A stretch of 64,000 nucleotides of DNA. Origin: an uncultured Roseicyclus sp. (GTDB lineage: Bacteria; Pseudomonadota; Alphaproteobacteria; Rhodobacterales; Rhodobacteraceae). Below the pieces are notes generated by a model, which made no database searches, had not been told where the DNA came from, and saw nothing but the letters and a program-made list of their open reading frames with translations. Positions 1 through 64,000 of this stretch are shown piece by piece. The DNA lies in NCBI GenBank assembly GCA_947491935.1, contig CANLLF010000002.1, positions 186,001-250,000 on the forward strand, in the 5' to 3' direction. The position numbers and the translations under genes were made by a program. Every line of letters begins with the position of its first letter. The first letter of the stretch is position 1.

Positions 1-63
1 ACTGGATAGAGCAGCCGACTTCTAATCGGCAGGTTGAGGGTTCGAGTCCTTCTGGGCCCGCCA
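1..63 (+). tRNA. tRNA-Arg (anticodon TCT), 5' part outside window
   Basis: The window opens inside a tRNA. The anticodon stem is at 14-18/26-30, and its 7-base loop has TCT at 21-23, which reads AGA (Arg). The T arm has a 5-bp stem (37-41/49-53, one G-T pair) around the TTCGAGT loop. The 3' acceptor strand is followed by an encoded CCA ending at 63. The 5' acceptor strand and the start of the D arm lie before base 1. Confidence 0.9.
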
Positions 64-193
64 CGCCGCCCCGAATCGGAGGTGTGTGCAGGGCCCGATT
101 GCAGCGGGCCGAAGGTGCATGATCTTGCATCCGGGGCGAAATCCCGCTTGGAAACAGGCATTTGGCGGCTCAGATGGCGCGAAAAAGTCGGCT

Positions 194-228
194 TTGGAGT
201 GTTCACAGCTTCGCGATATGCCTATACT
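194..228 (+). promoter_or_regulatory. weak candidate promoter for ihfB
   Basis: A TATACT hexamer at 223-228 matches a -10 element. TTCACA at 202-207 is a poor -35 candidate at a short 15-base spacing, and TTGGAG at 194-199 is better in sequence but too far away. The site lies about 50 bases before the ihfB start, in the only gap between the tRNA and ihfB. Inference only. Confidence 0.3.
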
Positions 229-277
229 GAGGAACAGTGGGCACGAAGGTGCCGAGCCAGATCCTGGGGGATGATCG

Positions 278-559
278 ATGATACGCTCCGAGCTGATCCA
301 AAAGCTTTCAGACGAAAACCCGCATCTTTATCAGCGTGACGTCGAGCGGATCGTAAACGCGATTTTCGAAGAGATTATTGACGCGCTTGCGACCGGAAAC
401 CGCGTCGAATTGCGCGGCTTTGGTGCGTTTTCTGTGAAACAACGGGATGCGCGTGTTGGCCGCAATCCGCGGACCGGCGAAAGCGTGGCGGTGGAAGAGA
501 AGCACGTGCCTTTCTTCAAGGCCGGGAAGCTGCTACGCGACAGGCTGAACGGCCAGTAG
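278..559 (+). CDS. ihfB: Integration host factor subunit beta
   Basis: This 93-residue HU/IHF-family DNA-bending protein pairs with IHF-alpha in the nucleoid to bend DNA at promoters and recombination sites. The beta-arm signature RNPRTG sits at residues 62-67, followed by the conserved [14 protein letters not shown]-terminus typical of IhfB. Length is standard for the family. The ATG follows a G-rich ribosome site (TGGGGG at 265-270) at 7 bases. It is first in a same-strand row with lapA, trpF, a GNAT gene and trpB. The alternative, HU-beta, is less likely given the IHF-like N-terminus ([18 protein letters not shown]). Confidence 0.95.
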
Positions 560-609
560 GGCGGAGCCTCGCGGTCCTCTGGGGGGCCGATATGGCCTAG
601 GAGGATGCG

Positions 610-978
610 ATGAAAATTCTGCGCTTGTTGAAGATCCTGTTCCTCGTCGTGGTTGCGCTGGCGCTGGTCCTGCTGTTTTTCGCGAACAACGAGCCCGTCA
701 CCCTGAACCTGCTTCCCGATGCGATGGGAGAGGCGCTGGGGATTCAGAACGCGTTCACCACCTCGCTCTTTATCGTTGTGGTTGCGGCGCTTCTGGTGGG
801 CATCGTGGTAGGCTTCGTCTGGGAATGGCTGCGCGAGCATCGCCATCGGGCCGAGGCCAAGACCCAGCGCCGCGAGGCCAACCGGTTGAGCCAGGAAGTT
901 GCGACGATGAAAAACCGGTCGTCCGACACGCAGGACGATATCCTGGCCATCATCGACGACGCCAACGCGGCCCGCTGA
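610..978 (+). CDS. lapA: LapA-domain (DUF1049) inner-membrane protein
   Basis: This 122-residue membrane protein has two predicted transmembrane helices (about residues 7-25 and 48-70) separated by a short periplasmic stretch containing the family-typical FFANNEPVTLNLLP. A charged cytoplasmic tail from about residue 75 is rich in Arg, Glu and Gln and could form a coiled coil. The layout matches the LapA family (lipopolysaccharide assembly protein A domain), which in enterobacteria acts in control of LPS synthesis; that role here is inferred. It has an AGGAGG ribosome site before the ATG. The gene sits between ihfB and trpF, an order common in Rhodobacteraceae, and lies only 3 bases before trpF. 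Confidence 0.85.
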   Translation: MKILRLLKILFLVVVALALVLLFFANNEPVTLNLLPDAMGEALGIQNAFTTSLFIVVVAALLVGIVVGFVWEWLREHRHRAEAKTQRREANRLSQEVATMKNRSSDTQDDILAIIDDANAAR

Positions 979-981
979 GCC

Positions 982-1623
982 TTGCCGGACATTGCGATCA
1001 AATTCTGCGGCTTAAGCCGCCCCGAAGACGTGGTGGCCGCCGCCGAGGCAGGCGCGCGTTACGTTGGCTTTGTTTTCTTTGCGAAATCACCCCGCAATGT
1101 GTCGGTGGAGCAGGCCCGTGCCCTCGCGCTGGAGGTGCCGATGGGCATCGCCAAGGTCGCGCTGGTCGTCAACGCTGACAACGCAACGCTCGACGCGATC
1201 ACGGCGCATGTGCCCCTTGATATGCTGCAACTTCATGGCTCGGAAACGCCGGACCGGGTGGCCGAGATCCGGGCGCGCTACGGCCTGCCGGTGATGAAGG
1301 CCGTGGGCGTGGCGGATGCTGCGGATCTGGCGGCGATCGATGCCTATTCCGAAGTTGCCGATCAGCTTTTGATCGATGCCAAACCACCCAAGGAGGCCGA
1401 TCTGCCGGGCGGCAACGGGCTGGCATTTGATTGGCAGCTTCTGGCGGGCCGGAAATACTGGACGGTGCCGTGGATGCTGGCCGGTGGCCTGACGCCGGAC
1501 AACGTGGCCGAGGCCGTGCGGCTGACCGGCGCGACACAAGTGGATGTGAGTTCCGGCGTGGAAGCGTCGCCCGGGGTGAAGGATGCGGATCGTATTGCCG
1601 CCTTCGCGGCGGCCCTGTCGTGA
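982..1623 (+). CDS. trpF: Phosphoribosylanthranilate isomerase
   Basis: TrpF catalyses the Amadori rearrangement of N-(5-phosphoribosyl)anthranilate in tryptophan synthesis. The protein is 213 residues, normal for the family, with the N-terminal KFCG motif carrying the catalytic Cys, an internal LLIDAKPP segment around the expected Asp, and the C-terminal phosphate-binding ending DVSSGVE. The start is a TTG 3 bases after the lapA stop; no ATG is available that would keep the essential N-terminal strand. It is followed by a GNAT gene whose GTG overlaps the trpF stop, so the genes are probably translationally coupled. Confidence 0.95.
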
Positions 1624-2093
1624 GTCCGGGCGTTTCGTTTCGCCCGGCCGTCGCCTTGGACGTGCCCGCCATTATTGCCATGCTCCGCGAAGATCGCCTG
1701 GGCGCAGCGCGTGAGACCGCCCCGATTGAGACCTATGCCGCGGCCTTCACCAATCTGACGACCCAGCCGCAAACCCGCATGATCGTGGGCGAAAATGAGG
1801 GGAACGTGATCGCTTTCTACCAGCTCACGATTCTTGATGGCCTGTCCCACCGGGCCATGCGGCGCGGCAATATCGAGGATGTTCGCGTGGCGGAGCGGCT
1901 GCGCGGGCAGGGCATCGGGCACGCCATGATGAACGACGCCGCCACCCGCGCCCGCGCGTTGGGCTGCGGCATGTTGCAGCTTGTGGCCCATGAAACGCGA
2001 CAGGCGACGCATCGGTTCTATCTGTCTGCTGGCTTTACGGCGAGCCATGTGGGTTTTAAACGCTCTCTGTCCGACCCGGAGGAAACGCAATGA
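1620..2093 (+). CDS. GNAT-family N-acetyltransferase
   Basis: The 157-residue protein has the GNAT fold: beta strands around [21 protein letters not shown] (the acetyl-CoA binding motif A, RGQGIG) and a C-terminal YLSAGF motif. The substrate is unknown; small amines or protein amino groups are usual for the family. I chose the GTG at 1620 because it gives a GTGA overlap with the trpF stop and a normal N-terminus; the open frame continues upstream only as a shadow of trpF. Its stop overlaps the trpB ATG (ATGA at 2090-2093). It therefore sits tightly inside the trpF-trpB unit, which suggests co-expression, but a tryptophan-related role is not shown. Confidence 0.85.
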
Positions 2094-3316
2094 ACGAGCT
2101 TTTCAACAGCTTCATGACTGGCCCCGATGAAAAGGGCCGTTTTGGTGATTTTGGCGGGCGGTTCGTGTCCGAAACGCTGATGCCGCTGATCCTTGAGCTG
2201 GAGACGCAATACGAGCACGCGAAAACCGACGACAGTTTCTGGGCCGAGATGCATGATCTATGGACGCATTATGTGGGCCGCCCCTCACCGCTCTACTATG
2301 CGGAGCGTCTGACAGAACGGCTGGGCGGGGCGAAAATCTACCTCAAGCGCGATGAGCTGAACCATACCGGCGCGCACAAGATCAACAACGTGCTGGGGCA
2401 GATCATCCTTGCCCGGCGCATGGGCAAGACGCGGATCATCGCGGAAACCGGTGCGGGCCAGCACGGGGTTGCGACCGCGACGGTCTGCGCAAAGTTCGGC
2501 TTGAAGTGCATCGTCTATATGGGCGCGACGGATGTGGAGCGGCAGGCGCCGAACGTGTTCCGCATGAAGCTGCTGGGCGCGGAAGTTGTCCCGGTGACGT
2601 CCGGGCGCGGCACCCTGAAGGACGCGATGAACGACGCGCTGCGCGATTGGGTCACCAATGTACGCGACACGTTCTATTGCATCGGCACGGTTGCGGGACC
2701 GCATCCGTACCCGGCGATGGTCCGCGATTTTCAGGCGATCATCGGCAAGGAAGCCAAGGAGCAGATGATGGCGGCAGAGGGCCGTCTGCCCGATACCCTG
2801 ATCGCCGCCATCGGTGGTGGCTCCAACGCGATGGGCCTGTTTTACCCGTTCCTTGATGACAAGGACGTGGCGATCATCGGCGTTGAGGCCGGGGGCCATG
2901 GCGTGAACGAGAAGATGGAGCATTGTGCCAGCCTGACGGGCGGGCGGCCGGGCGTGTTGCACGGGAACCGGACCTATCTTCTACAAGATAGCGATGGTCA
3001 GATCCTGGAAGGCCATTCGATCAGCGCGGGGCTCGATTACCCCGGCATCGGCCCGGAACATGCCTGGCTCCACGAGATCGGGCGGGCGCAATATGTCTCC
3101 ATCACCGATACCGAGGCGCTGGAGGCGTTCCAGCTCAGCTGCGAGACCGAGGGTATCATTCCCGCGCTGGAGCCATCCCACGCGCTGGCCCATGTGGCCA
3201 AGATCGCGCCGGACCTGCCGAAAGACCACCTGATCTGCATGAACATGTGTGGACGCGGTGACAAGGATATCTTCACCGTCGCCCGTGCCCTGGGCTGGGA
3301 GATGGTGGGCGCCTGA
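2090..3316 (+). CDS. trpB: Tryptophan synthase beta chain
   Basis: TrpB condenses indole with L-serine using PLP. The 408-residue protein is a normal TrpB1 length. The PLP lysine is in [10 protein letters not shown] (Lys97), the phosphate-binding GGGSNAMG loop is near residue 240, and the C-terminal SGRGDKD-type loop appears as [10 protein letters not shown]. The ATG overlaps the preceding GNAT stop by 4 bases. A strong terminator follows 34 bases after the stop. Unusually for a tightly linked pair, trpA is not next to it but about 13.5 kb away on the minus strand. Confidence 0.98.
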
Positions 3317-3350
3317 CGTCCCGGGCCGAAACCGCATAAACCAACGAAAC

Positions 3351-3384
3351 AAGGCGCCTAAACCGAAAGTCTAGGCGCCTTTTT
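3351..3384 (+). terminator. Rho-independent terminator after trpB
   Basis: A perfect 9-bp inverted repeat AGGCGCCTA/TAGGCGCCT (3352-3360 and 3372-3380) with an 11-base loop is followed directly by a T run (3380-3384). It lies 34 bases past the trpB stop and closes the ihfB-trpB row. Confidence 0.92.
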
Positions 3385-3500
3385 CTCGGGTTTATGGTGG
3401 CCATGCTAAACCCCGTGCCAATATCCCGGTGTCCGCCAGCCGACCATCCTTGTGTCAGGCGGCGCCAATGGGGCCCGCCGGACATACGGGAGACAGACCC

Positions 3501-3938
3501 ATGACCAAGACCGCAAACCTGATGACCGCCTCCGCCGCTGCTCTGATCGCCGGTGCCTCCGCGTCCTTCGCCGTCCCGCAATCCGTGATCGACGCCATCG
3601 TGTCCGACCTCGCCGATCAGGGTTTCGCGCGGATCGAAATCGAGATCGAACGCGATGAGATCGACGTTGAGGCCTTCGGCGCCGGGATCGAGGGTGATTT
3701 CACCTATTCGCTCGCGGGCCTGCTGCTGGAAAGCGATGTCGATGACGACGATGATGGCTATGACGACGACGATGGCGATGATCGCTATGATGATGACCAC
3801 GAGCACGATGATGACCGCGACGATGATGATCGCGACGACGACGATGATGACGACGGTGACGATGATGAAGACGACGACGGTGACGATGGCGATGACGACG
3901 ACGGTGACAACGACGATGACGACAGCGATGACGATTGA
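3501..3938 (+). CDS. Secreted PepSY-like protein with long poly-Asp tail
   Basis: The 145-residue protein starts with a Sec-type signal peptide (residues 1-24, cut near SFA/VPQ). A short domain of about 50 residues follows (VIDAIVSDLADQGFARIEIEIE), with the alternating pattern of PepSY modules. From residue 81 the sequence is almost pure Asp: 48 of the last 65 residues. It should be exported, strongly anionic and able to bind divalent cations. The start at 3501 has GGGAGA upstream at good spacing; an in-frame GTG further upstream would bury the signal peptide. The next gene encodes a second protein of the same design and then a membrane LuxR regulator. Function unknown; metal buffering or sensing is an inference. 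Confidence 0.75.
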   Translation: MTKTANLMTASAAALIAGASASFAVPQSVIDAIVSDLADQGFARIEIEIERDEIDVEAFGAGIEGDFTYSLAGLLLESDVDDDDDGYDDDDGDDRYDDDHEHDDDRDDDDRDDDDDDDGDDDEDDDGDDGDDDDGDNDDDDSDDD

Positions 3939-3979
3939 TGACGCCTAGCCGCGTCGCATCGCCGGACGCGCGAGCGATC

Positions 3980-4009
3980 GGCCCCCGCCTGATCTGTCGG
4001 GCGGGGGCC
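3980..4009 (+). promoter_or_regulatory. GC-rich intercistronic hairpin
   Basis: A perfect 10-bp stem GGCCCCCGCC/GGCGGGGGCC (3980-3989, 4000-4009) with a 10-base loop lies between the two Asp-tail genes, 17 bases before the second ATG. It has no T run, so it is more likely an mRNA-stability or attenuation hairpin than a full terminator. Confidence 0.55.
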
Positions 4010-4026
4010 TCTTGGGGACCAGGAAC

Positions 4027-4422
4027 ATGAAGACGAACAGGCGTTTCTTTTTGCTGGCCGGGCTGGCCACCATGGCCAGCGGCCCGGCCTGGGCTCAGCA
4101 GGAGTCCATCATCGACAATGTGCTGGCCCAGATCCGGCAGCAGGGGTTCGAGATCATCGAAGTCCGGCGCACGCTGTTGGGCCGCATTCGGGTGCTTGCC
4201 CGGCGTGGCAATCAGACCCGAGAGGTGGTGTTCGATCCGCGCAACGGCGTGATCCTGCGCGATTTCACCAGGGGTTCAGCGGGATCGGACGACGATGGTG
4301 ACGGTGGCGGCACATCCGGGCCCGGATCCGGCGAACGCGGCGATGACGATGATGATGATGACGACGACGATGACGGCGGGGGCGATGATGGGGGCGGAGA
4401 TGATGACGGCGATGACGATTGA
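4027..4422 (+). CDS. Second secreted PepSY-like protein with Asp/Gly tail
   Basis: The 131-residue protein has an Arg-Arg signal sequence (NRRFFLLAGLA, cleavage near AWA/QQ at 23). A PepSY-like domain at about residues 26-82 follows (IIDNVLAQIRQQGFEIIEV ... VVFDPRNGVILRD); the ending VFDPRNGVIL is typical of PepSY. The acidic tail from residue 88 has runs of Asp broken by Gly. It is a paralogue in design of the protein at 3501-3938 but differs in being basic in the folded part (RTLLGRIRVLARRG). The start has AGGAAC in front; an upstream TTG at 4012 is less likely. A LuxR-type gene begins 24 bases downstream, so the three probably form one operon. Confidence 0.75.
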   Translation: MKTNRRFFLLAGLATMASGPAWAQQESIIDNVLAQIRQQGFEIIEVRRTLLGRIRVLARRGNQTREVVFDPRNGVILRDFTRGSAGSDDDGDGGGTSGPGSGERGDDDDDDDDDDDGGGDDGGGDDDGDDD

Positions 4423-4446
4423 TCGCGCCACATCCCGGTTTTCCCG

Positions 4447-4956
4447 ATGATGCGGCGCCCGTGGGTTTTCGTGCTGATCCTGCTGGTGCAGGCGCTCTGC
4501 GCGATCTTCTTCGTGGCGGAGATCCTGTTGGCGGTTCTGGGGGTTCCCATCGCGCCGATCCCGTGGCTCTACCACGAATTGATCGAGATCGGGGCCGCGC
4601 TCGGCCTGATCCTGGGCGTCGTTCTGGGGGCGCTCATGCTCAGATCCGCGTTGCGGCGCACCCGCAAGGTGGAGGTTGCGTTACAGGCGGCCTCGGGGGC
4701 GTTCATGGATCTGGTGCAGCAGCGGTTTGACGAATGGGGGCTGACGCCCGCCGAAAAGGACGTGGCACTTTTCGCGTTGAAGGGAATGTCGCTGGCGGAA
4801 ATCGCCGGGCTGCGGGAAACGTCGCAAGGCACGGTCAAGGCGCAGACCAATGCCATCTATCGCAAGGCCGGTGTCACGGGGCGCCCGCAATTGCTCAGCG
4901 TGTTCGTGGAGGATCTGATGGGTGGCCCGGTGCGCCCGTCCGCCGATGCAGCGTGA
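4447..4956 (+). CDS. Membrane-anchored LuxR-type HTH regulator
   Basis: The 169-residue protein has two N-terminal transmembrane helices (about residues 6-32 and 44-66), a short linker, and a C-terminal LuxR/FixJ-type helix-turn-helix (98-158: LTPAEKDVALFALKGMSLAEIAGLRETSQGTVKAQ). No receiver or ligand domain is seen, so any signal must come through the membrane part or a partner. It lies 24 bases after the second Asp-tail protein, making these exported proteins the obvious candidate partners. Two adjacent ATG codons (4447, 4450) are possible starts. The domain assignment is solid; the target genes are unknown. Confidence 0.82.
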   Translation: MMRRPWVFVLILLVQALCAIFFVAEILLAVLGVPIAPIPWLYHELIEIGAALGLILGVVLGALMLRSALRRTRKVEVALQAASGAFMDLVQQRFDEWGLTPAEKDVALFALKGMSLAEIAGLRETSQGTVKAQTNAIYRKAGVTGRPQLLSVFVEDLMGGPVRPSADAA

Positions 4957-4958
4957 TC

Positions 4959-5345
4959 TCAGGTGTTGGGCACCACGGCGTGGGCTTCCAGAAGCTCCAT
5001 CGGGATCACGTCCAGCGCCCGTCTGTGGGTGGCGGCGAGGTTCACGGGCGGGGCCACGCCTTCTTCGGCGGCTTGCAGCCACCGGCTGGCGCACAGGCAC
5101 CAGGCATCGCCGGGTGTCAGACCGTTGAACTGGTATTCCGGCCGAGGCGTCGACAGATCATTGCCGACATATTTGGAGAAGGCGAGAAACTCCGCTGTCA
5201 TGATGGAACAGACCGTGTGGGAGCCGCGATCTTCGGCGCAGGTTTCGCAGGCCCCGTCGCGGAAGAAGCCTGTCAGCGGATCTGATGAACACGACTCGAG
5301 CGCCTCACCGAACACGTTGAGCGATGGAGCTTTCTTGAAACCCAT
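4959..5345 (-). CDS. DUF2237 family protein
   Basis: The 128-residue cytoplasmic protein matches the DUF2237 pattern along its length: NVFGEALESCSSDPLTGFFRDG, then SIMTAEFLAFSKYVGNDLSTP, GLTPGDAWCLCASRW and GVAPPV. It has six Cys residues and no signal peptide. The family has no assigned biochemical role that I know of. The ATG at 5345 is chosen because AGGAGG sits just upstream at good spacing and the family starts there; the frame is open further upstream without support. It converges with the LuxR gene (2-base gap). Confidence 0.88.
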   Translation of the reverse strand: MGFKKAPSLNVFGEALESCSSDPLTGFFRDGACETCAEDRGSHTVCSIMTAEFLAFSKYVGNDLSTPRPEYQFNGLTPGDAWCLCASRWLQAAEEGVAPPVNLAATHRRALDVIPMELLEAHAVVPNT

Positions 5346-5389
5346 GGTCTGGCACCTCCTGCGTGCAGGCAGGTCGTTCAGGGCAGTTT

Positions 5390-6457
5390 CTATCGCAAAG
5401 GTTGCGGATCGAAAAGCGCATTCAGCCAATGAATCCAACGGCCGTGAAAATCGACACGTGCAAGCATTTTCCGGCGCGGCGCGCCACCGGCCCACAGGTG
5501 GGCCATCAACCCGGCGCCCGGCGTTTCGTCATCCGTCTCCATGGCCAGATGCAGAAGCGGGGCGTCGGAACCGGCCGCGCGCCCGGCATCGTGAAGGTCA
5601 CGGTTGATCGTGTCGCGGGTTGCGAGCGGGAAGTATTGTGCGGCGATTGTCGAATACACCACATGCAGCGCGCCGGGATGCCGGTGGGACAGGCGCGCCG
5701 TGAGCCATGGCGCGGCGTCCCCCTGATCCGGCGGCCCGCCGGAGAGCGCGATGGCGGCGCGGGTGCGGTCCATGCGCTCGGGTTGATCGGGCCAGATATA
5801 GGCCAGCAGCCGCAGGGCATCCGAGGGCGCGGTGGGATCCAGGGGCGTCAGGTCCACCCCCGCGCGGTCGATGACATGGATCGGGTGAGGCGTTGGCATC
5901 GGGCCGGACCAGTCCGGGGAAAGACGCACTTCACTGGTCGGATGCACATGCAGCCCACGGCCCATCGACAGGGCAAACCGATCCAGCGACAGGTTCAGCC
6001 CGGCGCTGGCGCCCAGTTCGGACAGCACGACGGGGCGATCGCCAACCTCCCCCAAGGCCCACCAGATGCCCGCGATCACCGCCGCGGCCCGGCGCACTTC
6101 GTTGGTTTGCGGCGGGCGGTCGAGCCACGCCATGATCCGCGCTTCATGGGTGATCAACGCGGCCTGGACGGCCGACCAGAGTGCATCGTTGGGAACGTCA
6201 TTCGGCGGGTAGGCCGCGATCAGGCCCGCATCGGTGCCGTCCAAGACCAGACCATGCAGCGCCCCGGCCAAACGCAATGGCACGGATTGCCCGGCGGCGC
6301 TCACGTCGCCATCCCACGCAAGGCACCGGGCGCCGACGGCCGTTTGATCGTAGAGCCGCGTTCCGATCAACGGCATCAGCCGGGCCATGAACGGAGAGCC
6401 GAGACTTGCCGTTGTCTCGCCTTGCCGGGCAAAGGCGGCGCGCAGGCGGTCGCTCAC
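5390..6457 (-). CDS. DUF2332 family protein
   Basis: The 355-residue protein has the DUF2332 layout: an N-terminal SPFMARLMPLI segment, a central VVLSELGASAGLNLSLDRF motif resembling a Rossmann methyltransferase glycine loop, and a C-terminal HFHGRWIHWL-like ending (VDFHGRWIHWLNA). The resemblance to SAM-dependent enzymes is my inference; the family is uncharacterised to my knowledge. It starts at a GTG (6457) that overlaps the pth stop by 4 bases, so it is probably co-translated with pth. Confidence 0.82.
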   Translation of the reverse strand: MSDRLRAAFARQGETTASLGSPFMARLMPLIGTRLYDQTAVGARCLAWDGDVSAAGQSVPLRLAGALHGLVLDGTDAGLIAAYPPNDVPNDALWSAVQAALITHEARIMAWLDRPPQTNEVRRAAAVIAGIWWALGEVGDRPVVLSELGASAGLNLSLDRFALSMGRGLHVHPTSEVRLSPDWSGPMPTPHPIHVIDRAGVDLTPLDPTAPSDALRLLAYIWPDQPERMDRTRAAIALSGGPPDQGDAAPWLTARLSHRHPGALHVVYSTIAAQYFPLATRDTINRDLHDAGRAAGSDAPLLHLAMETDDETPGAGLMAHLWAGGAPRRKMLARVDFHGRWIHWLNALFDPQPLR

Positions 6458-7146
6458 CGGAACCGGTCCACCAGCTTTTGCAGGGGGTTGCGGGTATCTT
6501 CGTCCGGTTGCGTCTGCGGTTCGGCGGGCACCGTCTTAGGCTCGGCTTTGGGCTTCGGTGCCGTGGTCGACGACCGTGGAGGGGCGACCCGCAGGGCCAC
6601 GGCGTTCAGGAACTTGCCGCTGTCGCCCTTGGCCAGATGCGGCGCTCCATCGGATACGCCACGCAGAACGTCATCGAGCCAGTCCTGATCGGCCTTGGCA
6701 AAATCGCTCAGCACGTAGCCCGGCACGCGATCCTTGTGGCCGGGATGGCCGACACCCAGACGGACACGGTCATAATGGGGGCCAATATGCTGGTGGATCG
6801 AGCGGAGCCCGTTATGCCCCGCATGGCCGCCGCCTGCCTTCACGCGCACCTTGGCAGGCGCCAGATCGATCTCATCATGCCAAACCGTGACATCGGTGGA
6901 GTCGAGCTTGTAGAACCGCATCGCCTCGCCCACCGACTGGCCGGACAGGTTCATGAACGTCTCGGGCTTGAGCAGCAGCACCTTTTCGCCATCAAGATTG
7001 CCTTCGCTGATCTGGCCCTGAAACTTAGACCGCCACGGCGCGAAGCCGTGATCCTCCGCGATCCGCTCCACGGCCATCCAGCCGATATTGTGCCGGTTGC
7101 CCGCATATTTGGCCCCCGGATTTCCGAGGCCGACCCATAATTGCAT
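6454..7146 (-). CDS. pth: Peptidyl-tRNA hydrolase
   Basis: Pth releases tRNA from peptidyl-tRNA that has fallen off ribosomes. The 230-residue protein has the N-terminal GLGNPGAKYAGNRHNIGW motif with catalytic His19, the PETFMNLSG loop, and DEIDLAPAKVRVKAGGGHAGHNG. A Pro/Lys-rich C-terminal extension of about 40 residues is longer than the Escherichia enzyme but common in Rhodobacteraceae. The ATG at 7146 follows AAGGAG; the frame runs open upstream without homology. Its usual neighbour rplY lies 4.2 kb upstream on the same strand. Confidence 0.95.
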   Translation of the reverse strand: MQLWVGLGNPGAKYAGNRHNIGWMAVERIAEDHGFAPWRSKFQGQISEGNLDGEKVLLLKPETFMNLSGQSVGEAMRFYKLDSTDVTVWHDEIDLAPAKVRVKAGGGHAGHNGLRSIHQHIGPHYDRVRLGVGHPGHKDRVPGYVLSDFAKADQDWLDDVLRGVSDGAPHLAKGDSGKFLNAVALRVAPPRSSTTAPKPKAEPKTVPAEPQTQPDEDTRNPLQKLVDRFR

Positions 7147-7255
7147 GGTTCCGCTCCTTATCGCTTGTCTGCCTGATATGGGGCCAATCGCCGTTTGCCA
7201 AGCCGCGCGGGCCCGTGGCAGGTTGCTGAGGCAAACACCCCAGGGGAGCGCAGGT

Positions 7256-8296
7256 ATGGACGAATTGCCGGAAAACATGCGGGCCCTGGTGCTGCATGAG
7301 GCGGGCAAGCCCCTGTCGTTTGAGGAGATGCCGCGCCCCCGGGTGGGGGCGGGGCAGGTGCTTGTCCGCGTGGCGGCGTCGCCGATCAACCCGTCGGATC
7401 TGGCGATGCTGCGCGGCGAATACGGGCTTGGTTGGCCCTACCCGCTGATCCCCGGCCTGGAAGGCTCGGGGCAGGTGGTGGAGGCGGGGCCGGGCCTGAT
7501 GGGGCGGTTCCTGCGCGGCAAGAACGTGGCGCTTGCGGCGGATAAGCAGGGCCTGTGGGCGGAGTATGCCGTCATTCCGGCCAGCCGCGCCCTGCCGCTG
7601 CCGCCGGATATGCCGCTGGCCGCGGGGGCCAGTTCTTTCGTCAATCCGCTGACGGCCATGGCACTGGTGGCGGAGGTGCGGCGAGCCGGGCAATGGTGCG
7701 CGATGTCCACGGCGGCCGGCGGGGCGTTGGGCGGGATGATCCGCAGGCGCGCCAAGCAAAAGGGCGTCAAGATCATCAACATCGTGCGGCGGCAGGATCA
7801 GGTGGATGCCCTGCGCGCGGATGGCGCGCGCTATGTGCTGAATGAAACCGATCCCGCTTTCGACACGGATCTGGCCGCGATGTGCAAGGACCTGCGGTGC
7901 AAGATGGCGTTTGATGCGGTTGGCGGCGCGCTGACCTTCCGGATGGCCGAGGCGCTGCGCGGACAGGGGCAGATCCTGGTTTATGGCGGGTTGTCGGGCA
8001 AAGCGATCAGCCTTCACCCCGGCACGATGATCTTCAAGGGCCTGACGGTGCGCGGCTTCTGGCTGTCGAAATGGCTGGCCGCGAAATCCGCGCCGCAGAT
8101 GCTGTTGCTGACCCGCGAGGTGACCAAGAGCCTGCAGGGCGGGTTTGCCGAGACCCAGATCGCCCGTGTGGTTCCGCTGGAACAGGGCGCGTCGGCCCCT
8201 GCCGCGTACGAAAACGCGATGAGTGCGGGGAAGATCCTGATGTCGACCGGGGCCTACAAGCTGGGCCTGCCCGAATTCCAACCGGGCAGCCCTTGA
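7256..8296 (+). CDS. Zinc-type alcohol dehydrogenase-like (MDR) oxidoreductase
   Basis: The 346-residue medium-chain dehydrogenase/reductase resembles quinone oxidoreductase and enoyl reductase types. It has a GroES-like N-terminal half (VRVAASPINPSDLAMLRGEYG) and a Rossmann half with STAAGGALGGMIRRRAKQKG as the NAD(P)H loop. No structural zinc Cys cluster is seen. The substrate is unknown. The start at ATG 7256 follows GGGAGCGCAGGT. It is transcribed divergently from pth with about 110 bases between. Confidence 0.82.
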   Translation: MDELPENMRALVLHEAGKPLSFEEMPRPRVGAGQVLVRVAASPINPSDLAMLRGEYGLGWPYPLIPGLEGSGQVVEAGPGLMGRFLRGKNVALAADKQGLWAEYAVIPASRALPLPPDMPLAAGASSFVNPLTAMALVAEVRRAGQWCAMSTAAGGALGGMIRRRAKQKGVKIINIVRRQDQVDALRADGARYVLNETDPAFDTDLAAMCKDLRCKMAFDAVGGALTFRMAEALRGQGQILVYGGLSGKAISLHPGTMIFKGLTVRGFWLSKWLAAKSAPQMLLLTREVTKSLQGGFAETQIARVVPLEQGASAPAAYENAMSAGKILMSTGAYKLGLPEFQPGSP

Positions 8297-8338
8297 GCCG
8301 CGACGCCTGACCCCTTCCTTGTGCGAGACCGATTGCCG

Positions 8339-9037
8339 ATGCCCGAACCCCAAGCTGCCGATGCCGTCTATCGCCTGAACGGGATCGACCTGGCGGTGCC
8401 CTCGGGCCTTGCCAGTGACGGTATCGTGGAGAAGTTGGCCGATGGCACCTATGAGGCCGATGAGGCCCGTGCCGTGGATCGCTGCGTGCGCCCGGGCTTG
8501 CGGGTGTTGGAGCTTGGGGCCGGTCTTGGCTATGTGGGCGCGCTGGCGGCCAGGCAGACGGAACCGGCCAACGTCCTGTCGCTGGAGGCGAACCCCGACC
8601 TCCTGCCGGTGATTGCGGCCAATCACGCCCGCAACGGCGTGTCTGAGATCAGCACAATTCACGCGGCGGTTGTGGGCCATGCGGCGGACGGGGCGACGGC
8701 CAAGTTCCATATCGCGGACGGCTTCACCGGATCGCGCCTTGGGGCAAAAGGCGGCCGCCAGGTTGAAGTGCCGCTTGTCGGGTTCCACGATCTGCTGCGC
8801 GCGCATCGCCCGCATGTGGTGCTGATGGATGTGGAAGGGGCCGAAGCGGGGTATTTCGACCGGCCCTGGACATGCCCGTTGCGGTTTTGCGTCATGGAAA
8901 TCCACCCCAAGCGCTACGGCGCGGATGTGATTAAGAAGATCGTCGACCGGATGAGCGCGATGGACATGACGTACGATCCTGCCACCTCGCGCGGCAAGGT
9001 GCTTGGGTTCCGACGGGTCTGGAGCGAGGGGGCCTAG
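8339..9037 (+). CDS. FkbM-family methyltransferase
   Basis: The roughly 232-residue SAM-dependent methyltransferase has motif I VLELGAGLGYVGALAA, then SLEANPDLLPVIAANHARNG, and the FkbM-typical LMDVEGAE near residue 165. Acceptors in this family are often sugar or polyketide hydroxyls; the substrate here is unknown. ATG 8339 is preferred, though a GTG at 8321 would add six residues and neither has a clear ribosome site. It follows the MDR gene on the same strand and its stop overlaps the stop of the convergent DUF1203 gene by 4 bases. Confidence 0.8.
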   Translation: MPEPQAADAVYRLNGIDLAVPSGLASDGIVEKLADGTYEADEARAVDRCVRPGLRVLELGAGLGYVGALAARQTEPANVLSLEANPDLLPVIAANHARNGVSEISTIHAAVVGHAADGATAKFHIADGFTGSRLGAKGGRQVEVPLVGFHDLLRAHRPHVVLMDVEGAEAGYFDRPWTCPLRFCVMEIHPKRYGADVIKKIVDRMSAMDMTYDPATSRGKVLGFRRVWSEGA

Positions 9038-9501
9038 GCCCGCTCGATCAGCCCAGCATAACACCCGTGGCCCGCATTGTGCGCGTGGATGTAGCGGATC
9101 GCCGGATTGGCCAGCATCTCGCGGATAACGGGCTCCGCCGCATCACCAGCCACAACCCGGCCATCGGCGATCTTGTCGCGCGCATCGAAGCCCCTGAGCG
9201 ACAGCAGGCGGTGGGCCATCACGGCGGGGATCTCATCCACCGCATCATAGGTTCGGGTCGCCCCTTCGATCACATAGATCGCGTGGCTGGACCGGTAGGG
9301 GGAGTGTGCCGGTTGATGCATGTGGTTGAGCAACAGCAGGGTCTCGCCCACCTCCGCGTCGCGCATCTCGATCCGGTCGGGGTAACAATTGGGTTCGGTC
9401 GCGGTGACCCGCTCGGCGCCGTGCGCCGCCAGCGCGTCATCGGGCAAACCGAAGAGATGCGCGAAGGGTTCGGGCGACAGACCGCGGATTCGATAGGACA
9501 T
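9034..9501 (-). CDS. DUF1203 family protein
   Basis: The 155-residue soluble protein has the DUF1203 signature: an N-terminal YRIRGLSPEPF, then YPDRIEMRDAEVGETLLLLNHMHQ, SPYRSSHAIYV and the C-terminal IHAHNAGHGCYAGLIERA. The repeated His residues in the last part (HAHNAGHGC) could bind metal, but this is only suggestive. The family has no established activity known to me. It is convergent with the FkbM gene and has an ATG start with no conflicting upstream gene. Confidence 0.85.
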   Translation of the reverse strand: MSYRIRGLSPEPFAHLFGLPDDALAAHGAERVTATEPNCYPDRIEMRDAEVGETLLLLNHMHQPAHSPYRSSHAIYVIEGATRTYDAVDEIPAVMAHRLLSLRGFDARDKIADGRVVAGDAAEPVIREMLANPAIRYIHAHNAGHGCYAGLIERA

Positions 9502-9591
9502 TGAGGTGGCTCCGGTTTGGGGATGATGCCGGAAAGATGTGGCCAGACGCCGCGCAACGCGACCCGGATGCTGCGCATTTTGAGTGGCGCC

Positions 9592-11139
9592 TCATTGATC
9601 CGGCTTAGGCAGGCAGGACGCATCGACCAGCGCGGCGATGAGCCCGCGCCGCGCATACGCGCCGCCTTCGACATCCAACGGGATGTCTTCGAGCACCACA
9701 CATGCCGCAGGTTTGTAGGTGCCGACCCACACCACGGGTCCGGTGGCATTCTGCGGCGGCTGATACATCTGATCGAAGAAATGGCGGGGCGGGCCGGTTG
9801 GCCTGGCGCTGTAGACCGGAAGGGCATTATCGCGCCCGGTATACAGCAGATCGGCCACAACATCGCGATGATCCACGGCAATGGCCTCGGCCCGCGTCCG
9901 GTCCGCTGCATCGAGGATCTGGTACGACAGGTCCGCCCGGCCCAGATGGCGCGCCATCACGGGCCGGTCCCGATAGGTGATCACCTCCGGGGCCATGTAG
10001 AGCGTGACAACGCCGATCGCGGCCACACCATTGAGCGCGGTGGCGGCGATCAGAATCCAGCTCCGCCTCCATTGGCAGAGCCATCCGACGATCAGTGGCG
10101 TGGCCGCGAGAAAGGCGGGAAAGGCCCAATTTGCGAAGGCACCTGACACAAGCGCCTGCGCGCTGACCAGGGCGAGGATCGAGAGGGCAAAGGCCAGAAG
10201 GATCCGGTCATCGGGCTGCTTTGGCCGGATCGTGAGCCAGATCAGACCAGCGGCCAGAAATGGACCGATTGCCAGAACCTGGCTCACCAGAAACGTCCCG
10301 AGATTGACGAGGCTGATCCCCGCCATTGGTGCCGTTTCAGTCATCCAACCAGCGTTCTGTCCGAGATGGCGGATGGTCACCAGCTCATTGCCGAGGTTCC
10401 ACAGGAGGTTCGGGGCAAGCACGCACAGCGATGCTCCGATCATCAGCCCCGTCTTGCGCCACCCAAGGCGCGCCGCCGGCTGAACCCATGCCGCCATGGC
10501 GAGGCCCAGATAGAAGTAGAGCCCGGCATATTTCGCCATCGCGGCCATCCCGACGAGAGCACCGATCGCCACCGCGCGCGCGACGGTGATCTTTCGCCAC
10601 GACGTGACGTAGAGCGCCAGCGCCGCCGCATAGAACGGCGCCGCGACCGTGTCGGTTGAGATCATGTAGCTGCCAACGGCAACAATGGGCAGCGTCAGAT
10701 AGGCCAGCGCGGTCCAGAAGGCTGCGGCGGCGCCATAGAGCCGCGCGGCAATCTGAACGAGGATTGCCGCGGTGATACCATGCAAGATGGGCGCGGAGAC
10801 CCGGATCCAGAACGTTGTGTCCTGACCGGCCAGATCGGTGACACCGCGCAGCAGGTAGGCAATCAGCGGCGGTTTGGAAAAATACCCGAATTCAAGATCC
10901 TGTCCCCAAAGCCAGTATTGCGCCTCGTCCACGAAAAGATCGGTCTGGTCAAAAGCAAGCGTCAGGATTCGCAACGCCGTGATCAGGGCGATCACGCCAT
11001 AGGCAAGCCAAGCCCTGCCGAGGGCAGGGCGGCTCAATACGGCGAAATGTTCAAGCGCGTAAGCCAAGATCGTGTCATCTGTGCATCCCACATCGTGCCG
11101 GCCAAAGGCCGTCAGACGAGCATCGAGGGGAACGCACAT
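9592..11139 (-). CDS. GT39/ArnT-type membrane glycosyltransferase
   Basis: The 515-residue integral membrane protein has about 11-12 hydrophobic helices and a soluble C-terminal part from about residue 400. The acidic motif DLFVDEAQYWLWGQDLEFGYFSKPPL near residue 70 is the hallmark of dolichol- or undecaprenyl-phosphate-sugar-dependent GT39/GT83 enzymes (PMT/ArnT clan); it lies in the first periplasmic loop. It is expected to move a lipid-linked sugar to a periplasmic acceptor. The acceptor is unknown and there are no glycan genes nearby. The start at ATG 11139 is uncertain, as the first 35 residues lack family features. Confidence 0.82.
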   Translation of the reverse strand: MCVPLDARLTAFGRHDVGCTDDTILAYALEHFAVLSRPALGRAWLAYGVIALITALRILTLAFDQTDLFVDEAQYWLWGQDLEFGYFSKPPLIAYLLRGVTDLAGQDTTFWIRVSAPILHGITAAILVQIAARLYGAAAAFWTALAYLTLPIVAVGSYMISTDTVAAPFYAAALALYVTSWRKITVARAVAIGALVGMAAMAKYAGLYFYLGLAMAAWVQPAARLGWRKTGLMIGASLCVLAPNLLWNLGNELVTIRHLGQNAGWMTETAPMAGISLVNLGTFLVSQVLAIGPFLAAGLIWLTIRPKQPDDRILLAFALSILALVSAQALVSGAFANWAFPAFLAATPLIVGWLCQWRRSWILIAATALNGVAAIGVVTLYMAPEVITYRDRPVMARHLGRADLSYQILDAADRTRAEAIAVDHRDVVADLLYTGRDNALPVYSARPTGPPRHFFDQMYQPPQNATGPVVWVGTYKPAACVVLEDIPLDVEGGAYARRGLIAALVDASCLPKPDQ

Positions 11140-11253
11140 TTTTAATTGAAGCGTGCAATGTGCATTCCAACGAAAGCGGTGCCGCTGTCAACCAAGACGA
11201 GTGATATCAGGTGCCATGTCGCTGAAACCCGCCGCATCGTCGCCCTATGAGAC

Positions 11254-11286
11254 GAAAAAATCGCGCAGGGCGGCACCCTGCGCGAT
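11254..11286 (-). terminator. Rho-independent terminator after rplY
   Basis: An 11-bp stem (11260-11270 with 11276-11286) around a 5-base loop is followed on the minus strand by six T residues (complement of 11255-11260). It lies 26 bases past the rplY stop. Confidence 0.9.
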
Positions 11287-11312
11287 CAAAAATCAAGCGG
11301 ATGTTCTGCCGA

Positions 11313-11981
11313 TTACTCCTCGGCAGATTCCTCTTCGGCGGGGGCGTCTTCACCCTCGGTCGCCTCGGCGTCGCCGTCTGCGTCATCTGCATCGTCTTCC
11401 GCGGACAGCAGGGCCGACGGAGCCGTGAGATTGGCAATCACGAAATCGCGGTCAATCGTGGGCGTCGCGCCAGCGGGCAAATCGACAGAGCTGATGGTGA
11501 CGGTGTCGCCAATGTCCAACCCGGTCAGGTCGATCACGATGGATTCCGGAATGTCAGCCGCGGTCACGCGCAGCTCGACCTCGGGGCGGACCATCGTCAA
11601 CACGCCGCCTTTCTTGAGAGCGGGGCATGCATCTTCGCCAATCACGTCAACGGCAATGAAGAGGTTTACCTTCGAGGTCCGGCGCAGGCGCATGAAATCG
11701 ACATGCGTGGGCAGGTCTTTCACGACGTCGCGCTGCACATTGCGGCAGATCACGCGGACATCTTCTTCGCCCTCGACCTTCATGTTGAACAGCGTCGACA
11801 GGAAACGACCCGCCTTGAGATTCTTCAGAAGCACGTTGAAGGGGATCTGGATCGGCATCGGGTCAACCCCGCCGCCATATACGATACCGGGCACCTTGCC
11901 TTCACGGCGTGCTTGACGAGCGGCCCCCTTGCCTGTCCCCGTCCGTGCCTCGGCGATAAGATCAGGAATCTCACCAGCCAT
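11313..11981 (-). CDS. rplY: 50S ribosomal protein L25/general stress protein Ctc
   Basis: This 5S-rRNA-binding ribosomal protein is of the long TL5/CTC type, 222 residues. The N-terminal L25 domain (about 1-95) contains [22 protein letters not shown], and the C-terminal beta domain runs to about residue 190. The last 35 residues form an Asp/Glu/Ala tail typical of alphaproteobacterial L25. The ATG has AGGAGAAC just upstream. A terminator lies directly downstream, so it does not share a transcript with the GT39 gene or pth. Confidence 0.95.
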
Positions 11982-12113
11982 AGTTGTTCTCCTAGATTAT
12001 GAGCCGCCTCCAAGGGTGTCGGCTCCGGTTCAGAAGTCGCGCGTATAGGGCAGGGACGCCGAATTGAAAAGCCCCCACTTGCGCAGATCGTCCGCCCGTG
12101 TCAGCCGTGGGCG

Positions 12114-13268
12114 ATGAGTATCCTGTCCGCCCTGTCCGTTTCCCGCCGCCCGGTGATGGCCTTCATGATCGTTGGCCTGTTCTGGGGCAGTTTTGCCGCG
12201 CAGGTGCCGGTGCTCAAGGCGGGCATCGGGGCGGATGATACACTTTTTGGTGTGATTTTGCTGGGCACATCTATCGGTCTGGCCACCACGATGTGGCTTG
12301 CTCCGATCTTTGATCGCAGGTTCGGGCGGCTGGCGATGCCGATTGCGGGGCTGATCTTTGCGGCCGCCGCGATGGGCCCGGCGCTGGCATCTTCACCGCT
12401 GATGTTCTTCTTCGCGATGGTCATGGCGGGCTATTGCTCGGGCATGTTGGATGTTGTGATGAACGCGCGCGTGTCCGAGTTGGAGGCGCGCCAGGGCCGG
12501 TCCCTGATGAACGCCAACCACGCCATGTTCTCCGTCGCCTACGCCATCAGCGCTCTGATGACCGGCTTCGCGCGGGAGGCCGGGTGGGACCCGGTGCAGA
12601 TCTTTGCGGCCATCGCGGTTGTTATCGTCGGCCTGGCGCTGTGCCTCCGGATGGAGGTGGAGCCGATCGATGAAGAGGCGCGCCGGACGAACCGGTTCCC
12701 ATGGGCGACGGTCCTTTTGTGTGGCGCCATTGTCCTGATCGCGTTCTTCGTGGAGGCCACGGTGGAAGCATGGTCGGCGCTCCATATCGAACGGACGCTT
12801 GGCGGGCGCGCGGCAGAGGGCGCGTTGGGCCCGGCCATCCTGGGCCTGACCATGGCGGTTGGCCGGTTCTCGGGCCAGGCCCTGACGGAGCGGTTTTCGG
12901 AAACCGCGATCATCGTGATCGGGACGGGCATGTCGTGCTGCGGCGCGCTGATTGCGGCCACCGCGCCGTCACCGCTCATTGCCTATCTGGGCTTTGGCGC
13001 CATGGGATTGGGGATCGCGGCGGTGGGCCCGGTGGGGCTTGCCATCGTCGGCCGGATGGTGCGGCCTGAGCACCGCACGGCGGCCGTTGCGCGGGCGGCG
13101 GTGATCGGCTTCATGGGCTTCGTGCTGGCGCCGTCCCTGATGGGGTTCGTGTCCGGCGCGTTCGGGCTGCGGATCGCGTTTGCAACCGTTGCACTGGTTG
13201 CGGTGATCGCACCGTTACTGGCGCTCTATCTCCGCGCCAATACGGCGCGCTATTCCCATTCCGTGTGA
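12114..13268 (+). CDS. MFS transporter
   Basis: The 384-residue membrane protein has about 12 hydrophobic segments in two six-helix halves, separated by a hydrophilic loop near residue 185 (MEVEPIDEEARRTNRF). The loop after helix 2 (PIFDRRFGRLAMP) fits the MFS motif A position. It resembles the FucP/YbjJ-like branch (ARVSELEARQGRSLMNANHAMFSVAYA). The substrate cannot be read from sequence. Its last 19 bases overlap the end of the convergent dehydrogenase gene. Confidence 0.83.
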   Translation: MSILSALSVSRRPVMAFMIVGLFWGSFAAQVPVLKAGIGADDTLFGVILLGTSIGLATTMWLAPIFDRRFGRLAMPIAGLIFAAAAMGPALASSPLMFFFAMVMAGYCSGMLDVVMNARVSELEARQGRSLMNANHAMFSVAYAISALMTGFAREAGWDPVQIFAAIAVVIVGLALCLRMEVEPIDEEARRTNRFPWATVLLCGAIVLIAFFVEATVEAWSALHIERTLGGRAAEGALGPAILGLTMAVGRFSGQALTERFSETAIIVIGTGMSCCGALIAATAPSPLIAYLGFGAMGLGIAAVGPVGLAIVGRMVRPEHRTAAVARAAVIGFMGFVLAPSLMGFVSGAFGLRIAFATVALVAVIAPLLALYLRANTARYSHSV

Positions 13269-14413
13269 AAGTCTTTCGGCATCAACAGGTTGTGGCGGCC
13301 CAGATCGGCGATGTTCCGTTCGCCGCATAGGGCCATCGACGTATCCAGCTCCTTGTGGATGACCTGCAACGCCTCCGTCACGCCCTGCTGCCCCCGGGCG
13401 CCGAGACCGTAGACAAACGCGCGCCCGATCATCGTGCCCTTGGCCCCCAGCGCGATGGCCTTCAGGACATCCTGGCCCGTGCGGATCCCGCTGTCGAGAT
13501 GGACCTCCATCTTGTCGCCGACAACATCCATGATGCGCGGCAACATGCGGATCGAGCTGAGCGCGCCGTCCAGCTGACGGCCGCCATGGTTGGACACCAC
13601 AATCGCATCTGCACCCACATTCATCGCCTCGCGAGCATCGTCTTCATCGAGGATGCCTTTGAGGATAACCGGGCCATCCCACCACGACCGGAACTCCTTG
13701 ATCCGCTCCCAATTCAGGCTCGGATCGAAGGCCTCCGCCGTCCATGAGCTTAGCGAGCCGGGATCGGTAACGCCCTTGGCATGGCCGACGATATTGCCGA
13801 AGAACCGCCGCTTGGTGCCCAACATCTCAAGGCCCCACGGGATCTTCGTCATCATATTCGCGATCGAGGCGGGGGTGAGTTTGGGAGGAGCCGACAGCCC
13901 GTTTTTGATATCCTTGTGGCGTTGGCCCATGATCTGAAGGTCGACCGTAATCACCAGCGCAGAGCAATGGGCGTCCTGCGCGCGGGCGAAGAGCCGCTTC
14001 ATGAACTCGTCGTCCTTAAGGGTATAAACCTGAAACCAGAACGGCTTCTGCGTATGCTCTGCCACATCTTCGATGGAACAGATCGACATGGTCGACAGGG
14101 TGAAGGGGACACCGAACCGCTCAGCGGCGCGGGCGGCTTTGATTTCGCCGTCGGCGGCCTGCATTCCGGTCAGGCCAACGGGGGCAAGGGCCACCGGCAT
14201 CGTCACATCCTGGCCGACCATCTGGCTGGCGGTCGTGCGCCCGGCCATGTCGCGCGCAATGCGTTGGCGCAGGCGGATCAGATTGAAATCGCTGACGTTT
14301 TCGCGAAATGTCTGCTCCGTCCAACTGCCGGATTCCGCGTAATCGTAGAACATCTTCGGCACGCGCCGTTTGTAGATGCGTTTCAGGTCCTCAATCTCGG
14401 TGATGACAACCAT
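13250..14413 (-). CDS. lldD: FMN-dependent alpha-hydroxy acid dehydrogenase (L-lactate dehydrogenase type)
   Basis: The 387-residue TIM-barrel flavoprotein has the family motifs FYDYAESGSWTEQT, PVALAPVGLTGM (FMN binding), the active-site His loop SNHGGRQLDGA, and DSGIRTGQDVLKAIALGA. It oxidises an L-2-hydroxy acid to the 2-oxo acid and passes electrons to the respiratory chain or oxygen. L-lactate is the best-known substrate, but glycolate and mandelate relatives look alike, so the symbol is provisional. Its promoter shares the 133-base gap with the divergent nitroreductase gene, which carries a large palindrome. Confidence 0.85.
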   Translation of the reverse strand: MVVITEIEDLKRIYKRRVPKMFYDYAESGSWTEQTFRENVSDFNLIRLRQRIARDMAGRTTASQMVGQDVTMPVALAPVGLTGMQAADGEIKAARAAERFGVPFTLSTMSICSIEDVAEHTQKPFWFQVYTLKDDEFMKRLFARAQDAHCSALVITVDLQIMGQRHKDIKNGLSAPPKLTPASIANMMTKIPWGLEMLGTKRRFFGNIVGHAKGVTDPGSLSSWTAEAFDPSLNWERIKEFRSWWDGPVILKGILDEDDAREAMNVGADAIVVSNHGGRQLDGALSSIRMLPRIMDVVGDKMEVHLDSGIRTGQDVLKAIALGAKGTMIGRAFVYGLGARGQQGVTEALQVIHKELDTSMALCGERNIADLGRHNLLMPKDFHTEWE

Positions 14414-14487
14414 TTGGGCCCCCTTCCGTCTGGTAAGATTTCCTTACCAATTCTACATCGCGGAGTCTATCTACGGATTACCGCTTG

Positions 14488-14535
14488 ATTATAATACGAT
14501 ATCGCACTAAATATACTGCGATATCGTATTATAAT
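14488..14535. promoter_or_regulatory. 48-bp palindromic operator, likely MarR-type
   Basis: Two perfect 19-base arms (14488-14506 and 14517-14535) are inverted around a 10-base spacer. Each arm holds the near-palindrome TGCGATATCGTA, so the site looks like two dimer-binding sites. It ends 11 bases before the nitroreductase ATG and lies 75 bases from the lldD start. The MarR-type gene at 15676, in the same transcription unit, is the obvious binder (inference). Confidence 0.75.
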
Positions 14536-14546
14536 GGAGATCAGAC

Positions 14547-15692
14547 ATGACCCTCTCTCGCCGGAAGACACTCGCCCTCATCGGTGGCGGGTCCATCGTC
14601 GCCGCAACCGCCGCGGCGGGGTATGACATCACCCGGTTCCCCCATGCCGCCACCGCGCCATGGAGCGCGGCCGGGGGATACGACGATCCGCGGATGCGCG
14701 CGTTGAGTTGGGCGATCCTGGCCCCCAATCCCCACAACAGGCAGCCGTGGATGGTGGATTTGTCACAGGCTGACACCGCGGTCCTGTTTGTGGATACGGA
14801 TCGGCTCTTGCCGGAGACGGACCCGTTCAATCGTCAGATCACCATTGGGCTGGGGTGTTTCCTGGAAATCATGCGGCTGGCTGCGCTGCAGGACGGGCTT
14901 GCGGTTGAATTCGATCTTTTCCCGGGCGGCAGCGATCCGCGCGGGCTGGATGGGCGGCCCGTGGCGGCCTGCCGGTTTTCGCCCACGGATGCGGCCCCGG
15001 ACCCGTTATTCGCGCTGGTTCCGTTCCGCCGCTCCAACAAGGAGCCCTATGATACCAGCCGCCCCGTTCCGGTGGAGGCGCTGGAGCGGATTGCAACGGC
15101 GCCGATGTATTTCGGCATGGACTTCACCGCGGTGCCCGAGCGTGTGGCGCTGTTGCGGGATCTGTCGACGGACGCACTGCGCATCGAATTCGCCACGGAG
15201 CGGACATTACGCGAATCCGTGGATCTGTTCCGCATCGGTCATCGTGAGGTGGCCGCGAATCCCGACGGGATCGATTTTACCGGCCCCGGGTTCGAAACGC
15301 TCCGGATGACGCGGTTGTTCACCCGGGAAGCCTCCATGAACATGGATGGCTTTGTTGCCCGCTCGGCCGATGCGGCCTTCGTGGAAAACATGCAATCGGC
15401 TATGGCGCATCTGTGGCAGGTTACCCCGGACAACAGCCGTGAGGCCCAGATCCGCGCGGGCCAGGATTGGGTGCGCATCAACCTTGCCGCAACAGCCGAG
15501 GGGCTGGGGCTGCAACCGCTCAGCCAGGCCTTGCAGGAATTCGAGGAGATGCAGGCACTCTACGGCCAGGTTCACGCGGAACTGGCGCCTGGGGGCGGCA
15601 CCGTGCAAATGTGGGCCCGCGTGGGATACGGGCCTGAGGTTGGCGAAAGCCCGCGCTGGCCTTTGGAGGAAAAGATTGTCAGCGGACCCTGA
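14547..15692 (+). CDS. Tat-exported nitroreductase-family protein
   Basis: The 381-residue protein has a twin-arginine leader (LSRRKTLALIGGGSIVAATAA) and then an Acg-like nitroreductase fold: AILAPNPHNRQPWMVDL near residue 58, SNKEPYDTSRPVP in the middle, and a C-terminal LGLQPLSQALQEFEEM segment. Members bind FMN and reduce quinones or nitro compounds, but the activity here is unproven. A periplasmic Tat route suggests the cofactor is loaded before export. The gene starts 11 bases after a 48-bp palindrome and overlaps the next gene, a MarR regulator, by 17 bases, giving a self-contained regulated pair. Confidence 0.82.
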   Translation: MTLSRRKTLALIGGGSIVAATAAAGYDITRFPHAATAPWSAAGGYDDPRMRALSWAILAPNPHNRQPWMVDLSQADTAVLFVDTDRLLPETDPFNRQITIGLGCFLEIMRLAALQDGLAVEFDLFPGGSDPRGLDGRPVAACRFSPTDAAPDPLFALVPFRRSNKEPYDTSRPVPVEALERIATAPMYFGMDFTAVPERVALLRDLSTDALRIEFATERTLRESVDLFRIGHREVAANPDGIDFTGPGFETLRMTRLFTREASMNMDGFVARSADAAFVENMQSAMAHLWQVTPDNSREAQIRAGQDWVRINLAATAEGLGLQPLSQALQEFEEMQALYGQVHAELAPGGGTVQMWARVGYGPEVGESPRWPLEEKIVSGP

Positions 15693-16176
15693 TCTGAGGC
15701 TCTATTTCGAGCTGTTCAACGAGATCGGCATTGTCGAGCAACTCAGCCGCGCCGCGTTCGAGGCGCGGTTGCCCAAGGGCGTTCTGGTCTCGCACTTCAC
15801 CGTGTTGAACCACCTGATCCGGGTGGGGGACGGGCCCACGCCGCTGGCCCTTGCCACGGCCTTTCAGGTTCCCAAGACGACGCTCAGCCACACGTTGGCC
15901 CTTCTGGATAAACGCGGTTGGATCGAGATGCGCCCGAACCCGGCCGATGCGCGGTCAAAATGCGTCTGGATCACCGATGCCGGCCGTGCCTTTCGGGAGG
16001 AGGCGATTATCGCGATGACGCCGGATCTTGCGGATGTTGCAAGGGCGTTTTCGCCAGAGGCTGTGGCAAGCATTCTGCCGCATCTCAAGGCCCTGCGCGA
16101 ATTCCTCGACCGTCGACGTGACACGCCCGAGGCGGCCACCCGGCAGGGTGATCAGAGCGAACCGTTGGCGTCGTAG
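15676..16176 (+). CDS. MarR-family transcriptional regulator
   Basis: The 166-residue winged-helix protein contains TPLALATAFQVPKTTLSHTLALLDKRGWIEMRPNPADARSKCVWITDAG, the classic MarR recognition helix and beta wing with the DxRxK motif. The start is a TTG at 15676, decided by a GGAGGA site at 15665-15670; the reading frame is open far upstream only as a shadow of the nitroreductase gene. It overlaps the nitroreductase end by 17 bases, so translation is coupled. It probably represses its own operon through the palindrome at 14488-14535. Its end overlaps the convergent pilin gene by 25 bases. Confidence 0.87.
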   Translation: MSADPDLRLYFELFNEIGIVEQLSRAAFEARLPKGVLVSHFTVLNHLIRVGDGPTPLALATAFQVPKTTLSHTLALLDKRGWIEMRPNPADARSKCVWITDAGRAFREEAIIAMTPDLADVARAFSPEAVASILPHLKALREFLDRRRDTPEAATRQGDQSEPLAS

Positions 16177-16643
16177 ATCGTGTGCAACTCGCCGTAGGTC
16201 ATGTTGTCGCCGGTTTCGAGCGTGACGCCGTTTTCAGCGGCCAGCGCCTCGAATGCGCCGAGATCATCGATGGATTCACCGTCAGCGTAGGTCATATCAA
16301 GCGCCTGTTGGTACAGCTGATCGTAGGCCGCCTGATAATCACCGCCATTGCTCGCCAGGATCGCGGCGACGTAGGATTCGGCCTGTTCCGCCGATTGACG
16401 CGGCGAGAAGATCTCAAGATCACCCCAAGCGCCAAAGGCCGGGGCCGTGTTGGCCCCCCAGTCAAAGAGCGCGCCGGGGTCGATGCTCACCAGTTCCATC
16501 TGGATTTCGCCGGAGAGATCTTCAATGCCACCGGAAACAACCGCCATGGCCGCGAGGCCCAGGCCGACGGCAGCGGCGGTCAGCACGACCCAATCCACCA
16601 CCACCGCGCCATCTTCAGATTGCAAGAAGTGTTGGAAGGGCAT
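16152..16643 (-). CDS. Flp/TadE-type pilin-like protein
   Basis: The 163-residue protein has a short N-terminus ending in the class-III pilin-like pattern FLQSEDGAVVVDWVVLTAAAVGLGLAAMAVV: a Glu before a single hydrophobic helix. A long acidic extracytoplasmic part follows, much larger than classical Flp subunits (about 55 residues), so it may be a minor pilin or a TadE/F-like pseudopilin. No tad genes are present in the window. ATG 16643 is chosen because a GGAG lies upstream; a GTG at 16670 is possible. The end overlaps the MarR gene on the opposite strand. Confidence 0.65.
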   Translation of the reverse strand: MPFQHFLQSEDGAVVVDWVVLTAAAVGLGLAAMAVVSGGIEDLSGEIQMELVSIDPGALFDWGANTAPAFGAWGDLEIFSPRQSAEQAESYVAAILASNGGDYQAAYDQLYQQALDMTYADGESIDDLGAFEALAAENGVTLETGDNMTYGELHTIYDANGSL

Positions 16644-16836
16644 CGAGAAAACTCCGCACTGGTCAATCACATTTGACAGAAACTTTGCGGATCAGGTCGG
16701 CATGACAATGGCGTAATGCCGGTTTCACCGCGGCTGAAATGGGCCGAATCCGGGCGGGAATCTCGTCAGAAATGTGATGGCCGGGGTGTGCCAGGAACCG
16801 GGAACGCTCGGGATTTCCACTACAATGCCGGACCGA

Positions 16837-17628
16837 TCAGGCGCGGTGGGCCCCGTCGGCGAGGGATTTCACAAAGCTCAGCACCTCATCAACGGACTTG
16901 CCCGCCGCAATCTCGGAGACGATAGCGGAACCGACAACACAGCCATCCGCCACGTAGGCGATGGCCTCGGAGGCCTCGGGCGTCTTGATGCCGAAGCCGA
17001 CGATGACCGGCAGATCGGTCTGCGACTTGATCCGCGCGACCTCGGGGGCGACATCTTTGGCCTGAGCCTCCGCCGCGCCGGTGATGCCGGTGATGGAGAC
17101 GTAGTAGACGAAGCCGGACGTGTTGGTCAGCACCTTGGGCAGGCGGGCATCGTCGGTTGTGGGGGTGGCAAGGCGGATGAAGTTCAGGCCCGCATTTTGT
17201 GCGGGGATGCAGAGCTCGTCATCTTCTTCGGGCGGCAGATCAACGACGATGAGGCCATCGATCCCCGCCTCTTTCGCGTCGCCCAGAAAGGCCTCGACTC
17301 CGCGCGAATAGATCGGGTTGTAATAGCCCATGAGCACGATGGGGGTCGTGTCGTCCCCCTCCCGGAACGTGCGCACCATCTGGAGAGTCTTTTCCAGCGT
17401 CATGCCACCGTCGAGGGCGCGCTGACCGGCCAGCTGGATCGTCGGGCCGTCGGCCATGGGGTCGGTGAAGGGCAGGCCCAGTTCGATGATATCAACGCCC
17501 GCCTCTGGCAGGCCCTGCATCACGGCAAGCGCGGTATCGTAATCCGGATCACCGGCCATGATATAGGAAACAAAGGCTTTCTTCCCCTCGGCCCGCAGCC
17601 GGGTGAATGTGTCGTCGATACGGGTCAT
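16837..17628 (-). CDS. trpA: Tryptophan synthase alpha chain
   Basis: TrpA cleaves indole-3-glycerol phosphate and channels indole to TrpB. The 263-residue TIM barrel has the catalytic Glu in [17 protein letters not shown] together with the expected Asp. The [10 protein letters not shown] segment and the phosphate loop [10 protein letters not shown] and VVGSAIV are present. Length is standard. It stands alone on the minus strand, about 13.5 kb from trpB, with no other trp gene beside it, so the two subunits of one complex are expressed from different transcripts. Confidence 0.97.
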
Positions 17629-17773
17629 GGTCGGGGCCTCTGATAGAATTCGTCCGGGGATCGTTTGCGGCAGGATGCGGCGGAAATCAATGGGCAGGCC
17701 GATCGCGGGGAAAGCGGGGGCGGGTTTCCCTGTGGGTCTGGAACCTTTTGGGGGGCGTGCCCATTTACTTGCT

Positions 17774-17959
17774 ATGAATTATATTCTCGCCCTGCTGCTC
17801 CCGCCGCTTTCCATCTTTCTGGCCGGCCGCCCGATCCTCGGGCTTCTGATTGCGCCGGTTTGGGTGCTCGCCCTGTTCTTCTCGGGCGGGCTGACCCATC
17901 CGATGTTCATCCTGCTGGCCTGGTTCGTGATCTTTGAACGACGCGAGCGGCGCAGCTAG
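17774..17959 (+). CDS. Small Pmp3/YqaE-like membrane peptide
   Basis: The 61-residue peptide has two hydrophobic helices. The first carries [16 protein letters not shown], close to the LPPL signature of the YqaE/Pmp3 family (stress-linked small membrane proteins); the second ends in ERRERRS. The start ATG at 17774 is the first that gives a membrane N-terminus. Its stop overlaps the stop of the convergent MATE gene by 4 bases. Family assignment is moderate because the protein is short. Confidence 0.6.
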
Positions 17960-19281
17960 GCTGTCATCCGCCAGAACCGCCAGGGCAAGGCAATCGCGGC
18001 CACGAAAATCCCCAGCGTGTAGCCAAGCCAGAGGCCCTGCGCCCCGAGATCGAAGATGAAGCCCAGAACATACGCCACCGGAAGCGCAAGGATCCAATAG
18101 GCGACCAGCGTGATCACGGTGGGCATGTTCATATCCGACATGCCCCGAAGCGCGCCAAGGGCTGTGCCCTGCACGCCATCGGCAATCTGCAACAGCGCCA
18201 TGATGATGAAGAGCGTCACCGCCAGCTCGATCACGGCGGGGTCGGCCGACATCGTTTCAGCCATCGGACGGCCGCCAAAGACGAAGGCCATGGCCGCAAT
18301 GGCTTGCCACAGGATCACCATCACGAACGATGCTTTCAGGATCGGGCGCAGACGCCGCGTGCTGGTGGCGCCCACGGCCCGCCCGATGCGGATCGACACC
18401 GCGCCGGCCATGCCAAGGGGGATCACATAGGCCATGCCCGCCAGCGCGTTGACGATCTGATGTGCCGCCAGGGCCTCTGCCCCTAACCAGCCCATCATCA
18501 GCCCCACAAACGCATAGGCCGCGCCTTCGCCCGCATAGCCGATGCACAGCGGAATGGCATCCTTGGTTTGCGCCCAGACATCCGACCAGGCGACGCTTAC
18601 CTTCTGACGGAATGCGGCCAGGCCCGGCGCGCGGCTGAGCACGATCCATGCGGCCAGGAGCGACACGCATTGCGACAGGATGGAGGCGAGCCCGGCCCCA
18701 AGAATGCCCAGGCCAAGGATATGGATGAAGGTGTAATTGGCGGGAATGTTGAAGAGCACCCCGAGATAGGAGAGGCCCACGGCCGTCCAGGGCCGGTCCA
18801 CCGCGTCGAACAGGGCTTTCAGCCCGAAGAACAGCGTGAAGGGCACGATCCAGATCGCCATCGAGACCCAATAGGGCAGGAGGATGGCCAGAACCTCCTC
18901 GGGCTGACCAAGGGGGCCGAGAAACGGGTAGACGGCGAGCATCAAAAGCGTGGACGCGCCGCCCCCCAGAAGGCACAGCAACAGCCCCGAGCGCAGCGCG
19001 ACGGCGACGCGAGCGGGGTCTTTCGCGCCCTCCGCCTGGCTGATCTGAACGGAGATCACGGTGATCACGCCCCAAAGTGCGGAGATCAGGATGATGAGAA
19101 CCGCCGTCGTCACGCCCGCAGCGGCCAAGGGCACGGTGCCGAGGGGTGAGATCATCGCGGTATCCACCACGCCGATCATCAGCGCGGCCATCAGGCCAAC
19201 CATCAGCGGTACGGCCAGCCGGATCAGGGGCCAGATCTCAGCGCGCGTGGACGCCGGTTGGGGAAGAGTTTGGTCTGTCAT
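17956..19281 (-). CDS. MATE-family efflux transporter
   Basis: The 441-residue integral membrane protein has about 12 helices in two repeated halves and NorM-like motifs (SPLGTVPLAAAGVTT in helix 2, GLMMGWLGAEALAAHQIVNALAGMAYVIPLGMAGAVSIRIGRAVGA in the second half). MATE proteins exchange Na+ or H+ for cationic drugs or metabolites. The substrate is unknown. It stands alone between the Pmp3-like gene and the 300-base gap before ychF, and shares that gap divergently with ychF. Confidence 0.88.
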   Translation of the reverse strand: MTDQTLPQPASTRAEIWPLIRLAVPLMVGLMAALMIGVVDTAMISPLGTVPLAAAGVTTAVLIILISALWGVITVISVQISQAEGAKDPARVAVALRSGLLLCLLGGGASTLLMLAVYPFLGPLGQPEEVLAILLPYWVSMAIWIVPFTLFFGLKALFDAVDRPWTAVGLSYLGVLFNIPANYTFIHILGLGILGAGLASILSQCVSLLAAWIVLSRAPGLAAFRQKVSVAWSDVWAQTKDAIPLCIGYAGEGAAYAFVGLMMGWLGAEALAAHQIVNALAGMAYVIPLGMAGAVSIRIGRAVGATSTRRLRPILKASFVMVILWQAIAAMAFVFGGRPMAETMSADPAVIELAVTLFIIMALLQIADGVQGTALGALRGMSDMNMPTVITLVAYWILALPVAYVLGFIFDLGAQGLWLGYTLGIFVAAIALPWRFWRMTA

Positions 19282-19581
19282 GGATCACCGTCCGGGCGGG
19301 CCCGGCATCGAAAGTCGCGTGGCGGAGCGGTGGGCTCCGCAGGTTCAGGAGGCGTTCAGCCTCGCGACGGCCGATCCATGGGTCAGATCCTTTCGTGGAC
19401 GGATAACATGCTCTGCATATGAGATATGTATCCGCAAGTCGAGAGGTACCCGTGACTTGAGGACGCCGCGCCCATCCGGTTCTGCGCGGCCCGGGCAAGC
19501 TGTCGCGGCGCAACTACTGGTTGCCTTGCCACCGTTCCTGCACCGCCTTAGAAGGCGGCGAGTTTGTATAGGAGCGCGCGC
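19282..19581. other. 300-base divergent intergenic region, MATE/ychF
   Basis: This is the shared upstream region of the MATE gene (minus) and ychF (plus). I see no protein-coding signal. A short hairpin with 6-bp arms CCGCCT/AGGCGG (19543-19558) lies 23 bases before the ychF ATG and could affect its translation. No clear promoter hexamers or operators stand out. Confidence 0.5.
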
Positions 19582-20679
19582 ATGGGGTTCAAGATGGGTA
19601 TCGTAGGGTTGCCGAATGTCGGCAAGTCGACCCTGTTCAACGCGCTGACAAAGACGGCGGCGGCGCAGGCCGCGAACTTTCCGTTCTGCACGATTGAGCC
19701 AAATGTGGGCGACGTCGCGGTTCCCGATGCGCGGCTCGACAAGCTGGCGGCGATTGCGTCGTCCAAGCAGGTGGTCCCGACACGCATGACCTTTGTGGAC
19801 ATTGCGGGCCTTGTGAAAGGCGCGTCGAAAGGGGAGGGGCTTGGCAACCAGTTTCTGGCCAATATCCGCGAAACCGATGCCATCGCCCACGTGCTGCGCT
19901 GTTTTGAAGATGGCGATGTGACCCATGTGGATGGCCGCGTGGACCCGATTGCCGATGCGGAGACGATCGAGACCGAGCTGATGCTGGCCGATCTGGAAAG
20001 CATCGAGAAGCGATTGCAGAATATCGTGCGCAAGGTGCGCGGTGGCGACAAGGAGGCGGTGCAGAGCCAGCGCCTGATGGAGGCTGCGAAGGCCGCGCTG
20101 GAGCACGGGCGCCCGGCACGAACGGTCGAGGTGGATGCCGAGGACGCGAAGGCGTGGGGCATGTTGCAGCTGCTGACGGCCAAACCGGTTCTGTATGTCT
20201 GCAATGTCGAGGAAGAGAGTGCGGGGACGGGCAATTCCCAGTCGGCGCGTGTGGCGGACATGGCGGCGGCGCAGGGCAACAGCCACGTCGTGATCTCGGC
20301 CAAGATCGAAGAAGAAATCGCGCAATTGTCCGCGGAAGATGCGGAGATGTTCCTTGAGGAGTTGGGGTTGGAAGAGGCTGGCCTCGACCGCCTGATCCGC
20401 GCGGGCTATGCGCTGCTGAACCTGCAGACCTATTTCACCGTCGGTCCGAAAGAGGCGCGCGCCTGGACCATCAGGGAGGGCACGCTGGCCCCTGCGGCGG
20501 CCGGTGTGATCCACGGGGATTTCGAGGCGAAGTTCATCCGCGCAGAAACGATTGCCTATGATGATTTCGTGGCTCTTGGTGGCGAAAACGCGGCCAAGGA
20601 GGCGGGCAAGATGCGGGCCGAGGGCAAGGGGTATGTCGTCAAGGACGGAGACGTCCTGCATATTCTGCATTCCGGTTGA
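19582..20679 (+). CDS. ychF: Redox-regulated ATPase/GTPase YchF (Obg family)
   Basis: The 365-residue P-loop protein is of the YchF/OLA1 type, which prefers ATP over GTP. The G1 motif GLPNVGKST is at residues 9-17, G3 is FVDIAGLVKGASKGEGLGN, and the C-terminal TGS domain ends RAETIAYDDFVALGG ... VVKDGDVLHILHSG. Length is typical. It binds ribosomes and is linked to translation and oxidative-stress control in other bacteria. ATG 19582 matches the conserved MGFKMGIVGLPNVG start; an upstream in-frame ATG at 19564 lacks support. Confidence 0.97.
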   Translation: MGFKMGIVGLPNVGKSTLFNALTKTAAAQAANFPFCTIEPNVGDVAVPDARLDKLAAIASSKQVVPTRMTFVDIAGLVKGASKGEGLGNQFLANIRETDAIAHVLRCFEDGDVTHVDGRVDPIADAETIETELMLADLESIEKRLQNIVRKVRGGDKEAVQSQRLMEAAKAALEHGRPARTVEVDAEDAKAWGMLQLLTAKPVLYVCNVEEESAGTGNSQSARVADMAAAQGNSHVVISAKIEEEIAQLSAEDAEMFLEELGLEEAGLDRLIRAGYALLNLQTYFTVGPKEARAWTIREGTLAPAAAGVIHGDFEAKFIRAETIAYDDFVALGGENAAKEAGKMRAEGKGYVVKDGDVLHILHSG

Positions 20680-20689
20680 GACCGGCGCG

Positions 20690-20760
20690 CCACATGGGGG
20701 CTAGCCCCCGTCGCCAGAGGCGACTCCCCCAGAGTTTTTCGGCCAGGATGAAAGAGCGCG
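20690..20760. repeat. GC-rich intergenic double-hairpin element
   Basis: Just after ychF, GGGGGCTAGCCCCC (20696-20709) is a perfect palindrome. GTCGCC-AGA-GGCGAC (20710-20724), CTCCCCC and then AGAGTTTTTC follow. The 5-T run means it could terminate ychF. The layout (G/C-run palindrome, small hairpin, C run, AG-T run) resembles intergenic elements I recall from rhodobacteral genomes; only this copy is seen in the window. Confidence 0.5.
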
Positions 20761-20787
20761 ACCCGCATTGAGAACAGGGAAACTCCC

Positions 20788-21261
20788 ATGGACCATCTCG
20801 ATCCTTTCCGACCCCGTCCGGTGCGGGCCTTGCAGCCGGTAGAGCGGCAGGGCTGGCGTTTGAAGCAATATGCGATTGTGTCGGACGAGCGGGCTTTTGA
20901 CGCCATCGTCGCGGAGGCGGCATGTGCCGAGGCGTTGCAACGGTTGCCCGTGGCGGGCGCCTTGAGCGATGACTTGGGCAATCACGGGGTGGGTTTTCAG
21001 ATCGTGCATTTTGCGCAGGTCGCGGTGGTGTCACCGGTGTTCTATTGGCAATGGGGCAGCGTCTTGGCGAACCTGCCGCAACTGCGCGCGCAATGGGACA
21101 GGCCCGATGTGTTCAAGACCGGCGTCGCGGAGGTTGTCGGATGCGTCTGGGAGATGCAGGTCGTCGCGTTCGAGGTGGATCTGTGGAAGCGGACGATGCT
21201 TACGGCGGCGGGCGCCCCGGAAGAGCGGCTGGCGCAGTACCTGGACGAAATGCTGGCGTAA
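20788..21261 (+). CDS. Conserved-looking hypothetical protein, 157 aa
   Basis: I do not recognise a family. The protein is soluble with no signal peptide. It opens MDHLDPFRPRPVRALQPVERQGWRLKQYAIV and contains aromatic stretches (VVSPVFYWQWGSVLANLPQLRAQW, VVGCVWEMQVVAFEVDLWKRTML) that suggest a folded alpha/beta domain. Codon use and GC match its neighbours and it has an ATG preceded by GGGAAA. The pattern of small charged N-terminus and Trp-rich core suggests a small-molecule-binding or isomerase-like fold, but no function can be given. Confidence 0.65.
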   Translation: MDHLDPFRPRPVRALQPVERQGWRLKQYAIVSDERAFDAIVAEAACAEALQRLPVAGALSDDLGNHGVGFQIVHFAQVAVVSPVFYWQWGSVLANLPQLRAQWDRPDVFKTGVAEVVGCVWEMQVVAFEVDLWKRTMLTAAGAPEERLAQYLDEMLA

Positions 21262-21316
21262 CAGCCCCGCGTTCAATGACGCGGCCCCGCGCCTGATAGC
21301 GCGAGGCCTGTTCGGT

Positions 21317-21697
21317 TCACCGACCGTGGGCCGTCACCAGCGCCTGGGGGCCGGGGTTGACGATGGTCTGGTAGCGGAACCGGATCTCGTCGATATTGCG
21401 GACCGGGCCGCGCAGGTTGAACCAGCCGGTGCAATTGCCGGGCGTCACGATGCGGCGCACGTTGAGGTCCTGGCTGCCGCCAAGCGCGAAGCTCACATCG
21501 ACGTCGCCGAAATGCACGGTGCGGTTCGCGACACAGAAGCGGACCTCGCGGAACAGCGCCGGGCCGGGGACGCTGATCACATCGACATCGCTGGTATCGG
21601 CGGCCACACGGGCGCCGAGGAAGGTGCTGGCGGAGGCAGGCAGTGCGGCGGAGGCGGTGAGGGCAACAAGGGCGAGGGTTTTGATAGTCAGTTTCAT
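21317..21697 (-). CDS. Secreted DUF2541/YaaI-like protein
   Basis: The 126-residue protein has a clear Sec signal peptide (residues 1-23, cut near ASA/STF). The mature part reads VRFCVANRTVHFGDVDVSFALGGSQDLNVRRIVTPGNCTGWFNLRG. This resembles the YaaI/DUF2541 pattern: a Cys pair, a central beta repeat and a conserved CTGW segment. Two Cys residues in the mature part could form a disulfide in the periplasm. Function unknown. The ATG follows an AAGGAATTG site. Family assignment is tentative. Confidence 0.6.
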   Translation of the reverse strand: MKLTIKTLALVALTASAALPASASTFLGARVAADTSDVDVISVPGPALFREVRFCVANRTVHFGDVDVSFALGGSQDLNVRRIVTPGNCTGWFNLRGPVRNIDEIRFRYQTIVNPGPQALVTAHGR

Positions 21698-21993
21698 GGA
21701 TCAATTCCTTTGGTTTTAAAAATGTGTGTCGAAAAATGATGTCGACAGGGAGTGATACGCGAAGCGACGAAAATTCCGTCGCAGTGAGCGGGCATTTTTT
21801 CCCGGCGAAGCGTGGAAACTCGCCCAAGATACTGACACGAAGCGGGTTTTTTCTTGAAGCCCGATATCGTCTGTCACCGCGTGCCGACCGGTTTCAGCTG
21901 TCGTGATTTGATGGATCACATTTGTTGATTTGCCATTTGGCGGCAGGTGCGGTCGGTTGCAACGTCCAGCTTCGGGCAAGAAGGAACGCCCGC

Positions 21994-22917
21994 ATGAGGA
22001 CGCCACAGGCCGATGACACCGCCGCGGGCTTTGCGTATGCCATATCGGCGTATCTTCTGTGGGGTGCGGTCCTGCCGCTCTACCTGAAGGCCGTCTCCCA
22101 CATCCCTGCGGGCGAGATCGTGGCGCACCGGATCATCTGGTCTGTGCCGATCATCGGCGCACTGATCCTTGTGACCCGGCGCACAGCAGATCTTCGCGCG
22201 GCATTGCGAAGCCTGAAGATGATCGCGATGGCGGCGCTGATGGCGTTCTTCGTCTCGATCAATTGGGGCGTTTATGTCTGGGCGATCTCGAACAACCAGG
22301 CTTTGGACGGGGCCCTTGGATATTACATCAACCCGCTTTTCTCGGTCTTCCTCGGGGCCGTGTTGCTCCGCGAGCGGCTGTCCCGGTTGCAATGGGCCGC
22401 CGTCGCATTGGCAGGGTTGGCGGTGGTTGTGTTGACCGTCGAAGAGGGGCGCATGCCGTGGGTCGCGCTGGCATTGACCTTCAGTTGGGGCGCTTACGCG
22501 TTTTGCAAACGCAAATTGCCCGTGGGGCCGAACCAGGGCTTCTTTCTGGAAGTGACGATCCTGAGCATACCCGCGATCATCTGGATAGGCTGGCTTGGCG
22601 CCACCGGTGAGGGCAGGTTCCTCACCGGTGTGCCGCTCGACACCTGGCTCTTGGTCGGGTGCGGCGTGGTGACAGCCGTGCCTCTAATCCTTTATGCCAA
22701 CGGCGCGAAGCTCCTGCGCCTGAGCACCATCGGTATCCTGCAATACATTGCACCGACCTTGATTTTCCTCGTTGCCGTGTTCTTGTTCAAAGAGCCTTTC
22801 GGCTCCGCCCGCATGATTGCCTTCCCGACGATCTGGGCGGCTTTGGGGCTCTATTCGGTTGCGTTGTTCCGCCAGGCAAAGGTAGCCAGCGGACCCGCGA
22901 ATGCGGCAGCCAATTGA
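21994..22917 (+). CDS. rarD: RarD/EamA-family transporter
   Basis: The 307-residue membrane protein has ten predicted helices in two EamA repeats. It carries the RarD signature near the N-terminus (FAYAISAYLLWGAVLPLYLKAVSHIPAGEIVAHRIIWSVP), then NWGVYVWAISNNQALDGALGYYINPLFSV and QYIAPTLIFLVAVFLFKEPF. RarD proteins are DMT-superfamily exporters or importers of unknown physiological substrate. ATG 21994 is chosen since the helix starts soon after; the upstream frame has no hydrophobic or homologous sequence. It lies just before tRNA-Ser. Confidence 0.88.
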   Translation: MRTPQADDTAAGFAYAISAYLLWGAVLPLYLKAVSHIPAGEIVAHRIIWSVPIIGALILVTRRTADLRAALRSLKMIAMAALMAFFVSINWGVYVWAISNNQALDGALGYYINPLFSVFLGAVLLRERLSRLQWAAVALAGLAVVVLTVEEGRMPWVALALTFSWGAYAFCKRKLPVGPNQGFFLEVTILSIPAIIWIGWLGATGEGRFLTGVPLDTWLLVGCGVVTAVPLILYANGAKLLRLSTIGILQYIAPTLIFLVAVFLFKEPFGSARMIAFPTIWAALGLYSVALFRQAKVASGPANAAAN

Positions 22918-22956
22918 ACCTTGTTTTCCCCGGTCACCGATTATAGACGGGTCAGC

Positions 22957-23046
22957 GGAGACGTGGCCGAGTGGTCGAAGGCGCTCCCCTGCTAAGGGAG
23001 TAGGCGGGAAACCGTCTCGAGGGTTCGAATCCCTTCGTCTCCGCCA
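22957..23046 (+). tRNA. tRNA-Ser (anticodon GCT)
   Basis: A complete class-II tRNA of 90 bases. The acceptor GGAGACG pairs with CGTCTCC, with encoded CCA at 23044-23046. The anticodon stem 22984-22988/22996-23000 encloses a loop with GCT at 22991-22993, and a long variable arm is present. It reads AGC/AGU. An integrase fragment begins about 140 bases downstream, so this gene is a likely past integration site. Confidence 0.97.
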
Positions 23047-23188
23047 TTTTCCTCAAGATCTCCATCTCATAACCTCATGATAGTAGGGCGAAATTCGGCG
23101 CTTTCGCGATTACGGCGTCTCTCGGTCCGCTTGAGTTGCTGCACATTTTGCTACACAATTTGCTGCACAAACATGGGATTTCTCCGTC

Positions 23189-23452
23189 ATGAGCATCGCG
23201 AAAAGAGGTCGTCTCTACCACCTCCGCCGCCGCGTGCCGCGCCGGTATCGAGGGGTTGAGCTGCGAGAAACCGTCTGGATCAGCCTACATACCGATTCTG
23301 AGACGGTAGCGCACAGCAAGGCGGATCGGGCCTGGTCTCAGATGATCGAGGCTTGGGAAGCGCGCTTGTGTGCAGAAGAGGTCCAATTCGGCCCGCTTAA
23401 CCGACGCCAACTTCGAGCCCAGATTAACCGATACCGCAGTGTTCACAAATGA
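23189..23452 (+). pseudogene. N-terminal fragment of a tyrosine-recombinase integrase
   Basis: The 87-residue frame starts MSIAKRGRLYHLRRRVPRRYRGVE and continues RETVWISLHTDSETVAHSKADRAWSQMIEAWEAR. This matches the DUF6538-type N-terminal domain found on phage-like integrases of Rhodobacteraceae. It ends after 87 residues; the core-binding and catalytic domains (R-H-R-Y) are absent here and I see no continuation downstream in other frames. The position next to tRNA-Ser is typical for such integrases. It is best read as the remnant of an element that has been lost. Confidence 0.75.
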
Positions 23453-23585
23453 CAGCTTTCACAGCTTTACCTTCCCCACAGGCGGTTCAGTGTCGGCGCC
23501 ATACGAATCGATGGAACATGCGGGTGATCCAGATGGGGTTTGTTGAAATCTGCGGACCTTTCGTGAGGATTGAGGCGGAATATAA

Positions 23586-24035
23586 GGGGGAATTGCCCTG
23601 CAAAGAGGGCGCTCCGATAGGCCATCGGCACGCTTCAATCGCCGTGGCGAAGACGCACTCTACGTGAGTCCAGATACAGAAAGCGCTTCTGTTGCGATCG
23701 GTGGTGATGTCGTTGACAGGGAGCCGGCACGTGTATTGGTCCGGTACGATGTCGAGCGTTGTCGACTCGTGGATCTCAGGAGTCGAGGGTCGGCTGACCT
23801 GTATGAGTTGGCGCGACAGCTATGGCGCTCTGTGCTCGAAGCCCGCGATGTTCCACCATCATGGTCCGCCGCGGACGTGGTAAGGGCGTCGAGCGAAGTT
23901 GGCCTTGTAGATCCGTCACGGCGGCTGCCCGGTTTTTGGCATGGGACGGTGTTTCGATGGAATGAGCCAGGTGCTCCAACCGTCAGCTTTGAAGCGACAC
24001 CGGAGCCCATCAGGGCAGCGGCAGGATATCGGTAG
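23586..24035 (+). pseudogene. 5'-truncated RES-domain protein gene
   Basis: The frame from the TAA at 23583 to the stop at 24035 reads RGRSDRPSARFNRRGEDALYVSPD early and GLVDPSRRLPGFWHGTVFRWNEPGAP late. These are the two ends expected of a RES domain (NAD+ phosphorylase toxins), with the R, N-x-x-G and LY elements visible. No ATG, GTG or TTG lies between the TAA and 23664, and the usual N-terminal strand is missing, so the gene looks 5'-truncated. A GTG at 23664 could start a 123-residue product lacking the active-site N-terminus. No Xre/MbcA-type antitoxin is seen beside it. Confidence 0.6.
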
Positions 24036-24275
24036 CCACCTTTTCACTTCTCCGTTGGCAAGCCTTAAGAGATGACGCTCGGGTCTGCGGATGAGATGCC
24101 GACTTCGTCCCGCGGAGCGTGAGTTTGAGCTGCCTTAGACTTCACGAACGCAGCGAATGTTCGATAAGTGGGATACGCCCACGGCATTCGGAGATCGTGC
24201 TCAACGTCCGCTTTGAGCCGGTAAAGTTGGATAGGTAATAACGTTCCCATTCAAAAACCCACCATAGCCTTTCAC

Positions 24276-24965
24276 CTATTCGTCAAAGTAGGCTTTGTGG
24301 GTCGTGTAAATGGCCGCAATTGTCGGGGTAAGACGGTCCAGATGCGTTCGAAGGACGTCATCAGCCGTTTGCACGTCACCACTGAAGAGGGCAGTCAAAA
24401 GCGATTGATGGTCCAAGTACAAAACGTCCATCGCGTCCTTGCTGGTCAACGCCAACATGCAAAGGCGATCCACCTGTGCCTTGTTCTCGGCGATGATGTC
24501 GAAGGCGAATGCCTGTTTCGCGGATGCACAGAGCAGTTTGTGAAACTCGTAGTCCAGTTCATGGAAGTGTTTCACATCTTCCGCCGCAATTGCGCCTGCC
24601 TGTTCACGCAGATTAGCCTTCAGATCCGTATCTACCGACATATCTCTGTCCATGGTCGCCGCCCGGACAACCTCCAATTCAACTGCTGCGCGCACAAAGC
24701 GGGCATTTGATATCAGCTGCCGCGAGAACGGTCGCACGACCGTTGCACGTTGCGGACGGACAAGAAGAAGGTTGAGGTTTGCAAGGCGGGTAAATGCCTC
24801 CCGCACGGGCTGGCGAGAGAACCCAAAAGACTTCGCGACCTCTGACTCTGAAATCTTGGTGCCAGGGAGCAGGTCCAGTCGCGTGATCCGTTCATAGAGT
24901 TCGTCAAACACCACATCACTGCTTGTCGTGCGTTCAAGGGCTCCGAGTGCTGTCATTTCCTGCAT
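24276..24965 (-). CDS. GntR-family regulator (FadR/FCD subfamily)
   Basis: The roughly 229-residue protein has an N-terminal winged helix (ISESEVAKSFGFSRQPVREAFTRLANLNLL, about residues 40-70) and an all-helical FCD ligand domain with His residues spaced for metal binding (DVKHFHELDYEFHKLL and a later TH). FCD regulators commonly respond to organic or sugar acids. It lies just upstream of and divergent from the TRAP-uxuA genes, so control of uronate use is likely. The start is either ATG 24965 or the in-frame TTG 24971, which has the better-spaced GAGGG. Confidence 0.87.
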   Translation of the reverse strand: MQEMTALGALERTTSSDVVFDELYERITRLDLLPGTKISESEVAKSFGFSRQPVREAFTRLANLNLLLVRPQRATVVRPFSRQLISNARFVRAAVELEVVRAATMDRDMSVDTDLKANLREQAGAIAAEDVKHFHELDYEFHKLLCASAKQAFAFDIIAENKAQVDRLCMLALTSKDAMDVLYLDHQSLLTALFSGDVQTADDVLRTHLDRLTPTIAAIYTTHKAYFDE

Positions 24966-25298
24966 GTCCAACGGTTGTTTCCCTCAGTCTGGCAGGGTTT
25001 TGCAAAAAAGAACAGGGCAAACTTGGATACTAGACAGAGGCAAAGCCTTTGATTTGAGGCGGAAATTGCATTCTTCAGGCGTTACAACATATATTTCATG
25101 TTGACTAGTATCCCAGTTTACATGTTGAGTGGCGCCATGAACGACGGCGGGGCGGCGATGCGTGCCAGGGTAGGCGGGGAGAACTCAACTTAGGGTTTTC
25201 CATGATCCGGCACCCAAGCCCGCAGAGTTTCGGACACGAGACCCGGTCATCTTCTGGCGGGAAAAGATAACGAATTGAATCGCATCTGGGAGGAACGA
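24966..25298. other. Divergent intergenic region, GntR/TRAP, with inverted sites
   Basis: This 333-base region is lower in GC than its neighbours and carries no gene. It separates the GntR gene from dctP. A 12-position motif T[TG]GGATACTAG[AT]C occurs twice in opposite orientation (see the entry at 25023-25116). The gap otherwise shows no hairpin terminator or RNA gene. Confidence 0.55.
25023..25116. promoter_or_regulatory. Inverted pair of GGATACTAG sites, candidate GntR operator
   Basis: GGATACTAG at 25025-25033 recurs inverted as CTAGTATCC at 25105-25113. Agreement extends outward to T[TG]GGATACTAG[AT]CA. The two copies lie 71 bases apart between the GntR gene and dctP, which fits binding by a dimeric regulator at two sites with possible looping (inference). 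Confidence 0.5.
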
Positions 25299-26282
25299 AT
25301 GTTCAATTATTCAACGAAAGCGATGGCCGTAACCGCCATCCTGCTGAGTGGTGTTTCAACTGCGCAGGCCGACATCACGCTGCGTGGTGCAAGTATGTTC
25401 GACGAGGACCATGCATTCACTCAGACCTTGCGCGAGTTCGAGCGCCAGGTCGCCGAGAACTACGATGGCGATGTCAGCTTTGATCTGCGTCTGAACGGCG
25501 AACTTGGCGTCGAGTCTGACTATGTCACATATCTCAACCAAGGGGTTGCGGTGGATTACACAATCCTCGCGCCGTCCAACATGGCAGTCTTCTCAGAATC
25601 CATTCCGCTGATGGATATGCCATTCCTGTTCCGCGATCTGGAGCATTGGGACGCCGTGCTATCCTCCGACGTTCTGGCTCCGCTTGAAGAGGACCTCCGC
25701 GAGGCCGCTGGCATCGTGATCGTCGGCTACCATGGTGGCGGTGTGCGCAATCTTGCCTCGGCTGAGCCAATCACCAGCATGGAGGAATTGGCCGGACACC
25801 GTATGCGAGTGATGGGGGCGCCGATTCAGGCGCAGACCTTCGATGCTGTCGGGGCCGCACCGTCAGCCATCGCCTATAACGAGGTCTATAACGCGATCCA
25901 GACGGGCGTGATTGCCGGGTTTGAAAACGAAGCCGCCTCGATCCAGAACCTGAACTTTTACGAAGTGGCCCCCCATATCTCGCTGACGCAGCACACAATC
26001 ACCGTGCGTCCGATTGTGATGTCGGCGGCAACTTTCGACAATCTGCCCGAGGATCTGCAGGCGGCCGTCATGCAGGCTGGTGCTGAAGCGGGTGCCTTCG
26101 GTCGCGCGTTGGAAAGCGGCGCCGACGGCGAGATCCTTCAGGAAATGCTCGATGCAGGCCAGATCGAAGTGCACGAATTCGAAGGACGCGAGCAGATGCT
26201 CGAACTGGTTCAGCCTGTGCAGGACGCTTATGCAGCGGAGCTTGGCGCGACCGAGCTGCTCGAAAGCATTCGCGGAATGTGA
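25299..26282 (+). CDS. dctP: TRAP transporter substrate-binding protein DctP
   Basis: The 327-residue periplasmic protein has a Sec signal peptide (MFNYSTKAMAVTAILLSGVSTAQA). The DctP fold follows, with SIPLMDMPFLFRDLEHWDAVL, the conserved GHRMRVMGAPIQ strand containing the carboxylate-binding Arg, and YNAIQTGVIAGFENEA. It delivers a carboxylated ligand to the DctQM permease. The neighbouring uxuA and SDR genes suggest a hexuronate. The start is set by GGGAGG at 25288-25293 before ATG 25299. Confidence 0.92.
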   Translation: MFNYSTKAMAVTAILLSGVSTAQADITLRGASMFDEDHAFTQTLREFERQVAENYDGDVSFDLRLNGELGVESDYVTYLNQGVAVDYTILAPSNMAVFSESIPLMDMPFLFRDLEHWDAVLSSDVLAPLEEDLREAAGIVIVGYHGGGVRNLASAEPITSMEELAGHRMRVMGAPIQAQTFDAVGAAPSAIAYNEVYNAIQTGVIAGFENEAASIQNLNFYEVAPHISLTQHTITVRPIVMSAATFDNLPEDLQAAVMQAGAEAGAFGRALESGADGEILQEMLDAGQIEVHEFEGREQMLELVQPVQDAYAAELGATELLESIRGM

Positions 26283-26378
26283 TGACCTTCTGATCGACGG
26301 GCGGTGCAGGCTGACTGCGCCGCCCGTCTGCTCACCGGTTAACGACGCGCGGTCAGAGACCTTCGATAAGGACACAAC

Positions 26379-26873
26379 ATGTTTGGAACACTCATTGACC
26401 GCCTGTGCGCCGGCCTTCGGATCGCGCTTGGCGTGTTGATGGGCGCGCTGGCCGTGCCGGTCGCGATGCAGGTTCTATCGCGTTATACCGGGATCATCCC
26501 CACGTATCTCTGGACGGAAGAACTGGCGACGTTCCTCTTCGTCTGGATCGTGATGATCGGATCAATCGTGGCCGTCTGGGACGGTACACATTTCGATGTG
26601 CGGATCACCCGAGACGCCAAACGCCCTTTCTTTCGCCTTCTGCAGAACGGCATCGTGCACTTCGCCATCATGGTGTTTGGCGCGCTGTTCCTGATCTACG
26701 GCATCGAATACACCGAATTTGGCGGCAATCAGCGTTCCGTCATGATGCGCGCCAACCTTGCCATGACCCACGTCTCCGTGCCGATTGCCGGTGGCCTTTG
26801 GATGCTGCTAGCAGGCTATCGCCTGATGGAAGATGTGGTGCAATTCCTCAACAGAGAAAACGTGCAGACATGA
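26379..26873 (+). CDS. dctQ: TRAP transporter small permease DctQ
   Basis: The 164-residue membrane protein has four helices and the DctQ pattern: RYTGIIPTYLWTEELATFLFVWIVMIGSIVAVWDGTHFDV. It forms the small subunit that docks on DctM. AAGGA lies just before the ATG. Its stop overlaps the dctM ATG (ATGA at 26870-26873), so translation is coupled. Confidence 0.92.
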   Translation: MFGTLIDRLCAGLRIALGVLMGALAVPVAMQVLSRYTGIIPTYLWTEELATFLFVWIVMIGSIVAVWDGTHFDVRITRDAKRPFFRLLQNGIVHFAIMVFGALFLIYGIEYTEFGGNQRSVMMRANLAMTHVSVPIAGGLWMLLAGYRLMEDVVQFLNRENVQT

Positions 26874-28183
26874 TCCTGGATACCGCCACCGCGGCCACGA
26901 TGCTGATTGCTACGTTCCTGGCGCTGATCTTCATCCGCATCCCCGTGGCCTTTGCCCTGGGCCTTGCGACGATACCAGTGGTTTTGCTTGAGCTGCGGTT
27001 GACACCCTTCATCGTACTTGACCGGATGTTCCAATCCTACAATTCGTTCATCTTGCTGGCGGTGCCGTTCTTTCTTTTGGCCGCCAACCTGATGAATTCC
27101 GGTAAGGTCACCGACCGTCTGATCGAATTGGCGCGCGTTCTGACCGGGTGGATGCCCGGCGGCCTTGGCCATGTGAATGTCGCTGTGTCGATGTTGTTTG
27201 CGGGCATCTCGGGCTCGTCCACTGCCGATGCGGCGGGTATCGGCAAGATCCTGATCCCCGCGATGCAGAGGGAAGGCTATGACACCCGCTTTGCCGTGGC
27301 GATCACGGCGTGCTCGTCGGTCATGGGGGTCATCATCCCGCCGTCGATCCTCATGATCGTCTGGGGCGGTGTCATGCAGGTCTCGGTCGGAGCCCTGTTT
27401 CTGGGCGGCGCGATCCCGGGTCTGATGATCGGTCTTGCCTTGATGGGTACGGTCTATGCCTTTGCCAAGGCGCGCAACTACCCGGTCATCGCCACGCCGA
27501 ATTGGTCGGAATTCTGGGCAGCCTGGCGCGGCGCGGCGCTCGCGCTGCTGACCCCGGTTTTCGTGATTGGCGGGATCGTTGGTGGCCTCGTCACCCCCAC
27601 GGAAAGCGCCATCATCGCGGCTGGATACGCCCTGATCCTCGGCATGTTCGTGTATCGGACGGTCACACCAGCGGACCTTGGCCATATCCTCTACGATACC
27701 GCTCGCTTTGCCGCCATTTCGCTCTTCGCGATTGGAACGGCGTCTGCGTTTGGGTGGCTGCTGTCGTTTTACAACGCGCCGCGTCTGATGGTCAGCGTCC
27801 TGACAGCATGGGAATTCGGGCCGTTTGGAACGGCTCTGCTGATCGCGCTTCTGTTCCTGCTGTTCGGGCTTTTCATCGATGCCATTCCGACGATCATCAT
27901 CCTCGGCACGGTCCTGATGCCCGTCGCGCAGGCCGGTGGTGTCGATCCGATTGCCTTCGCGATCATCGGGATCGTGTCGCTCGCCTTCGGGCTGGTCACG
28001 CCGCCCTACGGATTGTGTTTGTTGATCTCCGCGGCGATTGGCGGCCTCAACGTCATTCAGGTCCTCCGTGAGGTTGTGTTCATCCTGGCCCCGATGCTGC
28101 TCATCCTGATCCTGCTGGCGGCGTTTCCCGAAATCATCCTGTGGCTGCCCAAAGCCCTGATGCCCGGCGCGTTCCCGGACTGA
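26870..28183 (+). CDS. dctM: TRAP transporter large permease DctM
   Basis: The 437-residue protein has about 12 helices and typical DctM motifs: QSYNSFILLAVPFFLLAANLMNSG near residue 50, FAGISGSSTADAAGIGKILIPAM near 105, and GLVTPTESAIIAAGYALILG. It is the Na+-driven channel subunit of the TRAP importer. ATG 26870 overlaps the dctQ stop; the frame upstream is a dctQ shadow. The SDR gene follows 62 bases later on the same strand. Confidence 0.94.
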   Translation: MILDTATAATMLIATFLALIFIRIPVAFALGLATIPVVLLELRLTPFIVLDRMFQSYNSFILLAVPFFLLAANLMNSGKVTDRLIELARVLTGWMPGGLGHVNVAVSMLFAGISGSSTADAAGIGKILIPAMQREGYDTRFAVAITACSSVMGVIIPPSILMIVWGGVMQVSVGALFLGGAIPGLMIGLALMGTVYAFAKARNYPVIATPNWSEFWAAWRGAALALLTPVFVIGGIVGGLVTPTESAIIAAGYALILGMFVYRTVTPADLGHILYDTARFAAISLFAIGTASAFGWLLSFYNAPRLMVSVLTAWEFGPFGTALLIALLFLLFGLFIDAIPTIIILGTVLMPVAQAGGVDPIAFAIIGIVSLAFGLVTPPYGLCLLISAAIGGLNVIQVLREVVFILAPMLLILILLAAFPEIILWLPKALMPGAFPD

Positions 28184-28245
28184 TCCTGCGCTTCCCCAGT
28201 CTCTCACACACGCGAAACCTGCATTTCGCAAAAGGAAGGACCGAC

Positions 28246-28989
28246 ATGAAACTTGAAGGTAGAACCGCCATCGTGACCGGAGGGGGGCGTGACATTGGCC
28301 GCGCCGTTGCCGTCAAGCTTGCCTCGGAGGGCGCGCAGGTCGCAGTAAATTACTACTCCAGTTCGACGGGGGCGGAGGAGACGGTTGCCGTGATCGAGGC
28401 TGCCGGCGGCAAGGCGTTTGCCATGCAGGGCGACCTGAACAAGAAGGCGGATGTCGATGCGCTGGTCTTGCTCACGGTTGAGACCTTTGGTGGCGTCGAC
28501 ATTCTGGTGAACAACGCCGGTGGCCTCATCGCCCGCAAAACGATTTCCGAGATGCCGCCGGAGCATTGGGAGGCGGTCATGAGCCTGAACCTCACCAGTA
28601 CTTTCCTGATGACGCAGGCATGCCTGGCCAAGATGACGTCCGGCGCCATCGTCAATCTCGCAAGCCAGGCCGGTCGTGACGGCGGCGGGCCAGGCGCCGT
28701 TGCCTACGCCACTGCAAAAGGCGCCGTCATGACGATGACGCGCGGCCTGGCGAAGGAGGTCGGCCCGAGAATCCGCGTCAACGCGCTGTGCCCCGGCATG
28801 ATCGACACGGATTTTCACAATGTGCACACGCCCGATGCCGGCCGCCGTGGGTTTGAAGCAAACGCGCCATTGAAACGACAGGGCCACGTGGAGGATGCCG
28901 CAAACCTGGTGCTCTTTCTGGCCAGCGACGACAGTGCGTTCATTACGGGGGCCAACATCGACATCAATGGCGGCATGCTGTTTTCATAG
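28246..28989 (+). CDS. Short-chain dehydrogenase/reductase, possible fructuronate reductase
   Basis: The 247-residue classical SDR has the cofactor loop TGGGRDIGRAVA, NNAGG, Ser in VNLASQAG, catalytic YATAKG and the C-terminal ITGANIDINGGM. Specificity is not readable, but its place between a TRAP importer and uxuA makes an oxidoreductase step of uronate breakdown likely, for example the fructuronate-to-mannonate step normally done by UxuB, which is not found here. That is inference from context. An AAGGAAGGA site precedes ATG 28246. Confidence 0.87.
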   Translation: MKLEGRTAIVTGGGRDIGRAVAVKLASEGAQVAVNYYSSSTGAEETVAVIEAAGGKAFAMQGDLNKKADVDALVLLTVETFGGVDILVNNAGGLIARKTISEMPPEHWEAVMSLNLTSTFLMTQACLAKMTSGAIVNLASQAGRDGGGPGAVAYATAKGAVMTMTRGLAKEVGPRIRVNALCPGMIDTDFHNVHTPDAGRRGFEANAPLKRQGHVEDAANLVLFLASDDSAFITGANIDINGGMLFS

Positions 28990-29006
28990 AACGAAGGAGT
29001 TCGTCT

Positions 29007-29318
29007 ATGTCCGATTTCCCCATCGTCTCGACTGCGCAACATGTCACGCGGCAAGTTCTGTCAGACCATCCGGACCTTATGGTTGTCGCGTTCAGGTTTG
29101 ATGCGCCCGGCGCCTTAGGGGCCTTGCACGATCACCCGCATGTGCAATCGACCTATGTTGAAAGCGGGCGGTTTCGGTTCACGTTGGGCGACCACGAACA
29201 GGAGGTCGGTCCGGGAGACAGTTTCGTCGTTCCGTCCGGTCAGACCCACGGCTGCGTCTGCTTGGAGCCTGGAACACTGGTGGATTGCTTCACGCCGCGC
29301 CGCGCCGATTTCCGCTGA
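29007..29318 (+). CDS. Single-domain cupin protein
   Basis: The 103-residue one-domain cupin has motif 1 GALHDHPHVQSTYVESGRFRF (His, His, Glu metal ligands) and motif 2 PGDSFVVPSGQTHGCVCLEPG. Such proteins next to sugar-acid genes often act as isomerases or lyases of uronates (compare KdgF, a cupin that opens unsaturated uronates), so a ring-opening role is plausible but unproven. It is 17 bases downstream of the SDR stop with GAAGGAG before the ATG. Confidence 0.85.
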   Translation: MSDFPIVSTAQHVTRQVLSDHPDLMVVAFRFDAPGALGALHDHPHVQSTYVESGRFRFTLGDHEQEVGPGDSFVVPSGQTHGCVCLEPGTLVDCFTPRRADFR

Positions 29319-29804
29319 GTGCGATGCGATTTCTGGCGATCAGCGGCTGCATTGCGGAATCCGCGCCATCTGATCGAGCCGGCGCATTCACGATTGGCTT
29401 CGAAAGGGATAGGTTCAACACGACCTGGTATCCGGCCCAAATCGGATCGTCCTTCGATGAGGAGGCCGGGTGGCTCGGCGATGCCAGCCCGGACGGGACA
29501 CTCGATCGCGATCCACAAATGGGGTCGGCCGCGTTGTTGTTAAGAACGGAGAGCATAGCGTTGGGTATCAGGACAGGGTCGTCCGCCGCCGAAGGTCGCG
29601 ACGCCGCGGCCGCAGGCGACGGTTCCAATGTGGGCGTTCTGGCGGGAATTGCGGAGGAACCGTATTTGACAACAGGAATTGCGTGCGGCTGCCGTGTGGC
29701 ACGCCATGTCGTCCAACGACAAGGGCCCTTAGTCTCCGTTGCGCGGGATTTGGTGCAATGAGACTCTCACCTATGTGTCAGGCAACCCAAGCGGGCGGGC
29801 GAAT
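29319..29804. other. 486-base gap between cupin and uxuA, no convincing gene
   Basis: Open frames exist on both strands (for example 29285-29761 plus and 29290-29628 minus), but none resembles a known protein, has a good ribosome site, or shows strong codon bias. The stretch breaks an otherwise tight operon, so it may hold a decayed gene or an inserted fragment. No terminator hairpin is visible, so read-through from cupin to uxuA is possible. Confidence 0.45.
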
Positions 29805-31001
29805 ATGAAACAAACCTGGCGATGGTTCGGTCCCACCGATCCTGTTTCCATTCCTGATGTCCGACAGACCGGCGCTTCGGGCATCGTTTCGGCCCTCCAC
29901 CATGTGCCCAATGGGCAGGTCTGGACGCACGCGGAGATCAGGAAACGCCAACGGGAAATCGAAATGCCCGAAGGTGATCCGTCTGGTCTGACGTGGGATG
30001 TTGTCGAAAGCCTTCCGGTCTCGGAGGCGATCAAGTCGCAAAAGGGCCCTGTAAAGGAACATATTGAGGCGTACAGGCAAAGCCTTTCGAACCTGGCGGA
30101 ATGCGGCGTGCGCACGGTCTGCTACAACTTCATGCCGGTATTGGACTGGACACGAACGGATTTGCACCACCCGTTGCCCCATGGCGGCCATGCCATGCGG
30201 TTTGATCTTGTGGATTTCATCGCGTTTGACTGCTTTATCCTCGAAAGGCCCGGTGCGGTGCACGACTATTCGGCCGAGATCGTTGAGACAGCCCAGGCGC
30301 AGTTTTCGGATCTTGGCGGCAAGGGCTGTCGAAGGCTTATGGATAACATCGTTGCGGGCTTGCCGGGCGCCAACAATGCCTGGAGCCTTGATGATGTAAG
30401 GGAGTGCCTTGAGGCCTACCGTGGCACAACCCACGAAAGGCTTCGATCCAATCTCATCGATTTCCTGTCGGACGTTGTTCCAACAGCCGAACGGCTCGGC
30501 ATCCGACTTTGCTGCCATCCGGACGATCCGCCCTTTCCTCTGCTGGGTTTACCTCGGGTTCTGTCGACCGAACAGGACTACGCAGCCGTCCTGGGGGCCG
30601 TGGACAGCCCCTCAAACGGCGCCACGTTTTGCACCGGGTCACTGGGTGTTGCAGAAAAGTTCGACCCTGTGGCGTTCATCGCCCGGCTTGGCCATCGCAT
30701 TCATTTTGTTCATTTGCGCAATACGGCGCGCTCCGGTGCCTGCGATGGTCAGCGTCACAGCTTCACGGAGGCCGAACACCTAGGCGGCGACACGGATATG
30801 GTCGTGACCATTCGAGCGCTTCTGGCGGAAGAAGGTCGGCGCCGTGAAACCGGTCGGGCCGATTGCGAGATTCCCATGCGACCCGACCACGGCCACGCAT
30901 TGCTGAGTGATCTCGAGCGTCCCGGGCAACCGGGCTATCCACTCATTGGACGGATGCGCGGGCTTGCTGAGCTTCGTGGCGTCATGCTTGGCTGCTCCTA
31001 G
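29805..31001 (+). CDS. uxuA: Mannonate dehydratase
   Basis: UxuA converts D-mannonate to 2-keto-3-deoxy-D-gluconate in glucuronate breakdown. The 398-residue protein matches Escherichia UxuA in length and motifs: MKQTWRWFGPTDPVSIPDVRQTGASGIVSALHH at the start, YNFMPVLDWTRTDL, RLCCHPDDPPFPLLGLPRVLST in the middle with metal-binding residues, and FVHLRNT late. ATG 29805 aligns with the family start. No uxaC, kdgK or kdgA is present in the window, so the pathway is completed elsewhere. Confidence 0.95.
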   Translation: MKQTWRWFGPTDPVSIPDVRQTGASGIVSALHHVPNGQVWTHAEIRKRQREIEMPEGDPSGLTWDVVESLPVSEAIKSQKGPVKEHIEAYRQSLSNLAECGVRTVCYNFMPVLDWTRTDLHHPLPHGGHAMRFDLVDFIAFDCFILERPGAVHDYSAEIVETAQAQFSDLGGKGCRRLMDNIVAGLPGANNAWSLDDVRECLEAYRGTTHERLRSNLIDFLSDVVPTAERLGIRLCCHPDDPPFPLLGLPRVLSTEQDYAAVLGAVDSPSNGATFCTGSLGVAEKFDPVAFIARLGHRIHFVHLRNTARSGACDGQRHSFTEAEHLGGDTDMVVTIRALLAEEGRRRETGRADCEIPMRPDHGHALLSDLERPGQPGYPLIGRMRGLAELRGVMLGCS

Positions 31002-31035
31002 AGCACGGTAAGCGGAGCGCCCAAGCGTGATCGGT

Positions 31036-31314
31036 CTACCTTCGTCTGATGGTCGATCCATAGGCGGCGCCCAAGCGTCGGCTTGGGGCTGGTCTTTCGA
31101 GCAAGAAAAGTCGCAGTAAGAATGTTGCCAGACCACAAGGCCTGCCGCGTAAGCCCTTACCCGCAAAAGCATAGAGAGCTTCGGCTTCGCGACATACGTC
31201 ACCTATCAGAATAGCCCAGAAGCATTTGGGTGAACCAACGTCCATTTCGGTAGGCAACGTCGCCGCATATTGGACCAGCGCAACAACAGCAGGCCACACA
31301 ACTTTAACGGTCAT
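31036..31314 (-). CDS. Weak hypothetical ORF, 92 aa
   Basis: This possible 92-residue product (MTVKVVWPAVVALVQYAATLPTEMD...) has an ATG with AGGAAAG about 10 bases upstream and no recognised family. The last third is Arg/Leu-rich and unlike a folded domain. It may be spurious or a remnant; included only because nothing else explains this stretch. Confidence 0.2.
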   Translation of the reverse strand: MTVKVVWPAVVALVQYAATLPTEMDVGSPKCFWAILIGDVCREAEALYAFAGKGLRGRPCGLATFLLRLFLLERPAPSRRLGAAYGSTIRRR

Positions 31315-31344
31315 TGGGTGGCTTCTTTCCTGGCAGTCGACGAC

Positions 31345-31377
31345 AACTGCACCTTAACTGCACCTTAACTGCGCCTT
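31345..31377. repeat. 11-base tandem repeat, three copies
   Basis: AACTGCACCTT occurs at 31345-31355 and 31356-31366, and with one change (AACTGCGCCTT) at 31367-31377. It lies in the gap downstream of the DUF1513 gene. Meaning unknown. Confidence 0.7.
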
Positions 31378-31462
31378 GGCACGTTCGATGCCGGTGGGGC
31401 AGGAGCCATTCCCCTCATCCGCTAGTGGCCGCTCTGACACACGGGGAGTATTCCGAAACCAC

Positions 31463-32575
31463 TCAACGCAATATTGTCTCTGCGATGGGTTGCGCGATGG
31501 GGATGAGGTGATTGTCAAAAGACCTTGGGTGGCTCCGCAGGAGTAGGGCTTGCGCAATGGCGCTCCAGCATCCAACGTCGCCGTCACCATTGGTAAAATA
31601 GAATCCAGATCCGAATTGACTGCTTAAACCACAGACATCAGGGGCAGCAATTGAGTGCACGAAAGCCCCGCTGGTCGTATTGAAAACCTGAACCACTCCA
31701 CCTCTTGGCGAGCTGATGCCGACCAGTTGGGTGTCGTTTGAAAAGGCGATACTGCCTGCATATCCCCTGAGCTCCAAATGATCTGCGTTGTCTGCTGCCA
31801 AGGGGGTGATGGGACCGCCGCTCTGATGCAGCCCAAGCAGCGCAGGGGCATCAAGTGGATCACCTTGCCACTGCATGGCCACGGCCACCGTCCCATCGGG
31901 TGCGACATCAAGATGGCGGATCGAGTTCATGCGGTAATCGGCGCCCAACTCCAACTGCTCCAACACTGCCCCGTCCGGAGACACGTAGCTGAGATTGGGG
32001 CGCATCGTCGGAAGGTTCAGCTTGGCCCTTCCGCTATCGGGGTGGGTTTCGATCCCGCCATTGGCAACGACGAGAGTGTCCGTGCCGGGGAGTCGAAGGA
32101 TGTCGTGGGGACCGATGCCACCCGATGCGATCTCACCAACACGGGTGTAGCCACGTTCGGCGTCCCAAATCCCGATAACACCGCGGGCGGCGTCAAAGTC
32201 ATTCTCGGTCGTGTAAAGCCTCGATCCGTCGGCGGAGAAGGTGCCGTGCCCGTAGAAGTGGCGCCCTTCCGGTGCAGTGATGCGGGCAATCTCCGCTCCC
32301 GTGCTGCAATCGATCGCCAGGGCGAACGTTCCGGGTCTGCGGGCGAAGGCGATGACCTGGGGGCGGATCGGATGGGCCGCGGCGGCGTGGCCCCGGGCGG
32401 GAAGGTCGACCTCGAATGTGATCTGCCCGGCCGTGCCGAGGCCACACAATGTGTAGACCCCATCGGGGCGGAGGGCGGCGGTGACGTAGGCCGGGTTTCC
32501 CGCATCGGCCCAGGTGGCTTTGGGCGCGAGGCCGGTGGCAAGAAGGCCAGCCAGGACGGCACGACGGGCAACCAT
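31463..32575 (-). CDS. DUF1513 beta-propeller-like periplasmic protein
   Basis: The 370-residue protein opens with an Arg-Arg leader (MVARRAVLAGLLATGLAPKATWA), consistent with export. Repeated beta units follow, typical of DUF1513: GHGTFSADGSRLYTTENDF, GIWDAERGYTRVGEIASGGIGPHDILRLPGTDTLVVANGGIETHPDSGR, LNLPTMRPNLSYVSPDGAVL. This is the last gene of the imelysin unit and shares one base with the imelysin B stop (TGATG). DUF1513 genes are known neighbours of imelysin and DUF1111 genes in proteobacteria, so a role in periplasmic iron handling is inferred. Confidence 0.85.
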   Translation of the reverse strand: MVARRAVLAGLLATGLAPKATWADAGNPAYVTAALRPDGVYTLCGLGTAGQITFEVDLPARGHAAAAHPIRPQVIAFARRPGTFALAIDCSTGAEIARITAPEGRHFYGHGTFSADGSRLYTTENDFDAARGVIGIWDAERGYTRVGEIASGGIGPHDILRLPGTDTLVVANGGIETHPDSGRAKLNLPTMRPNLSYVSPDGAVLEQLELGADYRMNSIRHLDVAPDGTVAVAMQWQGDPLDAPALLGLHQSGGPITPLAADNADHLELRGYAGSIAFSNDTQLVGISSPRGGVVQVFNTTSGAFVHSIAAPDVCGLSSQFGSGFYFTNGDGDVGCWSAIAQALLLRSHPRSFDNHLIPIAQPIAETILR

Positions 32576-33567
32576 CAGTCACCATCCAGTGAGTTGAAGC
32601 CAGCCGAGACTCCAAGGCTTGGGCCCATCTGAGTCAGGATAAGCTGGCGCAACTCGTTGATCCGCTGCTGGATCACTTCGACACGGAACCGGCCTTGGGG
32701 GTCTGCCACGCTGGCCAAGGTCGGATCTTCCAGCCGCTCCAACCCCGAGATCACCGCGTCAAGGCCCGCGCGGACGTCAGCGTCAGGTGCTCCGACCATC
32801 AGAGCGTCTGCCAGTTCTGCCAAACCCTGCATAGAGACGATCAGGTTCTGGACAGACCGCTCAGACCTGCGGGCCTCCGCTCGGTTGGGACGGGGGCGGT
32901 CGAAGGTGCCAAGGGGGCGGCCAAGGCGGACATCCGCGTTGAACTCCAACCCGGTGGTCAGGGCGTTGAACAGGGCCCGCATCGCCTCTGCTTGCGATTG
33001 ATAGCGGTCGTTGCTGCCCGCCATGCGCATCAGATCGGCGTGGGTTTGGGTCCAATCCCGCTCCATTTCGGCGGTCGTCGTGGCGATGTCAGCAGCCATG
33101 ACCCGAACAAGATCACAACGGTAAATGGCGTCCCCTCTGGAGGAGATTTCGGGGTCGAACAGCAGGAATTCCATGGCGTAATACCCCCGCGCCGCGACGG
33201 AGACGCTGGCATAGTCCGAGGCGATCACAGGATCCCTGTCGTCGATCAATTGCGTCAACGCCCTGGGCGTCGCCCCTCGGCTGTCGGGCCAGAATGCCAA
33301 AGCAAAAGCCCGGTTGTCCGCCTCGAATGGTCCAAACCGCAGGTGGCTGACGTGGACCCAGGCATCGAAAGCTTCGTGGTAAGCCGCGACAAGCGCCGGG
33401 GACGTGCAATCCTCCGCCGCCAGTGCGAGGGCTTGGCTGGCTTCTGCAAGCTGCGTCACCCCTGGCAGGACATGGCTGTTGAGGGCTGCATCGATAGCGA
33501 TTTGGTGGTTCTGAGCGGTGGCTGCGGACGGCAGGGCGGCGATCAGGGCGAAGGTTGCAAATCGCAT
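32575..33567 (-). CDS. Imelysin-family periplasmic protein B, atypical motif
   Basis: The 330-residue protein has a signal peptide (MRFATFALIAALPSAATA) and one imelysin (M75) domain. The usual GxHxxE signature reads GYYAME here (residues 128-133): Tyr130 replaces the His while the Glu is kept. Compare H172/E175 in the larger imelysin at 35186. Its metal site may therefore be altered, or it may act as a partner subunit. It lies 1 base after the DUF1111 stop and shares a base with the DUF1513 start, so the operon is tightly packed. Confidence 0.85.
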   Translation of the reverse strand: MRFATFALIAALPSAATAQNHQIAIDAALNSHVLPGVTQLAEASQALALAAEDCTSPALVAAYHEAFDAWVHVSHLRFGPFEADNRAFALAFWPDSRGATPRALTQLIDDRDPVIASDYASVSVAARGYYAMEFLLFDPEISSRGDAIYRCDLVRVMAADIATTTAEMERDWTQTHADLMRMAGSNDRYQSQAEAMRALFNALTTGLEFNADVRLGRPLGTFDRPRPNRAEARRSERSVQNLIVSMQGLAELADALMVGAPDADVRAGLDAVISGLERLEDPTLASVADPQGRFRVEVIQQRINELRQLILTQMGPSLGVSAGFNSLDGD

Positions 33568-33568
33568 G

Positions 33569-35128
33569 TCAGAGGCTTTCGAGGAAGGTGATCAGGGCGG
33601 CGCGATCAGCGGGCGGCATGGCAATCACGGCCTCGCGGGAGGCCTCGGCCTCTCCACCGTGCCAGAGAATGGCTTCCAATAGGTTGCGCGCGCGGCCATC
33701 GTGCAGGAAGTAGGTATGGCCGCTCACGGTTTCCGTCATGCCGATCCCCCAAAGCGGAGCGGTGCGCCATTCGCGACCCGTGGCGCGGCCCTCGGGGCGA
33801 TTGTCGGCCAAGCCTTCGCCCATGTCGTGCAAGAGAAGGTCGGTGTAGGGCCAGATCAACTGGAAGCTGGTGGCCGGATCGCCTTCCTGCCTGTGGGTCA
33901 CGAAAGCGGGGGTGTGGCAGGCGGCGCATTGGACGGTGTGGAAGATTTCACGCCCCCGCAGGACGGTCGGGTCATCGACATCGCGGCGAGCGGGTACGCC
34001 GAGGTGCTGGCTGTAGAACGTCACCAGGTCGAGGCCGATATCATCGATCTCAAGCCCCTCCTGTTCGGGGTCGCCGCCATGCGCAGCACCCACACAATCA
34101 ATCTGCGCGGCGGTGCATTCACCCCAGCCGTTTGGATGCAGCGGATTGGAGATGCCGATATCACCGGCAAAGGCCCCGGCACTTTGTTCACGGATCGTGG
34201 GGTTGCCTGCCTTGTGGCCGAAGCGTCCCAACATCGGTTGGTCGTATTCGAGCGACCAGACGATCTGCGGCCGCCCTGAAATCCCGTCCCCGTCCAGGTC
34301 ATCCGGATCGGCATTGGCGAGGATGTCTTCAACGGGGATCGCTTCCAACAGGCCAAGGCCAATCATCTGGTTGGCGATACGGGGGCTGAGCATGGCGTCG
34401 GGGTGGAGGGGGCCGTAGCCGAGGGTCCCAGCAGTGTAGGTGGGGCGGCGGAGCGTTGCCATTTCGCCGCCGGACAGGGCAACCTCGACCTCTTCATATT
34501 CGATTTCGAGCGTGTATTCCGAGGCAAAGCCGGGAAGGCTGAAATCCTGCAACTGGGTGCCGTAATTCGGATCGCCCTGGGTGGCGATGTAGTCCGCGAT
34601 CTCGGACAAGGGGCCTGCGGTGATGGTCGGGGCCGGGATCGAAATCCGCAGGAACATCGACACGGAACCATCGTCTGGCCCTTCCGGCGGATGGCCCCGC
34701 CCGTCCTTGAGGTGGCATCGCTGGCAGGACCGTGCATTGTAGAGCGGGCCGAGGCCGTCACTCGCCAGGGTCGAGGCCGGGGCTGTCACCCAGAGCCTGC
34801 GGAACAGCCCGTTGCCCACGCGGAAGTTCAACTCATCCTCGAAGCTGAGGTTGTCCATGGGTTGAGAGAAGGCGTCCGCATTTTGACGGGGTCTGACCGT
34901 TCCCGCCCCGCCGGCATTTTCCTCAAACGGCAAGGCGACCGTAAAATCCACAGGCGGAGCTGTCACCGCCGCGATCCGGGCTCGTTCTTCATCGGTCCGT
35001 GGGATGACATCCAGATGCACGTCGGCCAGCTCGTCCCACGCGGACACCGGAAGGGTGGTATCGCTATGGGCGGTCAGGGCAACGCCGAGGGCAATGGAGG
35101 CGGCGAGAAGGGGGGCGGCTCGGTTCAT
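33569..35128 (-). CDS. Di-heme oxidoreductase (DUF1111, thiol oxidoreductase-like)
   Basis: The 519-residue exported protein has a signal peptide (MNRAAPLLAASIALGVALTA) and two c-type heme motifs, CQRCH (135-139) and CAACH (401-405), as in the MauG/cytochrome c peroxidase-related DUF1111 family. A calcium-loop-like DPDDLDGDGISG lies near residues 274-285. It probably passes electrons in the periplasm, perhaps oxidising or reducing iron for its imelysin neighbours (inference). The start at 35128 gives the signal peptide; an ATG at 35179 would add 17 charged residues before it and start 6 bases after the upstream stop. Confidence 0.9.
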   Translation of the reverse strand: MNRAAPLLAASIALGVALTAHSDTTLPVSAWDELADVHLDVIPRTDEERARIAAVTAPPVDFTVALPFEENAGGAGTVRPRQNADAFSQPMDNLSFEDELNFRVGNGLFRRLWVTAPASTLASDGLGPLYNARSCQRCHLKDGRGHPPEGPDDGSVSMFLRISIPAPTITAGPLSEIADYIATQGDPNYGTQLQDFSLPGFASEYTLEIEYEEVEVALSGGEMATLRRPTYTAGTLGYGPLHPDAMLSPRIANQMIGLGLLEAIPVEDILANADPDDLDGDGISGRPQIVWSLEYDQPMLGRFGHKAGNPTIREQSAGAFAGDIGISNPLHPNGWGECTAAQIDCVGAAHGGDPEQEGLEIDDIGLDLVTFYSQHLGVPARRDVDDPTVLRGREIFHTVQCAACHTPAFVTHRQEGDPATSFQLIWPYTDLLLHDMGEGLADNRPEGRATGREWRTAPLWGIGMTETVSGHTYFLHDGRARNLLEAILWHGGEAEASREAVIAMPPADRAALITFLESL

Positions 35129-35185
35129 CTTGGCAATCTGGTGGGGTGAAACGACAAGTTTCGCCGCTTCACCCTGCATTGAGGG

Positions 35186-36448
35186 TTACTCGAAAACGGC
35201 GGACGGATTATCGAGGCTGTCGGAGCCCTCGAACGCAATCTCGCCAAGATCGAGCGCTGCCACGATGCGTTCAATGGTCTGGGTCTGCGCAATGAAGCCG
35301 TTCACACCCCCCATGATTAGGGCTTCACCGGCCTCATTGCCGCGTTCCAGCATCTGGTCGTAGGCAAAGCCCGCTTCCGCGGCGAGGACGATCTGGCCAA
35401 GCTCGCGCATCGTCTCGGACAGGCGGCTGCGCATTTCCATGTCGAGCGCCGGATCGATGGCGGCAACCAGATCGGAGAGCGACGGCCCGCTGACCACAGT
35501 GCCGTCGGCCCGGACGTATTCGCCCAAGTAGACATTCTGCACGCCGAGGCCATCAAGGTAGTGGTCGTTGTGGGTGTTGTCGGCGAAACAGGAATGCTCC
35601 TCCTCCGGGTCATTGAGCATGACGCCCAGGCGCATCCGCTCACCCGCGACTTCCCCATAGGAGAGCGACCCCATGCCGGTCAGCATCGCGCTGATCCCGG
35701 CGTCCGGATCGGCCACCACGGCAGCGCGCGCATCGCCGCCTTCGACCCATTGGGCCGCCATCCATTCCAGATCGCTGACCAGAAGCTCGGTCGCTGCGAC
35801 AAGGTATTCCGCGCGGCGGTCGCAGTTGCCGCCGGTACAATCCTCGCCCTGTGCAAAGTCCGTCCAGGGACGGTTGCCCGCACCGGGGGCGTGGCCGTTC
35901 AGGTCCTGACCCCAGAGCAGGAACTCGATAGCGTGGTAGCCCGTGGCCACGTTGGCCTCGATCCCGTCGGCTTCGTGCAGCGTTTCTTCCAGCAGCGCTG
36001 GTGTAATCATGCTGGCGTCGATCTCTGTCCCTGACAGCGTGAAGGAGACGTTGGCGATGACGTTGAGCGCGGCGAATTCGTTTTCGTCGCTCGGGCCACC
36101 ATAGCCACCGTCCACATAGTCGATCAGGCCTTCGTCCAGCGGCCATGCGTTCACCCGGCCTTCCCAGTCATCGACGATGGCATTGCCGAAGCGATACACT
36201 TCCGTTTGCTGGTAGGGCACCCGTGCGGCCAACCACGCGGCGCGCGCAGCGGTCAGTGCCTCAGCCGAGGGGGCCGCGACCAGTTCCGCAACGGCGTCTT
36301 CCAGCGCTTCGGCCGTGATCAGGCTGTCCTCATAGCCCGCTGCCGCGATATCGGCGTAGGTGGCCAAGACGTCGGCGGCGTCTTGTGCCGTCGCCGGTGC
36401 GGCCAGCAATGTGGCCAAGGCCGTTGTCGTGAGGATGGTTCTTTTCAT
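35186..36448 (-). CDS. Imelysin-family iron-uptake protein A (IrpA-like)
   Basis: The 420-residue protein has a signal peptide (MKRTILTTTALATLLAAPATA), a complete imelysin domain with GYHAIEFLLWGQD (His172, Glu175), and the typical GPGNRPWTDF-like segment (HAPGAGNRPWTDFA). Imelysin proteins such as IrpA are iron-regulated and needed for growth in low iron; they bind iron or iron complexes in the periplasm or at the outer membrane. It heads the unit imelysin A, DUF1111, imelysin B, DUF1513. AAAGGGA precedes the ATG at 36448; the open frame further upstream is not supported. Confidence 0.92.
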   Translation of the reverse strand: MKRTILTTTALATLLAAPATAQDAADVLATYADIAAAGYEDSLITAEALEDAVAELVAAPSAEALTAARAAWLAARVPYQQTEVYRFGNAIVDDWEGRVNAWPLDEGLIDYVDGGYGGPSDENEFAALNVIANVSFTLSGTEIDASMITPALLEETLHEADGIEANVATGYHAIEFLLWGQDLNGHAPGAGNRPWTDFAQGEDCTGGNCDRRAEYLVAATELLVSDLEWMAAQWVEGGDARAAVVADPDAGISAMLTGMGSLSYGEVAGERMRLGVMLNDPEEEHSCFADNTHNDHYLDGLGVQNVYLGEYVRADGTVVSGPSLSDLVAAIDPALDMEMRSRLSETMRELGQIVLAAEAGFAYDQMLERGNEAGEALIMGGVNGFIAQTQTIERIVAALDLGEIAFEGSDSLDNPSAVFE

Positions 36449-36769
36449 TGCGCAGTGTCCCTTTTGGTGCGGTCGGTTGGATCGACTGGCTGACGCATAG
36501 GCACTGGCTGGGTCGAAGTGAGTGTGTCGGTCAGGAATTCGAAGGACGGCGATGCATCCGTGTCGGAGCACATGCATTCCAACAGAAGCGCGCGCCGTCT
36601 GTTGCAGCATTGGTCCGAGTCCCGGTCCGCCATCCTCGAATTCCCTACAAGCGAGAGGGCTGACTCGCCCTATGCGGGCAATCCTGACTTGTTTAGTCGG
36701 ATAATGCAAAGCGAGATTGAGGGACGCGGGCAACATGTCGCGATATGACCGAATTTGGGCGCTGGCCCG
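36449..36769. other. 321-base gap upstream of imelysin A
   Basis: This is the leader and promoter region of the imelysin unit, downstream of the cupredoxin gene on the same strand. No gene is convincing here; a plus-strand frame (36518-36748) lacks homology. It contains the small inverted repeat GACT-TGTTT-AGTC (36686-36698) followed by GGATAATG, a candidate regulator site. No terminator is obvious after the cupredoxin gene. Confidence 0.5.
36686..36704. promoter_or_regulatory. Candidate iron-regulator site upstream of imelysin A
   Basis: A GACT/AGTC inverted repeat with a 5-base spacer (36686-36698) runs into GGATAA. A related string, TTTTGTCGGAATA (40373-40385), lies upstream of the ABC binding-protein gene. 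Both share TTT[AT]GTCGGA. Which regulator would bind (Fur, Irr, RirA or IscR) cannot be told from sequence alone. Confidence 0.35.
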
Positions 36770-37264
36770 CTAACCGGCTTCTAGTTCCTCAAAGAGCGCC
36801 CTGAAGGCCGTTCTCGCCCGCCCACGTTGCCTGACCGCGCGGGCGGCATCGAGGTTTGACAGCTCATTGCCGACGACGATCAAGCCCGCCATCCCAACCT
36901 CGTAGTGCGGTGTGCAGACATAGCCGTAAATCCCCGGAACACTCATCTCCAGCGTCAATTCTTCATCGACACCGCCGTTCCAAGGCTCGGCCCCCTCGGG
37001 GATCATCCCGCGCCGGGACGCGGCGTTGTGGCCTGCGTCGGTGGGAAGGAATGTCACCACATCGCCGAGGGCCACGTGCAGGATGGGTGGCTCGAACACG
37101 TTGATGTTCTGGTCATCCGAGCAAGCTGCGTTCAGCATCATGATTGTGCGATGTCCGGGCGGCATGTCGGGCATGGTGTTGGCAAGGCCCAGGCCCGTGA
37201 CGCCCGCAAAAGAACCAGCGGAGATGATGAAAAGGCGGCGGCTCGGATTAGTAGGCATGGACAA
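36770..37264 (-). CDS. Pseudoazurin-like cupredoxin
   Basis: The 164-residue protein has an Arg-Arg leader (SRRLFIISAGSFAGVTGLG) and a blue-copper domain. Ligands are His79 (AGHNAAS) and the CTPHYEVGM loop giving Cys117, His120 and Met125, the pseudoazurin pattern. It should carry single electrons in the periplasm. The TTG at 37264 is preferred over the ATG at 37258 because GGAGG lies 7 bases before it. It overlaps the ABC ATPase gene by 17 bases, so it belongs to that transport operon, and the imelysin unit follows. Confidence 0.85.
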   Translation of the reverse strand: MSMPTNPSRRLFIISAGSFAGVTGLGLANTMPDMPPGHRTIMMLNAACSDDQNINVFEPPILHVALGDVVTFLPTDAGHNAASRRGMIPEGAEPWNGGVDEELTLEMSVPGIYGYVCTPHYEVGMAGLIVVGNELSNLDAARAVRQRGRARTAFRALFEELEAG

Positions 37265-38015
37265 GCAAATCCCTCCGGGGGCCTTCGGTCACTTCGATTT
37301 CCACCCCATACGTACGGGCAATCGCGTCACTGCGAAGGACAGTGTCGGGCGGCCCTTCGGCCAGGATGCGCCCTTCACCCAGGAGGATCAGGTGATCGGC
37401 GAACCGGGCCGCGAGGTTGAGGTCATGGAGTGCGACTAGCCCCGTGACCTGCCGGTCCGCGATGGCATCCCGAATGCGGCCTAGAACGTCCAATTGGTGC
37501 CGCAGATCGAGGGCGGATGTCGGTTCATCAAACAGGTAAACGTCAGAGCGGCGGACGAGGGCCTGGACGACCGAGATCATCTGGGATTGGCCGCCAGACA
37601 ACTCACTCACGTAAGCTTCCGACAGGTGCCCGATGCCGCCCCGGTGCAGCGCCTCCGCCACCGCGTCGATATCCGCGCTGCTGACCTTCCACCCACGAAG
37701 CTGCTTTTGGGCCATCATCACCACGTCGAACACTGTGAGCGCCGCGTTTGCCGTGAAGAATTGCGGCATGAAGCACACCTGTTGCAGACGCTTTCGGGTG
37801 GATAATTTGGCAAGGTCCTGATCGCCAAGGTGAACCTGCCCGCCGTTTGGCTTCAAGAGCCCGGCAATCAAGCGGAACAGCGTGGACTTGCCGGACGCAT
37901 TGGGACCGATCAAGGCGGTCAATTTGCCTGTGGGCAGTGGCGCGAAGCCCACGCCTTTCAGGATGGGCCGGGACCCATAGGCGAAATCCAGACCCGTGAC
38001 ATGTAGACCGCTCAT
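37248..38015 (-). CDS. Iron-siderophore ABC transporter ATP-binding protein
   Basis: The 255-residue FepC/FecE-type ATPase has Walker A GPNASGKST, signature SELSGGQSQMISVVQAL, Walker B VYLFDEPTSALD and the His switch ALHDLN. The start at ATG 38015 overlaps the permease stop by 4 bases (38012-38015). The C-terminus overlaps the cupredoxin start. It powers uptake of a ferric complex through the FecCD-type permease. Confidence 0.93.
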   Translation of the reverse strand: MSGLHVTGLDFAYGSRPILKGVGFAPLPTGKLTALIGPNASGKSTLFRLIAGLLKPNGGQVHLGDQDLAKLSTRKRLQQVCFMPQFFTANAALTVFDVVMMAQKQLRGWKVSSADIDAVAEALHRGGIGHLSEAYVSELSGGQSQMISVVQALVRRSDVYLFDEPTSALDLRHQLDVLGRIRDAIADRQVTGLVALHDLNLAARFADHLILLGEGRILAEGPPDTVLRSDAIARTYGVEIEVTEGPRRDLLVHAY

Positions 38016-39085
38016 TGCCAGTGTCTTTTGCGTTGGGTGAGGATGAGAGAGATGAAGAACGGGATGCCGATCAGCGACGTGATCATACCGATTGGATAGA
38101 CGACGCCCGGCGTGATGGACTTCGACGCGATAGAGGTGCCGGACAGGATCAGTGCCCCGCATAGCGCTGAGAGCGGCAGGAAGCCGCGTTGATCTTCGCC
38201 CACGATCATCCGGGCGATATGCGGTCCCACAAGGCCCACGAAGGCAATCGCGCCGACGAAGGACACCGCGACCGCCGAGAGCAGCGAGACCCCGGCAAGA
38301 ACAGCAAGGCGCAGCCCGCTGACATTGACGCCCAGGGCTGCAGCCTTGTCCTCCCCCATCCTGAGCGCCGTCAGGGCCCAAGATTTGTAGACAAAGTAAG
38401 GTAGCACAACTGCCAAGAGGGCGACGCAGATGCCGACCTTCTCCCACGTGGCCCGGGCAAGTGAGCCCATCTGCCAGAAGATAAGCTGAGCCAGTTGAAT
38501 CTCTGACGCACCGTATTGCAGGAACATCAACAGCGCGTTGAAGGTGAACAGCATGGCGATGCCAACAAGGATCATCGCCTCGGGCGACACCCCGCGCAGA
38601 CGGGTGAACGCGAACAGGCCGAGCGAGGTCAGCATCGCCACGACGAACGCATTCACCGTCACGAACAGACCACCCACACCGGGGATCAGCGACCAGCCCA
38701 GAACGATGGCAAGGGCGGCCCCGAAACTGGCGGCGGACGAAAGCCCAAGCGTGAACGGGTCCGCCAGCGGGTTGTTGAGGATCGTCTGCATCTCGGCCCC
38801 AGCCACGCCAAGCATGGCGCCAACGGCAACAGCCATCAGGGCGACTGGCAGGCGAAGGTCCCAGATCACGACTGCTTCGTTTGTGGTGGCGACGGTGGGT
38901 TGCAGGATCACTTGGATCACGCGCCCGATGCTCGCGTCAAACGGACCGGAGACGATATCCAGCAGAACGGTAAGGCAGAGGACCGCGATGGCTGAGCCGA
39001 CGATCAGGATGCGTTTTGTGATGGACTTTCGGTAGCCGGTCGCGATGTCGGACGCACTTGGTCCGAGCAAAGGTGTATCTGGCAT
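38012..39085 (-). CDS. FecCD-type iron ABC transporter permease
   Basis: The 357-residue membrane protein has about ten helices and FecCD motifs: RLPVALMAVAVGAMLGVAGAEMQTILNNPLADPFTLGLSSAASFGAALAIV, LLSAVAVSFVGAIAFVGLVGPHIARMIVGEDQR. Only one permease gene is present, so it is expected to work as a homodimer, as in BtuC-like systems. ATG 39085 lies 69 bases after the binding-protein stop. Confidence 0.94.
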   Translation of the reverse strand: MPDTPLLGPSASDIATGYRKSITKRILIVGSAIAVLCLTVLLDIVSGPFDASIGRVIQVILQPTVATTNEAVVIWDLRLPVALMAVAVGAMLGVAGAEMQTILNNPLADPFTLGLSSAASFGAALAIVLGWSLIPGVGGLFVTVNAFVVAMLTSLGLFAFTRLRGVSPEAMILVGIAMLFTFNALLMFLQYGASEIQLAQLIFWQMGSLARATWEKVGICVALLAVVLPYFVYKSWALTALRMGEDKAAALGVNVSGLRLAVLAGVSLLSAVAVSFVGAIAFVGLVGPHIARMIVGEDQRGFLPLSALCGALILSGTSIASKSITPGVVYPIGMITSLIGIPFFISLILTQRKRHWQ

Positions 39086-39154
39086 GGGTTTGATCCTGAT
39101 GGAGAGATTGGCGGCGACCCAAGACGCGCTCGGCCCGCCGCTATGGTCCGCTCG

Positions 39155-40309
39155 TCAGTTGGACAAGCTGACCCAGAACTGGCCTTCATGGTCATACGGC
39201 AGGAACCGATCATGAAGGCGGGCCATCGTCTCTTCCGGATCAAGATCCGGGAACTCTTCAGGGTGCAGCCATTGCGCGATCTGCTGAATGGCAACGAAGT
39301 GGAACGGAGAGTTGTAGAACTGGTGGTAGATGGAATGCATCCGGCCTTCCTCTACGGCCCGCAGTGTCTGGAAACCGGGACGCGCGGCCAGGGCCTGCAG
39401 GCGCTCCTGATTGACGGCCTCAGACCCCTCATACCCCAGAAGGGTTGCGGTGACTTCGGGACGCGCCTCCGACCAATTGGCACCGGTGCTCAGCATCACG
39501 TCCGGATCGGCAGCGATGATACCTTCGAGGGTGATCTCCACACTGTAGGCGTTCGCCAAAGTGGAGCCATAGTTCACGCCCCCGGCAAGCTCGATGAACC
39601 GGCCATAATTGTAGCTGCCGAACGTGTTGCAGCAGAAATCCGGGTTCCAACCTGCGGCGTTCTCCATCACGACAAGGGGCCGTTCTTCCGCCGGAATGCC
39701 ATCGATCACGTTGGTCACGCGGCGCATCTCGGAGATGTAGAAGTCGATGAATTCGGCCGCGTTGGCCTCTTCGCCCAACAAACGCCCGAGGATCAGCAGG
39801 GACGGGACGGTGTTCTCGGTCGCGTTTCGGCGAAAGTCGATGAAGACAACGGGCACGCCTGCTTCGTCTAGACGCTCAATAAGGCCGGTTTCCTCGGCGT
39901 TGAACAATCCGCCAAGGTCCAGCAGGACCAAGTCGGCCTCGTTTTGCAACACCGTCTCGATGCTGAAATCCCCGGAATAGGGATTGCCAAAGTTGATCAG
40001 CCGATCCGTGTCCTCGGGAAACGCGGCCTCAAACCGGCGGAAGGCGTCGGGGTCGTAAAGGATAAGGTCGTCCTTCCACCCGATGATGTTGTCGAATGGG
40101 TTGCCGTCCTCGATGGCGGCGATGGAATACATCATCCGACCCTCGCCCAGAACGATGCGGGTGGGATGATCGGGCAACGTCACTTCGCGGCCTGCAATAT
40201 CGGTGAGGGTGAAGGCTTCTGCTTGAGCATCAGGGGCGGACGCGACCACAAGGGTTGCGCTGGCTGCTATAGCACCAAGGAAGCCGCTGAAACGTGTCTG
40301 GAACGACAT
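39155..40309 (-). CDS. ABC transporter iron-complex binding protein
   Basis: The 384-residue class-III binding protein has a signal peptide ending AQA and the opening FTLTDIAGREVTLPDHPTRIVLGEGRM, typical of FepB/BtuF relatives. A Cys pair occurs in NPDFCCNTFGSYNYGRFIELAGGVNYG. It captures an iron complex in the periplasm and hands it to the FecCD permease encoded next. It is first in the locus, with about 500 bases free upstream where its promoter must lie. Confidence 0.9.
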   Translation of the reverse strand: MSFQTRFSGFLGAIAASATLVVASAPDAQAEAFTLTDIAGREVTLPDHPTRIVLGEGRMMYSIAAIEDGNPFDNIIGWKDDLILYDPDAFRRFEAAFPEDTDRLINFGNPYSGDFSIETVLQNEADLVLLDLGGLFNAEETGLIERLDEAGVPVVFIDFRRNATENTVPSLLILGRLLGEEANAAEFIDFYISEMRRVTNVIDGIPAEERPLVVMENAAGWNPDFCCNTFGSYNYGRFIELAGGVNYGSTLANAYSVEITLEGIIAADPDVMLSTGANWSEARPEVTATLLGYEGSEAVNQERLQALAARPGFQTLRAVEEGRMHSIYHQFYNSPFHFVAIQQIAQWLHPEEFPDLDPEETMARLHDRFLPYDHEGQFWVSLSN

Positions 40310-40807
40310 GAGCGGTCTCCGGTTTATGGTGTGCCTGAGTGCTAGTGCTGGTCTCCCCTAATGTCGAGTCTTTTTGTCGGAATAGATGTTCGCATCCGAA
40401 AGGCACCATGGATAGCATGACCGTTTTCGAGGAATAGGATTGAGCGCCAACCAATCAATGCGAGTTGCAAACAGCTCATCTCCAGTCGTGCCCTATCAGA
40501 GAGAGACGTCTCCCGGACCTAGCTGCTCCCCAGAAGTCTGCTCTCGGGCCGGTGACAAGCCTCGGTCATCTTTGTGCGATTTAGCACGACGGTGTCTTCG
40601 CCAATATCGTCCGATAAAAGACGCATCATCTTTCGAGCGCGGTGGGGTTCTTGGCAATGAAGTAGACGACCTATGAATCCGTCATGCCATGTGACGCCTG
40701 TGGTGATCCTTCTCACGTAGGCCGCGTCGACAGTTGGCGGAGAAGCGAATTCAATTCCCGCTCTTTGGCGCGGTATTGGACAACAAAAAGCGCTGGGCAG
40801 CCGGTTG
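40310..40807. other. 498-base gap between iron ABC locus and mrpG
   Basis: The stretch holds the promoter region of the iron ABC genes (minus strand) and the 3' end of the Mrp operon. Open frames on both strands (for example 40440-40676 plus, 40519-40920 minus) show no recognisable protein. TTTTGTCGGAATA at 40373-40385, about 65 bases before the binding-protein ATG, resembles the candidate site before imelysin A. Near mrpG, CGCTG/CAGCG arms (40791-40795, 40809-40813) followed by a T run on the minus strand could be a weak terminator. Confidence 0.45.
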
Positions 40808-41182
40808 TCAGCGATCCGCCTCGCCATCGGGGGGATCATCGTAGATGGACCAGCCGAAGTCGCGATCGCTCGGGGGAAGCTCATCCTGGCGCGTGTTGCG
40901 GGCGAGGTAGGCCTTTGCAATGAAGTTCGCGGTGATCGGCGCCGTGAGGAACAGGAACAGAGAGATCAGGAGTTCGTGCACCGACACGTGCCCGGTATCG
41001 ACGTAGAAAAAGATGATGGAGGCCAGCAGGACGCCACCGACCCCGAGTGTTGTGGCTTTGGTCGGCGCATGCAGGCGCTGGAGCGTGTTTTTCAACTTCA
41101 CAAGCCCGTAGGAGCCGACGAAGCCGAAGATGCCGCTGATAACAAGGAAGACCGAGATGAGCAGTTCAGCCGCGAAGTCCAT
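40808..41182 (-). CDS. mrpG: Na+/H+ antiporter subunit MrpG
   Basis: The 124-residue membrane protein has three helices with MrpG/MnhG motifs (ISGIFGFVGSYGLVKLKNTLQRLHAPTKATTLGVGGVLLAS). It is the last gene of a six-gene Mrp antiporter operon that exports Na+ in exchange for H+. It lies 9 bases after the mrpF stop. Confidence 0.93.
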   Translation of the reverse strand: MDFAAELLISVFLVISGIFGFVGSYGLVKLKNTLQRLHAPTKATTLGVGGVLLASIIFFYVDTGHVSVHELLISLFLFLTAPITANFIAKAYLARNTRQDELPPSDRDFGWSIYDDPPDGEADR

Positions 41183-41191
41183 AGGTCTACC

Positions 41192-41461
41192 TCACTCGAT
41201 GATGTCGCCGCGCAAGAGAAAGCGGCAATAGGCGACGGTGGAGACGAAACCGACCATGGCGACCAGCATGGCCGCCTCGAAATAGATCGCTGTGCCGCGC
41301 CAGACGCCATAGAGCACCAGCAGCGCGATCACGTTGATCACCATCGTATCGAGCGCCAGGATCCGGTCGGCGGCATCGGGGCCCACGGCGATACGCCAGA
41401 GGTCCAGCAGGAGCGCCACGCCGTAGCAGCCAGCGGCGAACATCAGGGCGTATTCGATCAT
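41192..41461 (-). CDS. mrpF: Na+/H+ antiporter subunit MrpF
   Basis: The 89-residue protein has three helices and the MrpF pattern LWRIAVGPDAADRILALDTMVINVIALLVLYG. It overlaps the mrpE stop by 4 bases. MrpF is a small but essential part of the hetero-oligomeric Mrp complex. Confidence 0.93.
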   Translation of the reverse strand: MIEYALMFAAGCYGVALLLDLWRIAVGPDAADRILALDTMVINVIALLVLYGVWRGTAIYFEAAMLVAMVGFVSTVAYCRFLLRGDIIE

Positions 41462-41949
41462 GGAAAGATCTCCTTCAGGCGGCGTTCGTAGCGCGATTTG
41501 ATTTCATCCCGTACGCTATCGGGGTCGTCGGTGTGCAGGCAATGGACAAGGATCGCGCCGCCATCAGCGGCCAGCATGGCCGAGACCGTACCCGGCGTCA
41601 TGGTGATCGTGCCCGCCAAAACCGTGATCGCCTCCGCCGATTTGAGGTCCAGCGGAATCGGGATCCAGTGGGAGCGGATATCGGGCTCGCGACGGAACAG
41701 GATGATCATCGCGACCTGAACGTTCGCGACGATGATGTCCCACAGCACAACCAGGACGTATTCGATGATCTTGAACGGCCGGGCGAGCTTGGGGCGGTTG
41801 GGCCAGTAAGCGGCGGTAACCATCGGGATGATCAGCCCGAACAGCGTTCCAAGGATGAGGTTACCCAAGGTGAACGTGTTCACCAAGCCGAGCCATACCA
41901 GAACGAGGGTCAGGCTGAGGAGGGGGTGGGGCACAAGGCGTGTCAGCAT
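41458..41949 (-). CDS. mrpE: Na+/H+ antiporter subunit MrpE
   Basis: The 163-residue protein has two to three N-terminal helices and a soluble C-terminal part. Motifs TLGNLILGTLFGLIIP, DIIVANVQVAMIIL and ITMTPGTVSAMLAADGGAILVHCL identify MrpE. The mrpD stop lies 3 bases upstream. Confidence 0.93.
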   Translation of the reverse strand: MLTRLVPHPLLSLTLVLVWLGLVNTFTLGNLILGTLFGLIIPMVTAAYWPNRPKLARPFKIIEYVLVVLWDIIVANVQVAMIILFRREPDIRSHWIPIPLDLKSAEAITVLAGTITMTPGTVSAMLAADGGAILVHCLHTDDPDSVRDEIKSRYERRLKEIFP

Positions 41950-41952
41950 GGT

Positions 41953-43509
41953 TCAGCCCTCCTCGCCGGGATCAATGACTGCGGCGACGTACCCATCGCG
42001 ATCGAAAAGCTGCTCGGAAGTGTCTCCCAGATAAGCCGAGACAGGGCCCGCGAAAGCGGCAAGCCCGGCCAGCACGGCCAAGGCCGCCATGGTGGGTGCG
42101 ATCTGCAACGCCGTTGCTTTGGGCTGAGGTGGGGGTGCTGCGTGAACGGTGATCTCGTCGGGGTTCAGAGTCGGTTCGGGCTCGGGCGTCGCGGTGGATT
42201 TCCAGAACAGCGCAGAGCCCGCGCGGGCGAACCCGACGATGGTGAGAAGTGATCCCGCCAGGATAGCGGACCAGGCCCAGGCCATTGAGCCAGGCTCCCG
42301 CAGCGCGTCTAGGACGAGGAGTTTGCCGAGAAACCCGCTGAGTGGTGGCATCCCTGCCATGCCAATAGCGGCGGCGAAAAAGAGTGCGGCGAAAAGGCCG
42401 TTCTGAACGGTCGCGGGGGCTGGCGTTAGCGTGTCTGCAGCGCGTTGTGTGACCACCAGATCGGCGATCAGGAACAGGCAGGCGGCGGCGAAGGTGGAAT
42501 GCACCATGTAGTAGAGCGCGGCGGAGGTTGCGATTGGTGAAAACGCTGCGACGGCCACCAGAAGGGTTCCCATCGAGCCCACAACCGAAAAGGCGATTAG
42601 CGGCATGAGGCGCCGTGCGGCGAGCACGCCGAAGGCGCCGATTGCGATGGTCACGATGGCGGCGGGGAAGAGCCATGTGGCGGCCAGCCCTTCTGTCCCC
42701 GGAATGCCCGGGCCAAAGGCCGTCGTATGGACGCGCAAAATGGCGTAGGCGCCGACTTTCGTCATGATCGCGAAGAGCGCCGCCACGGGCGCGGGCGCGT
42801 TGGCATAGGTGGCGGGCAACCAGAATTGCACCGGGAAGAGGGCCGCCTTCACCGCGAAGACGATCATCAGAAGGATCACAGCGACCCGGACAAGAGCGGC
42901 CTCTTCGGCGGGAATCTCGGCCACGCGCACCGCGAGATCGGCGATGTTCAGGGTGCCGGTCGAGGCATAGAGCGTGCCGAGCGCGAACAGGAACAGGGTG
43001 GAGCCAGCAAGGTTCATGACCACGTATTGCAGACCCGCGCGCATGCGTTCGCGCCCGCCGGAATGGATCATCAGACCGTAGGATGCGATCAGCAGCACCT
43101 CGAAAAACACGAACAGGTTGAAGACGTCACCGGTCAGGAACGCGCCGCAGATCCCCATCAGTTGAAACTGGAACAGCGCATGGAAATGCCGCCCGCGGGC
43201 GTCCCAGCCGGTTGCGATGGCGTGGATCAGAACAATCAGCGCAAGCGTGGCCGTCAGCAGCACCATGAGCGCCGACAGGCGGTCGAGCACCAGGACAATC
43301 CCGAAGGGGGCGGGCCAATCGCCGAGGCGATAGACGTGGGTGGTGCCATCCGCGGCAAGGGTGGTCAGCCCGATGGCAATGGCAAAAAGCGCCAGCGTGC
43401 CCGCCAGTGATGCGGTCCGCGCCAGCGGCATGTCGTAGCGCATGACAAAACCGATCAGCGGCGCAAGGATGGCCGGGAGGAAGACCGGCAGAATGATCCA
43501 ATGCATCAT
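41953..43509 (-). CDS. mrpD: Na+/H+ antiporter subunit MrpD
   Basis: The 518-residue protein has about 14 helices and is a proton-pumping subunit related to complex I NuoM/N. It shows the conserved Glu-bearing helix (FVFFEVLLIASYGLMI), Lys in FAVKAALFPVQFWLPATYANAPAPVAALFAIMTKVGAYAILRV, and the His/Lys helix YYMVHSTFAAACLFL. The start at 43509 gives an ATGA overlap with mrpC. A Pro/Glu-rich loop near residue 455 before the last helix is somewhat long. Confidence 0.95.
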   Translation of the reverse strand: MMHWIILPVFLPAILAPLIGFVMRYDMPLARTASLAGTLALFAIAIGLTTLAADGTTHVYRLGDWPAPFGIVLVLDRLSALMVLLTATLALIVLIHAIATGWDARGRHFHALFQFQLMGICGAFLTGDVFNLFVFFEVLLIASYGLMIHSGGRERMRAGLQYVVMNLAGSTLFLFALGTLYASTGTLNIADLAVRVAEIPAEEAALVRVAVILLMIVFAVKAALFPVQFWLPATYANAPAPVAALFAIMTKVGAYAILRVHTTAFGPGIPGTEGLAATWLFPAAIVTIAIGAFGVLAARRLMPLIAFSVVGSMGTLLVAVAAFSPIATSAALYYMVHSTFAAACLFLIADLVVTQRAADTLTPAPATVQNGLFAALFFAAAIGMAGMPPLSGFLGKLLVLDALREPGSMAWAWSAILAGSLLTIVGFARAGSALFWKSTATPEPEPTLNPDEITVHAAPPPQPKATALQIAPTMAALAVLAGLAAFAGPVSAYLGDTSEQLFDRDGYVAAVIDPGEEG

Positions 43510-43859
43510 GCCTGCGGACCCTTCTCGTCATCTTGCTGCTCGATATCGATCTGGTCGGTCTCGGCTTCAAGAAACGCGCCAAGCCCGATCATCACCAGAA
43601 CCGCCGTCATCCCGAAGGAGATCACGATCGCCGTCAGGACAAGGGCCTGGGGCAGGGGGTCGGTGTAGGTTGCCTCGCCATAGCGCGACAGGATCGGCGA
43701 TTGGTCGATGGCCAGGCGCCCGCTCGCGAACAGAAACACGTTCACGGCGTAGGACAGGAGCGCGAGGCCGAGGATCACTGGAAACGTCCTCAGCCGCAGC
43801 AGGAGGTAGACCCCTCCGGCCGTGAGGACGGCAATCGTGCTGGCGACGATCATTTCCAT
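43506..43859 (-). CDS. mrpC: Na+/H+ antiporter subunit MrpC
   Basis: The 117-residue protein has three helices and is related to NuoK. It contains GGVYLLLRLRTFPVILGLALLSYAVNVFLFASGR and DPLPQALVLTAIVISFGMTAVLVMI, including the conserved DPLPQALVLTAIVI signature. ATG 43859 lies 1 base after the mrpA stop; ATG 43853 is also possible. Confidence 0.94.
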   Translation of the reverse strand: MEMIVASTIAVLTAGGVYLLLRLRTFPVILGLALLSYAVNVFLFASGRLAIDQSPILSRYGEATYTDPLPQALVLTAIVISFGMTAVLVMIGLGAFLEAETDQIDIEQQDDEKGPQA

Positions 43860-43860
43860 C

Positions 43861-46722
43861 TCAGGTCTCCGTCTTGGCGTCAGTGACCTGTTCGCCGGGG
43901 TCGTAATCCATGGGCTCGACATTCACTGTCGCCCCCGCAAAGCGCGCGATCCGCGACAGGCTGTAAAGCATCAGCATGACCGCCCCGAGGACCGTCAGGA
44001 ACACGCCGAGATCGAAGAGCATGGCCGTGGCAAGCTCGAATTCCTCGATAGGGGGCAGGTGCACATAGGTGTAGGCGCTGGTCAGGAACGGTTGGCCCGC
44101 AAGCCATGCACCGGCCCCCGTCAGCCCCGCGATGACGACGCCGAGGCCGATCATCGTGTGGTATTCGATCTTCTTGCGTTCCTGTGTCCAGGCAAAGCCG
44201 GACGCCATGTATTGCATCAGAAGCGCGATGGCGATCACTAGGCCCGCAACGAAGCCGCCCCCGGGCTCGTTATGGCCGCGCAGGAAGATGTAGATGCCCA
44301 CGACAACGACGATCGGCATCAGCACGCGGGTCACGACGACCATCATCAGCGGGTGCCTGTCACGCGACCGGTCCTGCGAATAGTCCATGTTCCGCAGCCG
44401 CCGTGCCGCCGGTCCATCCAGAAGGGCGTGCATCAGCGCGTAGATCACGAGGCCCGCGATCCCAAGGACGATGATCTCGCCATAGGTGTCATAGCCCCGG
44501 AAATCGACGAGGATCACGTTGACCACATTGGTGCCGCCGCCACCCTCATAGCTGTTTTCGATGTGGTAATCCGAGATCGTCTCGATGTCCCGCATCAGGA
44601 AGGCATAGGCCAGCGCACCCACACCGCTGCCCGCCGTCAGCGCGATAAACCCGTCACGTAGTTTGAGGCCGATCGGGCTTTCCCTGGGCGTGATCTTCGG
44701 CATGAAATGCAGCGCCAGAAGGAGCAGCATGATCGTGACCGTCTCAACGGAGATCTGCGTCAGCGCCAGATCAGGGGCGGAGAGGTAGGCAAAGCCCGCC
44801 GAGATGGACAGGCCGATGATCCCGATCAGAACCAGCGCCCGGAACCGATGATGATGCATGATCACGACCGAAGCGGTTGCCACGATCAGCATCACCCAGA
44901 CCACGGCGATGACCGGCGGCACGGGAAGGAGCCCTCGGGTGGGGGCCGATAGCCCGCTGCCGGAATAGGCGATCCATCCCAGCACGACGGACGTTACGGT
45001 GAGAATCGCGAGGTAGCGGCTTATCGCGCCGTTATGGCTGGTCTCGGTGATCCCGCGCGCCAAGGAGGCAAGAGCCGCTACCAACCGGTCAAAGATCGCC
45101 TTCGCCTCCGGGCGCGGAGCCACGTTCCAGACACGCGCGAGCGGGCCGTGCAGCGACAACAGGACAGCGCCGCCAACCACCGCGATGATGGACATCCAGA
45201 GCGCGGGGGTAACACCGTGCCAGAGCTTCAGATGCGGGTGCAGGTCCGCCCCGGTCACAGCATTCGCGGCGGCAGTCACAAGACCCTCCGCCAGGAACGG
45301 CGCGACGCCAATCACCACGACGAGCACGACCAGAAGCGCAGGTGCGGCCCACATGCCGAACGGCGGGTCATGGGGGGCAGCGGGGTAATCGTCACGCTTG
45401 GGGCCAAAGAAGACATGAACCACGAAGCGGAAGGAATAGGCCACCGACAGGAGCGCGCCGATTGTAGCGGCAACGGGGACGGCGTAGTGGCTCCCGAGCC
45501 AGTCGGTATGGGAGGCCTCCTCCAGCATCATTTCCTTGGACAGGAACCCGTTGAGTAACGGGATGCCCGCCATCGACAAGGCCGCCAGCGTTCCGATCGC
45601 GAAGGTGATCGGCATCAGGTGCCGGAGCCCGCCGAGCCGTTTGATGTCCCTCGTGTGGGTCTCGTGATCCACGATGCCTGCAGTCATGAAGAGCGCGGCT
45701 TTGAACGTCAGGTGGTTGATGATGTGGAAAATGGCCGCCACCGCGGCGGCCGTGGTGCCAAAGCCCAGAAGCATTGTCAGAAGGCCCAGATGGCTGACCG
45801 TTGAAAAGGCCAGAAGCGCCTTCAGGTCATCCTTGAAAAGCGCGATCAGCGCACCGAGCACCATGGTTACGAGGCCGGTTGTGGTCACGATGTAGAACCA
45901 CGCATCCGTACCTGCCAGAACCGGCCACATCCGCGCCATCAGGAACACGCCCGCTTTCACCATCGTGGCCGAATGCAGATAGGCGCTGACCGGCGTCGGC
46001 GCGGCCATGGCGTGGGGCAGCCAGAAGTGAAACGGGAACTGCGCCGATTTCGTGAACGCGCCCAGAAGGATCAGGATCAGCGCGGGCAGATACCATTCGG
46101 ACGCCCGGATCGCGTCGCCCGCTTGCAAGATATCGGTCAGGTTATAGCTGCCCACGATGTTGCCGAGGATCAGCATGCCGCCGATCATCGCCAGCCCGCC
46201 GGAGCCTGTCACCGCAAGCGCCATGCGCGCGCCCTGGCGGCCCTCCGGCAAGTGCTTCCAATAGCCGATCAGCAGGAAGGAGGACAGCGACGTCAGCTCC
46301 CAGAACACCAGCAAAAGCAAGATGTTGTCGGAGATGACAATCCCAAGCATCGCACCCTGGAACATCAACAGATAGGTATAGAACTGCCCCATCGGATCCT
46401 CGCCCGAGAGGTAGAACCGGGCGTAGAGCGTGATCAGGAGGCCGACGCCGAGGATCATACCCGCGAACAAAAACCCCAGCCCGTCGAGGAAGAAAGACGC
46501 CGACAGGCCCAGTTGCGGCAGCCAGTCAACCTCTGCCTGGATCACCTCGCCGCGCAGGACTGCGGGTGCGAGTGTCATTAACAGGATAAGGGCCAGAATG
46601 GTCGGAACGGCGGTGAAGATCGCGCAGGCATTCCGCCCGGCCCGGATCATCAGCCCGGGCAAGAGCGCGCCCACAAACGGAAGCAGCGCAATATAGAAAA
46701 GCAGGTGGCCCCCGTCGGTCAT
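43861..46722 (-). CDS. mrpA: Na+/H+ antiporter fused subunits MrpA and MrpB
   Basis: The 953-residue protein is the large subunit. The first about 500 residues are NuoL-like with the conserved Glu/Lys helices (LLLLVFWELTSLSSFLLIGYW, KSAQFPFHFWLPHAMAAPTPVSAYLHSATMVKAG). A DUF4040 region follows, and from about residue 778 an MrpB/MnhB domain is fused at the C-terminus (RVLMPIVVVVGIYIFLRGHNEPGGGFVAGL). No separate mrpB exists, so this is the six-gene group-2 Mrp arrangement. ATG 46722 with AGGGAC upstream is preferred; the frame is open upstream without homology. Confidence 0.95.
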   Translation of the reverse strand: MTDGGHLLFYIALLPFVGALLPGLMIRAGRNACAIFTAVPTILALILLMTLAPAVLRGEVIQAEVDWLPQLGLSASFFLDGLGFLFAGMILGVGLLITLYARFYLSGEDPMGQFYTYLLMFQGAMLGIVISDNILLLLVFWELTSLSSFLLIGYWKHLPEGRQGARMALAVTGSGGLAMIGGMLILGNIVGSYNLTDILQAGDAIRASEWYLPALILILLGAFTKSAQFPFHFWLPHAMAAPTPVSAYLHSATMVKAGVFLMARMWPVLAGTDAWFYIVTTTGLVTMVLGALIALFKDDLKALLAFSTVSHLGLLTMLLGFGTTAAAVAAIFHIINHLTFKAALFMTAGIVDHETHTRDIKRLGGLRHLMPITFAIGTLAALSMAGIPLLNGFLSKEMMLEEASHTDWLGSHYAVPVAATIGALLSVAYSFRFVVHVFFGPKRDDYPAAPHDPPFGMWAAPALLVVLVVVIGVAPFLAEGLVTAAANAVTGADLHPHLKLWHGVTPALWMSIIAVVGGAVLLSLHGPLARVWNVAPRPEAKAIFDRLVAALASLARGITETSHNGAISRYLAILTVTSVVLGWIAYSGSGLSAPTRGLLPVPPVIAVVWVMLIVATASVVIMHHHRFRALVLIGIIGLSISAGFAYLSAPDLALTQISVETVTIMLLLLALHFMPKITPRESPIGLKLRDGFIALTAGSGVGALAYAFLMRDIETISDYHIENSYEGGGGTNVVNVILVDFRGYDTYGEIIVLGIAGLVIYALMHALLDGPAARRLRNMDYSQDRSRDRHPLMMVVVTRVLMPIVVVVGIYIFLRGHNEPGGGFVAGLVIAIALLMQYMASGFAWTQERKKIEYHTMIGLGVVIAGLTGAGAWLAGQPFLTSAYTYVHLPPIEEFELATAMLFDLGVFLTVLGAVMLMLYSLSRIARFAGATVNVEPMDYDPGEQVTDAKTET

Positions 46723-46999
46723 TGTCCGTCCCTGTGACACGTTTGTTGCACATGGATAACGACAGGGGCGCAAGCTGTAAAACACAGCCTTGTCCGTCAT
46801 GTAGGACCGTTTGACGCGCAATGCCCCCGAATGGACGTTTCCCAGGGTGATTGCGGAGCATCGGCAGGGCTGGCGGGTGGGATCGCGCACCCGGGATACG
46901 TCGGCAAGAATTCAACAAACTCCGTGCAAAACGAAATCGACGCTTTGGCTGTTACACAACGGTGCTAGGCTCATTCGAGTCACCAGGGGAGTTCACACC

Positions 47000-48964
47000 A
47001 TGCCAATCCTTCTTGATCGCCGCGGCTTTCTTGCCGCTTCTGCGGGCGCGAGCCTGATCGCGCTGCACCCGTTCTCCGCCCGCGCGCAGGCCGGGCAGGC
47101 CCACCTGCGCATCATGGAAACGACGGATGTGCATGTGCATGTCTTCCCCTACGATTATTACGGGGATCGGCCCGTCGATACCGTGGGCCTCGCGCGGACA
47201 GCCAGCCTGATTCAGGGCGTGCGGGATGAGGCGACAAATTCGCTGCTGCTCGACAACGGCGATTTCCTACAGGGCAATCCGATGGGCGACTACATGGCCT
47301 ATGAGCGCGGTATGTCCGAGGGTGACAGCCACCCGATCATCGCCGCGATGAATACCCTGGGGTTCGATGCCTCGACCGTTGGCAATCATGAATTCAACTA
47401 CGGCCTCGATTTCCTGATGAACTCGCTCGCCGGGTCCGGGTTTCCGGTGGTCTGCGCAAACGTGGCGCGTGAGATGGGCGCGTCTCCGACCGAAGATACG
47501 ACGCTGCTGCCGCCCTACGTGATCCTCGAACGGGAGATCACCGATGGCGCGGGCGACACGCATCCGATCCGTATCGGCATCATCGGCTTTGTGCCGCCCC
47601 AGATCATGACATGGGATCGCCGCCACCTTGAGGGCAACGTGATGGCCCGCGATATCGTGGAGACGGCGCGGGCCTATGTTCCGCAGATGCGGGAGGAGGG
47701 CGCGGAGTTGATCATCGCGCTTTCGCATTCCGGCATCGGGGCCGCCGATCATGTTGACGGTATGGAAAACGCCTCCGTTCCGCTGGCGGCCCTGGACGGG
47801 ATCGATGCCATCCTGACGGGCCACCATCACCTCGTTTTCCCGGGGCCGGATTACGCCGGGACGCCCGGCGTGGATGTGGAGGCCGGGACGATCATGGGCA
47901 CGCCCGCCGTCATGGCCGGGTTCTGGGGCAGCCATATGGGCCTCGTCGACCTGATGCTGGAGCGCGACGGCAACAGTTGGCGCATCGCCAGCCATATGTC
48001 CGAGGCGCGGCCGATTGCCCGCCGCGAGGAAGATCGCTCCGTCACAGCGCTGGTCGAGAGCGCGCCGGACGTGCTGGCCTCGGTTCAGGAGGAGCACGAC
48101 GCGACGCTGGATTACGTGCGCCGCGCGGTGGGGGAGACAGATGCGCCACTCCATAGCTACTTCGCTCTGGTGGCCGATGACCCGTCGGTCCAGATCGTCT
48201 CGAACGCGCAGACTTGGTATATCGAGCAGATGATGGCCGGCACCGCGAACGAGGGCTTGCCGATCCTGTCGGCGGCGGCACCGTTCAAGGCAGGCGGCCG
48301 CGGTGGCCCGGAATACTTCACCGATGTTCCCGCGGGCGATGTGGCGATCCGCAACGTAGCCGACCTCTACCTCTATCCCAACACCGTAAGGGCCGTGCGG
48401 ATCACCGGCGCGGATGTGCGCGAATGGCTGGAGCGCAGCGCAGGCATGTTCAACCAGATCACGCCCGGTGAGGCCGATCAGGTGCTCTTGAACCCCGATT
48501 TCCCGTCTTACAATTTCGACGTGATCGACGGCGTCAGCTACCAGATCGATCTGAGTCAGCCGTCGCGTTACAACAACGATGGCGAGGTGGTGAACGCGGA
48601 CGCCCACCGGATCGTCAATCTGACTTATGGTGGCGCACCGATTGATCCGGATCAGGAATTCATCGTGGCCACCAACAATTACCGCGCAGGCGGCGGGGGC
48701 AATTTCCCCGGCGCATCCCCGGATACCGTGATTTTCGAGGGGCCCGATACCAACCGCGACGTCATCGTGCGCTACATCGTCGATCGGGGCACGATCAGTC
48801 CCTCGGCCGATGCCAACTGGACCTTCGCACCGATGGCCGACACTACCGTCCTTTTCGATACCGGACCGGCGGCCGAGGCGTTTATCGATTCCGTTGAAGG
48901 CGTCAGCATCGAGCCCGCCGGCGATGGCCCAGACGGTTTCGCCCGCTATCGCATCACGCTGTAA
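47000..48964 (+). CDS. cpdB: Periplasmic 2',3'-cyclic-nucleotide 2'-phosphodiesterase/3'-nucleotidase
   Basis: The 654-residue metallophosphoesterase has a Tat-like leader ([26 protein letters not shown]). Metal-site motifs are in order: TTDVHVHVF (DxH), [13 protein letters not shown] (GD), [11 protein letters not shown] (GNHE), ALSHSG and LTGHHH. A 5'-nucleotidase C-terminal domain follows (residues about 350-630). It releases phosphate and nucleosides from periplasmic nucleotides. ATG 47000 with AGGGGAG is chosen since it gives the signal peptide. It is divergent from mrpA. Confidence 0.9.
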
Positions 48965-48990
48965 GCAGGCGCGCCAATCGGAAACCATCA

Positions 48991-49017
48991 AGGGAAAGCC
49001 GGAGAACGGCTTTCCCT
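48991..49017. terminator. Hairpin after cpdB
   Basis: A perfect 10-bp stem AGGGAAAGCC/GGCTTTCCCT with a 7-base loop lies 26 bases past the cpdB stop. On the plus strand it is followed by A rather than T residues, so it is a possible stop or mRNA-end hairpin rather than a textbook terminator. It lies in the gap where cpdB and the convergent dehydrogenase gene end. Confidence 0.5.
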
Positions 49018-49102
49018 AAAAACGGTTCGGGTGTGGATCAGATCAGGATTGCGCGGGGCCGAGGGGGCGAGCCGTCAGGACGCTCGACTACATCTCCGAC
49101 GC

Positions 49103-51538
49103 CTACGACCGCAGGAGCGTGAAACCCGGATCGTAGGGTGACGGCGGGATGACCCGTGCAGGCACCAGCGCGCCGCACAGATCCAATTGCATCGTTGAGC
49201 CAATATCAGCGGCGCCATTATCCACAAAGGCATAGGCCAGGTTCTTGCCGACGCGATGCCCCCATTCGCCCGACGTGATCGTGCCGACAACCCGCCTGTC
49301 CCGCATCAGGGAAGCGCCGCCATGGGCCGGCGCGTGGGTCGCCTCGATTTCGAGGGTGACAAGGCGTTTTCTGGGCCTGGCTTCCCGGCGCTCACGCAAG
49401 ACATCGCGGCCGATGAACGGGCCCTTGTCCAGTTTCACGAAACGGCCCAATCCGGTCTCGAACGGGTCGTATTCCGTGATCAGGTCGGCCTTCCAATGCA
49501 GGAAGCCTTTCTCCATCCGCATCGAGTCCACCGCCCGCGCCCCGAAGAGTTGCAGGTCGTGGGCGCGGCCCGCCTCGCGCAGCGCCAGATAGGCGGCATG
49601 AAGCGATGCGTTCGGGACGTGGAGTTCATAGGCCAGTTCGCCGGAGAAGCTCACGCCCATCACCGTTGCAGGTGCAAAACCGAAGAAGCATTCGCGGACC
49701 GACAGCCATGGGAATGCATCCTTTGACCAATCGCCCCGCGCGCAGGCCGACAGAACGTCGCGGGACTTCGGCCCGGCCAGCACGAGGATTGTCTGATCGT
49801 TTGTCAGGCTGCGGAATTGCACATCCTCGCCGTCCCTAAGATGCGCCGAAAGCCAGTCCATGTCGTGCAATTCGGAGGTCGCCGCAGAGCCGTACCAGAT
49901 GCGCGCCGGGCCGCGATCGGAGGCGGGCAGGTTGGCGATTGTCGCCTCGCCCTTCACCATACCTTGGTGGTTCAGCAGGTAGCCAAGGCCGACGCGCCCA
50001 TCACGCCTCGTCACCGTGCCGCAAAACATCCGGTCGAGAAACTCATGCCTGTCCGCCCCGGTGATCTCGATGCGGTTGAATCCGTTGACCTCACACAGGC
50101 CGACATTCTTCTGCACATTGCGCACCTCTGCGGCCACCAGATCGAACGTCTCGTCAAAATCGAAACCGAGTGTCGGATGAAACTCTGGTGCGGGCTTGAT
50201 GTAATCCACCCGTTCCCATCCATTCACCACGGTAAACTCCGCCCCCTCGGCGGCAAGGATCGGCGTCAGGGGTGTGGTTTTCGCGGGGCGCCCGGCGGGG
50301 CGATGTTCGTGGGGGAAATGGAAGCGGAATTCGTTCTGGTAATCTTCGATGGCCTTGAGCGCGGTCAGTTCGACATTGGCATGCCCGGTAAAGCGGCGCG
50401 GATCGAGGCACCAGGTATCATAGCAGGCCTCGCCATGGACGATCTGCTGCGCCAGAAGCCAGCCGTGGCCGCCCCCTTCGCCCACACCAGCCCGCAGGCC
50501 GATGATGCAATAGGCATTGCGCTTGCCGGGGACGGGTCCCACCAGTGGTGCGCCGTCAATCGTGTAGGTGATCGGGCCGTTGACGATCCGCTTGATGCCG
50601 GCCTCGGCCAATACCGGCATTCGCGCGAACGCGCCGTCCAGCACATCCATCACGCGGTCCAGATCGTCCGGGCAGAGATCGTTGGCGAAACTCGGGCTGA
50701 TCCCATCCAGCCCCCAGGTCTTGCAATGCTGTTCGTAGAACCCGACCAGAAGGCCATTCTTTTCCTGACGCGCGTAATAGTCCGAGATCGGGCAGCGCAG
50801 CAGTGGGATCCGATGCCCGGCCTCGGCAATGGCGGGGATGTCGTCGGTGATGAAATACTGGTGTTCCATCGAGGCAACGGGGTGGTGCACATTCATCATC
50901 GCGCCCACTTCGTTCACCCGGTAGCCGCCGGCGTTCACAACGATGTCCGCGTCGACGGAGCCCTTGTCCGTCTCCACCGTCCAGGTGTCATCGCGGTGCT
51001 GTTTCAGGGCAGTGACATTCGTGTGGCGGTAAACCTCCGCCCCGGCCTTGCGGGCGTGGAAGGCGAGCGCCTGGCACAGTTGCGCGGGATCGATATCGCC
51101 GTCCTCGCCGTCCCAAAGCCCGCCCAAAAGGTTGTCGGTCGAGATCAACGGATGCCGCCGGGCGCATTCCTCGGCGTCGAGGATCTCGAAGTCCACATCC
51201 ATCCCCCGCGCCATGGAGGCGAAGTGGCGATAGCCTTGCATCTGCGCCTCCGTGTTGGCCAGCCGGATCCCGCCATCGCCGTGGTGGTAGCCCACCGGAT
51301 AATCAGGATCATCGCGCAGCTTCTTGTAGAGGGAGATGGAATGGCTTTTCAGGCCCACCATCGTCTGATTCATGCCGAAGTTCGTCACCTGCGCGGCGGA
51401 GTGCCATGTGGTCCCCGACGTCAGCTCGTCCCGCTCGATCAGGACCACATCCGACCAGCCTTCTTCCGTCAGGTGGTAGAGGGTGGAACACCCGGCAATA
51501 CCGCCCCCAATGACGGCAACTTTCGTGCGTGATTTCAT
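49103..51538 (-). CDS. FAD-dependent dimethylglycine/sarcosine dehydrogenase-like enzyme with GcvT domain
   Basis: The 811-residue two-part enzyme has an N-terminal DAO-type FAD domain with VIGGGIAGCS at residues 9-18 and the GTTWHSAAQV segment typical of DMGDH. The C-terminal half (from about residue 430) is a GcvT/aminomethyltransferase domain that usually passes a methyl or methylene group to tetrahydrofolate. Such enzymes oxidatively demethylate dimethylglycine, sarcosine or similar N-methyl amines. It is the last minus-strand gene of the hydantoinase cluster. ATG 51538 starts just before the FAD loop; an upstream in-frame ATG (51637) would add 33 unsupported residues. Confidence 0.9.
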   Translation of the reverse strand: MKSRTKVAVIGGGIAGCSTLYHLTEEGWSDVVLIERDELTSGTTWHSAAQVTNFGMNQTMVGLKSHSISLYKKLRDDPDYPVGYHHGDGGIRLANTEAQMQGYRHFASMARGMDVDFEILDAEECARRHPLISTDNLLGGLWDGEDGDIDPAQLCQALAFHARKAGAEVYRHTNVTALKQHRDDTWTVETDKGSVDADIVVNAGGYRVNEVGAMMNVHHPVASMEHQYFITDDIPAIAEAGHRIPLLRCPISDYYARQEKNGLLVGFYEQHCKTWGLDGISPSFANDLCPDDLDRVMDVLDGAFARMPVLAEAGIKRIVNGPITYTIDGAPLVGPVPGKRNAYCIIGLRAGVGEGGGHGWLLAQQIVHGEACYDTWCLDPRRFTGHANVELTALKAIEDYQNEFRFHFPHEHRPAGRPAKTTPLTPILAAEGAEFTVVNGWERVDYIKPAPEFHPTLGFDFDETFDLVAAEVRNVQKNVGLCEVNGFNRIEITGADRHEFLDRMFCGTVTRRDGRVGLGYLLNHQGMVKGEATIANLPASDRGPARIWYGSAATSELHDMDWLSAHLRDGEDVQFRSLTNDQTILVLAGPKSRDVLSACARGDWSKDAFPWLSVRECFFGFAPATVMGVSFSGELAYELHVPNASLHAAYLALREAGRAHDLQLFGARAVDSMRMEKGFLHWKADLITEYDPFETGLGRFVKLDKGPFIGRDVLRERREARPRKRLVTLEIEATHAPAHGGASLMRDRRVVGTITSGEWGHRVGKNLAYAFVDNGAADIGSTMQLDLCGALVPARVIPPSPYDPGFTLLRS

Positions 51539-51672
51539 GTGTGTTCCAATCAACCTGGCCAGCGAGTCGATCCCGACGTTCCAAGCACATTCCAATGTCA
51601 GCGTACGAAAATCATCGCGCGTCTCGTCATTCTTCAAAGAAGGGGGAGCGGGTAACCCACGTCAAGGCCGGG

Positions 51673-52176
51673 TTAGGCCTTGGCTTCCGGCGACATCTCG
51701 AAGGTCAGGAGGGCCGGAAGCAAAAGGCGATCAATATGGGCGAGGCGGGCAGCGGAATAATAGCCGGCGCTGTCCAGCATGTTGACCGTTCCAATGAAGC
51801 TTCCCCGCAGGAACAGAGGCAGGTTAACCACGGATCCAAGGCCGAGTGACGCGATCAAGTCGTGGTCCGGAAACACATCGGAGAATCCGTCCACCGAATT
51901 GGCGACGAATATCTTGCGTTGCGAGATCACCCGGTCGGTCCAGCGGTTCGGGATGATCTCCTTCAAGCCGGATAGCGGGTAATTCTTCGGGTCATTCGTA
52001 TAGATCCGGGCGGCGACGCCGCTTTCGGCCCGATCCATCCGAAAAATCGAGCACGAGAACAACTTGTGCCCGATGCTGGCGCGGCACAGCTCCTCCAACG
52101 CGGGAAACAGACTGGTCCAGCGCGTCGTGCGGACGGTTTCCTCGAAGCTTTGTAGGGGGGCCAGGTCATCACTCAA
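51673..52176 (-). CDS. Single-domain GAF protein
   Basis: The 167-residue soluble protein covers one GAF domain and little else (WTSLFPALEELCRASIGHKLFSCSIFRMD ... SVVNLPLFLRGSFIGTVNMLD). GAF domains bind small ligands or sense redox; with no output domain attached, this one may bind a pathway compound or control a partner. The start is a TTG at 52176, overlapping the M24 gene end by 8 bases; no in-frame ATG precedes the domain. It lies in the row GntR, M24, GAF, DMGDH-like. Confidence 0.8.
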   Translation of the reverse strand: MSDDLAPLQSFEETVRTTRWTSLFPALEELCRASIGHKLFSCSIFRMDRAESGVAARIYTNDPKNYPLSGLKEIIPNRWTDRVISQRKIFVANSVDGFSDVFPDHDLIASLGLGSVVNLPLFLRGSFIGTVNMLDSAGYYSAARLAHIDRLLLPALLTFEMSPEAKA

Positions 52177-53272
52177 GGATCATCAGCTCCCTGTTGAATT
52201 GGGTCAGGCACTCATGCCCGGTGTCGGTGACAACGACGTTGTCTTCGATGCGGACGCCGATGTCGTTTTGGCTGTAAAGGCCGGGCTCCACCGTAAACAC
52301 CATCCCCGCGCGCTGGGGATCGTGATTGGTGTGGACGACAACGGGGGCCTCGTGGACCTCGCGGCCAAGGCCATGCCCTGTTTTGTGGAGGATCTTGTCG
52401 GCGAAGGGCGACGCCTTCAGCACGTCGGTCGCGGCAGCGTCGACTGCGCCGATTGGGGCGCCCGCACGGACGGCGGCGCGGCCCTTTCGGTTGGCTTCAA
52501 GAACGGTCCCATAGACGTGCGCGTGTATGTCTGTCGCGTGTCGGCAAAACACGGTGCGGGTGATGTCGGCGTGCATATCGCCAAAACTGGCCCCGAAATC
52601 GATCAGGAGCACGTCGCCCGCGCCCACGACGCGCTCGGACGCGTCGCCATGGGGGTTGGCCGCCGCACCACCGCTCAGAACAATCGGATCAAATGCGAAA
52701 CCGGTCGCACCGTGGGACAGCATGGCGGCCTTGAGGCGTGCTGCGATCTGCCGTTCGCTCTGGCCAAAAATCCCGGCATCGTAGGTTTCGCCCAAGGCCG
52801 CTTCGCTGATTTCGATGGCCCGGCGCAGATCGTCGATTTCTGAGGCATCTTTCAGCAGGCGCAATTCCGCGAGGACCGTGTCCGCATCCTGCAAGGCGTC
52901 AGCGCCGAGTAGCTTGGACAGCGTGCGATATTCGGCGGCCCGCATCCGCAGCCCTTCGACCCCGCAGGGGCCGTCGATTTCCATATGTTTGGTCAGTTCG
53001 GCAAAGGCAGCGACCGGGCCTTCGACATCGGTCCAGTAGAACGTCTGAACGTCCGGCATGCTCTCGCCCCATTTCTGCCGCTCCAGCGCAGGCATAAGAG
53101 CAAAGGCCTGCCCATCCGCACGCAGAACGTAGAAGGTCGGGCGCTCCATCAAATGCAGGTGCACGCCTGTCAGATAGGCGAAATTTGGCCCCGGCACGAA
53201 CGCGGCCGCCCCGAGCCCTGCCGCGCGCAGAAGCGCCGTGGCCCGGGCGCGCCGTTTTTCGAAGTCGCTCAT
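52169..53272 (-). CDS. M24-family metallopeptidase (Xaa-Pro dipeptidase-like)
   Basis: The 367-residue pita-bread enzyme has an N-terminal creatinase-type domain (residues 1-130) and a C-terminal M24 domain. All five metal ligands are present: Asp225 (LIDFG), Asp236 (HADITRT), His300 (KTGHGLGREVHE), Glu329 (FTVEPG) and Glu343 (RIEDN). A metal-dependent amidase or peptidase is therefore expected, not the metal-free creatinase. It could cleave an amide formed by the HyuAB step. Its ATG overlaps the GntR stop (ATGA at 53269-53272). Confidence 0.9.
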   Translation of the reverse strand: MSDFEKRRARATALLRAAGLGAAAFVPGPNFAYLTGVHLHLMERPTFYVLRADGQAFALMPALERQKWGESMPDVQTFYWTDVEGPVAAFAELTKHMEIDGPCGVEGLRMRAAEYRTLSKLLGADALQDADTVLAELRLLKDASEIDDLRRAIEISEAALGETYDAGIFGQSERQIAARLKAAMLSHGATGFAFDPIVLSGGAAANPHGDASERVVGAGDVLLIDFGASFGDMHADITRTVFCRHATDIHAHVYGTVLEANRKGRAAVRAGAPIGAVDAAATDVLKASPFADKILHKTGHGLGREVHEAPVVVHTNHDPQRAGMVFTVEPGLYSQNDIGVRIEDNVVVTDTGHECLTQFNRELMILE

Positions 53273-54003
53273 GGATTACCCTCCGGATCCAGTGTCATGC
53301 GATGCCCAAAACGCGGCCCAAGCCCCCGTTGGATCACCTGTGTCTCGAACAGGATCGAGGCGCTTACGGCGGCGTCCCCGGCATCCGCATCCCCCGCGGC
53401 CATGGCATCAACAACGGCCCGCAGGCGGGTGACGGCTTGGTCGCGATCCTCCGCAGTCACATGGGGGAAGAAATAGAGCAGCTTCATCCGGACCGAGGCA
53501 TCCTGAGCCTCAAGGAAGTATTTCGCGAGAAACCGGTTGCGTGCGTGATCCGCGATATGACGATAGAGCCCCAACTGCGCACGTAGGGCCGCTTCAATGT
53601 CGCCGGTGTCCAGCCCGCCGGCGTAATCCTCCACAAAGGCCGAGAGTTCGCCGGGAGCGACTGGGCCGTGCCCGGCCGCTGCGCGGATCAGACCGCGTGA
53701 CAACAACATGAAGGTGTCCAGGAAGGCCGCCTGGTTGTGCAGCGACAACGGCGCGACGATGGACGTCCTGTTTTGCAGGAATTGAACGAAGCCCTCATTG
53801 GCCAGCAGCAACAGCGCTTCGCGGATCGGCGTGCGTGAGACGTCGTAGGTCGAGGCCAGGGCGACCTCGTCCAGCGCCGACCCCGGCTCAACCCGCAGCC
53901 ATTGAATATCGTCGCGGAGTTTTTCGTAAACCATCAATGCGCCGCGTTTCTTGCGCAGGGCCGGTTCTGGTTTTCGGTTTATGTCGTTGCGAATACTGTT
54001 CAT
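53269..54003 (-). CDS. GntR-family regulator (FCD-type) of the hydantoinase cluster
   Basis: The 244-residue protein has an N-terminal winged helix (LDEVALASTYDVSRTPIREALLLLANEGFVQFL, residues about 43-75) and a helical ligand domain with metal-type His residues (YRHIADHARNRF, FPHVTAED). It heads the minus-strand genes and faces the ABC/hyu genes. The 80-base gap between holds TTGCA-type repeats, likely its operator. Its ATG is at the edge of those repeats. Confidence 0.9.
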   Translation of the reverse strand: MNSIRNDINRKPEPALRKKRGALMVYEKLRDDIQWLRVEPGSALDEVALASTYDVSRTPIREALLLLANEGFVQFLQNRTSIVAPLSLHNQAAFLDTFMLLSRGLIRAAAGHGPVAPGELSAFVEDYAGGLDTGDIEAALRAQLGLYRHIADHARNRFLAKYFLEAQDASVRMKLLYFFPHVTAEDRDQAVTRLRAVVDAMAAGDADAGDAAVSASILFETQVIQRGLGPRFGHRMTLDPEGNP

Positions 54004-54013
54004 GAAATTATTG

Positions 54014-54039
54014 TTGCATTAAGTTTGCATAATGTGCAA
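54014..54039. promoter_or_regulatory. TTGCA/TGCAA operator between GntR and ABC genes
   Basis: TTGCA-TAATG-TGCAA (54025-54039) is an inverted repeat with 5-base arms. A third half-site TTGCA lies at 54014-54018, eleven bases before the first arm. It sits 11 bases from the GntR ATG and 45 bases before the binding-protein ATG. The size and position fit a GntR-type operator controlling both directions (inference). Confidence 0.6.
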
Positions 54040-54083
54040 CGTCAAAGCATCACGGAACGAAGAATTATTAGGGAGGGCGACCC

Positions 54084-55070
54084 ATGGGGATGCTCAAAAA
54101 GGTGCTTCTGGCCGGAACGGCATTGGTGGGAACAGCCGGGTTTGCGGCCTCGGAAGGGACGATCGCGTATTTTGCGGCCTCCTCGCAAAACGGTTTCAAT
54201 CAGGCGACTTATGAGGGTGTTCAGGAGATGGCCGCCGCGCGCGGCTACGAGACCGAGATCCTCGATGGCCAGTTCGACGCAGCCCTGCAATACAGCCAGA
54301 TCGAGGATGCGCTGGCCTCCGGGCGATACGTGGGCATGATCGTTGCGCCGAACGATTCGGTCGGGATCGCAGGCGCGTTTGAACAGGTGGTGGCCGAAGG
54401 TATCCCGATCGGCACGGTCCTGTTTCCGGTGGGGCCCGATCTGAATTCACTGGAGCCGCAGGTCGAGGGGATCACGGTGACGGCGGCGTCGCCGCCGGTG
54501 GCGGGGGCCACGGTTCAGGCCGATGCCGTGGTCGAATATTGCGCCGAGATTGACCCGTGCAATGTGGTGATCATCATCGGCGCTCAGATCTTCCCCTTCG
54601 ACAACCTGCGCCTGGAAACCTACCAGGCGGTTCTGGGCGAACACGACAATATCGACGTGGTTGCGGTGGGCGAGGGATACTACTCTCCCGACCCGAGCTT
54701 GCAGGCGATGACGGATATCCTGCAGGCCAATCCGGAGGTGGACGTGGTTCTGTCCAATGCCGATCAGCATCTGGTGGGTGTGGAGATCGCGCTTGAGGCT
54801 GCCGGGATGAATCCCGCCGATCTGTACCTGAGCGGTGGCGGTGCCGCCGGGATTGCAATCGAGGCGATCCGGGAAGGGCGCTGGGACGCAACGCTGGCCT
54901 ATTTTCCGCGCACCATGGGCGCGCTGGCGATGGAGCAGATTGCCAATGCGCTTGAAGGCGAACCGGTGACCCAGGCGATCAACATGGACGAGGCGGGCCC
55001 GATCGAGGCGATGATCGATGCCGCCGTCCTTGAGGCCAATCCCGACTTCGCCGGTGAGTGGGAACAGTAA
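54084..55070 (+). CDS. Sugar-type ABC transporter periplasmic binding protein
   Basis: The 328-residue class-I binding protein has a signal peptide (MGMLKKVLLAGTALVGTAGFAAS) and a RbsB-like two-lobe fold: TIAYFAASSQNGFNQATYEGVQEMAAARGYETEILDGQFDAALQYSQIEDALASGRYVGMIVAPNDS. RbsB relatives bind sugars, but also purines, autoinducer-2 and other polar rings. Here the genes downstream point to a hydantoin- or lactam-like ligand. It starts the plus-strand operon; GGGAGGG precedes the ATG. Confidence 0.9.
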   Translation: MGMLKKVLLAGTALVGTAGFAASEGTIAYFAASSQNGFNQATYEGVQEMAAARGYETEILDGQFDAALQYSQIEDALASGRYVGMIVAPNDSVGIAGAFEQVVAEGIPIGTVLFPVGPDLNSLEPQVEGITVTAASPPVAGATVQADAVVEYCAEIDPCNVVIIIGAQIFPFDNLRLETYQAVLGEHDNIDVVAVGEGYYSPDPSLQAMTDILQANPEVDVVLSNADQHLVGVEIALEAAGMNPADLYLSGGGAAGIAIEAIREGRWDATLAYFPRTMGALAMEQIANALEGEPVTQAINMDEAGPIEAMIDAAVLEANPDFAGEWEQ

Positions 55071-55083
55071 TCTCAAATCAAGC

Positions 55084-55109
55084 GGCGGCGCGCCCTCCCG
55101 TGCGCCGCC
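55084..55109 (+). promoter_or_regulatory. Intercistronic hairpin between binding-protein gene and hyuA
   Basis: An 8-bp perfect stem GGCGGCGC/GCGCCGCC (55084-55091, 55102-55109) with a 10-base loop lies 13 bases after the binding-protein stop. Such hairpins commonly protect the upstream mRNA and raise binding-protein levels over the other subunits. No T run, so not a full terminator. Confidence 0.6.
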
Positions 55110-55131
55110 CGGAACCGAGGGATTGAACATC

Positions 55132-57159
55132 GTGACAACCAGCTATCGTGTGTCCGCGGATATCGGCGGCACTTTCACAGATATTGTCTACCAGGACGTG
55201 AAAACCGGCCAATGCGGCGCGGCCAAGGTGCTCTCCACACCGGACAACCCGGCGCTGGCGGTCTTGCAGGGCATCGATCAGGTCCTGGGCGACGACGGCA
55301 AGCTGGAGTTTTTCGTCCATGGCACCACGGTGGGCCTGAACGCCTTGCTGACGCGGCGAGGCTCCAAAGTGGCCCTCGTGACCAACGAGAATTTCCGCGA
55401 CATCTACACCATTCAGGGCAACGATCGCGGTGAGATCTTTTCGATCCGCTGGAACAAGCCCGAACCCCTTGTTCCGTTGGAGCATACGTTCACGGTGGCC
55501 GGACGCATCGCGGCGGATGGCACGGAATTGGCGCCGTTGCGCCTGACGGACCTGGATGCCTTAGTCACGGCCTGCCAACAGGAGCGCTACGAGGCAATTG
55601 CGATTTCGCTTTTGTTTTCCTTCAACAATCCTGCCCACGAAATCGCCGTGCGCGACTATCTTGCCGAGCGTCTGCCGGACGTGCAGATCGTGTTATCGCA
55701 TCAGGTTTCGCCCGAGTGGCGGGAGTTTGAACGCACGTCGACCACGGTGACAGATGCGTATCTGGCCCCGGTTGTGCGCCGCTATATCTCGACCCTGCAA
55801 AATGAGATGGGGGATCGCCTGCCAGAAGGCGGTGCGCTGCATGTGATGGAATCCAATGGCGGTGTGATGACCGCCGCCGCCGCATCCGAGACACCGCTGC
55901 AGACCCTGCTCTCCGGCCCGGTTGGCGGAGCGATTGGCGGCAAAGCCCTGTCGGCCACAACGGGGCGCGGCAACCTGATCTGCATCGACATGGGCGGCAC
56001 GTCGTTTGACGCGTCTTTGGTGATCGACGGGCTGCCATCGGCGTCGAACGAGGCGATGTTAGAGGGCCTGCCGATCCAGATGTCGGTGGTTGATATCCAC
56101 GTGATCGGCGCGGGCGGTGGCTCCATCGCATGGAAAGAGGCGGGTGCGGTCCGCGTCGGGCCACAATCGGCGGGGTCGAAGCCCGGGCCGGTTTGTTACG
56201 GGCTCGGCGGAACCGAGCCAGCGGTCTCGGATGCCAACCTCGTTCTTGGCCGCCTTGATGGCGCGAATTTCTCGGGCGGGGATATGTCGCTCAATCGTGA
56301 CGCCGCGGCCCATGTGCTGGCGGATCTCGGCAAGGATTTCGGCATGAACGGCGAAGAGATGGCCCAGGGTGTCATCGATATCGTCAACGCCAAGATGGCC
56401 GACGCGATCCGCACGATCACCATTCAGCGCGGGATCGATCCGCGGGAATTCTCGCTTGTGGCCTTCGGTGGCGCCGGGCCCGCGCAGGCCGCGGCCCTGG
56501 CCGAAGAGTTGGAAATCTCCGAGGTCATAATCCCGGTCCATCCGGGCGCTTTTTCCGCCTGGGGCATGTTGCAAACGGATGTGCGCCACGACTTCAAGGA
56601 AACGCTCTACAGCTTCTGGGACCTCATCGACGCGCCGACAATCGAGACGGCATTTGCCGGGCTGGAGAAGAAGGGCCACACCTTCCTTGCCGATGAAGGC
56701 ATCACCGGGGATCGTGTGCATTTCGAGCGGGCCATCGATTTCCGCTATCACGGTCAGGAATACGTCCTGACGATCCCGCTGGCTGATGGCCCCATAGACA
56801 AGGAAAAGGTGCGGGCCGATTTCGATGCTGCCTATGAACGGCAATACGGCCATAACAGCCCGGAAAATCGCGTGGAGATGGCCAATGTCCGGCTGGCCGC
56901 CCTTGGTCAGCTTGAGCGGCCCGAAAACGCCCCGCCCGAGCGCGAGGCGCCACGACCCGCACAGGATCGTGACGTCTGGTTCGCGGGGCAGCCCCGGAAT
57001 ACCGCCATCATCGACCGCAACAGCATCCACGACGGCGATGTCGTGGAAGGGCCAGCCATCATCGAAGAGATTACCTCGACCACGCTTTTGCCGCCCGGCT
57101 GGACGGCCAAGTTGATCGAGGGCGGCCATATGAGCCTGACCAAGGAGGACGCGGCATGA
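55132..57159 (+). CDS. hyuA: Hydantoinase/oxoprolinase subunit A
   Basis: The 675-residue ATP-dependent hydantoinase/oxoprolinase large-type subunit has an acetate-kinase-like fold. The N-terminal phosphate loop is ADIGGTFTDIVY (residues 9-20), with EPLVPLEHTFTVAGRIAADG, LSGPVGGAIGGKALS, CIDMGGTSFDASLV and ASNEAMLEGLPIQMSVVDIHVIGAGGGSIAW. It works with HyuB to open hydantoin, N-methylhydantoin, 5-oxoproline or acetone-like substrates using ATP. The start is a GTG at 55132, with GAGGGA upstream. Its end overlaps the hyuB ATG by 4 bases. Confidence 0.93.
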   Translation: MTTSYRVSADIGGTFTDIVYQDVKTGQCGAAKVLSTPDNPALAVLQGIDQVLGDDGKLEFFVHGTTVGLNALLTRRGSKVALVTNENFRDIYTIQGNDRGEIFSIRWNKPEPLVPLEHTFTVAGRIAADGTELAPLRLTDLDALVTACQQERYEAIAISLLFSFNNPAHEIAVRDYLAERLPDVQIVLSHQVSPEWREFERTSTTVTDAYLAPVVRRYISTLQNEMGDRLPEGGALHVMESNGGVMTAAAASETPLQTLLSGPVGGAIGGKALSATTGRGNLICIDMGGTSFDASLVIDGLPSASNEAMLEGLPIQMSVVDIHVIGAGGGSIAWKEAGAVRVGPQSAGSKPGPVCYGLGGTEPAVSDANLVLGRLDGANFSGGDMSLNRDAAAHVLADLGKDFGMNGEEMAQGVIDIVNAKMADAIRTITIQRGIDPREFSLVAFGGAGPAQAAALAEELEISEVIIPVHPGAFSAWGMLQTDVRHDFKETLYSFWDLIDAPTIETAFAGLEKKGHTFLADEGITGDRVHFERAIDFRYHGQEYVLTIPLADGPIDKEKVRADFDAAYERQYGHNSPENRVEMANVRLAALGQLERPENAPPEREAPRPAQDRDVWFAGQPRNTAIIDRNSIHDGDVVEGPAIIEEITSTTLLPPGWTAKLIEGGHMSLTKEDAA

Positions 57160-58856
57160 GCAGCGCAGATCCGATCACCACCGAAGTCGTCCGCAATTTC
57201 GTGATTTCCTGCGCCGAGGATATGAACGCCTCGCTTTGGCGGTCCGCCCATTCGGCCATCATCTACGAGGGCAAGGACAGTGCCGTGGCGCTGATGGACG
57301 AGCATGGCAACATGCTGGGGCAATCCACCGGCGTACCGCTCTTTATCGGCGCCATCGACGTCTGCGTCCGCCACGTGAAGGACTACTACGGCGATGATAT
57401 CCACCAGGGTGACATCTTCATCATGAACGACAGCTACATGCAGGGCACGCACCTGCATGATGTCACGGCCATCGGCCCGATTTTTCACGAAGGCGAATTG
57501 GTCGGCTTCGGCGCGGCGCGCGCCCATTGGAACGATATCGGCGCGATTGATCCCGGCTCCACTATGTCGTCGACCAATATCTATCAGGAGGGCCTGCGCC
57601 TTGGGCCCACACGGATCGTCGCCCAGGGCAAGCCGATCCGCGAATGGTACGACCACCTGAAACTGAATACGCGTCTGGAGGGGGCGACGATCGGTGATCT
57701 GGGGGCACAGATCGCGGCCATCCGGACAGGTGAGCGGCGTCTGGGCCAGCTCTTGGGCAAGATCGGCACCGGCACCTACCGCGCGGCCTGTCAGAACATC
57801 TTCGAACAGGCCCGCAAGATGGACCGGGAGGCCATCGCAGCCATCAAGGACGGGACGTGGAGCCGCGAGGGGCAACTGGATAATGACGGCGTCGGCGATG
57901 AGCCGGTCAAGGTGGCCCTGACGCTAACGGTGAAAGGCGAGGAGCTTATCGTGGACCTGACCGGCACGTCCGGCCCGGTTGCGGGATCCGTCAATTGCGG
58001 GGCAAGCCAAACGGAATCGCTCTTGCGACTGGCCTACAAGACCATGATTTCCCCCGACCGCGCGATCACGGGCGGGTCGTTTGAGACGATGTCGGTCATT
58101 CTGCCGGACGAATGCATGTTCAACGCCGGCGAACCGGCGGCCTGCGAATGGTACTTTACCGGGCTTGGCCTGTTGGCGGACCTGTTCATCTCATGCCTGT
58201 CCGAAGCGATGCCGGAGCGCTCCACGGCGGCGCATTATGGGGATTCGATGGTTGTGGGCTTCTTCTCGGTCGATCCCAAGCGGGGGCAGTGGATTTCCAT
58301 CGAGCCCACGGCGGGCGGCTGGGGCGGGCGCGCCGACAGCGACGGGGAAAACGCGCTGATCAACCTCGTGAACGGTGGCTTCCGCAATATCCCGGCCGAG
58401 GTGATGGAGACGAAATTCCCGGTTCGGCTTGAGGAATTCTCGATCCGTCCCGACAGCGCGGGGCCGGGAGAACATCGGGGCGGGTGTGGTGTGGTGCGAC
58501 GGTATCGGACATTGGAGGATTGCTTCGGCGCGATCTGGTTCGAGCGCTCCAAGACGCCGGCCTGGGGCCTGAATGGGGGCGGAGAGGGGCAGGGGCCCGA
58601 AGTGACGATCAGCTTCCCCGATGGGTCGGTCGAGGACCCGCTGAAGATGCGGGCCCGCGCGCTGGTGGCCGATACAGTGGTGGAGACCAAGACGGGCGGC
58701 GGCGGTGGCAATGGCGATCCGATGAAACGCGCCTTTGCCTCGGTCGCGCGTGACGTGTCGCGTGGTCTTGTCAGCCGCGAGGCCGCCCTGCGGGACTATG
58801 GCGTTGCCATTGCCGCGGATGGCAGCGTGGATCAGTCTGCCTCCGTCGCGCGATGA
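57156..58856 (+). CDS. hyuB: Hydantoinase/oxoprolinase subunit B
   Basis: The 566-residue partner of HyuA has ADPITTEVVRNFVISCAEDMNASLWRSAHSAIIYEGKDSAVALMDEHGNMLGQSTGVPLFIGAIDVCV, then GDIFIMNDSYMQGTHLHDVTAIGPIFHEGELVGFGAARAHWNDIGAIDPGS and late GPGEHRGGCGVVRRYR, all typical HyuB elements with a likely metal site of Asp and His residues. It probably carries the hydrolytic half of the reaction. It overlaps hyuA at the start and the ABC ATPase gene at the end (4 bases each). Confidence 0.94.
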   Translation: MSSADPITTEVVRNFVISCAEDMNASLWRSAHSAIIYEGKDSAVALMDEHGNMLGQSTGVPLFIGAIDVCVRHVKDYYGDDIHQGDIFIMNDSYMQGTHLHDVTAIGPIFHEGELVGFGAARAHWNDIGAIDPGSTMSSTNIYQEGLRLGPTRIVAQGKPIREWYDHLKLNTRLEGATIGDLGAQIAAIRTGERRLGQLLGKIGTGTYRAACQNIFEQARKMDREAIAAIKDGTWSREGQLDNDGVGDEPVKVALTLTVKGEELIVDLTGTSGPVAGSVNCGASQTESLLRLAYKTMISPDRAITGGSFETMSVILPDECMFNAGEPAACEWYFTGLGLLADLFISCLSEAMPERSTAAHYGDSMVVGFFSVDPKRGQWISIEPTAGGWGGRADSDGENALINLVNGGFRNIPAEVMETKFPVRLEEFSIRPDSAGPGEHRGGCGVVRRYRTLEDCFGAIWFERSKTPAWGLNGGGEGQGPEVTISFPDGSVEDPLKMRARALVADTVVETKTGGGGGNGDPMKRAFASVARDVSRGLVSREAALRDYGVAIAADGSVDQSASVAR

Positions 58857-60361
58857 GCGCCGCGCCGCTTCTTTCGGTTCGCGGTATCGGCGTGCGGTTC
58901 GGTGATGTGGATGTGCTCTCCGGCATTGATCTCGATATCCGCCCCGGGGAGGTCCATGGCCTGATCGGTGAAAACGGCGCCGGGAAGTCAAGCCTGGGCA
59001 AGGTTCTCGGCGGCTATTACCGGGCCTCGAACGGCGAGATCAGCGTAGATGGACGCCCCCAAAACCGTTGGGATACGCCCGCCGCGCTCGATGCAGGCGT
59101 CGCGATCATGCACCAGGAATTGCAACTGGTACCCGCGCTGACCGTGGCGCAAAACGTGTTCCTTGGTCTGGAGGAGCACCGCCACGGGATCTTGCGCGGA
59201 ACGGAAGCCGCCCGTCTCGATGTCTTGATGGGCCAAAGCGGGTTGCGCCTCGATCCCCATGCCAAGGCCGCGAGCCTGACGATCGCCGAACAGCAGAAGA
59301 TCGAGATTCTGCGCGCCCTGGCGCGCCAGGCGCGGGTGATCGTGATGGATGAGCCCACCGCGGCCCTGTCGAAATCGGAAATCGTTCAACTGCACCGGAT
59401 CATGCGGGCGCTGCGCGATGAGGGCCGTTCGGTCATCTACGTGACCCACTTCCTCAACGACGTCCTAGATGTGGCAGACCGGATCACGGTGCTGCGCAAT
59501 GGGAAGAAGGTGCGGACCGGCGACACGGCTGATGAGACAAGGGAAACGCTTGTCTCGGCGATGTTGGGCAGCACGAAGACCGACACGCTTTATCCGCCGA
59601 AATCGCGGGATCATGGCGAGGTTGTGCTGTCGGTGCAGGATCTGACGTCGCCCACTGGCACGGCGGTTCAACGGCTCGAAATCCGCGCGGGAGAGGTGGT
59701 CGGGTTTGCCGGGCTCATGGGCGCGGGACGGTCGGAAATTGCCCGCGCCATCATCGGGGCGGACCCAGCAAGTGGCGAGGTGGCGGTGGCAGGTCGGGCT
59801 TTGACGGACCGATCCATTGCCGCCGCGACGGAGGCCGGCATCGTCATGGTGCCGGAAGATCGCCGGGGTCAGGGCCTTGTGATGTCGTCGCCGGTGCGCG
59901 CCAATATTTCGCTGCCGCATCTGGGTGCGATTTCAGCGCGCGGGATCATGGCAAATGCCCGCGAACGGGCACTGGCGCTGGGGTTGATCGATCAACTCGA
60001 TATCCGCCCCGCCATGGTCGATGGCGATGTGTCGAACTATTCCGGCGGCAACCAGCAAAAGGTGCTGTTGGGGAAATGGCTGGCGGGTAACCCCAAGGTG
60101 CTGATCCTCGATGAGCCGTCCCGCGGCGTCGATGTGGGCGCGCGGGAGACGATCCACCGGGAGATCGGGCGACTGGCCAGCGAGGGCGTCGCGATCCTGG
60201 TCATCTCCAGCGAGATCGACGAGGTCCTCGGGCTTGCAACGCGCGTGTTTCTTGTGGACCGGGGCCGCCTCGTCGACGAGATCGACCCCGATGAGGTCGG
60301 CGAGGCCGAGGTTCTGGCCGCGCTTTTCAATCACCAAAGTGTGGGAGAGACCGCCGCATGA
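58853..60361 (+). CDS. Sugar-type ABC transporter ATPase (two nucleotide domains)
   Basis: The 502-residue RbsA/MglA-type tandem ATPase has domain 1 Walker A GENGAGKSSLG and Walker B VIVMDEPTAALSKSE. Domain 2 carries the RbsA-like altered P-loop GLMGAGRSEIARA and the strong signature SNYSGGNQQKVLLGKWL. It pairs with the single permease encoded next. The ATG overlaps the hyuB stop by 4 bases. Confidence 0.94.
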   Translation: MSAAPLLSVRGIGVRFGDVDVLSGIDLDIRPGEVHGLIGENGAGKSSLGKVLGGYYRASNGEISVDGRPQNRWDTPAALDAGVAIMHQELQLVPALTVAQNVFLGLEEHRHGILRGTEAARLDVLMGQSGLRLDPHAKAASLTIAEQQKIEILRALARQARVIVMDEPTAALSKSEIVQLHRIMRALRDEGRSVIYVTHFLNDVLDVADRITVLRNGKKVRTGDTADETRETLVSAMLGSTKTDTLYPPKSRDHGEVVLSVQDLTSPTGTAVQRLEIRAGEVVGFAGLMGAGRSEIARAIIGADPASGEVAVAGRALTDRSIAAATEAGIVMVPEDRRGQGLVMSSPVRANISLPHLGAISARGIMANARERALALGLIDQLDIRPAMVDGDVSNYSGGNQQKVLLGKWLAGNPKVLILDEPSRGVDVGARETIHREIGRLASEGVAILVISSEIDEVLGLATRVFLVDRGRLVDEIDPDEVGEAEVLAALFNHQSVGETAA

Positions 60362-61293
60362 CCCGGGCGAAGGTGTTTTACTTCCTGCAGACCTACGCGG
60401 TCCTGATCCTGATCGCGATGCTGATGCTTGCCCTCTCGCTGTTGTCCGACAGCTTCCTGACCGGCCGCAACCTGCTCAATATCCTTAACCAGAATGCGCC
60501 CTTGGCGATCATGGCATCGGCCATGACGCTCGTGATCATCGTCGGCGGCTTCGATCTGTCGGTGGGCGCAATCTTTGCCATGGGCTCCGTGGCCTCTGCG
60601 TGGCTCGCCGTGAATGTCGACCCGTATCTTGGCCTGTTGCTTGCGCCGTTCGTCGGGTTGGCACTCGGCTTTGCCAACGGCCTCGCCATCACGACCCTGC
60701 GCGTGCACTCCTTTCTTGCCACCATCGCAACGGCCCTGATCTTCAAGGGCATCGCGGTCGCGCTCTCCGATGGGCGGCTGATTTCGGTGCGGCTCGACGA
60801 TTTCACATGGCTGGGGCGCGGGCGGTTTCTGGGTGTCTTCAACTCGGTTTGGCTGATGGTGGCCTTCGCGCTGATCCTCACCTTTCTGCTGACCCGCACC
60901 ACCTTCGGGCGCCGCGTCTTCTCGGTCGGTGGCAATGAAGAGGCCGCGATCTTGTCGGGGATCCGCACCAACCGGATCAAGATCGCCGCCTTCGCAATTG
61001 CCGGTTTTGCGGCCGGTCTGGCCTCGATCATCACCACGTCACGCGTGGCCGTGGGGCAGGCGACGGCGGGGGACGGGCTGGAACTGCAGGCCATCGCGGC
61101 CGTCATCCTCGGCGGCACAAGCATCTATGGCGGGCAGGGTGCGGTTTGGCGGTCGCTGGCGGGCGTGTTCCTTCTGGCGCTCGTCAATAACGGGTTCAAC
61201 ATCCTGAGCATCGATCCCTTCTTCCGTGACCTGACCATGGGTCTGATCATCCTCGCCGCGGTGGGTCTGTCTGCTGTGGGGCAACGGCGCTGA
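60358..61293 (+). CDS. Sugar-type ABC transporter permease
   Basis: The 311-residue RbsC-like permease has about nine helices with the family loop GGFDLSVGAIFAMGSVASAWL, AIAAVILGGTSIYGGQGAVWRSLAGVFLLALVNNGFNIL. It forms the membrane channel of the uptake system. ATG 60358 overlaps the ATPase stop. The next gene (MDR reductase) begins 59 bases later. Confidence 0.93.
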   Translation: MTRAKVFYFLQTYAVLILIAMLMLALSLLSDSFLTGRNLLNILNQNAPLAIMASAMTLVIIVGGFDLSVGAIFAMGSVASAWLAVNVDPYLGLLLAPFVGLALGFANGLAITTLRVHSFLATIATALIFKGIAVALSDGRLISVRLDDFTWLGRGRFLGVFNSVWLMVAFALILTFLLTRTTFGRRVFSVGGNEEAAILSGIRTNRIKIAAFAIAGFAAGLASIITTSRVAVGQATAGDGLELQAIAAVILGGTSIYGGQGAVWRSLAGVFLLALVNNGFNILSIDPFFRDLTMGLIILAAVGLSAVGQRR

Positions 61294-61352
61294 CTGGCTG
61301 GCCCGACCGGGCGGCAACACGACCAGACGCCATATTCAGGGACACGACATCA

Positions 61353-62354
61353 ATGCCGACAGAAAATCGCGAATGGGTCATCACGGAATATTCCGGAATT
61401 TCCGGGCTCGATCTGAGATCATACATGCCGGCCGATGCAGGCCCGGGCGAGGTCCGCCTGAAGGTCGAGGCCTTCGCGCTCAACTGGGGGGACATGGATC
61501 TCATGCAGGGGCGCTACTCCTTCAATTTCAGCGCGCTTCCGGCACGCGTGGGATGTGAAGCGGTCGGTGTCGTCGATCAGGTCGGCGACGGCGTCACCGG
61601 GATCAAGCCGGGTGAGCGTTACTGCACGTTGCCCTATTTCTACGACATGAAGGGCGTGAGCGGGGACACCGTCATCATCGACGCGCGGTATCTCACGAAG
61701 GCGCCCGACGGTATGGACGCGGTCGAGGCGGGGTCCATCTGGATGCAATTCATGACGGCCTATTACCCGATCGCCGAACTGGCCGCTGCCGCCCCGGGTG
61801 TGAACATTCTGGTCACCGCCGCGACCAGTACGGCAGGCCGCGCCGCGCTTGAGATCGGCCGCCTTAAAGGCGCGACCATGATCGGAACCTCGCGGTTTGA
61901 CTACAACCGCGACTACCTGATGCAGGCCGGTGCCAGTCACACCTATTTCGGGGATGGGGTCGGATTGGCCGAAACGGTACGGGAGGCCACCGATGGTGTG
62001 GGCGTTCACGCGGTGTTCGATTCAGTCGGCGCCGGGATGATCGCCCATTACAGTCAGGCCCTGGCCAAAGACGCGCAGATTTTCTTCTACGGCACGTTGG
62101 ACGAAAAACTGCCGGAGCTGCCCATGATGTACCTCTATCAGGCCAATGCCACGTTCAAACCCTACTCGTTGTTTCACTACATCGAAGACGCGGATTGGAA
62201 GTGGAAAGGCCTCGATTTCGTGTACGGGGCGTTGGCCTCCGGACGGCTGCAGCCCAACATCGATCGGGTGTTCCCGATGGAGGAGCTGCAGCAGGCTTGG
62301 GAATACCTGCGCGCCCCGCGCCAGAGCCACGGGAAGGTCATGATCAAGGTTTAA
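61353..62354 (+). CDS. Zinc-type alcohol dehydrogenase-like (MDR) oxidoreductase
   Basis: The 333-residue MDR reductase has a GroES-like first half (LKVEAFALNWGDMDLMQGRY, GCEAVGVVDQVGDGVTGIKPGERY) and a Rossmann half with VTAATSTAGRAALEIGRLKGATMIGTSRF. No structural zinc Cys cluster is seen, so it is likely of the quinone oxidoreductase or enoyl reductase type. Same strand and near the hyu/ABC genes, so it could act on a downstream product of the pathway; this is only context. It differs clearly from the MDR protein encoded at 7256. Confidence 0.85.
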   Translation: MPTENREWVITEYSGISGLDLRSYMPADAGPGEVRLKVEAFALNWGDMDLMQGRYSFNFSALPARVGCEAVGVVDQVGDGVTGIKPGERYCTLPYFYDMKGVSGDTVIIDARYLTKAPDGMDAVEAGSIWMQFMTAYYPIAELAAAAPGVNILVTAATSTAGRAALEIGRLKGATMIGTSRFDYNRDYLMQAGASHTYFGDGVGLAETVREATDGVGVHAVFDSVGAGMIAHYSQALAKDAQIFFYGTLDEKLPELPMMYLYQANATFKPYSLFHYIEDADWKWKGLDFVYGALASGRLQPNIDRVFPMEELQQAWEYLRAPRQSHGKVMIKV

Positions 62355-62545
62355 TTGTCCATTCCAATGGTTGTGGCCAGTGGAGAGGCTTGTGAGCCAT
62401 CCCATCCGGCAAGTTGTCCTGACGCGTGCAGTGCCCGAACGGTCACAACTCTGCCCCGCTTCACACCTGCCGGGCGGTTCTGCATCCTCCACTCTTTCAA
62501 TCGCCTATCCGACGGCTAGAGTGGCTTGAATTGGGGGGCAGGCAC

Positions 62546-64000
62546 ATGAACGAATGGTGGCGCAGCGCGGTGATCTATCAGGTCTATCCGCGCTCATTTC
62601 AGGACGATAACGGCGACGGTGTCGGGGATCTGCGTGGTATAACCCGCCGCCTCGATCACATCGTTGAGCTTGGCGTGGATTGCATCTGGTTGTCTCCGAT
62701 CTTCGCCTCGCCGCAGGCGGATATGGGCTATGACGTGTCGGATTACCGGGCGGTGGACCCGCTGTTCGGGGATGACGCGGCCTTTGATGAATTGATCGAC
62801 GCCGCCCACGCGAAGGGCTTGAAGATCATCGTGGATCAGGTGCTGTCCCACACCTCGGATCAACACGAGTGGTTCAAGCAATCCCGCATCAGCCGCGACA
62901 ACGACAAGGCGGATTGGTATGTCTGGGCCGACCCGCTGCCCGATGGCGCGCCGCCGACGAATTGGCACAGCCATTTCGGCGGCCCGGCCTGGGAGTTCGA
63001 CCCCGGGCGCGGGCAATACTACCTGCACAACTTTCTCGCATCGCAGCCCGATCTCAACTTCCACAATCCCGATGTGATCGATGCGATCCTGGAGACCTGC
63101 AAATTCTGGCTGGATCGCGGGCTCGACGGCTTCCGCCTGGATACGGTGAACTACTATTTCCACGATCAGTCGTTGCGCTCCAACCCGCCGGCGCAGGCAA
63201 AGCCGCAGGTGATGGCGACCGATCTCTACGGCATGCAGGACAATATCTATAACAAGACGCGGCCCGAAAACCTTGCGTTTCTGGAGCGGCTGCGCGCCCT
63301 GACGGACCAGTATTCCGAGATCATGATGGTCGGCGAAGTGGGCGAGATGGGGCACAAATCCATCGAGATCATGGGGGACTACACCAAGGGCACGACGCGT
63401 CTGCACATGGCCTACAGCTTCGCCATGCTTGGCCCCGATTTCACGGCGGAGCATTTCCAGACCTGTATCGAGGGTTTTCAGCGCGGCGCGCCGGACGGCC
63501 ATCCATATTGGTCGTTCAGCAACCACGATGTCACGCGCCATGTCAGCCGGTGGGCCAAATACGCGGTGTCCGAGGACGCCATGGCGCGGCTGACCTGCGC
63601 GATGTTGATGGCGTTTGAGGGGACGATCGGGATCTATCAGGGCGAGGAACTGGGCCAGACCGAAACGGAGATGACGTTCGAAGAGCTCACCGATCCACCC
63701 GCCATCCGTTTCTGGCCCGCCGTGAAGGGCCGCGACGGATGCCGCACGCCCATGGTGTGGGAGAAGGACGCGCCCCATGCAGGGTTTTCCACGGCCAAGC
63801 CTTGGCTTCCTGTCAAGCCGCCGCAGGCCGCAAACGCCGTTGATCAGCAGGGGTCGGACGGCATCCTGGCCTTCTACAAGGATATGATTGCGCGGCGGAA
63901 GGGCAGCCCGGCCCTGGCCCGCGGAACGACGACATTCCTGCCGCTACCCGAACCCGTTCTCGGGTTTACACGGGCGGCGAAGGAAGAGACGCTGACCTGC
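62546..64000 (+). CDS. GH13 alpha-glucosidase (3' end outside window)
   Basis: The open frame runs 485 codons to the window edge without a stop. It begins MNEWWRSAVIYQVYPRSFQDDNGDGVGDLRGI, the standard GH13 oligo-alpha-1,6-glucosidase or alpha-glucosidase opening. The catalytic nucleophile Asp is in DGFRLDTVN (near residue 199), the acid/base Glu in MMVGEVGEM, and the transition-state Asp in FSNHDVTRH. It hydrolyses short alpha-glucosides. The ATG at 62546 follows a GGGGGG-rich site. No transport genes for maltose appear before the window ends. Confidence 0.93.
   Translation, partial: MNEWWRSAVIYQVYPRSFQDDNGDGVGDLRGITRRLDHIVELGVDCIWLSPIFASPQADMGYDVSDYRAVDPLFGDDAAFDELIDAAHAKGLKIIVDQVLSHTSDQHEWFKQSRISRDNDKADWYVWADPLPDGAPPTNWHSHFGGPAWEFDPGRGQYYLHNFLASQPDLNFHNPDVIDAILETCKFWLDRGLDGFRLDTVNYYFHDQSLRSNPPAQAKPQVMATDLYGMQDNIYNKTRPENLAFLERLRALTDQYSEIMMVGEVGEMGHKSIEIMGDYTKGTTRLHMAYSFAMLGPDFTAEHFQTCIEGFQRGAPDGHPYWSFSNHDVTRHVSRWAKYAVSEDAMARLTCAMLMAFEGTIGIYQGEELGQTETEMTFEELTDPPAIRFWPAVKGRDGCRTPMVWEKDAPHAGFSTAKPWLPVKPPQAANAVDQQGSDGILAFYKDMIARRKGSPALARGTTTFLPLPEPVLGFTRAAKEETLTC

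Follow-up and report, generated by a model that had tools for sequence, protein, structure and literature searches.

A 64-kb stretch of DNA from an uncultured Roseicyclus sp. (CANLLF010000002.1, positions 186,001-250,000; the whole stretch is called the window here) carries, at window positions 31463-40309, eight genes that place a blue copper protein between an ABC importer and a pair of imelysins. Do they form one periplasmic iron machine and, if they do not, what is the copper protein doing at the importer? The first-pass annotation had described eight genes in this order on one strand and had read them as EfeUOB-like parts, dispersed over separate proteins and joined to an importer. All eight reading frames are indeed open on the minus strand, and profile searches agreed with the families assigned earlier (Table 1). 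The genes fall into two units: a YiuA-type binding protein, FecCD permease, ATPase and pseudoazurin (40309-36770), and imelysin A, a di-haem DUF1111 protein, imelysin B and a DUF1513 protein (36448-31463).

Table 1. Genes and predicted regulatory sites of the locus (window coordinates).
Feature	Position	Strand	Profile match or remark
YiuA-type periplasmic iron-chelate binding protein, 384 aa	39155..40309	(-)	PF01497 5e-16
FecCD-type permease, 357 aa	38012..39085	(-)	PF01032 1.8e-79
ABC ATPase, 255 aa	37248..38015	(-)	PF00005 7.2e-27
Pseudoazurin, twin-arginine signal, 162 aa from ATG 37258	36770..37258	(-)	TIGR02375
Imelysin A, 420 aa, ICMP/LruB type, GYHAIE = GxHxxE	35186..36448	(-)	PF09375 1.5e-86
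Di-haem oxidoreductase DUF1111/DHOR	33569..35179 (alternative start 35128 possible)	(-)	PF06537 1.9e-97
Imelysin B, 330 aa, PA4372/IPPA type, GYYAME = GxxxxE	32575..33567	(-)	PF09375 4e-49
DUF1513 protein, 370 aa	31463..32575	(-)	PF07433 2.8e-116
Predicted IscR site, importer-cupredoxin promoter	40360..40384	(-)	about 50-75 bases before start codon
Predicted IscR site, imelysin operon	36680..36704	(-)	about 232-256 bases before imelysin A

Several neighbouring genes touch or overlap. The ATPase start at 38015 gives a 4-base overlap with the FecCD permease. The 17-base overlap reported earlier between cupredoxin and ATPase is retained if translation begins at TTG 37264 and shrinks to 11 bases from the first ATG. 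A single base separates DUF1111 from imelysin B, while imelysin B and DUF1513 have one base in common. A gap of 321 bases, containing an iron box of its own, separates the cupredoxin from imelysin A, the start of which is corrected from 36449 to 36448. Imelysin A matched the LruB family NF047655 (6e-37) under its cut-off. The DUF1111/DHOR translation contains two CxxCH motifs, CQRCH and CAACH, and matched no solved structure by sequence. No Rfam family matched in the region, and scans for sigma-70 promoters and terminators gave no result above chance. The opposite strand downstream of DUF1513 (28246-31001) carries an ordinary sugar-acid locus, with genes for an SDR enzyme, a cupin and mannonate dehydratase (UxuA); an mnh antiporter operon lies on the far side of the locus from these genes.

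Both sequence and predicted fold place the binding protein in the YiuA group (cluster A-2). The closest solved structure by sequence was Yersinia YiuA (6b2x, E 9e-79, phmmer). The predicted fold (mean pLDDT 86.7) returned YiuA for all 15 best PDB matches in Foldseek (E 1e-36, TM 0.85/0.94), including Y. ruckeri YiuA solved with iron and DHB-Arg-Ser. A basic triad of R64, R165 and R223 has been proposed for YiuA (PMC5683015). The first two arginines align with R58 and R160, invariant in 18 sequences, and the position of R223 is occupied by N217. H329, Y332 and the adjacent cysteines C226-C227 are kept.

The tie between cupredoxin and ABC importer, which had been singled out as unusual, holds well beyond the Roseicyclus genome. 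Thirty loci were retrieved with the binding protein as query, and all eight proteins were mapped onto them. The ATPase was present in 28; binding protein, FecCD permease, ATPase and pseudoazurin formed a single block in 24 of these, and four importer units were without pseudoazurin. A 17-base overlap of pseudoazurin and ATPase, with an ATG start, was seen in 20 of the 24 four-gene loci. Hosts of the block include Roseobacter-group genera, Roseibium/Labrenzia and one Geminicoccaceae bin, among others, and it occurs on plasmids as well. On Phaeobacter gallaeciensis plasmid pGal_A255 its neighbours are a PepSY_TM protein at one end and, at the opposite end, an AraC regulator and a TonB receptor; a Tateyamaria plasmid also bears it. 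Apart from a table on Actinobacillus pleuropneumoniae, no description of a pseudoazurin-importer link was found in the open-licence literature.

Other features of these neighbourhoods were recorded. Nine loci encode a SAM-dependent methyltransferase (~226 aa, conserved TCCH motif) directly after the pseudoazurin (L026:13527-14204, L028, L029, L035, L040, L045, L046, L048 and L054), and a related importer on a Shinella plasmid has a methyltransferase of a different kind ahead of it (L119:5050-5877). FecCD in L046:11215-12287 and the pseudoazurin in L043:13045 have apparent frame breaks, or sequencing errors. More distant importer relatives (L100-L108, 27-50% identity) gave no pseudoazurin match in the fetched stretches. 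A second candidate FecCD-pseudoazurin pair, in L109, was rejected: its FecCD gene belongs to a cobamide-uptake operon (TonB receptor, binding protein, FecCD, ATPase, CbiZ) that ends well before the pseudoazurin.

The importer-linked pseudoazurins are a lineage of their own. In a tree comparing them with 13 others, solved denitrification proteins included, they formed one clade (99/95, 100% of bootstrap trees) separate from the pseudoazurins of denitrification. They bear twin-arginine signals, and the type-1 copper ligands H77, C115, H118 and M123 are invariant in the alignment. The predicted fold of the Roseicyclus protein, a model of moderate confidence, matched pseudoazurins in Foldseek. Residues conserved specifically in the clade are A44, C46, N53, A80, K/R82, R83, D98 and E120, and several of these positions lie next to the copper ligands in the sequence.

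Both units also carry a predicted iron-regulatory site. IscR binds the hemP promoter of R. sphaeroides, and the hemP-irpA-bfd-bfr and RSP_1545-1543 genes are counted in the IscR / Iron-Rhodo-box group (PMC4618611). A matrix built from the two palindromic promoter boxes that precede hemP in 12 genomes of the genus was used to scan the window. The box 1 matrix scored the site before the imelysin operon highest (24.2 bits) and that before the importer second (18.9), with the next at 8.6; the combined matrix gave 23.5 and 16.9 bits, respectively. Across 30 simulated 64-kb sequences of the same dinucleotide content, the best combined-matrix score averaged 12.8 and peaked at 20.4, with a total of four sites at 16.5 or above. 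The imelysin-operon box is thus beyond this null. For the importer box, score, position and conservation together suggest a regulatory site: a box at p 0.024 or less was found in 27 of 31 importer-unit promoters, nearly all starting about 70-80 bases before the start codon, and plasmid copies of the unit carry it as well. Imelysin A promoters of the genus had a box in six cases out of six. With palindromes like those of hemP at both promoters, the two units are predicted members of the same regulon, which upholds the iron role proposed earlier for both halves of the locus. IscR-type regulators were found in all 13 genomes of the genus under the family cut-off, fitting the atypical single-cysteine form described for Rhodobacteraceae (PMC4618611). 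Two further kinds of site were noted: the importer promoters of two Rhodobacteraceae bins (L050 and L051) contain a perfect palindrome, TTGACAAGTTTAGTCAA, an apparent variant of the iron box, and Iron-Rhodo-box-like sites at L113:6490 and L114:6812 precede Tat-type pseudoazurins without an importer neighbour.

On balance we favour a reading of the locus as two adjoining operons with IscR/Iron-Rhodo-boxes, one encoding a YiuABC-like ferric-chelate importer with a pseudoazurin redox partner and the other an ordinary imelysin operon like PA4370-PA4373. The substrates of the importer would be ferric chelates, probably fragments of catecholate siderophores or xenosiderophores of a similar kind. As the fourth importer gene, the pseudoazurin may be translationally coupled to the ATPase, and its product, probably Tat-exported, would most likely be a periplasmic redox partner dedicated to the handling of iron by this system. 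The potential of pseudoazurin is near +0.27 V, so the protein should be better suited to accepting an electron from Fe(II) than to reducing a ferric siderophore. By oxidising Fe(II), it would maintain iron in a ferric, chelated form for the binding protein. Protein families, gene order, the conserved unit, the iron boxes, the single pseudoazurin clade and the separateness of the two units elsewhere come directly from the computations; from these we infer the importer ligand, the redox partnership and the direction of electron flow. Points that weigh against this reading are N217 at the third position of the YiuA triad, the four importer units without pseudoazurin, the iron boxes before some pseudoazurins that have no importer beside them, and the falling transcripts of a similarly ordered Actinobacillus operon.

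The copper protein could instead spare iron: the cell would make it under iron limitation as an electron carrier in place of periplasmic c-type cytochromes, and its gene would share the importer operon for no other reason than that low iron calls for both. In some denitrifiers, pseudoazurin and cytochrome c can stand in for each other as carriers. Among stand-alone Tat pseudoazurins of the sister clade, two of six are preceded by an iron box (L019, 19.0 bits, p 0.002; L020, 14.6 bits, p 0.010), as are none of four other pseudoazurins. This distribution favours a link of these pseudoazurins to iron limitation in general and keeps iron sparing alive. Against iron sparing, the pseudoazurin gene overlaps closely with a single kind of importer ATPase gene in different genera and on plasmids, and the proteins form a single clade with conserved residues unlike those of other pseudoazurins. 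We regard iron sparing as a serious but rather unlikely account of the importer-linked proteins.

Concerted action of the cupredoxin, imelysins and di-haem protein with the ABC importer, as the first-pass annotation had it, now appears improbable. The units are adjacent on one strand, both promoters have a predicted box for the same regulator, and the units occur together in two genomes; in every other genome seen, however, they are apart. Among the loci seen, imelysin genes adjoin the importer unit only in the Roseicyclus genome and one close relative, and no other importer locus from the binding-protein search has imelysin genes nearby. Imelysin A was found in 7 and the pseudoazurin in 2 of 13 genomes of the genus, and the YiuA-type importer is lacking from five of these genomes that do have the imelysin unit. 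In all seven sampled genera with both a binding-protein relative and imelysin A, the two were on different contigs. The two genomes with both units have a wider neighbourhood in common, mnh genes included, so that the junction of importer and imelysin units was probably one event. A single machine of the EfeUOB kind is further opposed by the lack of an FTR1 permease: PF03239 (FTR1/EfeU) had no match in the whole genome, with control genomes positive, and membership in EfeUOB was rejected on this ground.

The imelysin half is of a kind already known and widespread. Its gene set, that of PA4370-PA4373, is present in seven genomes of the genus. Of 120 genera in the family, 55 have imelysin A and 57 have DUF1513, the two genes lying within ~7 kb of each other in about 50 of the 55 (counted by eye from listed coordinates). 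Two local arrangements were also seen. In L095:7602-8419 there are ~800 extra bases between imelysin A and DUF1111. In L094:113-6262, from the same genus, a haemin-type uptake operon (TonB receptor, binding protein, permease, ATPase) stands beside the imelysin operon, the YiuA-type importer not being there.

Pseudoazurin is an electron carrier of denitrification, and its position beside an importer could be fortuitous. The Roseicyclus protein scores 119.6 bits on the TIGR02375 pseudoazurin equivalog (cut-off 109.85), the block on the Phaeobacter plasmid has nirK and further nitrogen-oxide genes at a distance of about 3-12 kb, and NirS occurs in several genomes with the importer-pseudoazurin unit. 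Nevertheless, neither NirK nor NirS was found in the Roseicyclus genome. These textbook partners are thus missing, and a denitrification role in this genome was rejected. NirS is absent from four other genomes with the unit, and both the separateness of the clade and the iron box in the promoter speak against an electron donor of this kind, which we judge highly improbable. Siderophores can bind Cu(II), and a copper protein adjoining a chelate importer might capture copper before it can load onto either of them, but we give this very little credence, as the complete type-1 redox site is invariant where a mere copper sponge would not need one, and no copper-handling gene recurred in the unit among the loci examined.

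The favoured reading, a YiuABC-like importer with its own redox partner, has a broader and more tentative form. The unit may represent an iron-importer class of its own, with an ATPase-coupled blue copper protein that sets the periplasmic iron oxidation state for a YiuA-type binding protein; this class would be widespread in the marine Roseobacter group, carried on plasmids and matched by a counterpart in Pasteurellaceae. The importer-pseudoazurin tie recurs in many relatives, and the association of a conserved pseudoazurin clade with importers of iron chelates and with an iron box suggests that these proteins may have a second role, beyond denitrification. The function at the importer is what we infer; such a role would link copper to iron acquisition in bacteria abundant in iron-poor seawater.

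Both halves of the locus were compared with known systems. EfeUOB / EfeM and FtrABCD resemble it in that cupredoxin, imelysin or haem-peroxidase parts handle periplasmic iron, but they need the FTR1 permease that the Roseicyclus genome lacks. EfeO joins a cupredoxin and an M75 domain in one protein, whereas these are separate proteins here: both imelysins, the only M75 genes in the genome, match PF09375 only, with no cupredoxin domain. EfeM is an M75-only form, so the missing fusion alone is not decisive. No DyP match, as for DyP-type EfeB, was found at the locus, where the haem protein is instead DHOR. The earlier comparison of these parts with EfeUOB is weak. The imelysin half corresponds to iron-regulated PA4370-PA4373 of P. 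aeruginosa, in which GxHxxE and GxxxxE imelysins (PA4370 and PA4372) have DUF1111 between them (PMC3143127). Both systems have imelysins of these two types flanking DUF1111. Here, in contrast, the imelysin operon has an importer-cupredoxin operon upstream of it, and IscR, not Fur, is its predicted regulator.

The importer half has its closest known relative in Yersinia YiuABC (6b2x, 9if3), with which it has in common the fold and sequence of the binding protein, a FecCD permease, an ATPase and iron regulation (predicted here). It differs in the missing third arginine of the triad, the added pseudoazurin, and IscR as predicted regulator where YiuABC has Fur. A possible counterpart that includes the copper protein is known from A. 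pleuropneumoniae, where APPSER1_09785-09810 encode a binding protein, permease, ATPase, pseudoazurin, binding protein and glutathione synthetase, annotated by the authors as putative iron transport (PMC12507848). Under deferoxamine, the first five proteins of this operon rose by 1.5 to 3.0 log2 while the transcripts went down (PMC12507848). Unlike the Roseicyclus unit, the operon continues with a second binding protein and glutathione synthetase. The likeness, by gene order alone, is in the succession of binding protein, permease, ATPase and pseudoazurin, with proteins raised at iron starvation.
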